Part shown: in pieces, positions 1 to 28,507 of the stretch
How positions within the stretch are numbered: the first letter of the stretch is position 1
How the letters are laid out: the number at the start of each line of letters is the position of its first letter
Assembly (NCBI GenBank): GCA_018897155.1
Contig: JAHILE010000044.1
Location: forward strand, 1 to 28,507
Direction: 5' to 3'
DNA from: Nanoarchaeota archaeon
Lineage (GTDB): Archaea; EX4484-52; LFW-46
Length of the DNA: 28,507 nt
Program-made: the position numbers and the translations under genes
Notes under the pieces: generated by a model
The model's input: the letters and a program-made list of their open reading frames with translations, nothing else
What the model was told of the DNA's origin: nothing
The model's database searches: none

Positions 1-100
1 CAGTTACTTTCTGCGAAAATGAAATATCTGCGTTTTTTATGGCACGTTTGTCTTTCTGCCTTATGATCCAACGAATCTTCTCGTTATTCAGCTTTTTCAT
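1..100 (-). CDS. N-terminus of a transposase/integrase-like protein, cut by window edge
   Basis: The minus strand from ATG at 100 reads 33 open codons to the window edge, beginning MKKLNNEKIRWIIRQKDK. This lysine- and arginine-rich opening followed by a helix-turn-helix-like stretch resembles the start of IS481/IS3-type (rve superfamily) transposases of archaea. No catalytic residue is visible because the rest lies outside. An AATTAATT element about 24 bases upstream could be its TATA box, shared with the divergent gene at 158. The family call rests on resemblance only. Confidence 0.5.
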   Translation of the reverse strand, partial: MKKLNNEKIRWIIRQKDKRAIKNADISFSQKVT

Positions 101-118
101 GTATTCTATAATGGGGTG

Positions 119-128
119 GAAATTAATT
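119..128. promoter_or_regulatory. possible shared divergent promoter core
   Basis: The symmetric AATTAATT lies about 24 bases from the ATG at 100 (minus) and 33 bases from the ATG at 158 (plus). It is the only good TATA-like element in the 57-base gap. Inferred from spacing. Confidence 0.3.
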
Positions 129-157
129 CGGGATAATACAAGTTAGAGTTGATTTGA

Positions 158-364
158 ATGTCCGAGTATGAAGAATTTAAGGAGATCGTACTTAAACGCT
201 TAGAGGCTATGCCGGAAAATGTAAAAGTATCGATGGGCTCTATAGGTACTTTTACGAGGGATGATTTAATACAGAATGTCACGAAAGATAGTGACGTAGG
301 AAAATTCATAGTTAAGATGCAAATAGAATATTTAAGGGCGATGAGCCGGGGTTTTTCTAAATGA
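158..364 (+). CDS. 68-aa protein coupled to a caspase-like protease
   Basis: I do not recognise this family. It has a charged N-terminal helix (residues 1-20), a central stretch around NVKVSMGSIGTFTRDDLI that looks like a strand pair leading into a helix, and a C-terminal amphipathic helix. There is no signal peptide and no cysteine. Its stop overlaps the start of the protease gene (ATGA), so the two are translationally coupled and probably made together. That arrangement suits an inhibitor, activator or recognition partner of the protease, but nothing in the sequence decides which. The length and absence of membrane segments fit a soluble cytoplasmic protein. Confidence 0.6.
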   Translation: MSEYEEFKEIVLKRLEAMPENVKVSMGSIGTFTRDDLIQNVTKDSDVGKFIVKMQIEYLRAMSRGFSK

Positions 365-1020
365 AAAAGATATTCCTTATCACGAGGCCGCAACATGAAT
401 ACAGGGTTTCTTATATGCACGCCTGGAGTAAGGAAATTATCGATTTTGCAATAAAAAATGCAATATCCTATACTGATTTTGATAAAAAACAAGCGACAAG
501 AAAAAATGTAGAAAAATATCTTAAAGCAAGAAAGCCGAACTTTGTAATCTTTAATGGTCATGGACCCATAGATTCGACAGCAATTTTAGGGCACAATGAT
601 GAAGCTTTGATAGAAACCGGAAAAAATACTGATTTGCTCAAGGACACGATAGTTTATGCTCGGGCATGTTGCTCTTCAAAAATTCTTGGACGTGAAATAA
701 TCTCTAAAAATAATAAAAACGCATTTATCGGTTACTCTAATCTTTTTTCATGGATTCACTCTGCGGATAGAGAATGCAATCCCTATAAGGATAAGATTGC
801 AGAGCCATTCAAGTTAGTGTCAAATGAGATACCGATGTCAATCCTAAAGGGGCATACAACTTATGAAGCTCACGAGAGGGCACAGGAGTTATGCATGAAA
901 CTAATACAGGAATACTCCGCCACTGGAAATGAGGAACTGGATAAGGAGACAAGGTTTTGGTTGTTTGTAGATATGACTATTCAGGAACATCGAGGTAATC
1001 CCGAGGCTCGTTTTCAGTGA
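361..1020 (+). CDS. caspase-like (clan CD; CHAT/C25-type) cysteine protease
   Basis: The 219-aa protein has two hydrophobic strands ending in the clan CD hallmarks: FVIFNGHG with His67, and TIVYARACCSS with Cys103 (or Cys104), 36 residues apart. This is the His-Gly then Ala-Cys order of caspases, gingipains and CHAT proteases. A following AFIGYSN strand also fits the fold. There is no signal peptide and no TPR or other fused domain, so it is a stand-alone cytoplasmic catalytic unit. It overlaps the 68-aa gene by four bases. Such proteases often act in regulated proteolysis or abortive defence, and the transposase alongside suggests an accessory locus. The substrate is unknown. The fold call comes from motif reading, not a profile search. 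Confidence 0.65.
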   Translation: MKKIFLITRPQHEYRVSYMHAWSKEIIDFAIKNAISYTDFDKKQATRKNVEKYLKARKPNFVIFNGHGPIDSTAILGHNDEALIETGKNTDLLKDTIVYARACCSSKILGREIISKNNKNAFIGYSNLFSWIHSADRECNPYKDKIAEPFKLVSNEIPMSILKGHTTYEAHERAQELCMKLIQEYSATGNEELDKETRFWLFVDMTIQEHRGNPEARFQ

Positions 1021-1104
1021 TAATCACTACAGTCATCAAGCGCTTTTTAATACATTCTTAATTCTTTCAGTGCCCACCGCCACAATAAATCATTCCAACT
1101 CATT

Positions 1105-1231
1105 CAACCTGCAGGTTGTAAGCTTTTGAACTACGTTCAAAATGCGGTTGGAAAGCTTCTTCAGGCATTGCCTGAAGAGCCGAGAGCACAGCGAACAGAT
1201 TTTCAAGCAGAGCTTGAAAAATCCAGCCAAC
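1105..1231. repeat. cluster of four small inverted repeats in a 345-base gap
   Basis: The gap 1021-1365 holds no convincing gene. It carries a 14-bp palindrome (1105-1118, CAACCTGCAGGTTG) and three hairpins with 3-base loops: 1124-1142 (8-bp arms, loop TAC), 1158-1178 (9-bp arms, loop ATT) and 1200-1220 (9-bp arms, loop AGA). GTTGG at 1147-1151 and CCAAC at 1227-1231 could close the last two into one branched structure. All arms are perfect as read. Confidence 0.7.
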
Positions 1232-1336
1232 TTCGATCCGCGCTATAATAACTATTTCACCACGCGCCTTCTTAAACCTTTGCCGCAGCGCGAAAATGTT
1301 TAAACCATCTATATCGGCAACCCATAACGCTTAGGC

Positions 1337-1344
1337 ATATAAAT
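1337..1344 (+). promoter_or_regulatory. TATA box of the Bro-N/DinD-like gene
   Basis: ATATAAAT is centred 26 bases before the ATG at 1366, the spacing expected for a leaderless archaeal transcript. Confidence 0.6.
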
Positions 1345-1365
1345 TCCCCGCGCCTTTCTAATTAT

Positions 1366-2208
1366 ATGGAGTCAAAAGACGCATTGGTTGTGTTTGACGG
1401 AAAGAAAATCCGAAGAATGTGGCATAACGGAAAGTGGTATTTCTCTGTGGTTGATGTGATAGAAGTATTGACAGATAGCCCGACGCCAAGGCAGTACTGG
1501 GGCAAAGTCAAAGACAGGGAATTTAAGGAGCTTGAGTTGTCCCCAATTTGGGTACAACTGAAACTGCAATCTGCCGATGGCAAATTCTATGAAACAGATT
1601 GCGCAAACACAGAATCGTTATTTAGAATAATTCAGTCAATTCCTTCAAAGAAAGCCGAACCATTCAAGCAATGGCTTGCAAAAGTCGGATATGAGCGCGT
1701 GAAGGAAATAGAAAATCCGGAATTGGCGCAGGAACGGGCGAAAAAATACTATGAACTCAAAGGCTATCCAAAGGACTGGATTGAAAAGCGCATCAGAGGA
1801 ATAGCTATAAGGCAGGAATTAACAGATGAGTGGAAAGCAAGAGGCGTACAAGGCGATAAAAACTTTGCAATTCTTACCGACGAAATCGCTATGGCAACTT
1901 TTGGAAAATCCACAAAAGAGCATAAAGAAATAAAGGGTTTGGACCCGAAATTCACAAATCAAAACTTAAGAGATAACCTGACCGATTTAGAACTGATTTT
2001 CTCAATGCTCGGCGAAAAGGCAACAACCGAAATCACAAAAGCCAAAGAATCTAAAGGATATGGCAAATGCCTCACTTCAGCCATTGAAGGCGGAACAATT
2101 GCCGGAAATGCAAGGCGCGAATTGGAAAAGAAGACTGGCAAATCCGTAATAAGCCCCGACAATTACAATCAGATAGCGAAGAAGAAAGACGATAAATTGT
2201 TGGAATAA
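1366..2208 (+). CDS. Bro-N domain protein with DinD-like C-terminal half
   Basis: The 280-aa protein opens with a Bro-N (antirepressor-type, putative DNA-binding) domain, residues about 5-115, with the features KIRRMWHNGKWYFSVVDVIE and a KWLAKVGYER-like segment (here QWLAKVGYERVKEIENPE). The second half carries the conserved blocks of DinD-like proteins: YYELKGYPKDWIEKRIRGI, LIFSMLGEKATTEI and GGTIAGNARRELEKKTGKSV. E. coli DinD is a damage-induced inhibitor of RecA. Bro-N proteins are common in viruses and mobile elements, so this is probably an acquired gene. It has its own promoter and converges on lysS, with four bases between the stop codons. A DNA-damage role here is inference. Confidence 0.8.
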   Translation: MESKDALVVFDGKKIRRMWHNGKWYFSVVDVIEVLTDSPTPRQYWGKVKDREFKELELSPIWVQLKLQSADGKFYETDCANTESLFRIIQSIPSKKAEPFKQWLAKVGYERVKEIENPELAQERAKKYYELKGYPKDWIEKRIRGIAIRQELTDEWKARGVQGDKNFAILTDEIAMATFGKSTKEHKEIKGLDPKFTNQNLRDNLTDLELIFSMLGEKATTEITKAKESKGYGKCLTSAIEGGTIAGNARRELEKKTGKSVISPDNYNQIAKKKDDKLLE

Positions 2209-2212
2209 TTTA

Positions 2213-3853
2213 TCAGATGCTCTTTAGTACCTTCACAATCCTTTCTTGCCCTATCGCAATTATGAAGCCCGCAAGCTTGGGTCCGCGCTCTTTTCCGATA
2301 ATCGCCAAATAGCAAGCTTTGTAGAAATCCTGCGGCGTTATCTTAGTTTCTGCGATTATGCGCTTGAATTCTTCGCCAAGTTCTGCTTCTGTTTTTTTCT
2401 CATCAAGCGCAGCCGCGAGCATTTTCAAGGCGCTAATCTGCCCTTGCGAAAGCTTCGCTTTGACATCAGCAGAAACAGCATCAGCAACATTAATCTTCAC
2501 TTCTTCGGGCGCAAACATTGCAATCCAGTTGCGTGCCAAATTCAGCCTATTATTAGCTGACTTCAAATCCTCCTCTGAAAATTCAGAAGTAATATGCCCG
2601 CTTGATTTCATTGCATCAATAACCTCTTCATTTTGCGAATAAATCTGTACGAGTTGCGCGGCAAAATCAAAAGGAATGCGTTGCGGCATTTTCGCAGGAA
2701 TTTTTGGCGTCGCCATCTCATATGACCTTCGGACATTATTCTCTTCGCGCTCATTGTCGGCTTTCGCAGTACCAAAATATATTTTCTCCGCAGCTTCGTA
2801 CTCGCGGATCAGCATCAGATCCTTGAATGTCAGATCCCTTTGCTTTCCGGGCTTTTTGGTATAGAAAAAAGCGAAATGCTCCGGCTCTATCACTTTCAGG
2901 ACATCCTGCACTATATAGACATTGCCCTTTGACGCAGACATCTTCCCTCCATCCACAAGAAAGAACTCATACACGTATGGAATCGGCGGCTCAAAGCCGT
3001 AAATCTCCTTTGCAATGACCTGCCCTGACTTCCACGAGCCTTCTGCATGGTCTTTGCCGAACGGTTCAAAGATTATATTCTCGATAGCCCACTGAGCAGG
3101 CCATTCAAAGCGCCACTGCAGTTTGCCTTCGCTGAATGGAACATCGCCTTCGAATCCGCAGCCTTCGCTTTTCTTTGCCTTTATGGATTTTCCGCCGCAG
3201 GTAAAATGCACAGTCTCTTTTTGCAAATCAAAGGAAGAAATGTTCGCAAGCATTCCGCATTTCGGGCAGATTGCGTCAAACGGTATGTAATCATCGCCTT
3301 TTGTTTCCTGGAATTTTGCGATTATCTTTCCAACCGCGTCAATCTTTTCAAAAACCATCCTGATATACGGGTTGAATTTCCCTTGTTTGTAATAATCGTC
3401 ATTGGACTTGATTTTTGGAAACATTCCAAGCTGATTAAGCCCGATTTCCCAGACTTTTGTGAAATGCGCGGACCACGAAGTACAGCATCCGAACGGGTCA
3501 GGAACTCTGCAAAGAGGATGTCCAAGATACTTTTTCAATTCAGGGAATTTTTCCGCCGGATGCCAGTTTGTATTTAAATCCGCGAGTTTTGCAGGAATGT
3601 CCTTTAAAGGATCCCTGTCGTCAGTAGAGTGGACAAATTCTGCCTCATGCCCTTTCTCAATAACTGACCGGTAAACAAAATGAGCGCGAATAACATCATT
3701 CAGATTTCCGATGTGCTTTCCGCCTGAAGGAGTCTGGCCGCATCGGATAACTATTTTTTTGCCTTCTTTTTGCGCGCGTTCAATAATTTTTTCTGCCAAT
3801 TGGTCTGCCCAGAAAAGAGATGATTCGTTTGGCTCCATATTTTCGTTGTCCAT
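2213..3853 (-). CDS. lysS: lysyl-tRNA synthetase, class I
   Basis: The 546-aa protein charges tRNA-Lys. It is the class I enzyme typical of archaea. The HIGH-type motif is KHIGN (within GQTPSGGKHIGN) and the KMSKS-type motif is KMSASKG. Between them are zinc-binding-like cysteines (CPKCGML and CGG...GCGF). Length fits the family (about 500-550 aa). The reading frame is open to a TTG at 3874, but the ATG at 3853 lies 25 bases from a TATA box, so it is the better start. It converges with the Bro-N gene. Confidence 0.96.
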   Translation of the reverse strand: MDNENMEPNESSLFWADQLAEKIIERAQKEGKKIVIRCGQTPSGGKHIGNLNDVIRAHFVYRSVIEKGHEAEFVHSTDDRDPLKDIPAKLADLNTNWHPAEKFPELKKYLGHPLCRVPDPFGCCTSWSAHFTKVWEIGLNQLGMFPKIKSNDDYYKQGKFNPYIRMVFEKIDAVGKIIAKFQETKGDDYIPFDAICPKCGMLANISSFDLQKETVHFTCGGKSIKAKKSEGCGFEGDVPFSEGKLQWRFEWPAQWAIENIIFEPFGKDHAEGSWKSGQVIAKEIYGFEPPIPYVYEFFLVDGGKMSASKGNVYIVQDVLKVIEPEHFAFFYTKKPGKQRDLTFKDLMLIREYEAAEKIYFGTAKADNEREENNVRRSYEMATPKIPAKMPQRIPFDFAAQLVQIYSQNEEVIDAMKSSGHITSEFSEEDLKSANNRLNLARNWIAMFAPEEVKINVADAVSADVKAKLSQGQISALKMLAAALDEKKTEAELGEEFKRIIAETKITPQDFYKACYLAIIGKERGPKLAGFIIAIGQERIVKVLKSI

Positions 3854-3872
3854 GCATCCAAATTGCGAAGGC

Positions 3873-3883
3873 AAATATTTAAA
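3873..3883 (-). promoter_or_regulatory. TATA box of lysS
   Basis: TTTAAATATTT on the minus strand is centred 25 bases upstream of the ATG at 3853. It overlaps the upstream TTG codon, which therefore cannot be in the mRNA. This decides the start. Confidence 0.6.
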
Positions 3884-3895
3884 GCATCAAATCAA

Positions 3896-4726
3896 TCAGC
3901 CGCTTTTTGAAGAAACAGAAGAAATAGAATATGGCTTGCCCACCATGACTTGCAGGCTTGCCTTTGGCGCGTTTGTAATTGCATCATATGAGCTTATATT
4001 GCATGTGCTGTTTGCGCTGAACCGGATTTCTGCGGAATTTCCCGCCCATACGCCTTCAGCAGCCCGCCCGCATCCCCGAAAGTTCAGGCCTCCAGATATG
4101 TTTGAGAGTACATTGAATGTGATGTCAATAACATGGCCGAACGAAACAGATATTGCAGAAATTGTCCTGTTGTTTGAATAGAATCCAAGGCCATCTGTGT
4201 CAATAAAACGCATGTCCGTTATGACTTCTGCAGTTTTTGGAGCTATTGTGACGTTTCTTTCTTCAGTCCAGTAATTCTTCTCGCCAATAATCGTATGCGC
4301 CCTGTAATACAGCGTTCCGGTTTGTATGAGCTGTATATTTGCGCTGAATGTTTTGGGCAAATCGTATGAACGATTTGCAAATTCCGGAGTCAGCTTTTCA
4401 TATCCGCTTGCCTTTGCGCTGACATTTGTCCCGAATTTTCCCGGATGCGATTTATAATCATAATGAATTGCTGTGTGCTGTGTTTTTTCATCAACACCTG
4501 CAACAGCCCAGGTGATATTGGCAAAATTCCCGATAAGGGCGTTTTCCGGCGCGCTTACGAAATACACGATTTTTTCCTCCACCACCGGCGCAGCCGGCGC
4601 ATGGACTTTTGGCGCCTCAGGCGCTTGAGGAGGTGTGTTGTTTTGTACCGGCTCTCCGGTTTGAGCGCATCCGCTCACAAGAATGATTGCAATAAGCAGA
4701 AATGAAAGAATGTGCGCATGCTTCAT
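3896..4726 (-). CDS. secreted lipoprotein with cupredoxin-like C-terminal region
   Basis: The 276-aa protein starts MKHAHILSFLLIAIILVSGC, a signal peptide with a lipobox whose Cys would be lipid-anchored. A proline/alanine linker (residues about 25-45) follows, then a beta-rich domain with several N-glycosylation sequons. The C-terminal 95 residues (from FIDTDGLGFYSN through GHVIDITFNVLSN and GLNFRGCG to SLQVMVGK) look like a cupredoxin-type beta sandwich. One cysteine is where copper ligands usually sit, but a full ligand set is not evident. The open frame reaches an ATG at 4744, yet the ATG at 4726 lies 27 bases from a TATA box. Function is unknown. Confidence 0.7.
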   Translation of the reverse strand: MKHAHILSFLLIAIILVSGCAQTGEPVQNNTPPQAPEAPKVHAPAAPVVEEKIVYFVSAPENALIGNFANITWAVAGVDEKTQHTAIHYDYKSHPGKFGTNVSAKASGYEKLTPEFANRSYDLPKTFSANIQLIQTGTLYYRAHTIIGEKNYWTEERNVTIAPKTAEVITDMRFIDTDGLGFYSNNRTISAISVSFGHVIDITFNVLSNISGGLNFRGCGRAAEGVWAGNSAEIRFSANSTCNISSYDAITNAPKASLQVMVGKPYSISSVSSKSG

Positions 4727-4749
4727 GCATAATAATATGTGCATGGGTA

Positions 4750-4758
4750 TTTTTATAT
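4750..4758 (-). promoter_or_regulatory. TATA box of the lipoprotein gene
   Basis: ATATAAAAA on the minus strand is centred 27-28 bases before the ATG at 4726 and only 10 before the ATG at 4744, which rules out the longer form. Confidence 0.5.
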
Positions 4759-4805
4759 GTGGAGCTCAGTTAATCGTTCGCCAAACTTGCTTTAAATCGG
4801 CAAAG

Positions 4806-4813
4806 ATATAAAA
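4806..4813 (+). promoter_or_regulatory. TATA box of the site-2-protease-like gene
   Basis: ATATAAAA is centred about 26 bases before the ATG at 4835, implying a leaderless mRNA. Confidence 0.55.
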
Positions 4814-4834
4814 GCATCTGTTCGAAGTAAATGC

Positions 4835-6166
4835 ATGCTTTCAATACTTTCGGACCTTTCGACAAATTGGATTTCACTTATAATTCTTCTTACGGTTATC
4901 GGCATTGTCTGGATTTTTGACAGAAAAAATTTCAAGCGCGAAGGAATCATGTTCTTAAGAAGAACCGATAAGGGCTTGAAATTTATCGACAATTTCGCAA
5001 AAAAACATACAAGCGCGCTTAAAACATTTGGCACCTTTGGAATCATTTTTGCATTCGGCGCGCTTGGAGCGGGCTATGTTTACAAGACAGAAAAAAAGAA
5101 AAACCCGGTTGCAAAAACGCTTACTGTCCTTGCAGTGCTTCTTATAATCGTTTATTTGATGAACTTCCGGACAGTTTATGCTCTCTCAGGAGCTCTCCTC
5201 GGAGCATCCGGATTTGTTGTATTTCAGCTTGTTGAAGGGGTGGTAAATATATTTCTTGAGCCGGGTGCGGCATCGCAGATGCAGTTTGTTCTGCCGATAC
5301 AGACAACAAGCGCGCCTGTTTTTTACGTTCCGATAGATTATTGGCTCATTTCGATTTTTGTTCTTTTGATAGTGCACGAGTTTTCACATGCGTTTGTTTC
5401 GCGTGCAGAAGGCATAAAAGTAAATTCGCTGGGCTACGGCTTTATGGCTGTAATTCCGCTTGGATTTGCAGAGCCTGACGAAAAGCAGCTCAAAAAAACT
5501 GAATCAATAAAAAAATCCAGAATTTTTTCAGCAGGATCTTTCAGCAACATAATCGCCGCAATAATTTCTGTGATATTGCTTACTGGAACCGTATTTGCAG
5601 TGACTGTGATGTATACGACTGACGGAGTGCGCTACGGAACAGTTGTTTCCGGAAGCCCTGCCCAGGCGCACCTGCCGCATAACGGCACAATAAATGAAAT
5701 AAACGGCAAAAAGATACGCGGCACAAACGAGCTTGCGGCTGTTATGGATAATGTTTCAGAAGGCAGCGAAATTTCTATTTTAGTTGATGGAAAAGTTTAT
5801 TCGCTAAAAACAGCTGCTGACCCGAAGAATTCAACGCGCGCCTTTATGGGTATCTCAAATCTTGAAAATGTTATTGTTGCAAAGGAGAACTATTCCGGAT
5901 TTGCAAGCAGCGCGCTCGCATCCGTATTGCTTTATTTTCTATCGCTTTTTAAATGGCTTTTTCTGCTCAATTTGGGGATAGGGCTTTTTAATCTCCTTCC
6001 CATAAAGCCTCTTGATGGCGGGCTTATTTTTGAGGAAATCATAAAATGCCACTGGCCAAAGTCATGGAAATCGATTTACAGTGCGGTTGCAACGACAACG
6101 TTTGGATTGATTCTTTTCAATCTTTTCGGCGTTTATTTTGTTCGCACCATATTTTCTGTAGTATAA
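4835..6166 (+). CDS. site-2-protease-like M50 membrane metallopeptidase with PDZ domain
   Basis: The 443-aa integral membrane protein carries the zinc-binding HEFSH at residues 181-185 and the distal LLPIKPLDGG motif of M50 peptidases near residue 390, with a PDZ-like domain between them (about 265-335: GTVVSGSPAQA, INGKKIRGTNEL). Several hydrophobic segments precede HEFSH. M50 enzymes cleave transmembrane substrates within the membrane, often releasing regulators. The ATG at 4835 is used; an overlapping ATG at 4831 is out of frame. It is divergent from the lipoprotein gene. The substrate is not apparent. Confidence 0.9.
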   Translation: MLSILSDLSTNWISLIILLTVIGIVWIFDRKNFKREGIMFLRRTDKGLKFIDNFAKKHTSALKTFGTFGIIFAFGALGAGYVYKTEKKKNPVAKTLTVLAVLLIIVYLMNFRTVYALSGALLGASGFVVFQLVEGVVNIFLEPGAASQMQFVLPIQTTSAPVFYVPIDYWLISIFVLLIVHEFSHAFVSRAEGIKVNSLGYGFMAVIPLGFAEPDEKQLKKTESIKKSRIFSAGSFSNIIAAIISVILLTGTVFAVTVMYTTDGVRYGTVVSGSPAQAHLPHNGTINEINGKKIRGTNELAAVMDNVSEGSEISILVDGKVYSLKTAADPKNSTRAFMGISNLENVIVAKENYSGFASSALASVLLYFLSLFKWLFLLNLGIGLFNLLPIKPLDGGLIFEEIIKCHWPKSWKSIYSAVATTTFGLILFNLFGVYFVRTIFSVV

Positions 6167-6222
6167 TTTTTATTGCACGTATACGTTCTATGTCGATGAA
6201 ACTTTCAAATGACAACACAAGA

Positions 6223-6230
6223 TTTATATA
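6223..6230 (+). promoter_or_regulatory. TATA box before the candidate RNA
   Basis: TTTATATA would place a transcription start at about 6252, just before the structured region. No gene longer than 35 codons follows on this strand. Confidence 0.45.
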
Positions 6231-6251
6231 CTGCGCTCAAGAATAAAGAAA

Positions 6252-6365
6252 TAATAATGTTGAACCAACTCCGACTCCTGCAAAGAGGAAGAAGTCTTGC
6301 GGGCGACTTTTGCCCATTACCCTTACGCGGTTTAAAGAAACCTTCCAGACTTGCAGGAGCGTGAG
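6252..6365 (+). ncRNA. candidate structured non-coding RNA
   Basis: The 211-base gap between the ends of two convergent genes contains nested complementarity. CTCCTGCAA (6275-6283) pairs with TTGCAGGAG (6351-6359) and extends outward by CG/CG past a bulged A. GGAA (6287-6290) pairs with TTCC (6343-6346). Inside are hairpins GGGC/GCCC (6301-6315) and GGTTT/AAACC (6329-6342). The region is GC-richer than nearby gaps, and a TATA box lies at the right distance. A 35-codon ORF from ATG 6257 also fits and has no recognisable features. I cannot match it to tRNA, 5S, SRP, RNase P or a clear C/D or H/ACA guide. Ends are approximate. Confidence 0.4.
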
Positions 6366-6377
6366 AGTATCCCGGAA

Positions 6378-7109
6378 TCATTTTCCAAAGCGCCTTTTTC
6401 TGCCGGCATAATCTTCAATAGCTGCTATAAAGTCCTCTCTCTCAAAATTCGGCCATATTTTATCCGAGAAATACAGTTCCGAATAAGCCGCCTGCCAAAG
6501 GAGGAATCCGGATATTCTTTTTTCCCCGCCGGTCCTTATTATTAAATCCGGATCGGTTATGCCCTTTGTATATAGAAACTTTTCGAAGGTTTTTTCATCC
6601 AGGTTATTTATATCCAATTTGTTGTTTTTTTCTTCATGAACAATATTCTTTACGGCAGCCACTATTTCCTCGCGGCCGCCGTAAGCAATTGCAAGATTTA
6701 CAATAACTCCATTATAGCCTTTTGTCGCATCAGTTAGCGCTTTGAGCGCTTTTTGAACGCTATTCGGAAGCATGTCGGGCCTTCCGATTACGTTGAATTT
6801 TGCTTTATTTTCACGCACTTTTTTAAGCTTTGCAACGCGCAAGGCTTCGCTTTCTATGAGTTTCAGCAGCATGTTTATTTCCTGTTTCGGCCTGCTTTTG
6901 AAATTTTCATAAGAAAGAGAGTAAAGAGTAACTGTTTTGATTCCTGTTTCAATGCACCAGTCAAGGACTTCTTCTGCTTTTTTCGCACCCCATTCATGGC
7001 CGTTCCATGGCTCAAGCATAAGCCTTTGTGCGAACCTGCGGTTTCCGTCCATTATTATACCCACATGTTCCGGCAGTCTTTGCATGTGAGTTTCATGTAT
7101 ACTAGCCAT
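6378..7109 (-). CDS. uppS: cis-prenyltransferase (polyprenyl diphosphate synthase)
   Basis: The 243-aa enzyme condenses isopentenyl diphosphate onto an allylic starter to make the long cis-polyprenyl diphosphate that carries glycans across the membrane. All family blocks are present: IMDGNRRFA with the catalytic Asp, GHEWGAKKAEEV, TLYSLSYENFKSRPKQE, NLAIAYGGREEI, and IIRTGGEKRISGFLLWQ followed by SELYF. Length is normal. The start is ATG 7109; a GTG at 7118 is an in-frame alternative. A TATA box at about 7141-7156 gives a short leader. It is divergent from the GlmU-like gene, with a large dyad between them. Confidence 0.95.
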   Translation of the reverse strand: MASIHETHMQRLPEHVGIIMDGNRRFAQRLMLEPWNGHEWGAKKAEEVLDWCIETGIKTVTLYSLSYENFKSRPKQEINMLLKLIESEALRVAKLKKVRENKAKFNVIGRPDMLPNSVQKALKALTDATKGYNGVIVNLAIAYGGREEIVAAVKNIVHEEKNNKLDINNLDEKTFEKFLYTKGITDPDLIIRTGGEKRISGFLLWQAAYSELYFSDKIWPNFEREDFIAAIEDYAGRKRRFGK

Positions 7110-7140
7110 TATAATCACTAAACTGAAGACTATTCGGTCG

Positions 7141-7156
7141 CATATATTTTTAAATA
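7141..7156 (-). promoter_or_regulatory. promoter core of uppS
   Basis: An AT-only run (AAAAATATATG on the minus strand) sits 32-47 bases from the uppS ATG at 7109, implying a leader of about a dozen bases. Confidence 0.4.
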
Positions 7157-7161
7157 TTCTG

Positions 7162-7199
7162 AATACTCTTTTTCGGCGCGCCCCGTTTGAAAGAGTATT
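7162..7199. promoter_or_regulatory. 38-bp dyad between uppS and the GlmU-like gene
   Basis: AATACTCTTT (7162-7171) and AAAGAGTATT (7190-7199) are perfect 10-bp inverted repeats around an 18-base spacer that holds GGCGCGCC. The dyad lies between the two divergent TATA boxes, where a dimeric regulator could control both genes. Confidence 0.55.
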
Positions 7200-7226
7200 A
7201 ACTATAGGTTATTTATATCTAAAGAT

Positions 7227-7234
7227 AATATATA
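7227..7234 (+). promoter_or_regulatory. TATA box of the GlmU-like gene
   Basis: AATATATA is centred 28 bases before the ATG at 7259; it decides that ATG over the TTG at 7241. Confidence 0.55.
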
Positions 7235-7258
7235 TGTTTATTGGTAATTGGTGCATAT

Positions 7259-8524
7259 ATGCAGGCAATAATTCTTGCGGCAGGCGTTTCGTCGCGCTTT
7301 TGGCCTCTAAGCGAAGGAAAGCATAAGTCGCTTGTTAGTGTTTTGGGCAAATCCCTGCTTTTAGGTACAATCGAAAGCATTGCTTCTGCCGGAGTCAAAG
7401 ACATTATAATAGTGCAAGGCCCTTCCGCACGTCTTGAAAAATCACTGGCTGCGCCATCTGGCGTTTCTCTGAAATTTGTTTATCAGCCGGAAGCATGCGG
7501 TATGGGGGATGCGATTTTACGGGCAAAAGAGCACATTTCAGGAAATTTTCTGGTTATAAGCCCATATCACATAAACGCCGGCGATATTATTAAAAAAATT
7601 CTTGAAATCCACAAAAAATCAAAAGCAGAAATAGTTCTTGTGGGGAAAAAGACAGACACTCCTGAAATCTACGGAATTTTTAAAATAGCTGGCGGAAAAG
7701 CGGCAGGAATTGTAGAAAAGCCGAAGATTAAAGATGCGCCTTCAAATATTCGCGCGGTTGGAGTATATCTTTTGCCGAGGCAATTTTTAGCGCAACTCCA
7801 AGTTGAGAAAAGCGCGCATTATTCCTTTGAATCCGCACTTGAAAAAGAGCTGAAATCAAATCCTTCGGAGCTCATAATAACCGAATATTTTCAGCCGACG
7901 TTGAAATATCCATGGGATGTTTTTGCGATAGAGAAATATGCAATGGATTCATTTTTCAAAAATCAAAAGCCATTCATTTCAGAGGCCGCATATGTTGACA
8001 AAACCGCAAAAATCGAAGGCCGGGTTTATATCGGTGCAGGCACAAAAGTCATGGAAAACGCGGTGATAAAAGGCCCGTGCTTTATCGGCGAGAATTGCGT
8101 GATTGGAAATAACGCTCTTTTGAGAGATTATGTTGATGTCGGAAACAACGCAAAAATCGGCGCGAATACAGAGATTGCGCGCGCAATAATCGGCGAAGGA
8201 ACGCACATTCATTCAGGTTATATTGGCGATTCAATAATTGCAGAGGACTGCCGCATAGGCGCTGGATTCATCACTTCAAATGCAAGAATTGACCGCGGTG
8301 AAATTTTCACAATCGTCAAAGGAGAAAAAACAGCAACTAGCATGAAATCTTTTGGCGCAGTTGTCGGGCGCAGCACAAAACTGGGGATTGGCGTAAAAAC
8401 AATGCCGGGCATTCTGATTGGCGCGAATTGCATTATCGGGCCTGGAACAGTTGTGAGCGAAAACGTCGAATCGGATACGACATATTATTCAGAGTTCAAA
8501 GGGATTATGAAGAAGAAAAAGTAG
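7259..8524 (+). CDS. GlmU-like sugar-1-phosphate nucleotidylyltransferase with left-handed beta-helix
   Basis: The 421-aa protein has an N-terminal nucleotidyltransferase domain (about 1-225) opening MQAIILAAGVSSRFWPLSEG, and a C-terminal hexapeptide-repeat beta-helix (about 238-405: AKIEGRVYIGAGTKV, GPCFIGENCVIGNN, GTHIHSGYIGDS, ILIGANCIIGPGTVV). This is the architecture of archaeal bifunctional enzymes making UDP-GlcNAc-type sugar nucleotides. The strand that normally ends in a metal-binding Gly-Asp reads LVISPYHINAGD, so the usual Asp is absent or shifted. Whether it is an active uridylyltransferase, an acetyltransferase, or both cannot be settled here. It is divergent from uppS, consistent with a glycan pathway. 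Confidence 0.85.
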   Translation: MQAIILAAGVSSRFWPLSEGKHKSLVSVLGKSLLLGTIESIASAGVKDIIIVQGPSARLEKSLAAPSGVSLKFVYQPEACGMGDAILRAKEHISGNFLVISPYHINAGDIIKKILEIHKKSKAEIVLVGKKTDTPEIYGIFKIAGGKAAGIVEKPKIKDAPSNIRAVGVYLLPRQFLAQLQVEKSAHYSFESALEKELKSNPSELIITEYFQPTLKYPWDVFAIEKYAMDSFFKNQKPFISEAAYVDKTAKIEGRVYIGAGTKVMENAVIKGPCFIGENCVIGNNALLRDYVDVGNNAKIGANTEIARAIIGEGTHIHSGYIGDSIIAEDCRIGAGFITSNARIDRGEIFTIVKGEKTATSMKSFGAVVGRSTKLGIGVKTMPGILIGANCIIGPGTVVSENVESDTTYYSEFKGIMKKKK

Positions 8525-8536
8525 GTGAACTCATCA

Positions 8537-8664
8537 TGCCGCTATTGCGGCAAGCTTTTTGAATCGAAGATTCAAAAGCCTAGAGTCATAAAAAGTTGAC
8601 GGCTTTTCAAGCTTTTGGGAACCTTAACTTCCAAAACAAGCAAAGCTTGCGAAAGGATTTCAAT
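8537..8664. repeat. hairpin-rich intergenic region
   Basis: The 164-base gap before the HAD gene has no ORF worth calling. It contains TGCCGC/GCGGCA (8537-8552, loop TATT), TTTTGAATC/GATTCAAAA (8557-8577, loop GAA, extendable past one bulge), TTTTGG/CCAAAA (8613-8636), GCAA/TTGC (8640-8650) and GGAT/ATCC. The 11-mer TTGCGGCAAGC here recurs at 18075. No typical TATA box for the downstream gene is evident. Confidence 0.6.
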
Positions 8665-8688
8665 CCAAAGATATCGGGATGATTAAAA

Positions 8689-9387
8689 ATGCTCAAAGCC
8701 ATATTATTTGATGCGGACAACACGCTTTACAAAGTTGTGAATGAGCGCGCCCACTCCGTTATGTTCGATTATCTTACTGCGCAAACGCATCTTGACCGAA
8801 AGCAGCTTGAAACTTCATGGCGCGCGCAGGTCAAAAACGTTCTTCAGTCAAATGACGCGCAAAATATAGAAAAGCGCAGCCGCGAATACAGCATCGAATC
8901 GATGCTGAATCATTTCGGCGTAGCTGATGCGAAAAAAAGGAAAAAAATCGTGAAAGGCGCGCTCGATATTTTTTGGAAATGCATTATTGAAGACCTTCAA
9001 TTCGATGCAAATACAGCAGTCATAATTACGGAACTTCAAAAGAGATACGTGCTTGTCATCGCAAGCGATGAATATGAAAAATACCTGAAACTGAAGTTGA
9101 ATCGCGTTTTCGGGAATTGGAAGAAATACTTCAAATTCCTTGTGGCGTGCGAGACTGCCGGATTAATGAAGCCGAGTGAGAAATACATTCAAATCGCGCT
9201 TGCCAAGCTTAAAATAGCGCCTGAAGAAGCTGTAGTTGTCGGGGATTCTATGATGCGCGACATAATTCCTGCAAAAAAGCTCGGGGTTTTTGCAGTGCAT
9301 ATTGCAGGAGAAGACAGTAAAAATCACGAATGCGCTGCGGATATCGAAATAAAATTGCTATCCGAGTTGGCAGAAGCTATTGAATAA
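8689..9387 (+). CDS. HAD-superfamily hydrolase
   Basis: The 232-aa protein has the four HAD motifs. Motif I is ILFDADNTLY (Asp8 nucleophile, Asp10), motif II is the Ser in VIASDEY, motif III is the Lys in MKPSEKY, and motif IV is VVVGDSMMRDI. A helical cap occupies roughly residues 18-105, as in subclass I enzymes such as phosphoglycolate or nucleotide phosphatases. It is most likely a small-molecule phosphatase; the substrate cannot be told. It lies between the GlmU-like and YvcK-like genes on the same strand, but the hairpin gap before it and the TATA box after it suggest separate transcripts. Confidence 0.9.
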   Translation: MLKAILFDADNTLYKVVNERAHSVMFDYLTAQTHLDRKQLETSWRAQVKNVLQSNDAQNIEKRSREYSIESMLNHFGVADAKKRKKIVKGALDIFWKCIIEDLQFDANTAVIITELQKRYVLVIASDEYEKYLKLKLNRVFGNWKKYFKFLVACETAGLMKPSEKYIQIALAKLKIAPEEAVVVGDSMMRDIIPAKKLGVFAVHIAGEDSKNHECAADIEIKLLSELAEAIE

Positions 9388-9411
9388 ACGGGCTTAAGCA
9401 GAGATTAAAGG

Positions 9412-9419
9412 ATATAAAA
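9412..9419 (+). promoter_or_regulatory. TATA box of the YvcK-like gene
   Basis: ATATAAAA is centred about 25 bases before the ATG at 9440; the mRNA would be leaderless. Confidence 0.55.
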
Positions 9420-9439
9420 ACAGCAATTTAATTGATTCT

Positions 9440-10402
9440 ATGTCAAAAAAGATTTTATGCTTTGGCGGCGGAAGCGCAATGACGAAGGCAGTCCTTGAAC
9501 CGCTCAAAAAATACCCTCTTGATATTTCTTCAGTAACATCAATGACTGATGATGGCGGATCTACCGGCCAATTGAGGCAGGATTTCGGTATCCTCCCCCC
9601 TGGCGACATAAGGCGCCACATTCTGGCGCTTTCAGATGCGCCGGAATGGAAAAAGAAGATATGGACATTCAGGTTTGGGCACGATGTTTTTGCTTGCGGG
9701 CATAAAGGGCATAATTTTGCAAATGTGTTTCTTGCGGGCCTTGAGGTTGGTCTGAAAGACTATAAAAAGGTTCTTGATGTTGCCCATGAATTCATGAAAG
9801 TAAAAGGTCGCGCATTGCCCGCAACAATTGAGCGCATTCAGCTCTGTGCGGAGCTTGAGGATGGCGTGATAATCAAAGGAGAAAGCGAAATAGCTGTTCC
9901 TAAAAAACACAATCCGCTAGTTAAAATAAAGCAGGTGTTCCTTGAGCCGAAAGCAAAAGCGTATCCTTTGGCCATTTTAGCAATCAAGAAAGCAGATGCC
10001 TTGATAATCGGCCCGGGAGATTTATATTCATCGTCAATTCCGTGTTTTCTTCCTGAAGGGATGCGCGAGGCAGTCAAAAAAACAAAAGCAAAAAAAATTC
10101 TCGTATGCAACCTGATGACAAAACACGGGGAGACAAACGGCTTTTCAGTTTTAGATTTTGCAAAAGAAACCGAAAAATATATTGGATGCGCGCTTGATTT
10201 TGTAATATATAATACGGAAATTCCGCAGAAATCACGAATCGCGGAAAATAGAAAAACCGATCCGCTAGTTATCGAGCCGGTAAAAATCGATGGCGTAATT
10301 GACAGCAAGAAATTCATCGGCAAAAATGTCATTACTGAAAAGGGCCCAATATTGCATGACCCAGAAAAACTTGGAAAGCTAATATACTTATTAATGCAAT
10401 AA
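9440..10402 (+). CDS. YvcK/CofD-family protein
   Basis: The 320-aa protein has the family's nucleotide-binding blocks: LCFGGGSAMTK at the N-terminus, SMTDDGGSTGQLR, ILPPGDIRRHILALSD, and ALIIGPGDLYSSSIPCFLPEG. Bacterial YvcK (gluconeogenesis factor) binds UDP-GlcNAc and is needed for envelope homeostasis. CofD, a relative, is the phosphotransferase of F420 synthesis. The TDDGGSTG pattern and overall length fit YvcK better than CofD, and no other F420 genes are nearby. The GlmU-like gene two places upstream makes a sugar-nucleotide role attractive, but that is inference. Confidence 0.88.
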   Translation: MSKKILCFGGGSAMTKAVLEPLKKYPLDISSVTSMTDDGGSTGQLRQDFGILPPGDIRRHILALSDAPEWKKKIWTFRFGHDVFACGHKGHNFANVFLAGLEVGLKDYKKVLDVAHEFMKVKGRALPATIERIQLCAELEDGVIIKGESEIAVPKKHNPLVKIKQVFLEPKAKAYPLAILAIKKADALIIGPGDLYSSSIPCFLPEGMREAVKKTKAKKILVCNLMTKHGETNGFSVLDFAKETEKYIGCALDFVIYNTEIPQKSRIAENRKTDPLVIEPVKIDGVIDSKKFIGKNVITEKGPILHDPEKLGKLIYLLMQ

Positions 10403-10418
10403 TAGATTATTTTCTTTT

Positions 10419-11258
10419 TTGAATAAGTTATTTGGTGATAAAACGAAAAAAATAATTCGCAAAAAAAAGGTGCTGTCAAAGCTACGTTCGCAAAAAATTA
10501 ATGCGATAAAAACGTGCGCGAAAAAATCTGCCAAAATGCGCATAAAATCACCCGTTAAGCCGCGCGCGAATAAAATGATTAAAAAGCGCGCAAAAGCAGT
10601 GTTGAAAGTTTCACGAAAGCCGGTTTTTAAGAATATCAAAAAATCCGCGGCTAAAATCCTAAAAATACCTGCAATTAAGCAACCGGCGCCGGCGGCATTT
10701 AGAAATCACGCAATTCGCGCGCATGAGGCAATCAGGAATTTTGGAAAATCGCTATCTGAAAAACATCACGCGATACACACTAAGCTAATGCACCATGCCC
10801 AGAAAATATTGCCGCGCAAGCAACTTGCGATGAAGCAGTCCTTTGCCCCCCATGTTCATAGCCCTAAAGGAAGCGTTGCGCCGAAAAAAAGCGTTCTGCT
10901 TTTGAACATGACAAAAAATCACCTGATTTCAAATAAAGTGGTTTTTGCAAACACCACATATCAGAAATTTCGCGGCCTGATGTTCAAGAATAAAAAAGAA
11001 GTGGATTACGCTCTTGTGTTTGATTTCAACAAGGCGTTAAAGGATTCTGCCGCAATACATATGTTCTTCGTGTTCTTTCCGATAGATGTCGTCTATCTGC
11101 GCGATAGCAAAGTTGTGGATATTCATCGGGCAGTCAAGCCGTTTACTGCGTACCTTGCGCCAAAAAAGCATGCAGACACGCTTATCGAGCTTCCGCAGGG
11201 GACTATTTGGAAGAGTGGCATTTCCATTGGCGATGAGATTGTGACGACGAGCGGTTGA
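10419..11258 (+). CDS. DUF192 protein with long basic N-terminal tail
   Basis: The last 115 residues (from SNKVVFANTTYQKFRGLMF, through YALVFDF, MFFVFFPIDVVYL and VDIHRAVKPFT, to LIELPQGT) are a DUF192/UPF0127 domain of unknown function. DUF192 proteins are usually short, often exported proteins. Here about 165 residues of lysine-, arginine- and alanine-rich low-complexity sequence precede it, resembling histone H1 or nucleic-acid-binding tails, with no signal peptide. The start shown is a TTG; the first in-frame ATG is at codon 41 and would remove part of the tail. A weak TATA (10380-10387) suits the TTG. The tail suggests binding to DNA, RNA or an acidic surface. Confidence 0.75.
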   Translation: MNKLFGDKTKKIIRKKKVLSKLRSQKINAIKTCAKKSAKMRIKSPVKPRANKMIKKRAKAVLKVSRKPVFKNIKKSAAKILKIPAIKQPAPAAFRNHAIRAHEAIRNFGKSLSEKHHAIHTKLMHHAQKILPRKQLAMKQSFAPHVHSPKGSVAPKKSVLLLNMTKNHLISNKVVFANTTYQKFRGLMFKNKKEVDYALVFDFNKALKDSAAIHMFFVFFPIDVVYLRDSKVVDIHRAVKPFTAYLAPKKHADTLIELPQGTIWKSGISIGDEIVTTSG

Positions 11259-11281
11259 GGCGTGCATTTAAGAAAACAATC

Positions 11282-11289
11282 TATTTAAT
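11282..11289 (+). promoter_or_regulatory. TATA box of the tRNA thiolase gene
   Basis: TATTTAAT is centred 25-26 bases before the ATG at 11311. Confidence 0.5.
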
Positions 11290-11310
11290 GCTGCGTATGA
11301 AAAGCACTTT

Positions 11311-12237
11311 ATGCATTGTTCATATTGCTCAAAGCCCGCCGTTATTTACCGGCGATACGAAGGCCGCGCGCTTTGCCGCCGTCATTTTATTCATTCTTTT
11401 GAAAGAATTGTCAAGCGCACAATACGCGAGAACCGTTTAATTGACAAAAAAAAACATATCGCCGTGGGACTGTCAGGAGGGAAGGACTCCTGCGCGCTTC
11501 TGTACATTCTTCATTCAATCACAAAAGACCGCCCGAATATCAAATTGTCTGCAATTCTTATAAACGAAGGCATCAAAGGATACCGCACAGAAAAGCATGC
11601 AAAAGCGATTTGCAAAAAGTTCAAAGTCCCGCTTCATATCGCTTACTTCAAAAAAGAGTGGGGAAAGACGCTTGATGAATTAATGAAACGGGAAAAGAAA
11701 AACAATGCTTCAGATAACCTTAAGGCATGCACATACTGCGGAACAATGCGCAGGTTTCTGATAAATAAAACCGCGCGCGAAATAGGCGCAGATACTGTTG
11801 CAATCGGGCACAATCTTGACGATGAGGCGCAGGCGATAATGGCGAATTACATACGCGGCGATTTGCTGCGCGGCGTCAGGCTTGGCGCGAATGCGTTTTC
11901 AATCCAGGATTCGCGGTTCATTCCCCGTATTAAGCCACTGCGCGAAGTGCTTGAAAAGGAGGTCGCGGTTTACGCAATACTTAAGGGCTTTAATGCTGAT
12001 TTTGGTGAATGCCCTTATGCTGAGCAAAGCTTTCGTTGGGATGTAAGAAATATTCTCAATAACCTTGAAACCAAATACCCCGGAACAAAATATTCTGTTT
12101 TGCGCACGTTTGACCGGATAAAGCCCGCTCTTGAGGCGACAACAAAGACAACTGCGGGAATAGGCACATGCAAGATATGCGGCGAGCCTGCGTCAAATGA
12201 TGTCTGCAAAGTGTGCGAACTGATTGCCCGAGCATAG
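11311..12237 (+). CDS. tRNA 2-thiolation enzyme, TtuA/Ncs6/CTU1 family
   Basis: The 308-aa PP-loop ATPase activates a tRNA uridine for 2-thiolation. An N-terminal zinc knuckle (Cys3, Cys6, Cys22, His25) is followed by the ATP pyrophosphatase loop GLSGGKDS (residues 53-60), the catalytic or cluster-binding CTYCG (Cys140, Cys143) before TMRRFL, the block GHNLDDEAQAIMANYIRGD, and a C-terminal CKICGEPAS...CKVC zinc site. This is the complete archaeal/eukaryotic CTU1-type layout. Depending on subgroup the target is U34 of the anticodon or U54 of the T-loop, which cannot be decided here. The gene has its own promoter. Confidence 0.93.
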   Translation: MHCSYCSKPAVIYRRYEGRALCRRHFIHSFERIVKRTIRENRLIDKKKHIAVGLSGGKDSCALLYILHSITKDRPNIKLSAILINEGIKGYRTEKHAKAICKKFKVPLHIAYFKKEWGKTLDELMKREKKNNASDNLKACTYCGTMRRFLINKTAREIGADTVAIGHNLDDEAQAIMANYIRGDLLRGVRLGANAFSIQDSRFIPRIKPLREVLEKEVAVYAILKGFNADFGECPYAEQSFRWDVRNILNNLETKYPGTKYSVLRTFDRIKPALEATTKTTAGIGTCKICGEPASNDVCKVCELIARA

Positions 12238-12247
12238 TTTAAATATT
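12238..12247 (+). promoter_or_regulatory. TATA box of the frameshifted gene
   Basis: TTTAAATATT overlaps the end of the thiolase gene and is centred about 24 bases before the ATG at 12266. Confidence 0.45.
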
Positions 12248-12265
12248 CTACGTCGAAGTGCTCAA

Positions 12266-12681
12266 ATGGGTACTTCGGCATCGTTGGAAGGATCAAATGA
12301 TATGTATTGGCGTAAGAAATACAATTCTTAAGAAACAGTCTAGGGACGATGTTGTAGATTTAAAGCTTAAGGCGCTTCGGATTATTGTAACTTCTTCAAC
12401 CGAAAACAACCCCCTACACTATTGAAGAAATCCTTAATAAAATGGAAGAACTCTACGACATCAAACCTACTGATTTGACGTTACTGTATGGAACAATCGG
12501 CGTTATGCAAAGAGAATTATTTCCTTATATTGGAAGGGTAAAAAGCAGTTGCCGAGCAGATACTAAAACGCGCTATTTTTTCCGCACCAATAAATTCCAA
12601 GAAACCTCTAATGAACACGTTGGACATGTGCTAGAAAACTTTCTTAAAGCTCTTGAAATGGTTGAGACTGAGTTGTATTGA
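12266..12681 (+). pseudogene. small gene split across three frames
   Basis: Three short frames run in series. ATG 12266, correctly spaced from a TATA box, gives 21 codons (MGTSASLEGSNDMYWRKKYNS). A second frame opens by ATG 12297 and runs to 12425 (...KQSRDDVVDLKLKALRIIVTSSTENN). The third starts at ATG 12442 and runs to 12681 (79 aa, MEELYDIKPTDLTLLYGTIG...). Removing one C from the run of five at 12410-12414 joins frames two and three into ENNPYTIEEILNKMEELYD, a natural-looking sequence. A further shift near 12325 would join frame one. The intact product, about 135 aa, belongs to no family I recognise. It is either a decayed gene or the site of assembly errors. Confidence 0.5.
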
Positions 12682-12691
12682 TGGCTTAGCA

Positions 12692-12871
12692 TCACCCTCT
12701 GCTGTTGATCCGTTTTAACATATCGTCAAGTGATTTTTTCCTGATTTCATCCTTTGTCGGAATGTGCGATATGTTGGTAGGTGCGGTATTTCGCATCAAT
12801 TCTGCACGCCGGTCCATTTCACTTATCAATGGAATCACTTTAATTTTATTCTTGTCTTCTATTGCAGCCAT
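12692..12871 (-). CDS. 59-aa charged protein, second gene of a small operon
   Basis: The frame starts MAAIEDKNKIKVIPLISEMD and ends DDMLKRINSRG. No family is recognised; it is soluble and mostly helical. GGTGA lies five bases before the ATG at 12871, so this start is favoured over upstream TTG and GTG codons. It follows the 86-aa coiled-coil gene by 22 bases, which explains the use of a Shine-Dalgarno site rather than a leaderless start. Confidence 0.55.
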   Translation of the reverse strand: MAAIEDKNKIKVIPLISEMDRRAELMRNTAPTNISHIPTKDEIRKKSLDDMLKRINSRG

Positions 12872-12893
12872 ATTGTTCACCAACTAGATTATT

Positions 12894-13154
12894 TTAGCGC
12901 TTATATTTCCAGTCAAGCTTGTCGAGTTCTTCTTTTCTTTTTTTCTCTTTGGCAAGCGTTTCTTCATTTGTTGCAGCCTTTTTCCAGTCCTCGAGCTGAA
13001 GTTTTTTGGCGTTCTTTGTAATCATGATTTCCTCGCGCTTTTTTTCTGCTTCAGCCGCGAGCTTCTTATGCTTTATGGCTTCAAGGCGCGCCTTTTCCTT
13101 GTCGTCGCGCTCATTTTTTGACCATTTGTCCAGAATCTTTCCGAAAAATCCCAT
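12894..13154 (-). CDS. 86-aa lysine/glutamate-rich coiled-coil protein
   Basis: From ATG 13154 the protein begins MGFFGKILDKWSKNERDD, a short amphipathic, possibly membrane-touching helix. It continues as one long run of Lys, Glu and Ala with heptad character to a basic end (LDKLDWKYKR). The open frame extends further upstream, but an AT-rich TATATA element at 13173-13182 lies within that extension, about 23 bases from this ATG. I recognise no family. Such short charged helices are common in DPANN genomes and could be structural or low-complexity adaptors. Confidence 0.6.
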   Translation of the reverse strand: MGFFGKILDKWSKNERDDKEKARLEAIKHKKLAAEAEKKREEIMITKNAKKLQLEDWKKAATNEETLAKEKKRKEELDKLDWKYKR

Positions 13155-13272
13155 GATGTAATTTGGCGCCAAGACTATATATTTCTTGAGATTCGCGCGC
13201 TTTGCATGAAAATCTTTATAAATATTCACCACAACTACGTAATATAACATCGTCAGATGTCGCAGTGAGATT

Positions 13273-13698
13273 ATGGGTTATGGATGGCTTGTAGAAAAAT
13301 GGGATGATGCCATAACTAATAATCCCGTTGATGCGATTAGAATAAAGCATAAAGAGCTTCTGCAAACGTATGGTGATAAAGAATTTCTTTCCAAAACATT
13401 GGGTGAACAAATAGATGATGTTTGGATAGAAACGCCGCTAAATGTCGGATTTAAAAAATTTGGTATACGTTCCGAGTTAACGCCGGATATATGCGCCATA
13501 TCCGCTGATTGCGCGTATTATTTGGCGGAATTAAAAGTTCCCGAAGGCTCGAAAAAAAGCGCGAGGCGCGACATTAAACAATGTTCCAGAGTGCTTGTCG
13601 ATTATGGTCTTCCGCATACTTGCGTAATAATACACGACGGCGTTGCAGAAGTTTTAAACATCGGCACGTCGTCATATAGGACTTGCAGAAAATTATGA
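13273..13698 (+). CDS. small PD-(D/E)XK nuclease-like protein
   Basis: The 141-aa protein has a central pattern typical of the PD-(D/E)XK fold: LTPDICAIS (acidic residue after a strand), then YYLAELKVP, an E-x-K on the next strand, then a helix with SARRDIKQCSRVLVDYG that includes the often conserved Gln. An N-terminal helical part (1-75) precedes it. No fused domain or partner methylase is seen. The TATA-like element TAATATAA near 13240 lies about 30 bases before the ATG. It ends three bases from the argS stop on the other strand. The nuclease idea rests on these motifs only. Confidence 0.5.
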   Translation: MGYGWLVEKWDDAITNNPVDAIRIKHKELLQTYGDKEFLSKTLGEQIDDVWIETPLNVGFKKFGIRSELTPDICAISADCAYYLAELKVPEGSKKSARRDIKQCSRVLVDYGLPHTCVIIHDGVAEVLNIGTSSYRTCRKL

Positions 13699-13701
13699 GT
13701 G

Positions 13702-15453
13702 TTACATCTCTTCAAGCGCGTCAATTCCAAGAAGCTCAAGTCCGTTGCCGATGGTCTGCCTTACTGCAGAAACGAGATGAAGGCGCGCGTTTTTTAGCTC
13801 CTCGTTTTCTGCTTTTAAGACAGGCACTTTCTGGTAAAATGCGTTGAAAAGATGCGTTAATTCAAGAAGATAAACTGTGACCAAATGAGGCTGGTAGGAT
13901 TGCGCCGACTTTATTATAGCCTCCGGGAATTCTGAAATCTTTTTAAGAAGCGCCACTTCATCCGGCTCTTTCAATAGTGTTGCATCAGGTTTTTTCCCTG
14001 CATGTCCTGACCTCAAAATCGATGACGCGCGGGCATACGTGTATTGCACATAAGGGCCTGTATCTCCGTCAAACTGGGCTACTTCTTCTTTGTTGAAAAG
14101 TATTGTTTTGTCCGAAGATGTCTTTATGAGCGCAAACTTCAGCGCGCCGATTCCGACCTTTTCTGCGGCGTTTTCTTTTTTTGCAAGCTGCGGATGGCTT
14201 TTTTCTATGATTTCTGCAACATATTCTTTAAGCTCGTCTATTGTGTCATCAAGAAACACCACAAGGCCTTTTCTGGATGACATTTTTCCTTCCGGAAGCA
14301 TGACTAATCCGTTCTTGACGTGATGCATGTTTTTTGCATTTTCATAGCCCAAAAGCTCAAGCATCTTGAAAAGTTGCTGGAAGTACTGTTCCTGTTCCGC
14401 ACCGACTACGTAAATCGACTTTTTTACATGATATTTCTCGAATTTATGTGCGGCAAGTGCAAGGTCTTTTGTTGCATAAAGTGTTGTTCCGTCAGAGCGC
14501 AATATGATGCAGTTAGGCATTCCATAATCCTTGAGTTTTGCAACAGTTTCGCCGTTAATGTCCTTGAACGCAATTCCTTTTTCAATGGCTTTTTGCACAA
14601 CTACGCGCCCCGGCTTTTCAAAATCGCTTTCAAAAAATATTGTGTCGAATTTTATTCCAAGGCGCTTATATGTCATGTCAAAGCCCTCAATGCACCATCC
14701 TTTAACTTTTTTCCATAATGCGATTGTTTCTTTGTCACCCGACTCAATTTTTTTAAGAAGCTCGCGTGCCTCTTTCTCAAGCTCGGGATTGTCTGTTGCC
14801 GCGGTATTGAATTTAGTGTAAAATTCGCCGATAAACCTATCTGGTTTTTTGGGGATTGGGGTCCCCAAAAGCTTGCCGTCCGTAGACGGCATGATCTTGT
14901 CAGGGATTTTTCCAGCACCCCATTTCATATATCCGAGAACCGTTTTTGCGATATGGATTCCGCTGTCGTTGTAATAATTCACGCGCAAGACATTAAATCC
15001 TGCCGCAGACATTATGCGCGAAATACTGTCGCCAAGAAATGTGTTTCTTGCGTGGCCAATATGCATCGGTTTGTTCGGGTTCGGCTCTGAAAATTCGACC
15101 ATGACTTTTTCCTTTTTGCCGAATCCGCTTTGTCCATAATGATTGTCAATATTCAAAAGCTCCTGTCCTATTGCTGCCCAATCAGCATAAAAATTAATGT
15201 ATGGCCCTGATGCTTCGGCTTTTTTTATCAGCGATTTTTTTGGAATTTTTATTTTCTCCGCAATCTCTTTCGCAATCTGCATCGGATTTTTCTTTTGCTC
15301 TTTTGCAAGCGCAAAGCACGGAAAAGAAATGTCGGCGTCAACGCCTTTTGGTGGGTTCTCAAGGCGCTCTGCAAAAACTCCCGCATCCTTTAGAAGCGCA
15401 GCTACTTCGTTTTTGAATGTTTCGCGCGCGTATTGGCCTTTCTTTTCTGGCAT
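13702..15453 (-). CDS. argS: arginyl-tRNA synthetase
   Basis: The 583-aa class I synthetase charges tRNA-Arg. It has the N-terminal additional domain of ArgRS (about 1-95), EFSEPNPNKPMHIGHARNTF containing HIGH, a KMSKS equivalent in EGKMSSRKG, and an all-helical anticodon-binding DALR domain at the end (VQYTYARASSILRS to LLGIDALEEM). Length is normal. The start ATG at 15453 is 26 bases from a TATA box, so the mRNA is probably leaderless. Confidence 0.97.
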   Translation of the reverse strand: MPEKKGQYARETFKNEVAALLKDAGVFAERLENPPKGVDADISFPCFALAKEQKKNPMQIAKEIAEKIKIPKKSLIKKAEASGPYINFYADWAAIGQELLNIDNHYGQSGFGKKEKVMVEFSEPNPNKPMHIGHARNTFLGDSISRIMSAAGFNVLRVNYYNDSGIHIAKTVLGYMKWGAGKIPDKIMPSTDGKLLGTPIPKKPDRFIGEFYTKFNTAATDNPELEKEARELLKKIESGDKETIALWKKVKGWCIEGFDMTYKRLGIKFDTIFFESDFEKPGRVVVQKAIEKGIAFKDINGETVAKLKDYGMPNCIILRSDGTTLYATKDLALAAHKFEKYHVKKSIYVVGAEQEQYFQQLFKMLELLGYENAKNMHHVKNGLVMLPEGKMSSRKGLVVFLDDTIDELKEYVAEIIEKSHPQLAKKENAAEKVGIGALKFALIKTSSDKTILFNKEEVAQFDGDTGPYVQYTYARASSILRSGHAGKKPDATLLKEPDEVALLKKISEFPEAIIKSAQSYQPHLVTVYLLELTHLFNAFYQKVPVLKAENEELKNARLHLVSAVRQTIGNGLELLGIDALEEM

Positions 15454-15474
15454 AAATAACTATTATTACGAATG

Positions 15475-15484
15475 TTTATATATT
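15475..15484 (-). promoter_or_regulatory. TATA box of argS
   Basis: AATATATAAA on the minus strand is centred about 26 bases before the argS ATG. It shows argS is not simply read through from the rimK-like cluster. Confidence 0.55.
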
Positions 15485-15542
15485 GAAATACGAATGGCTG
15501 AATACGTTTTATCAAGTTGTTAACACCACAATTCCAATTCGC

Positions 15543-15740
15543 TCATTCGTATTTGCTGTTTCTGTAAAACTCTTCAGGCATATTCATCACAATATTCTCT
15601 TCGATTTCAGATTTGTCAAGAGAATCACCCATGATATTTATGTAATCGTTATCCTTAATGTCCGACGCTTTTGCTTTGTTGAGTATTATTTTGTAGATCT
15701 CGCCGCCGTTTTCAAAAAGAATGAGGGTGTAGCCAATAGT
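15543..15740 (-). CDS. 65-codon ORF in frame directly after the rimK-like stop
   Basis: Immediately after the TAA of the ATP-grasp gene, the same frame stays open for 65 codons: TIGYTLILFENGGEIYKI at the start, SDIKDNDYINIMGDSLDK in the middle, and NMPEEFYRNSKYE at the end. The strand-helix pattern and codon use look like a real small protein. There is no ATG, GTG or TTG before an internal ATG 35 codons in. Options are stop-codon readthrough giving a 345-residue ligase, an unusual start such as ATT, or a recent nonsense mutation. The C-terminal glutamate is notable because RimK-type ligases extend C-terminal Glu residues. Confidence 0.5.
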   Translation of the reverse strand, partial: TIGYTLILFENGGEIYKIILNKAKASDIKDNDYINIMGDSLDKSEIEENIVMNMPEEFYRNSKYE

Positions 15741-16583
15741 TTATTGAAGATTATTTTTCGCAAAATGCGCATCGGCGTTCTCGCGCATTTCCCGAAGCGC
15801 GCCATCTATTACTCCTTTCCCGAAAATATTCTCAAAAATCATCATCCTCGGAGCAATGTTTATGCCATATATGAATATCTTGTTTTCATTCATAGCAGCA
15901 TACATCTGGCAGACGTCTGCGCCAATTTTCCCGGCAGTCGCAATTATTGCATTTTCATCGCTATCGGAAAGCGTAAAAGCCGCGTCGTTTTTTAGCGCGT
16001 AAGCTTTTTTCCCGGCAACAAGCACTCTTATTTTTTCAGAAGTTTTAACAATTTCCTGTATTAGTATGGGCTGGTCTAGCTTTTCCATTGTGTCAATGAT
16101 GCCGATTGCGGATTCTTTTGAATCTACAGTCATTGCTCCGTCTTTCTGGTAAGGCAGCTTCACAGTAATGGGGTATTTGAAATTTTCGAAATTCTGAATT
16201 ATTGCTTCTTTTGAGGATGCGAAATAAGTTTTCGGAGACTTTATGCCGTTTTTCTTAAGTCCGAAATAAATTGGAACCAAAAACTCGCTTGAGCCAAGAA
16301 GTATTGCCTTGTAATTGACCGGCATGTATTTTCCATTGTCCTCAAAAATCTTTGCAAGGACATAACCGATGTCGCGGTATTCTTTTTCAACGCGGATGAG
16401 GACTGCATCGTATTCCAAAAGGTTTTTGCTTCCAAGAAGCGGCACAACGCCGTCTTCGTTTGATTCTATCACAATTTTTGTTATCGGCGTATGCAGGACT
16501 TTGTCAAAATGGTTTTTTGCGCACTTCAAAATTGCTGAATCGGTTTTTCTGCGCTTTTTGGAGCCTATAATCAGAAGCTTCAA
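15741..16583 (-). CDS. RimK-like ATP-grasp ligase
   Basis: The 280-aa protein (MKLLIIGSKKRRKTDSAI...) has the RimK-type ATP-grasp layout. An N-terminal preATP domain is followed by ITVKLPYQKDGAMTVDS (phosphate-binding lysine and glycine-rich loop), LIQEIVKTSEKIRVLVAGKKAYALK, and a C-terminal NIAPRMMIFENIFGKGVIDGA block. In most relatives the last block reads E-V-N for metal binding; here it is GIN, so one acidic ligand is missing. RimK enzymes add glutamate or related amino acids to protein C-termini or cofactors. A TTG at 16583 preceded by GGTGA is chosen; a TTG at 16598 is possible. It lies downstream of the RimB-like protease gene. Confidence 0.8.
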   Translation of the reverse strand: MKLLIIGSKKRRKTDSAILKCAKNHFDKVLHTPITKIVIESNEDGVVPLLGSKNLLEYDAVLIRVEKEYRDIGYVLAKIFEDNGKYMPVNYKAILLGSSEFLVPIYFGLKKNGIKSPKTYFASSKEAIIQNFENFKYPITVKLPYQKDGAMTVDSKESAIGIIDTMEKLDQPILIQEIVKTSEKIRVLVAGKKAYALKNDAAFTLSDSDENAIIATAGKIGADVCQMYAAMNENKIFIYGINIAPRMMIFENIFGKGVIDGALREMRENADAHFAKNNLQ

Positions 16584-16707
16584 TGAATCACCAGACAACT
16601 TTTAAGTGCATGAAACCTTTAAATAGGTTAAAAACAGGCAAAAATACTTTTTCTATAAAATAAATTTAAGAAGTTCTAACGCGAGAGCCGCAAAAAACGC
16701 GCTTGCA

Positions 16708-17097
16708 CTAATTTGTGATGTCCTTTATTTTATTCGATTTATGCGTTTTTGAAACATCGACAATGAAATTTCCATGAAGGGCATCGCGCCCTAAAAGAAT
16801 CTTGTAGAACATGCTGCTTCTATCCTCAAGGCTCATTTCAAGAGGGATTTTTATCCCATGCATCTCGATAATGCCTCGGACAACAGGTCTTCGGTCATAA
16901 CCTGCATGGCCTTTTTTATTCGTTATTTTTACAGAAGAGACAACAGGGCCAAGGCCGACGCGCCCCGCAAGCTTCATATCGACGCATGTGCGCGTGGCTC
17001 CGGTGTCTACAAGCGCTCTTTTAAGAACTGATTTTTCCTTGCCGATTATTCGTATGAGCTCAACCAGTCCTATAACCTTTTTTTCTGAAGCAGTCAT
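16708..17097 (-). CDS. RimB-like retropepsin-fold aspartyl protease
   Basis: The 129-aa protein carries the aspartyl protease motif RALVDTGATRT at residues about 27-37 and the matching hydrophobic-Gly pair KILLGRDAL near the end, with RRPVVRG and LEMSLEDRSSM between. This is the pattern of the RimK-associated small aspartyl protease family (PF05618), whose member RimB works with RimK in Pseudomonas on S6 glutamylation. It would be active as a homodimer. The ATG overlaps the stop of the upstream thioredoxin-like gene (TGATG), so translation is coupled. The RimK-like gene follows 124 bases downstream on the same strand. Confidence 0.8.
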   Translation of the reverse strand: MTASEKKVIGLVELIRIIGKEKSVLKRALVDTGATRTCVDMKLAGRVGLGPVVSSVKITNKKGHAGYDRRPVVRGIIEMHGIKIPLEMSLEDRSSMFYKILLGRDALHGNFIVDVSKTHKSNKIKDITN

Positions 17098-17453
17098 CAA
17101 TATACACATCCAGCTATTTTTGCAAGCGTGCTTAAGTCCTGCTCTCCCGAATATTTAGCGCCGCCAATAATCCAAGTCGGATATCCTTGAATTCCTGCAA
17201 GTTCGCATGTTGCGGGATTGCCGTTCGGTCCATCTGCAGTGCATTCAACATAAGTGATATATTGAAAAGAATCGCCGAACGCCTTTTTTTGGTTCTGGCA
17301 ATGCGAGCACCAATACGCACCATACATCTTGACGCCCTTTTCAGTCAGGCAGTTTGCAAGGGCGTCATTTTTTTCATTGCTTGTTCCGACGCATCCAAGA
17401 CTAATCACAAGAAGTAAAATTAGCACGGATGATAATATTTTTCGCGCGCGCAT
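17097..17453 (-). CDS. thioredoxin-fold lipoprotein
   Basis: The 118-aa protein has an N-terminal hydrophobic signal ending in the lipobox VISLGC (Cys21), the redox motif WCSHC (Cys49, Cys52) and the cis-proline YPTW. Four more cysteines (35, 71, 83, 116) could form structural disulfides, as in the thioredoxin-like domain fused to VKOR proteins. It would act outside the membrane in disulfide formation or isomerisation. A leaderless start fits the TATA box. It is the first gene of a coupled unit with the aspartyl protease, although the two would act on opposite sides of the membrane. Confidence 0.87.
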   Translation of the reverse strand: MRARKILSSVLILLLVISLGCVGTSNEKNDALANCLTEKGVKMYGAYWCSHCQNQKKAFGDSFQYITYVECTADGPNGNPATCELAGIQGYPTWIIGGAKYSGEQDLSTLAKIAGCVY

Positions 17454-17475
17454 AATTCATATTGGAGATTAAAGC

Positions 17476-17483
17476 TTAAATAA
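17476..17483 (-). promoter_or_regulatory. TATA box of the thioredoxin-like/RimB-like unit
   Basis: TTATTTAA on the minus strand is centred about 26 bases from the ATG at 17453. Confidence 0.5.
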
Positions 17484-17527
17484 GTATTCTATTGGCGAGG
17501 AGGGCATATTGCAAGAAATTTAGCAAT

Positions 17528-17821
17528 TTAAAGTATCTTTCTTCGGCTGCCATATATTTCAATTATCTGCGTCATTGAATTTACTTCTTTGAGAATCTCT
17601 ATGAATTTATTGCCTTTTTTAGTAATGTTATATATTGTTTTTTTGCCATTTGACGTACAGCCTATTAGGCCGTCTTTTATTAACGTGTTTAAGTAGCTCT
17701 TAAGCAAAGGCACGGATAAATTCGCTTTGTAAAGAATGTTTGTTGGCTTTGCATTGCCCGCCTTTTTGATAAATAATAGGATGTCTGAAATAATTTCTAT
17801 TCTTGCCCGCTTTTTTTTCAT
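17528..17821 (-). CDS. winged-helix DNA-binding protein
   Basis: The 97-aa protein is an archaeal winged helix-turn-helix of the HTH_45-like type. It opens with basic MKKKRARIEIISDIL, has helix-turn-helix NILYKANLSVPLLKSYLNTLIKDGLI, a wing (CTSNGKKTIYNITKKG), and a C-terminal dimerisation helix. Such proteins are local transcription regulators. It has its own TATA box and is divergent from the small zinc-ribbon gene, a likely target along with itself. No ligand-binding domain is present. Confidence 0.85.
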   Translation of the reverse strand: MKKKRARIEIISDILLFIKKAGNAKPTNILYKANLSVPLLKSYLNTLIKDGLIGCTSNGKKTIYNITKKGNKFIEILKEVNSMTQIIEIYGSRRKIL

Positions 17822-17842
17822 GTTTGTTTTTAAGTAAGTGAA

Positions 17843-17850
17843 TTATATAA
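17843..17850 (-). promoter_or_regulatory. TATA box of the winged-helix gene
   Basis: TTATATAA, symmetric, is centred about 25 bases from the ATG at 17821. Confidence 0.5.
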
Positions 17851-17905
17851 ATTAGTTACCTAATCGATAAAAGCCGTGCTGACAGTAATTTATCAGTGAT
17901 TAATT

Positions 17906-18055
17906 ATGGCATACCAATGTAAAGTTTGTAAAGAAAAAGTTGATGTGGCTGAACACTGCGGACAACCGTGCGATGAAGTAAACGAAGAAGTGCAGCAACC
18001 GCAAACAGAAGCACCAAAAACAGAAGCACCAAAAACAGAAACACAGCAAGTATAA
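17906..18055 (+). CDS. 49-aa zinc-ribbon peptide with repeat tail
   Basis: The protein begins MAYQCKVCKEKVDVAEHCGQPC: two Cys pairs plus His that could bind one zinc. The tail is acidic and proline-rich with a tandem TEAPK repeat encoded by a 15-base direct repeat. I recognise no family. The cysteine pattern is the main evidence that it is coding. There is no well-placed TATA; ATAAAA at 17867-17872 would give a leader of about 12 bases. It may be controlled by the divergent winged-helix protein. Confidence 0.6.
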   Translation: MAYQCKVCKEKVDVAEHCGQPCDEVNEEVQQPQTEAPKTEAPKTETQQV

Positions 18056-18077
18056 ATTACTGATTGTGCGCGCGTTG

Positions 18078-18093
18078 CGGCAAGCATTTGCCG
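18078..18093. repeat. short hairpin after the zinc-ribbon gene
   Basis: CGGCAA/TTGCCG with loop GCAT. The adjoining TTGCGGCAAGC (18075-18085) is identical to 8545-8555. It may belong to the dispersed hairpin family or act in termination. Confidence 0.5.
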
Positions 18094-18140
18094 TGCCGCC
18101 ACAGTATGCTTTTTTAAGGCGGATGTTCGATAGAGCGCCC

Positions 18141-18149
18141 TATATAAAT
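18141..18149 (+). promoter_or_regulatory. TATA box of the antiporter gene
   Basis: TATATAAAT is centred 26 bases before the ATG at 18171. Confidence 0.6.
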
Positions 18150-18170
18150 TTTCTCTAACTAATACAATTT

Positions 18171-19358
18171 ATGGATGTTCCAACCAGTTTTTTTCTGATC
18201 GGCGGAATAATTTTTATAGGATTTTTGGGCTCTTTGTTTTTTCAGAAAACAAAGATTCCTGATGTGCTTATGCTGATGATTCTTGGCATGCTCATAGGGC
18301 CTGTTTTTCATGTTGTTGAACCCGCATCATTTAGCGGAATAACGCCGTATTTTGCTGCGCTTGCGTTAATAATTCTTCTTTTTGAAGGCGGTCTGGGGCT
18401 TAATTTGTTTAAGGTGCTTAATGAAATTTCAAAAGCAACGGGATTTACGGTTATGATATTTTTATTTACCGTGGCAATAACAGGGTTTGTGATGTCAACT
18501 TTTTTTTCATGGAATGTTTATCATGGTTTTCTTCTTGGCGCGGTACTGGGCGGATCGAGTTCGGCAATTGTTATCGCGTTATTGAATCGGGCAAAGGTAC
18601 CGGGAAATGTGAAAACTCTCCTTACGCTTGAATCTGCACTTACGGATGTGTTGTGCATTATTGTTACAATTTCTTTGATTGATGTGATACTTTCAAATTC
18701 GTTGAGCTTAAGTGCCGTGGGAAACAGCCTGCTAGGGTCTTTTTCAATAGCCGCTGTAATAGCTTCTATATTTGGCATTGTATGGTTTAAGCTTCTCAAG
18801 AATTTCGGCGGATTTGAATACGGCTATTTGCTGACGCTTGCGGTTACATTTATATTGTATGCTTTTGTTGAATCGATAAAAGCAAATGGCGCTGTTGCCG
18901 CTTTGGTATTCGGGCTCATGCTTTCAAACGCCCCTGATGTTGCAAAAATGCTTCGATTAAGGGGTGATTATGCAATAAAGCGTGCAATAATCACATTCCA
19001 TAGGGAAATAGCATTTTTCATAAAAACGTTCTTTTTTGTATATGTGGGTATACTCATAGACCTCAATTCGATAACAAACATAAGCTTTGTTTTTATGTCT
19101 CTTTCAGTAGTGTTTGGCATCGTATTGGCGAGACGCCTTGGTGTCTGTATATTCGGCAGATTTTCAGAAGATGTGCGCGAAAATTCTCCAATAATAAACG
19201 GCATGATGCCCCGCGGCCTTGCTGCCGCGGTTCTTGCATCGCTTCCGGCATCAATGGGGCTTCAGATAGATGGATTTGTTGATATTGCATTTTTAGGAAT
19301 AATTGCAACAAACATAATAACTACCGTGAGTACATATTACGGCGCAAAGGACAATTGA
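18171..19358 (+). CDS. cation/proton antiporter, CPA family
   Basis: The 395-aa protein is almost wholly hydrophobic with about 11-12 membrane segments. It has the NhaP/CPA hallmarks: IPDVLMLMILGMLIGP at the first repeat, LLFEGGLGLNL, GGSSSAIVIALL, and the ion-binding ESALTDV (Thr158-Asp159). Electroneutral CPA1 proteins usually have Asn-Asp here and electrogenic CPA2 proteins Asp-Asp, so Thr-Asp is a less common variant. It likely exchanges Na+ (or K+) for protons for pH and salt balance. There is no C-terminal regulatory domain. The gene is transcribed alone from a leaderless promoter. Confidence 0.88.
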   Translation: MDVPTSFFLIGGIIFIGFLGSLFFQKTKIPDVLMLMILGMLIGPVFHVVEPASFSGITPYFAALALIILLFEGGLGLNLFKVLNEISKATGFTVMIFLFTVAITGFVMSTFFSWNVYHGFLLGAVLGGSSSAIVIALLNRAKVPGNVKTLLTLESALTDVLCIIVTISLIDVILSNSLSLSAVGNSLLGSFSIAAVIASIFGIVWFKLLKNFGGFEYGYLLTLAVTFILYAFVESIKANGAVAALVFGLMLSNAPDVAKMLRLRGDYAIKRAIITFHREIAFFIKTFFFVYVGILIDLNSITNISFVFMSLSVVFGIVLARRLGVCIFGRFSEDVRENSPIINGMMPRGLAAAVLASLPASMGLQIDGFVDIAFLGIIATNIITTVSTYYGAKDN

Positions 19359-19423
19359 CCGATTTGACTGCTTCAAGCATTTAAATTACTGGAATCTATT
19401 AGCTGAATAAACTTGGTGGAATA

Positions 19424-20005
19424 ATGAATCGTCTTTTAAAATTATGCGAAAAACTTTCTGACAAAAAGCTTCGGGAAGATACTGAAGAGCTTCTGAAATC
19501 AACAAAGTTGCATCATCCCGAATTTACAATGAAGTTCACCATTCAGAATTGTCCGACAGCGCCGGATTCAAGGCAGGCGCGCCCCGGAGGCTTAATAGAG
19601 CATACGATTTCAGTAGTGGACTTATGCGAAACTATCGGAAAAAGCATTGCAAAATCATACAAGCTTCCGATAAACTTTGACCATCTTCTTTGCGCAGCAA
19701 TACTGCATGATGTCTACAAAACCGTTGAATTCGGCGCAGAAGGAGGGCAATATGTGATTGATGAAGTCTACCTCAATCATGTCGAACTTTTAGTGGCTGA
19801 GCTTTACAAGCGCAAGTTCCCGAAAGAAATAATACATATTGTTGCGGCGCACTTCGGAAACACCTCACCGACGCCGCCGCGAACGTACGAGGCGCTGATT
19901 CTGCACCATGCAGATACTTTTGATGCAATAATTGCAACAAATGTTTTTCAGATGATTAAGCTGCAGGAGCAGATAATGGAGAGCATGGGCGTTAGGAAGG
20001 TTTAA
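19424..20005 (+). CDS. HD-domain phosphohydrolase
   Basis: The 193-aa protein contains a complete HD metal site: His60 (LIEHT), His95-Asp96 (ILHDVYK), His143 (VAAHFG), and HHADTFDA at 161-168. The N-terminal 45 residues are helical. The HD fold suggests phosphohydrolase or nuclease activity on a nucleotide or RNA; the layout recalls the HD part of YhaM-type exonucleases but has no OB domain. A GGTGG site four bases before the ATG and a TATA near 19380-19388 set the start. Its stop codon overlaps that of the next, convergent gene. Confidence 0.85.
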   Translation: MNRLLKLCEKLSDKKLREDTEELLKSTKLHHPEFTMKFTIQNCPTAPDSRQARPGGLIEHTISVVDLCETIGKSIAKSYKLPINFDHLLCAAILHDVYKTVEFGAEGGQYVIDEVYLNHVELLVAELYKRKFPKEIIHIVAAHFGNTSPTPPRTYEALILHHADTFDAIIATNVFQMIKLQEQIMESMGVRKV

Positions 20006-20373
20006 CGTGCCTCACAATACCTGTGAGTTATATCGTAGCGAATATCTCTAAGTTCGCCTAATGAAGCCCATATCTCTTTTTCTTCCATGAGGTGAATTGC
20101 ATCATCGAGCGAATATCTAGCTTTTCTGCGCCTTTCATTAGCATCCAATTCAGCATCTATTAACGCATCTTTTGCAGCACCAAAGTATTTCGATAACTCT
20201 TTGAATTTTCTTCCGCCATTCGAAACAACATCTTCTTTAACTGTATTTATTCTATCTACAAAATCGCTAAAAATTAGTTCATTATACTCTAATCCAAGAA
20301 ATTCATCATCATACATCTGACAGAAATTTTTAAATTCCCGTCTTCCTAATTCATCTACGCGGAATTCAGACAT
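20002..20373 (-). CDS. 123-aa helical protein of unknown function
   Basis: I do not recognise a family. The sequence is soluble and helical throughout. It begins MSEFRVDELGRREFKNFC, is rich in Glu, Asp and Arg, and has a patch ELDANERRRKARYSLDDAIHLMEE that suggests a helical bundle, possibly tetratricopeptide-like or HEPN-like. The end reads RDIRYDITHRYCEAR. GGTGA lies four bases before the ATG. A TATA element near 20411-20419 gives a short leader. It overlaps the HD gene by four bases at the stops. Confidence 0.7.
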   Translation of the reverse strand: MSEFRVDELGRREFKNFCQMYDDEFLGLEYNELIFSDFVDRINTVKEDVVSNGGRKFKELSKYFGAAKDALIDAELDANERRRKARYSLDDAIHLMEEKEIWASLGELRDIRYDITHRYCEAR

Positions 20374-20455
20374 ATACTCACCATTATTCCTTTAATGACG
20401 GCTAAAGATTTAAAAATACCTTCTTACGACTAATTCGTACAAAATCGGGGTTGGT

Positions 20456-20971
20456 TTACAATCCCCTGCTCTTCTTTCCTGCGCTTGTGAGCCCTCTGTT
20501 TGCGCGCCCTCTGTTCGCCGGGCGTGTGATCCAGTTGACATCCTTGTCGGATTTTACAGCTGCATGCTCCGGATCAAGCATTATGATCTCATACCACATA
20601 TGCGGACCATCTTCGCCTACCCAGTAGCTGTTAAGAACTTCAAGATTAGGGAATTTTCTTGCTGCCTTTTCCTCAGCAATGACCTGTTTTGATTTCTTCA
20701 GGTTGTAGTTTAAGAAACCGGCTTTTTTCGGCTTTCTTCCTGCCTTGTGGCGCGGCCTTTCATATCCGCCTCGCGGCACTTTTACGCGCGCCATGACAAA
20801 GCCCTGCTTTGCCTTGTATCCGAGCGCGCGAGCGCGATCAATTCTTATTGGATGCTCAATTCTCGTAACTGTGTCTTCGCGTCGCCATTGAATCAGGCGC
20901 TGTAGCCACAGCTTCCCGAGGTTTTTCTTCGGCTGTTCCCATATTTTTCGAATGTATTTGTATGCTCCCAT
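20456..20971 (-). CDS. rpl15e: ribosomal protein L15e
   Basis: The 171-aa basic protein is the archaeal/eukaryotic large-subunit protein eL15. The hallmarks [68 protein letters not shown] and the basic [18 protein letters not shown] end are all present. An AAGGTG site lies about ten bases upstream of the ATG. It stands alone with its own promoter. Confidence 0.96.
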
Positions 20972-21096
20972 AGATTACACCTTTTCATTTATTTTTTAGT
21001 GTCCCTTCGGCCTTTTCAATCGGTTCTTGCTACATTGTGGGATAGCATATCAATAGAAAACGAACATTTAAAAGCGTATTTTTGCGCATATTTCGA

Positions 21097-21104
21097 ATAT
21101 ATAA
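21097..21104 (+). promoter_or_regulatory. TATA box of carS
   Basis: ATATATAA is centred 26 bases before the ATG at 21127, favouring this over upstream in-frame starts from 21082. Confidence 0.55.
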
Positions 21105-21126
21105 GCATAATTCTCAAAAATATCTT

Positions 21127-21672
21127 ATGCTCAACGAGCTTCTTATCCTTGCATTACAATCCTTATGGTTCATTCTTCCCGCGTATTTTGCAAATAGCTC
21201 TCCGGTTGTCGGCGGCGGCGGAACGCCTATTGATTTCGGCAAAAAGATGCCTGATGGCGAGCCGATTTTAGGCCCTGGTAAAACATGGCGCGGGGTATTT
21301 ACCGGAATCGCTGCTGCGGTCATAGTTGCAGGATTGCAGGATTATATTCAAAATCGATTCGATTTGTCGCAATATGGCTTGATAACAATGTCGATTCAGC
21401 TCGGTTTTCTTCTTGGTGCGGGCGCAATAGTCGGCGATTCTGTAAAGAGCTTTTTTAAGCGCAGGCTCAAAATTGCGCGCGGAGCGGAATGGCCCTTGCT
21501 CGATCAGCTGGATTTTATTGTTGGCGCGCTTCTGTTTGCAATGCTCTCAGAAACTGCATTGGCATACTTGAATTGGAAAATCGTACTGTTTTTGGTTGTT
21601 TTCACGCCGCTCATACATCGTGCAACAAATCTATTCGCATTCAAAACACATCTGAAAAATGTTCCTTGGTGA
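21127..21672 (+). CDS. carS: CDP-archaeol synthase
   Basis: The 181-aa membrane enzyme transfers CMP from CTP to unsaturated archaetidic acid, making CDP-archaeol, the branch point for archaeal phospholipids. The family signatures are clear: SSPVVGGGGTPIDFGKKMPDG, ILGPGKTWRGVFTG, IVGDSVKSFFKRRL and LDQLDFIVGALLF, set among four or five membrane helices. Length is typical. Its TGG TGA end doubles as the Shine-Dalgarno site of the next gene, so the two form an operon. Confidence 0.94.
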   Translation: MLNELLILALQSLWFILPAYFANSSPVVGGGGTPIDFGKKMPDGEPILGPGKTWRGVFTGIAAAVIVAGLQDYIQNRFDLSQYGLITMSIQLGFLLGAGAIVGDSVKSFFKRRLKIARGAEWPLLDQLDFIVGALLFAMLSETALAYLNWKIVLFLVVFTPLIHRATNLFAFKTHLKNVPW

Positions 21673-21679
21673 AAATTAT

Positions 21680-22096
21680 ATGAAATACAGTGAAACAAAG
21701 CAGATTAAACTAAGCCGGCCAAAACTCTTTTCGATTCTTTCTCTCTTTTCCGCGATTGCCGCAGGATATTATTTCATAGACGCGCAATTGCTTGAAGCCA
21801 TTGCATTTACTGCAATAGCAAGCATTTTTGATTCTGCAGGCATCGGTGCAGAAACAGCCAAGCAGAAAAACTGGCACCCGCCTTTGAAAAACGCGCTTGA
21901 CAGGACTGCAGATGCTGCAATATTTATCGGATTTGCGATGTCCGGCACAGTTTCAGAAATGTGGGGTGCGATTGCGCTTGTCCTTGTGATAGTTCTTCCA
22001 TACTGGGCAAAGCTCATATGGAAAATTAGCATCCGGCGTTTTTTTCATGCGGCGCTGATTGCGCGGGTTGTTTATTTTCTTGTGTATGGGGTTTGA
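21680..22096 (+). CDS. small degenerate CDP-alcohol phosphatidyltransferase-like membrane protein
   Basis: The 138-aa protein has three or four membrane segments. Around IFDSAGIGAETAKQ and NALDRTADAAIFIG it resembles the CDP-alcohol phosphotransferase signature, in which four Asp residues bind metal. Aligned by eye, only the last Asp (LDRTADA region) is kept; the DG and AR of the first block read AG and AE, and the third Asp is Lys or Asn. It follows carS by seven bases, using GGTGA eight bases from its ATG. Context favours a role in lipid headgroup chemistry, perhaps as a diverged or non-catalytic partner. It could also be another fold. Confidence 0.6.
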   Translation: MKYSETKQIKLSRPKLFSILSLFSAIAAGYYFIDAQLLEAIAFTAIASIFDSAGIGAETAKQKNWHPPLKNALDRTADAAIFIGFAMSGTVSEMWGAIALVLVIVLPYWAKLIWKISIRRFFHAALIARVVYFLVYGV

Positions 22097-22201
22097 AAGT
22101 AGTGATGCGCGCTCGCGATTGAAATTAACCTCAGAGCTGAGAGACTATATTTTAGGAGTGTTGATAACTTTTGGGTTTGTTTGATTTGTGGGGTGAAAAA
22201 A

Positions 22202-22549
22202 ATGAAAATAGCCATAGCGAGTGATGATAAAAAGACAATATCGCACCATTTTGGTAGAGCATTAGGGTTTGTAGTGTTTGATATTAAGAATGATAAAACA
22301 GTTAGTAGGGATTATAGGAATAATATTGGCAAAAATTCTGGCGAGTGTGGAAGCTGCGACCATTCTGCTATGATTAAAAATGTCAAAGATTGTAAAATTG
22401 TAATAAGTTATGGAATGGGTCAGAGAATTTATAATGATTTAACAAGTAGCGGCATAATCCCATTAGTTACTGAAGAAGAGACCGTAGATGAAGCACTTAA
22501 TCAGTTCTTGAAGAATGAATTAAAAAATAGGTTAGATAAACTGCATTAA
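22202..22549 (+). CDS. NifX/NafY-type dinitrogenase cofactor family protein
   Basis: The 115-aa protein matches the small NifB/NifX domain (PF02579): MKIAIASDDKKTISHHFGRA, FVVFDIKN, GSCDHSAMIKNV, and ISYGMGQRIYNDLTSSGI. In nitrogen fixers it binds iron-molybdenum cofactor precursors; elsewhere single-domain members are thought to carry metals or clusters. No nif genes are present. A Cys-Gly-Ser-Cys motif could bind metal. GGTGA lies six bases before the ATG at 22202. It is convergent with the Fur-type gene with overlapping stops. AT-rich codon use sets it and the following genes apart from those before. Confidence 0.88.
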   Translation: MKIAIASDDKKTISHHFGRALGFVVFDIKNDKTVSRDYRNNIGKNSGECGSCDHSAMIKNVKDCKIVISYGMGQRIYNDLTSSGIIPLVTEEETVDEALNQFLKNELKNRLDKLH

Positions 22550-22929
22550 TTTTTTTGGCATTTTTTACAGTCGTCTTTACATATACCTCTTACTTCAAGC
22601 TGAAAACTTCTTATCGAGCCTGGAATCTTGTTTTTTAGGAAATCCAAAGATTCAATATTAAAGTGAAAAATCTTGCCAGTACTTTCACATATAAAATGAC
22701 AGTGGCTCTTATTCTGTTTGGAGTATATGGTTTTTCTATCGCATTTATAAGAATAGATCTGATTACTATTTTTTAGCTCATTAAGAAATCGGTAAATTGT
22801 GGCAATTCCTATGTTTTTGTCTTCTTTCTTAACCTCTTCCAATAAATCTTCAGCCGCGAAAAAATTATTTATTTTGTCTAATTTCGTCTGGAGAATCTCT
22901 TTTTGTCTGGTGTTTCTTTTCTTTACCAT
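22546..22929 (-). CDS. Fur-family metal-responsive repressor, probably Zur-like
   Basis: The 127-aa protein has the Fur winged helix (TRQKEILQTKLDKI, AAEDLLEEVKKEDKNIGIATIYRFLNELKN) and the metal-binding half (KSHCHFICESTGKIFHF, and a C-terminal CKDDCKKC that probably holds structural zinc). It is divergent from the ZnuA-like gene and almost certainly controls it, so Zur (zinc) is more likely than Fur, though Mn cannot be excluded. The ATG at 22929 has GAGG five to six bases upstream and is preferred to the longer frame. A 21-bp dyad lies at its expected transcription start, implying autoregulation. Confidence 0.88.
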   Translation of the reverse strand: MVKKRNTRQKEILQTKLDKINNFFAAEDLLEEVKKEDKNIGIATIYRFLNELKNSNQIYSYKCDRKTIYSKQNKSHCHFICESTGKIFHFNIESLDFLKNKIPGSIRSFQLEVRGICKDDCKKCQKN

Positions 22930-22940
22930 ATAAAACCTCT

Positions 22941-22961
22941 TATTGATAATCTCAATCAATA
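22941..22961. promoter_or_regulatory. candidate Fur/Zur operator
   Basis: TATTGAT (22941-22947) and ATCAATA (22955-22961) are perfect 7-bp inverted repeats with a 7-base spacer, 21 bp in all, the size of a Fur-family box. It covers the predicted start of the repressor transcript (TATA at 22964-22972 on the minus strand) and adjoins the importer promoter. Confidence 0.55.
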
Positions 22962-23005
22962 GTATATTTAAAGTGAGGGGGTTTATATATCTTTGGGCGT
23001 TCTAG

Positions 23006-23986
23006 ATGAAAACTAAAGTTATTATTGTATCTGTGTTGATTGTTGCTGTCGTATTGGTTGCCGGATGTATAGACAATACTCCAAAAGCAACAAATGAAAA
23101 AATAAAAGTAGTAACAACTCTTTTCCCACTATATGAATTCGCAAAAGAAGTTGGGGGATATAATGTGGAAGTGACATTATTGCTTCCGCCAGGAGCCGAA
23201 GCCCATACATTTGAGCCAAAGCCAAGCGACATCAAAAAAATAAACGATGCTGATGTGTTCTTATACATTGGAGCAGGCATGGAACCATGGGCTCATGACA
23301 TTGTAGAAGGTTCTAATAATAAAGAATTGTTGCTTATAGATGCAAGTTCTAAAGTAACTTTGATTAAATCAGGAGAGCATGAAGAACACGAACATGAGGC
23401 AGAAGAAGAACACGACCACGAATCAGAAGAACATGAAGAAGAGCATCAGCATGGAGAATATGATCCTCATATCTGGCTTGACTTTGATAATGATAAAAAG
23501 ATAATTGACGCAATCTCTCAGATTCTTGCCCAAAAAGACCAAAAGAATGCAGAGTTTTATATGAAAAATGCTCAACAGTATAATGCTAAGCTGAGTTCCT
23601 TGAATCAAAAATATAGTGATGGACTTTCTAATTGCAAACAAAAGGAGTTCATATCTGGAGGGCATAACGCATTTGCATATCTAGCTCATAAGTATCATCT
23701 TGAGTCAATATCTGCATTTGGCGTATCGCCTGACTCTGAGCCAACACCTCAAAAAATCAAGCAGATAGTTGACTTGACAAAAGAGCATAACATAAAATAC
23801 ATCTATTTTGAAAAGCTGGTGAATCCAAAAATGGCAGAAACAATTGCAAAGGAAGCAAATGCGAAAACATTAGTTTTAAACCCTGCGCATAATCTGCTCA
23901 AAGAGCAATTTCAGCAAGGAGTGACTTTCATATATTTGATGGAAGAAAACCTCCAAAATCTAAAAATTGGATTGGAGTGTGAGTAA
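23006..23986 (+). CDS. znuA: ZnuA-like metal-binding lipoprotein
   Basis: The 326-aa protein is the substrate-binding part of a zinc (or manganese) ABC importer. It begins with a signal peptide and lipobox VLVAGC (Cys21). Metal ligands of cluster A-1 binding proteins are visible: His67 (GAEAHTFEP), His155 (DPHIWLD) and the His of SGGHNAFAY, plus the FGVSPDSEPTP block. A loop at residues about 124-150 is packed with His and Glu, a feature of zinc-specific rather than manganese-specific members. It is the first gene of the znuA-znuC-znuB operon, divergent from the repressor. Confidence 0.93.
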   Translation: MKTKVIIVSVLIVAVVLVAGCIDNTPKATNEKIKVVTTLFPLYEFAKEVGGYNVEVTLLLPPGAEAHTFEPKPSDIKKINDADVFLYIGAGMEPWAHDIVEGSNNKELLLIDASSKVTLIKSGEHEEHEHEAEEEHDHESEEHEEEHQHGEYDPHIWLDFDNDKKIIDAISQILAQKDQKNAEFYMKNAQQYNAKLSSLNQKYSDGLSNCKQKEFISGGHNAFAYLAHKYHLESISAFGVSPDSEPTPQKIKQIVDLTKEHNIKYIYFEKLVNPKMAETIAKEANAKTLVLNPAHNLLKEQFQQGVTFIYLMEENLQNLKIGLECE

Positions 23987-23991
23987 AATTC

Positions 23992-24726
23992 ATGAGCAAC
24001 ATACTTCAGTTAGAAAAAGTATCTTTTTCCTATGGTAACTCAGATATTCTAAAAGACATTTCATTATCGGTAGAGAAAGGCGATTTTGTAGGATTAATAG
24101 GTCCAAATGGCTCAGGAAAGACTACACTGTTAAAGATACTTCTAGGAATCTTGACTCCACGAAAGGGTTCAGTTTATTTATTTGAAAAGGACTTGAAAAG
24201 ATTTAATAATTGGGGAAAAATTGGATACGTGCCTCAAAAAGCGACAAATATTGAAAAGAATTTCCCTGCTACCGTTTATGAAATAGTTTCCATGGGGCTT
24301 CTTTCTTCAAAGAAGTTGCCCAAAATATTTACGAAACAAGATGATATAAAAATAAAAAATGCTCTTTCTGTTGTCAAAATGGAAAAATGTTCACAAAAAA
24401 GAATTACTGAGCTTTCCGGAGGGCAACAGCAAAGAGTTTTAATCGCAAAAGCATTGGTTACTGAACCAGAAATCTTGATTCTTGACGAGCCAACAACAGG
24501 GGTTGATCAGGAAAACCAGAAATCATTTTATGACTTGCTTGGAAAATTGAATAAAGAGGGAATGACTATTATTTTAGTATCACATGATATTGGAAGAATA
24601 ACGAGATATGTGACCAAAATCGCAAGCATTAATCAAACTCTTAATTTTTATGGAACTCACAAAGAATTTTGCTCAAAAGATTTAGCTCATAAACATGAGC
24701 ATAAGTTATGCTTGGATAAAGGTTAA
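23992..24726 (+). CDS. znuC: ZnuC-like ABC transporter ATPase
   Basis: The 244-aa ATPase powers the importer. Walker A is GPNGSGKTT (37-45), the Q-loop lies in GYVPQKA, the signature is LSGGQQQR, Walker B is ILILDEPTTG, and the switch His is in LVSHD. The tail carries HKHEHKLC, possibly a metal-sensing or metal-binding end. It begins five bases after znuA and ends three before znuB, so the three are one operon. Confidence 0.95.
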   Translation: MSNILQLEKVSFSYGNSDILKDISLSVEKGDFVGLIGPNGSGKTTLLKILLGILTPRKGSVYLFEKDLKRFNNWGKIGYVPQKATNIEKNFPATVYEIVSMGLLSSKKLPKIFTKQDDIKIKNALSVVKMEKCSQKRITELSGGQQQRVLIAKALVTEPEILILDEPTTGVDQENQKSFYDLLGKLNKEGMTIILVSHDIGRITRYVTKIASINQTLNFYGTHKEFCSKDLAHKHEHKLCLDKG

Positions 24727-24729
24727 AAA

Positions 24730-25548
24730 ATGATTGAAATACTCTCTTACACATTCATGCAGAAAGCATTTATTTCAGGCATAGTTATAGCTATTGCCTG
24801 CTCGCTTTTAGGAATGTTTTTAGTATTAAGAAAATTCTCGCTGATTGGAGATGGAATTGCCCACATCTCTTTTGGAGGAGTCGCTACTGGACTGTTATTT
24901 AATGTAACTCCATTTATTGGTGCTCTTTTGTTTGGATTAATAGGTTCATTTGGAATACTAAAGCTGAAAGAAAAGTCACATTTACATGGAGATACTGCAA
25001 TAGGAATCGTAAGCCATGTAAGCCTGGGTATAGGAATATTTATTGCGAGCATTGCAAACGGTTTTAACGTAGATATAATGAGTTATTTGTTCGGAAGCAT
25101 ACTTTCAATAAAAACCGCAGAATTAGTATTATCTGTTTTTCTATCATTGACAGTTATCATCTTTATTCTCATTTACTATAAAGATTTGTTTTATATCTCA
25201 TTTGATGAAGAATCTGCAAAAGTTTCTGGAATAAACATAAATTTCCTTAATTCAATGCTAATCATTTTAACAGCAGTTACAATAGTCTGCTCAATGAATG
25301 TTGTAGGGCTTATGCTCGCATCATCATTAATAATCTTGCCCTCTGCATCTGCTTTGCAAGTTAAAGCAAGTTTTAAGAGAATTTTATTCTATGCTGTGAT
25401 TATCTCAGTATTTTCAGTAGTTTCGGGGCTTGTTATTGCATATTATTATGACTTTGCAGTCTCTGGAACTATTGTTCTGATTAATGCATTTGTTTTTCTA
25501 TCACTTTTAGTCTATAATAAAGCGCAGGCATATGGTGATGTTGCATAA
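24730..25548 (+). CDS. znuB: ZnuB-like ABC transporter permease
   Basis: The 272-aa protein has seven to nine hydrophobic segments and the ABC-3 (cluster 9) permease features: SLLGMFLVLRKFSLIGDGIAH, a conserved SHVSLG, the EESAKVSGIN loop, and VVGLMLASSLIILPSASA. It forms the membrane channel for the metal captured by the ZnuA-like protein. It is the last gene of the operon. The A+T-rich codon pattern matches its partners. Confidence 0.94.
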   Translation: MIEILSYTFMQKAFISGIVIAIACSLLGMFLVLRKFSLIGDGIAHISFGGVATGLLFNVTPFIGALLFGLIGSFGILKLKEKSHLHGDTAIGIVSHVSLGIGIFIASIANGFNVDIMSYLFGSILSIKTAELVLSVFLSLTVIIFILIYYKDLFYISFDEESAKVSGININFLNSMLIILTAVTIVCSMNVVGLMLASSLIILPSASALQVKASFKRILFYAVIISVFSVVSGLVIAYYYDFAVSGTIVLINAFVFLSLLVYNKAQAYGDVA

Positions 25549-25563
25549 CTCTGGAACTTTGAG

Positions 25564-25586
25564 AAGTTTTCGCGAAGCGAAAATTT
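25564..25586. repeat. hairpin downstream of the metal operon
   Basis: TTTTCGC/GCGAAAA with loop GAA, extendable by three pairs on each side. A related GCGAAGCG sequence follows at 25632-25639, flanked by CCCCT and AGGGG. The 186 bases from 25549 to 25734 contain nothing that looks coding. Confidence 0.6.
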
Positions 25587-25693
25587 GGGTGAGCAGCAGC
25601 GAACCTTAAAGCTCCATGTTATATCCCCTGAGCGAAGCGAGTGTAAACAGAGGGGGAGTTCCCGCCGACGGATGACGCAAAAACGTACGTAAC

Positions 25694-25701
25694 TTTATAT
25701 A
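25694..25701 (+). promoter_or_regulatory. TATA box of the surface-protein locus
   Basis: TTTATATA predicts a transcription start near 25724, eleven bases before the ATG at 25735 and well before the (AG)9 tract. Confidence 0.5.
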
Positions 25702-25734
25702 GCCGTCCACATAAAGAATAATAAGTCGGTTGAT

Positions 25735-25857
25735 ATGAATCATAAAACCTCCTTGCATAATAACGGTTTCAAGCCTTTGAAGCCGCTTACGCGCTTCAAA
25801 ATGCGCACTACTTCTTTAACGGACACGAAGAGAGAGAGAGAGAGAGCAATAATTTAA
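25735..25857 (+). CDS. 40-codon N-terminal frame interrupted by the AG repeat
   Basis: This frame starts MNHKTSLHNNGFKPLKPL, contains a second ATG at 25801 (MRTTSLTDTK), passes through the AG repeat as alternating Arg-Glu, and stops at 25855-25857. If the repeat were one unit shorter, it would run straight on as ...ESNNLKRSFALIGLSLVLL into the signal peptide of the large surface protein. I read it as the true beginning of that protein in an out-of-frame state. ATG 25801 may be the better start, because the first third overlaps an IS-end-like sequence. Confidence 0.5.
   Translation: MNHKTSLHNNGFKPLKPLTRFKMRTTSLTDTKRERERAII
25747..25763 (+). repeat. copy of an insertion-sequence end
   Basis: ACCTCCTTGCATAATAA matches 28374-28392 (ACCTCTTGCATAATTATAA) in the same orientation, with one base dropped and two added. 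It may be the remnant of an earlier insertion. Confidence 0.4.
25829..25846 (+). repeat. (AG)9 dinucleotide repeat
   Basis: Nine perfect AG units, the longest simple repeat noticed in the window. It lies exactly where the upstream start codons and the signal-peptide frame are out of register by one unit. Confidence 0.9.
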
Positions 25858-25871
25858 AGCGTTCTTTTGCA

Positions 25872-28373
25872 TTGATTGGACTTTCGCTTGTTCTTCTTAT
25901 GTTTGCATATTTTGTTTCCGCGGCAACCATTACAGTAAACCAACCGCCAACAATTACGGCAAACCGCACGCCGCTTCTGAACGTCACCTTCAACGAAACA
26001 GTTAACCAAACATGGTTCTCAATAGACAACGGAACAAACACAACCGCGTGCTACAACTGCACAAACTTCACAACGATTCTGAACAATGAATTTCCGACAA
26101 ACACAACAGGACTTGTCGGGTGGTGGAAGTTTAACCGAAATTCAGGTGAAAACGATACTCTTGCAATCGACTGGTCGGGCAACGGAAACAACGGCACAAT
26201 CAACAACACCAATCCGGGAATAGACAACTGCACAGGAAACTGCTCGGGATGGACAACAAACGGAAAGTTCGGGAATGCCATACGATTTGACGGGGTAAAT
26301 GATTATGTTCAAACGCCAAGCTTTGCGTTATCAAGCACAGACAATACTACAACGTTTGAATTTTGGTCAAAAGGGATCAACCAAACAGGTCATCAAACAT
26401 TTATATCTCATGGTGAATATATAGACGGAACTATAAGGATTCACAGACCATCTAATGGAAATAATTTGGCTTTTGAGTATTCTAATGGTACTACTTCATA
26501 TAAAGTAGTATCAACCACGAATTATTTTCAAGGATTTAATAGTTCTTGGTTATTTACTACTATTTCTGTGGACTATAATAATCGAATTGTAACATTCTAT
26601 AGGAACGGTGTTTTATTCTCAAATAGCAGTGTTTCAGAACCGATGATTTTTCCAGCTACAAACAGAGTAAAATACATTGGATCGCATAATCCAATATTAT
26701 ATTTCTTCAACGGTTCCATCGACGAAGTCCGCATATACAACCGTTCTTTGTCAGCAACAGAAGTCTACAACGATTATGCATTATCTTCAGGTCAACATAA
26801 CATAACCATATCTGCAAACGATAGTTCTGGGAATATCAACACAACTCTAAAGCAATTCACAATAGACAGCGCTGCTCCAGTCATAAACTTTACAAATCCA
26901 ACCCCTAACAATGAAATATTAAATCAGAACTGGGCATTCATAAACGCAACTTCTGACGAAACTCTAATCGGAGTTGTTCTCGAATGGGATGGAATAAACG
27001 AAACAATGCAAGGTTCTGGAATCAACTTTTATAAAAACAAAACGTGGCTTTCTGGCAACTATACATTCAAAGTTTACGGAACAGATACTTTGGGCAATAT
27101 AAATGTTTCGGAAACAAGGTGGGTTTATGCCAACTCCACCATTTCACCAGTCACAATTTCAACATCAGACGGTCTTAATATCACCGTTGCTCCAAATGGG
27201 ACGCTGTCAGGAATCAAAATAAATGATTCAGAATTGTTTTCTTCTGGCATTCTAAACGGCTTTTATCTCAAGGACTATGCAACTGGAAGCCCATTTATCC
27301 AGATGAAAGGAGAAATAACTAATTCTACAAGCAACTCGGTAAAAACACAAACCTCTTATGGAGACATTCAGTTTAATGCGACGTATACTGCTTATTCTAA
27401 TTATATCCAAATAGATGGTGATCTAAAGGATGAATCAGACACAGATAGGGCAATACAAATAGCTTTTGATTTACCTATAAATGCTACGGGATGGAATTGG
27501 TGGGATTACATACTTCAAAATAGAACCATAAACGATGCAACCACATATTCATATACCTTCGATTATGGTGTTGCAAGCCCAAGAACACAATCATATTATC
27601 CATTTTCCACAATATTGAATAATACTATGGGGATCACGATTTCAGTTCCAATGGATTCACCAAGAGTGTATAGATTAAGTTATAATACAAGCACGGGATT
27701 TAGGATAGAGTACGACATAGGATTATCGAATCAAACAAATAAGATTGGCGCAAGCAAGGCAAATTTCACATTCATCATTTACACGCTAGATGAGCCGGAA
27801 TGGGGATTCAGAAGCACCGTAAAAAAATACTATGAACTCAACCCGCAATATTTTATCAAAAGAGCAGTTCATGAAGGATTATGGATGGTTCTTACTTCAA
27901 CTGTGAAAGATATATCCAATCCAGATGACTTTGGTTTCGGATATGATGAGGAAAGCGGAAAGAATGCAAATGATTTCAATTACGACCATGGCATATATTC
28001 ACTTATGTACACCGAGCCATGGGGACTATGGCTTGGAAATTCATCATGGACCGCTACAAAGCCAAGCTATGATGAACGAATTAGCTTATTGAATAACAAA
28101 ACAAACGATACAGCAACTTGGAAATTCGGAATTACCTACAGTTATGCCGCAAATGCAGCAAAGAATTCTCTAATCACCAATGATACCGAGAAATGCCCTC
28201 TTGACTGGATAAACTATTTTTATAATGTTTGGAGTGGAGTATACATGCAGAATTTTGTGATCAATCCAGATCCTGAATTGCCGATTTTACCTAACAGGTA
28301 TAACCTAAGTATGCAAGAATATCAATATGGAATATACGGCGGAAGCATAGATAACTGGACCTATGAATATTAG
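25872..28373 (+). CDS. LamG-containing surface protein, out of frame at its start and cut at its end
   Basis: The body encodes 833 residues after a possible TTG at 25872; its own frame has no ATG, GTG or TTG between the stop at 25761 and that codon. A signal segment (LIGLSLVLLMFAYFVSAAT) precedes a LamG/concanavalin-like domain (about 80-302: GLVGWWKFN to GSIDEVRIYNRSL), an Ig-like domain (about 303-422), and a C-terminal region (425-833) that resembles an uncharacterised glycoside hydrolase-like family (WGFRSTVKKYYELNPQYF, GLWMVLTSTV, GIYGGSIDNW). Dozens of N-x-S/T sites indicate heavy glycosylation. The stop TAG is formed where an IS end begins, so the natural C-terminus is probably lost. 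Codon use is mosaic. Confidence 0.8.
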   Translation: MIGLSLVLLMFAYFVSAATITVNQPPTITANRTPLLNVTFNETVNQTWFSIDNGTNTTACYNCTNFTTILNNEFPTNTTGLVGWWKFNRNSGENDTLAIDWSGNGNNGTINNTNPGIDNCTGNCSGWTTNGKFGNAIRFDGVNDYVQTPSFALSSTDNTTTFEFWSKGINQTGHQTFISHGEYIDGTIRIHRPSNGNNLAFEYSNGTTSYKVVSTTNYFQGFNSSWLFTTISVDYNNRIVTFYRNGVLFSNSSVSEPMIFPATNRVKYIGSHNPILYFFNGSIDEVRIYNRSLSATEVYNDYALSSGQHNITISANDSSGNINTTLKQFTIDSAAPVINFTNPTPNNEILNQNWAFINATSDETLIGVVLEWDGINETMQGSGINFYKNKTWLSGNYTFKVYGTDTLGNINVSETRWVYANSTISPVTISTSDGLNITVAPNGTLSGIKINDSELFSSGILNGFYLKDYATGSPFIQMKGEITNSTSNSVKTQTSYGDIQFNATYTAYSNYIQIDGDLKDESDTDRAIQIAFDLPINATGWNWWDYILQNRTINDATTYSYTFDYGVASPRTQSYYPFSTILNNTMGITISVPMDSPRVYRLSYNTSTGFRIEYDIGLSNQTNKIGASKANFTFIIYTLDEPEWGFRSTVKKYYELNPQYFIKRAVHEGLWMVLTSTVKDISNPDDFGFGYDEESGKNANDFNYDHGIYSLMYTEPWGLWLGNSSWTATKPSYDERISLLNNKTNDTATWKFGITYSYAANAAKNSLITNDTEKCPLDWINYFYNVWSGVYMQNFVINPDPELPILPNRYNLSMQEYQYGIYGGSIDNWTYEY

Positions 28374-28394
28374 ACCTCTTGCATAATTATAAGG
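28372..28394 (-). mobile_element. terminal end of an IS5-like insertion sequence
   Basis: The sequence AGACCTCTTGCATAATTAT begins exactly at the break in the surface gene and resembles the GAGACCTTTGCA-type inverted repeats of IS5-related elements. A transposase tail pointing toward it follows at 28427. The other end lies outside the window, so no target duplication can be checked. Confidence 0.55.
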
Positions 28395-28409
28395 GCGTCA
28401 GCCCTTATA
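28388..28409. terminator. hairpin between IS end and transposase stop
   Basis: TATAAGGGC/GCCCTTATA, nine perfect pairs with loop GTCA. It lies 18 bases after the transposase stop codon and could end its transcript or block read-in from outside. Confidence 0.45.
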
Positions 28410-28426
28410 TCTTTTAATTCCTGATG

Positions 28427-28507
28427 TTAACCGACAAACTCGTTCAAGTCAAACCCTTGGTTCATCATTGCCCTGAAATTCACCAATCCATAAACAATAG
28501 AACTCGC
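28427..28507 (-). CDS. C-terminus of a transposase, cut by window edge
   Basis: The minus strand gives 26 codons to the stop at 28427, reading SSIVYGLVNFRAMMNQGFDL then NEFVG. This resembles the helical C-terminus of archaeal IS5-family DDE transposases. The last catalytic residue is outside the window. Its position next to an IS-like end supports the call. Confidence 0.5.
   Translation of the reverse strand, partial: ASSIVYGLVNFRAMMNQGFDLNEFVG

What the first reader, a model, noticed from the sequence alone, without database searches (positions are those of the whole stretch)
158..1020. Two-gene unit: 68-aa protein plus stand-alone caspase-like protease
The protease has a clean His67 / Cys103 clan CD pair but no recognition domain. 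The overlapping 68-aa gene is unfamiliar and could supply recognition, inhibition or a substrate. The position beside a transposase hints at an accessory or defence unit.
Basis: partly seen in the sequence, partly recalled or inferred. Interest (0 to 1): 0.65.

Follow-up and report, generated by a model that had tools for sequence, protein, structure and literature searches.

The report
Mobile three-gene caspase-like protease cassette
The two genes found here are what is left, after a mobile element cut into the first gene, of a compact three-gene cassette: two tiny partner proteins plus a caspase-type protease. It moves as a unit among small-genome archaea and candidate-phyla bacteria and looks like an uncharacterised conflict or toxin-control module.

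Summary
ORF 158-364 (68 aa, 'B') and ORF 361-1020 (219 aa, 'C') are real. C has a clan CD cysteine-peptidase fold (AF2 pLDDT 96.8; best PDB matches SAVED-CHAT Z 16.4 and gingipain RgpB Z 16.1). Among 48 homologues the Cys is invariant and the His is kept in 47.

The native unit has three genes: A (~61 aa), B (~70 aa), C (~215 aa), always in this order and strand, often overlapping. Of 49 full-length C loci, 49 have B and 47 have A; the two lacking A sit at contig ends. In the window, A is cut by a repeated element and only its last codons (LELI-stop, 143-157) remain.

The cassette is patchy (about 3-15% of sampled archaeal and Patescibacteria groups). The host genome carries three copies from three separate clades. 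DNA similarity between close copies stops near the cassette edges. All three genes are under strong purifying selection (dN/dS 0.04-0.15).

Best reading: a horizontally moving conflict or toxin-antitoxin-like module in which A and B hold or license protease C. Function is inferred, not shown. No Pfam family was found for A, B or C.

The parts
1..141 (-). End of a multi-copy repeated element (probable insertion sequence). An open frame on the minus strand starts at about position 100 and runs off the contig. This element interrupts gene A.
   Evidence: 100% identical stretches of 138-141 nt at three other places and a 99% identical one at a fourth; the window contig starts inside it. The 33-aa visible frame gives no Pfam hit, so 'transposase' is inferred.
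143..157 (+). 3' remnant of gene A (codons for LELI-stop) directly before gene B
   Evidence: Matches the gene A tail ...IALELI-stop in the closest relative L007; 48 of 53 gene A proteins end in two hydrophobic residues.
158..364 (+). Gene B, 68-aa partner protein (helix, beta-hairpin, helix, helix predicted in a homologue)
   Evidence: ORF; homologue beside every full-length C (49/49); dN/dS 0.04-0.09 in close pairs; secondary structure.
361..1020 (+). Gene C, 219-aa clan CD (caspase/gingipain/CHAT fold) cysteine peptidase
   Evidence: Fold: pLDDT 96.8; SAVED-CHAT Z 16.4, RgpB Z 16.1, legumain 13.8, separase 12.8, Craspase TPR-CHAT 12.1.
559..561 (+). Codon of His67, predicted catalytic
   Evidence: 47/48 homologues; the exception L044 has Tyr
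667..669 (+). Codon of Cys103, predicted nucleophile
   Evidence: 48/48 homologues
790..792 (+). Codon of Asp144, invariant; possible substrate-pocket or structural residue
   Evidence: 48/48 homologues; the role is inference

Best explanation
This is the damaged copy of a three-gene, horizontally moving cassette A-B-C. C is a single-domain clan CD cysteine endopeptidase made without its own pro-domain or sensor. A and B are small proteins of similar predicted layout, encoded first and translationally coupled to C. The most likely working: A and B bind C and keep it latent (antitoxin- or pro-domain-like) or license it. A trigger such as infection or stress frees C, which cleaves cellular targets and stops growth. 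So it would be a toxin-antitoxin-like or abortive-infection module whose effector is a caspase-type protease. Shown: cassette structure, predicted clan CD fold and conserved dyad, co-occurrence, mobility, selection. Inferred: binding of A/B to C, latency, toxicity, trigger.
For: Order, strand and tight spacing are constant: 49 full-length C loci, B in 49, A in 47; 28 of 47 A-B and 28 of 49 B-C junctions overlap. Gene A matches occur almost only where C does: 17 vs 16 of 297 genomes, 16 shared, and 23 vs 25 of 236, all 23 shared. A, B and C diverge together (r 0.62-0.76; 0 of 2000 permutations as high). The three copies of this genome lie in three clades, and cassettes 85-92% identical in DNA sit in unrelated flanks, so it spreads by transfer. 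Decay mostly hits C while A and B stay open (L026, L031, L040, L047, L084, L089; His to Tyr in L044; orphan A-B frame L066). A single-chain AF2 model of a naturally in-frame A-B-C read-through has pTM 0.77, more than C alone would give, so some packing of A/B on C is predicted (inference).
Against: No toxicity, binding or cleavage data exist. The decay bias is not significant once the window (A hit, C intact) is counted and C's greater length allowed for (by hand, 7 of 8 gives p about 0.13). pTM of a tethered chain is weak evidence for an interface. No consistent defence neighbours. Cassette edges vary between pairs, so it is not a transposon by itself.
Confidence: 0.45

Rival explanations
1. 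A and B are sensors/activators: they recognise an invader or stress product and switch C on (adaptor-protease conflict system), so A/B are needed for activity rather than for restraint.
For: Known prokaryotic clan CD effectors of the same fold are switched on by partner modules (SAVED-CHAT, Craspase; EACC1 systems, PMC7159879). A and B are strictly tied to C.
Against: A and B are only ~61-70 aa and strongly conserved (dN/dS 0.04-0.15), with no sign of a variable sensing surface. Gene A was not seen with another effector in the archaeal genomes searched, unlike exchangeable adaptors.
Confidence: 0.27
2. A and/or B are the substrates: C cuts them to release an active peptide (signal, bacteriocin-like or membrane-active), or matures a complex.
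For: Small proteins next to a dedicated protease; gene A ends in an amphipathic helix, often lysine-rich, with a conserved hydrophobic C-terminus (48/53).
Against: No membrane-like segment (best 19-residue hydropathy in A 1.39, B 1.03); no constant neighbour such as an exporter; both small proteins are predicted to be folded.
Confidence: 0.13
3. Ordinary regulatory proteolysis (housekeeping or stress regulon) that happens to be patchy in small genomes.
For: Strong purifying selection on all three genes.
Against: Present in only about 3-15% of genomes in each group sampled, at unrelated sites even within one genus, with decayed copies and three divergent copies in one genome.
Confidence: 0.1
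4. C is a catalytically dead clan CD scaffold that binds A/B for a non-proteolytic role.
For: One homologue (L044) has Tyr for His and keeps intact A and B.
Against: Cys 48/48 and His 47/48 over homologues as low as 25-35% identical.
Confidence: 0.05

Closest known systems
Clan CD peptidases: SAVED-CHAT, gingipain RgpB/Kgp, legumain, separase, caspases
   Same: Fold over the whole chain (Z 11-16) and the His-Gly / (Ala,Ser)-Cys dyad pattern
   Different: About 10-15% identity; single domain of ~215 aa with no pro-domain, SAVED, TPR or secretion module; no Pfam family reaches its cut-off
EACC1-caspase two-gene systems (Kaur et al. 2020, PMC7159879)
   Same: A small 5' gene directly before a caspase-superfamily gene; proposed conflict role
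   Different: EACC1 has a conserved TM helix and the caspase gene carries variable extra domains; here two soluble small genes and a bare protease, in small-genome archaea and CPR bacteria rather than mainly multicellular actinobacteria
Type II toxin-antitoxin modules
   Same: Small coupled upstream genes, mobility, patchy distribution, several copies per genome, orphan remnants
   Different: The putative toxin is a protease and there are two small partners; neutralisation untested
Orthocaspase MaOC1 with a ParDE-like module (PMC7935541)
   Same: Prokaryotic caspase homologue encoded beside small toxin-antitoxin genes; the protease cleaves the antitoxin there
   Different: The partner is a ParE/ParD-like toxin-antitoxin pair flanked by direct repeats; no A-B-C order
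Craspase (type III-E CRISPR TPR-CHAT)
   Same: Clan CD effector controlled by partner proteins (fold match Z 12.1)
   Different: No TPR domain in C and no constant CRISPR neighbour

Membership tests
Clan CD cysteine peptidases | Caspase-hemoglobinase fold | tested here: met
   Model pLDDT 96.8; SAVED-CHAT Z 16.4 / 2.6 A / 175 residues, RgpB Z 16.1
Clan CD cysteine peptidases | His-Gly then Ala/Ser-Cys catalytic dyad after hydrophobic strands, conserved | tested here: met
   NGHG and (A/S)C motifs; His 47/48, Cys 48/48
Clan CD cysteine peptidases | Cysteine protease activity | not testable with these tools
   needs an enzyme assay
Pfam Peptidase_C25 and other Pfam clan CD families | Profile match above the curated cut-off | tested here: not met
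   17 members scanned; only one Peptidase_C25 hit, at E 0.023; no other clan CD family listed
EACC1-caspase system | 5' small protein with a single conserved TM helix | tested here: not met
   No membrane-like segment in A or B; no such Pfam hit
EAD/adaptor-effector networks | Same small domain occurs fused to or beside several different effectors | tested here: not met
   Gene A found with C, or as one remnant and one orphan A-B frame, in samples of 297 and 236 genomes; tested for gene A only
Type II toxin-antitoxin | Small gene(s) coupled upstream of the effector, mobile and patchy | tested here: met
Type II toxin-antitoxin | Effector toxic alone and neutralised by the partner(s) | not testable with these tools
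   needs expression tests
Known defence systems in PADLOC-DB 2.0 | Profile match of the components | tested here: not met
   Window B and C: only marginal hits (E 0.0017 or worse) to short parts of unrelated profiles; gene A was not scanned in PADLOC
SAVED-CHAT (CRISPR or CBASS effector) | SAVED sensor domain | tested here: not met
   C is a single domain spanned by the peptidase fold; A and B are ~61-70 aa

The most novel reading that the evidence does not exclude
A previously undescribed class of proteolytic toxin-antitoxin or abortive-infection system in which a bare caspase-type protease is restrained by a pair of related microproteins, exchanged between DPANN archaea and CPR bacteria.
Probability: 0.35. 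Interest if true: 0.85.

Novelty: new variant of a known kind. Interest (0 to 1): 0.62.

Why it matters
If true, it gives a minimal (~1.1 kb) caspase-type control module, with no large sensor, in small-genome archaea and candidate-phyla bacteria whose immune and cell-death systems are largely unknown. All three proteins are small and predicted soluble, so activity, inhibition and structure can be tested directly. Its presence in both archaeal and bacterial lineages would also tie together two groups of presumed symbionts.

Tried and rejected
Pfam (A, B, C families), NCBIfam and PADLOC (window B, C) and PHROGs (B): no family; gene A has a weak 18-residue similarity to DUF7713 (E 6e-4, below cut-off). 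PDB sequence profiles for A, B and C: nothing convincing; B has marginal OmpR-type winged-helix hits (E 0.018), not pursued. Cas12 hits of C are chance-level and do not fit the predicted fold. Plasmids and phages by tblastn and viral contigs by pattern: no relative. Defence-island test: neighbours include MNT/HEPN, AAA_14-DUF4143, Fic and restriction genes, but the control set also has PADLOC hits and counts per protein could not be compared, so no enrichment is claimed. The A/B part of the A-B-C model found no listed PDB match, but that part was barely tested. The one genome-contig scan, made with a 3-row alignment, was too narrow. Proteins cannot be joined for a complex fold; a natural in-frame read-through (L044) was used instead.

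Full report
Observation. Neither has a Pfam, NCBIfam or PADLOC family. The window is one whole contig of a 1.43 Mb archaeal genome in 62 contigs.

The pairing is real. The same genome holds two more copies of the protease (40% and 33% identical) and both have the small gene directly upstream. They also showed a third gene of ~60 aa before it. The same three-gene order appears in an Aenigmatarchaeota contig, a Berkelbacteria (CPR) contig and relatives. I call the genes A, B and C.

Scope. C was found in 5 of 34 genomes of the window's phylum, 16 of 297 archaeal relatives, 25 of 236 genomes of a large archaeal phylum, 4 of 29 in another (two of those four are distant homologues, L098 and L099, for which no A or B was found) and 12 of 379 of the Berkelbacteria's phylum, i.e. 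Patescibacteria. All archaeal carriers have small genomes (0.6-2.1 Mb). Other bacterial phyla were not sampled and most archaeal groups are unnamed here, so 'DPANN and CPR only' is not claimed. No relative was found in plasmid, phage or viral collections with the queries used.

Cassette. Among 49 full-length C loci, B is present in 49 and A in 47; the two without A (the window and L042) end at a contig edge just upstream. A-B overlap in 28 of 47 and B-C in 28 of 49. Gene A occurs with C almost one to one: 17 genomes with A and 16 with C of 297, 16 shared, the extra one a fragment (Fisher p about 1e-25); 23 with A and 25 with C of 236, all 23 shared, the two C-only genomes holding C fragments. 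Pairwise distances of A, B and C correlate (r 0.62-0.76; no permutation of 2000 as high). dN/dS is 0.04-0.15 for each gene in close pairs.

The window copy is broken. Positions 143-157 read LELI-stop, the end of gene A, in the same place as in the closest relative L007. Everything before about 138-141 is the end of a repeated element that is also found at four other places of this genome. So an insertion cut gene A a few codons before its stop; no 5' part of A was found in the assembly. The C5 copy has a DDE transposase gene immediately before gene A, whose N-terminus differs from the family.

Protease. AlphaFold2 on 48 homologues gives pLDDT 96.8. Solved clan CD peptidases match over the whole chain: SAVED-CHAT Z 16.4, gingipain RgpB 16.1, legumain 13.8, separase 12.8, procaspase-7 12.2, Craspase TPR-CHAT 12.1. 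Cys103 and Asp144 are invariant in 48 sequences, His67 is kept in 47. Superposition of the dyad on known active sites could not be inspected, as coordinates are not returned.

Small proteins. A and B have the same predicted layout (helix, beta-hairpin, helix, helix). Profile comparison is suggestive of common ancestry but not conclusive (hhalign probability 31-43%, E 2.5e-4 to 5e-4 for a single comparison); two B proteins also match the A profile. Neither has a membrane segment. A's C-terminus is hydrophobic in 48 of 53. One natural locus (L044) has A, B and C in one frame; its read-through folds with pLDDT 93.9 and pTM 0.77. By my arithmetic C alone would give about 0.57, so A/B are placed with moderate confidence, but the chain is tethered.

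Mobility. The three copies of this genome fall in three clades; the window copy is sister to the Aenigmatarchaeota copy (100/100), and CPR copies are drawn in three places (the tree does not prove several bacterial origins). Three cassettes from genomes of three different families are 85-92% identical in DNA, and similarity ends close to the cassette (about 118 nt upstream, carrying a TATA-like box, and about 20-190 nt downstream); two genomes of one genus share the cassette at 86% with unrelated flanks. No fixed ends are evident, so transfer by recombination or carriage on another element is likelier than self-transposition.

Decay. In six loci C is broken or truncated while A and B stay open; in L044 the His is Tyr; L066 is an A-B frame without C. 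The reverse is seen in the window itself. The bias fits a costly effector but is not statistically firm.

Mechanism. I favour a toxin-antitoxin-like or abortive-infection module with A/B restraining C (0.45), over A/B as activators (0.27), substrates (0.13), housekeeping (0.10) and dead enzyme (0.05). Comparable known systems are EACC1-caspase (PMC7159879) and MaOC1 (PMC7935541), but the features defining EACC1 (TM helix, two genes) were tested and not met. Text searches found no paper describing this cassette; the library is partial.

Noticed in passing
1366-2208: Bro-N domain protein directly downstream of the cassette, a strong match to PADLOC candidate PDC-S13 (E 1.8e-114); homologues lie near the cassette in two other genomes (L117, L126), but one also occurs in the control set.
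   Followed up: partly
L099 (G900:C104) 1360-2529: Distant C-like domain followed by YcdB/PepSY (protease-inhibitor type) domains in one protein.
   Followed up: no
L098 (G903:C49) 547-1314: Stand-alone C homologue with a C-terminal amphipathic extension; no A or B was found.
   Followed up: no
L044 1072-2136: A, B and C lie in one reading frame separated only by stop codons and a few linker codons, and the catalytic His is Tyr.
   Followed up: partly
L066 1234-1647 (minus): Orphan fused A-B reading frame without C, beside a purM-like gene (purM by eye); the same genome has an intact cassette elsewhere.
   Followed up: partly
12442-12681 and 13273-13698: Two small ORFs among housekeeping genes with no Pfam match.
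   Followed up: no

Follow-up and report, generated by a model that had tools for sequence, protein, structure and literature searches.

A candidate phase-variable surface-protein gene with a frame-setting AG tract in an archaeon of the phylum EX4484-52

A predicted surface-protein gene in a Nanoarchaeota archaeon carries a perfect run of nine AG dinucleotides between its start codon and its signal peptide, and the number of AG units determines whether the two are joined in one reading frame. We think it likely that phase variation by slipped-strand mispairing is the role of this tract and of the related AG tracts that we describe here. The stretch analysed, which we call the window, is the entire contig C44 (28,507 nucleotides) of a source genome of 1.43 Mb in 62 contigs.

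An AG tract between a start codon and a signal peptide

The ATG at position 25735 and a second ATG at 25801 share one frame. The original prediction held that this frame, preceded by a TATA box, runs through (AG)9 into a stop, and re-translation agrees: both starts terminate RERERAII-stop, 9 bases past the tract. The signal peptide is in a different frame (RERESNNLKRSFALIGLSLVLLMFAYFVSAA), which contains two stops near 25760. From those stops up to TTG 25872 it contains no ATG, GTG or TTG, and the claim that this frame lacks a start codon before 25872 was borne out when the sequence was checked. Removal of one AG unit had been expected to open a single frame, and (AG)8 does yield a continuous protein of 878 residues. 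When C44 was re-translated with 5 to 13 units, a single long product was obtained at 5, 8 and 11 units only. These frame relations and the anatomy of the sequence (Table 1) are direct observations.

Table 1. Features of the window around the AG tract
Feature	Position	Strand	Remarks
Promoter/leader block: TATA box and upstream TCCCGCCGACGGATG (25660-25674)		+	Common to the sister-species gene
TATA box TTTATATA	~25694-25701	+	~35-40 bases 5' of ATG 25735
Short 5' coding sequence leading from ATG 25735 (with ATG 25801 in the same frame) into the tract	25735-25828	+	
(AG)9 tract, proposed slippage switch	25829-25846	+	ON at n = 5, 8, 11; OFF at the assembled n = 9
n-region and signal peptide SNNLKRSFALIGLSLVLLMFAYFVSA	25845-25922	+	Single hydrophobic segment, peak mean hydropathy 2.33
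CAATAATTTAA motif 3' of the tract	25847-25857	+	AGC AAT AAT TTA in the signal-peptide frame; CAA TAA / ATT TAA in the other two
Asn-rich ectodomain, LamG (PF13385) then Ig-like	25923-28370	+	C-terminal part without detectable homologue
End of insertion sequence, junction TAG/ACCTCTTGCATAAT	28371-28507	-	Transposase C-terminus; breaks the contig

A chance origin of the C44 tract is excluded. Under a first-order Markov model with the dinucleotide make-up of the window, ~0.0024 runs of (AG)≥7 are expected in 1.43 Mb, and a pattern search of the complete genome found 3, of 8, 9 and 10 units. For (AG)≥9 the same model gives an expectation of 6e-6 per genome. In ~104 kb that was sampled, AG runs reached a maximum of 4 units and then jumped to 9 and 10. 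The C44 tract is perfect, far longer than chance allows, built from a non-triplet unit and located in 5' coding sequence, as in contingency loci based on simple sequence repeats (SSRs). AG tracts are absent from the starts of the surface paralogues on C18, C47, C40 and C24 of the same genome, so that such a tract is no general feature of its surface genes.

Searches of Pfam, NCBIfam and PDB sequences gave the C44 protein a LamG match (PF13385, 6.6e-21) and weak Ig-like matches. The protein also has 48 N-glycosylation sequons, compared to 20 ± 4 in shuffles. The proposed hydrolase-like domain, for which the same searches detected no match, was dropped. The N-glycosylation, localisation and function of these proteins are all predicted from sequence. 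The C-terminal 414 residues have no relative among the 34 genomes of the phylum and no convincing one among PDB sequences. AlphaFold run without an alignment gave an unusable model (pLDDT 31).

The open reading frame ends at 28373, where its stop (28371-28373) marks the edge of an insertion sequence (IS), a point that the original prediction missed. An identical 94-134-base end of this IS occurs on C3, C5, C7 and C11, always after TAG. The stop is not a natural C-terminus; the 3' end of the C44 gene is truncated, without the anchor present in its homologue in the sister species LFW-46. Within the IS end (window positions 28374-28507), the hairpin AAGGGCGTCAGCCCTT adjoins the terminus, and copies of this end break contigs C44, C11, C7, C5 and C3. 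The C44 copy may already be impaired by the IS, and its own product unanchored or dead. We nevertheless lean towards the view that this copy still yields a working surface protein when ON. The switch itself is independent of the C44 copy.

A minus-strand gene on C31 of the same genome (G000) is related to the N-terminus of the window gene (70% identity over 51 residues) but is broken. A C9 run (L012:1741-1749 on G000:C31) lies in the promoter region of this broken relative, beside a TATA-like sequence, and could be a promoter-spacing tract.

Recurrence of the tract in the genome, genus and phylum

Contig C36 of the source genome carries, within positions 420-455, (AG)10CAATAAT (25 bases identical to C44) directly 5' of the signal peptide SNNKLLLISFSVILISVFAYFASPAFA, and TATATAGCCGTC occurs both there and at the promoter/leader block of C44. 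The lead-in of the C36 gene consists of two overlapping ATGs (ATGCATGG), one of which would be ON at 9 units and the other at 8; the assembled 10 suits neither. The signal-peptide frame has a stop just 5' of the tract and no ATG, GTG or TTG up to the mature protein, and so at 10 units the exported protein could not be made from a usual start. The third frame is closed seven codons further on. Judged by its neighbours, a probable tyrosyl-tRNA synthetase gene and the gene preceding it, the C36 gene is the positional counterpart of the LFW-46 gene.

LFW-46 was assigned by its authors to p__EX4484-52, a host-dependent DPANN lineage that is sister to Nanohaloarchaeota (PMC8561730). Our genus-level comparison consists of two genomes, the source genome and LFW-46. 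The sole (AG)≥7 run of the LFW-46 genome, on a 19,003-bp contig (CABMCT010000040.1, G001:C40, within 7340-7375), is (AG)8CAATAATTTGAAG, placed right before the closest homologue of the window protein. Here the tract is in frame: the reading ATG-METTVSKLWGTLNPKMETQRERESNNLKSS is open for 1277 codons, and the homologue is therefore ON at (AG)8, the length at which an ON state had been predicted. For an earlier second ATG, in a different frame, 9 units would give the ON state. The LFW-46 protein combines LamG, Ig-like and NEW3 domains with a hydrophobic anchor at its C-terminus. The promoter/leader regions of C44 and LFW-46 give a local alignment score of 47, compared to 31 for the best of 500 shuffles. 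After its tract LFW-46 has TTTGA, also an off-frame stop, where C44 has TAA; the off-frame stop has thus been kept with a different codon. The tract occupies the same position in the gene with differing numbers of units, 9 in C44, 10 in C36 and 8 in LFW-46. Both C36 and LFW-46 place (AG)nCAATAAT exactly between start codon and signal peptide, which supports the contingency-locus layout that had been proposed for C44. This placement is not random, and its recurrence across genomes is likewise observed.

The third AG run of the source genome, an (AG)8 on C24 within 28575-28605, is in frame within a class I methyltransferase gene (PF08241). Its neighbours have, by inspection, the look of nucleotide-sugar and glycosyltransferase genes. 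Gain or loss of a single unit would disrupt the methyltransferase gene, and the same device probably operates on this member of a glycan cluster. By prediction, then, all three AG runs of the genome touch surface functions.

Across the phylum, (AG)≥8 is present in only 4 of the 34 genomes. G017 belongs to a different family. One of its NMT1-like solute-binding lipoproteins has an out-of-frame (AG)9 immediately behind the lipobox. The tandem paralogue carries (AG)6 at this position; that tract is out of frame as well and, by inspection, would be in frame at 7. Both mature lipoprotein frames are intact. The two genes have near-identical signal peptides, and their tracts (L084:312-323 and L084:1501-1518 on G017:C31) are in the same off phase. 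AG runs in G020 and G021 were rejected as signal-peptide switches because they lie in untranslated or intergenic DNA. At the retained loci, a change in unit number moves the reading frame 3' of the tract between ON and OFF, with ON at 5, 8 or 11 (C44), 8 or 9 (C36), 8 (LFW-46) and 7 or 10 (G017). Among the secretion-linked copies as assembled, those of C44, C36 and both G017 genes are OFF, and only that of LFW-46 (G001) is ON; decay could be an alternative cause of the OFF state of most of them.

A scan for (AG)6CAATAAT over 84,980 species genomes led to one Bacillota metagenome-assembled genome (MAG), 'uncultured Clostridium' CAOJKP, in which at least 13 loci have the arrangement leader-(AG)n-CAATAATTTAR. 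These loci (L043-L080; e.g., L053:107-162 and L064:2944-2977) have an ATG leader, (AG)9-28 and CAATAATTTA(A/G), in several cases followed by a prepilin-like helix. They apparently form a large multi-locus family of AG-tract phase-variable genes, and where the state can be tested they are mostly OFF in the assembly. Like the archaeal loci, they have the RERE-SNNL reading, stops in both off frames and then a membrane or pilin-like helix; unlike them, they encode unrelated proteins, belong to a bacterium and have longer tracts. The likeness in motif probably reflects convergence on prompt off-frame termination. Termite-gut Deltaproteobacteria MAGs (L046, L050, L057, L063, L079, L081) contain, on many contigs, (AG)11-40 followed by CAATAATCRTGCCA. 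We treat this (AG)nCAATAATCRTGCC arrangement as unrelated, most copies having no long open frame after it.

Proposed phase variation and alternative explanations

We suggest the following sequence of events at C44. Transcription would begin just 3' of the TATA box, and ribosomes would initiate at the first leader ATG. As the DNA is replicated, slipped-strand mispairing would add or remove AG units. One phase in three, here n = 8, would join the leader in frame with the signal peptide, and a glycosylated surface protein with LamG and Ig domains would be exported. In either of the remaining phases CAATAATTTAA would stop translation within a few codons, and the assembled n = 9 would be OFF. MutS_V had no match in the source genome, compared to matches in 11 of 14 control genomes, with mismatch repair judged by MutS_V alone; slippage in such a genome would give heritable, reversible ON and OFF states. 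We infer slippage in vivo, mixed populations, surface location and a benefit in the form of virus escape or altered contact with host cells. The surface-related features of the switched genes (signal peptides, LamG and Ig domains, lipobox, sequons and glycan cluster) are predictions.

Among the alternatives, the one that survives best, although we consider it improbable, is that the C44 gene is a decaying pseudogene, its frame shifted by chance in the repeat and its 3' end disrupted by the IS, with a tract that has no role in switching. The gene is indeed out of frame in the assembly, its stop was created by the IS junction, and a broken relative of the same N-terminus is found on C31. However, more than 830 codons 3' of the tract are free of stops, and a chance frameshift is unlikely to have hit one of the genome's three AG runs. 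In addition, the tract and motif recur at C36 and are in frame in LFW-46, and a like tract is found on two intact lipoprotein genes of G017.

It is less probable still that an error of sequencing or assembly produced the (AG)9 and that the real tract is fixed at (AG)8. An 18-base repeat lies well inside one short read, and although LFW-46 is in frame at (AG)8, the 10 units of C36, in place of 8 or 9, and the tracts of both G017 genes would have to be errors too. Even if the error were real, the tract would stay prone to slippage.

We give slightly less weight again to recoding, in which RNA polymerase or the ribosome would slip on the AG tract and make a constant, low amount of in-frame product without a heritable switch. 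Recoding would fit the several out-of-frame copies that are intact 3' of the tract and a required shift of one AG unit, but that shift varies (one unit fewer at C44 and C36, one more in G017), LFW-46 is in frame already, and perfect repeats of varying length are the expected product of replication slippage. Most doubtful of all is an alternative start, e.g., at TTG 25872, with the tract in an untranslated leader: that TTG does exist, and another surface gene of the same genome seems to begin at TTG or GTG, but such a start loses the basic n-region of the signal peptide (NNLKR), the LFW-46 tract lies inside a frame opened by ATG, and in C36 no ATG, GTG or TTG occurs in the signal-peptide frame from the upstream stop to the end of the signal peptide, so that a start at TTG 25872 cannot hold as a general explanation.

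If phase variation is the correct reading, the tracts at C44, at C36, at the LFW-46 homologue, at the G017 lipoproteins and probably at C24 would together amount to a small system by which a DPANN archaeon switches its surface at several loci. We tentatively favor a broader proposal for EX4484-52, in which AG tracts would independently switch LamG/Ig glycoproteins, lipoproteins and a glycan methyltransferase, so that each cell would display a random surface, as with the phasomes of host-adapted bacteria.

Relation to known phase-variable systems

To our knowledge, phase variation driven by repeats has been investigated almost exclusively in bacteria. Length-variable mononucleotide runs have reportedly been described in older work on Pyrobaculum aerophilum. 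Other archaea are the presumed hosts of DPANN archaea, and randomly switched surface proteins would therefore suggest an arms race against hosts or viruses. The tracts are short, and existing short-read metagenomes are thus sufficient for testing length variation.

A 2025 review of contingency loci leaves the spread of repeat-driven phase variation into archaea as a future question and counts archaea among lineages that await a survey (PMC11868660); SSRs are surveyed in PMC2651432. We found no report of an SSR phase-variation locus in archaea in the searchable literature, which covers few subscription papers, and several such loci in an archaeal phylum appear to be unreported there. Homopolymeric tracts are enriched at the 5' ends of prokaryotic genes, including those of 18 archaea (PMC2831843). 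Like the tracts described here, they are slippage-prone runs near gene starts with a proposed role in gene inactivation; unlike them, they represent a statistical enrichment of poly-A/T, and the available parts of that study neither define an archaeal switch locus nor treat dinucleotide tracts. A Gracilibacterium has a hypervariable surface gene with PTD repeats (PMC6851277). Like the C44 tract, which lies in a predicted surface-protein gene, this repeat belongs to a surface protein, and the organism that carries it is likewise reduced and probably host-dependent. In contrast to C44, the organism is bacterial, and the 9-base repeats are in frame inside the protein with no on/off switching of frame.

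Simple-sequence contingency loci with a repeat in the 5' coding region include the lic genes of Haemophilus influenzae and the opa genes of Neisseria. The candidate loci described here differ from these in their archaeal host, their TATA promoter, their dinucleotide AG unit and the fixed CAATAATTTRA motif that closes both off frames. As in the lic and opa loci, a short, non-triplet tandem repeat lies in the 5' coding part of a surface gene, here a predicted one, and its unit number sets the frame. Similarly, C36 and LFW-46 resemble the lic genes in having alternative ATGs in different frames. The mechanism is that of the classic bacterial contingency locus, and nothing about it is mechanistically new.
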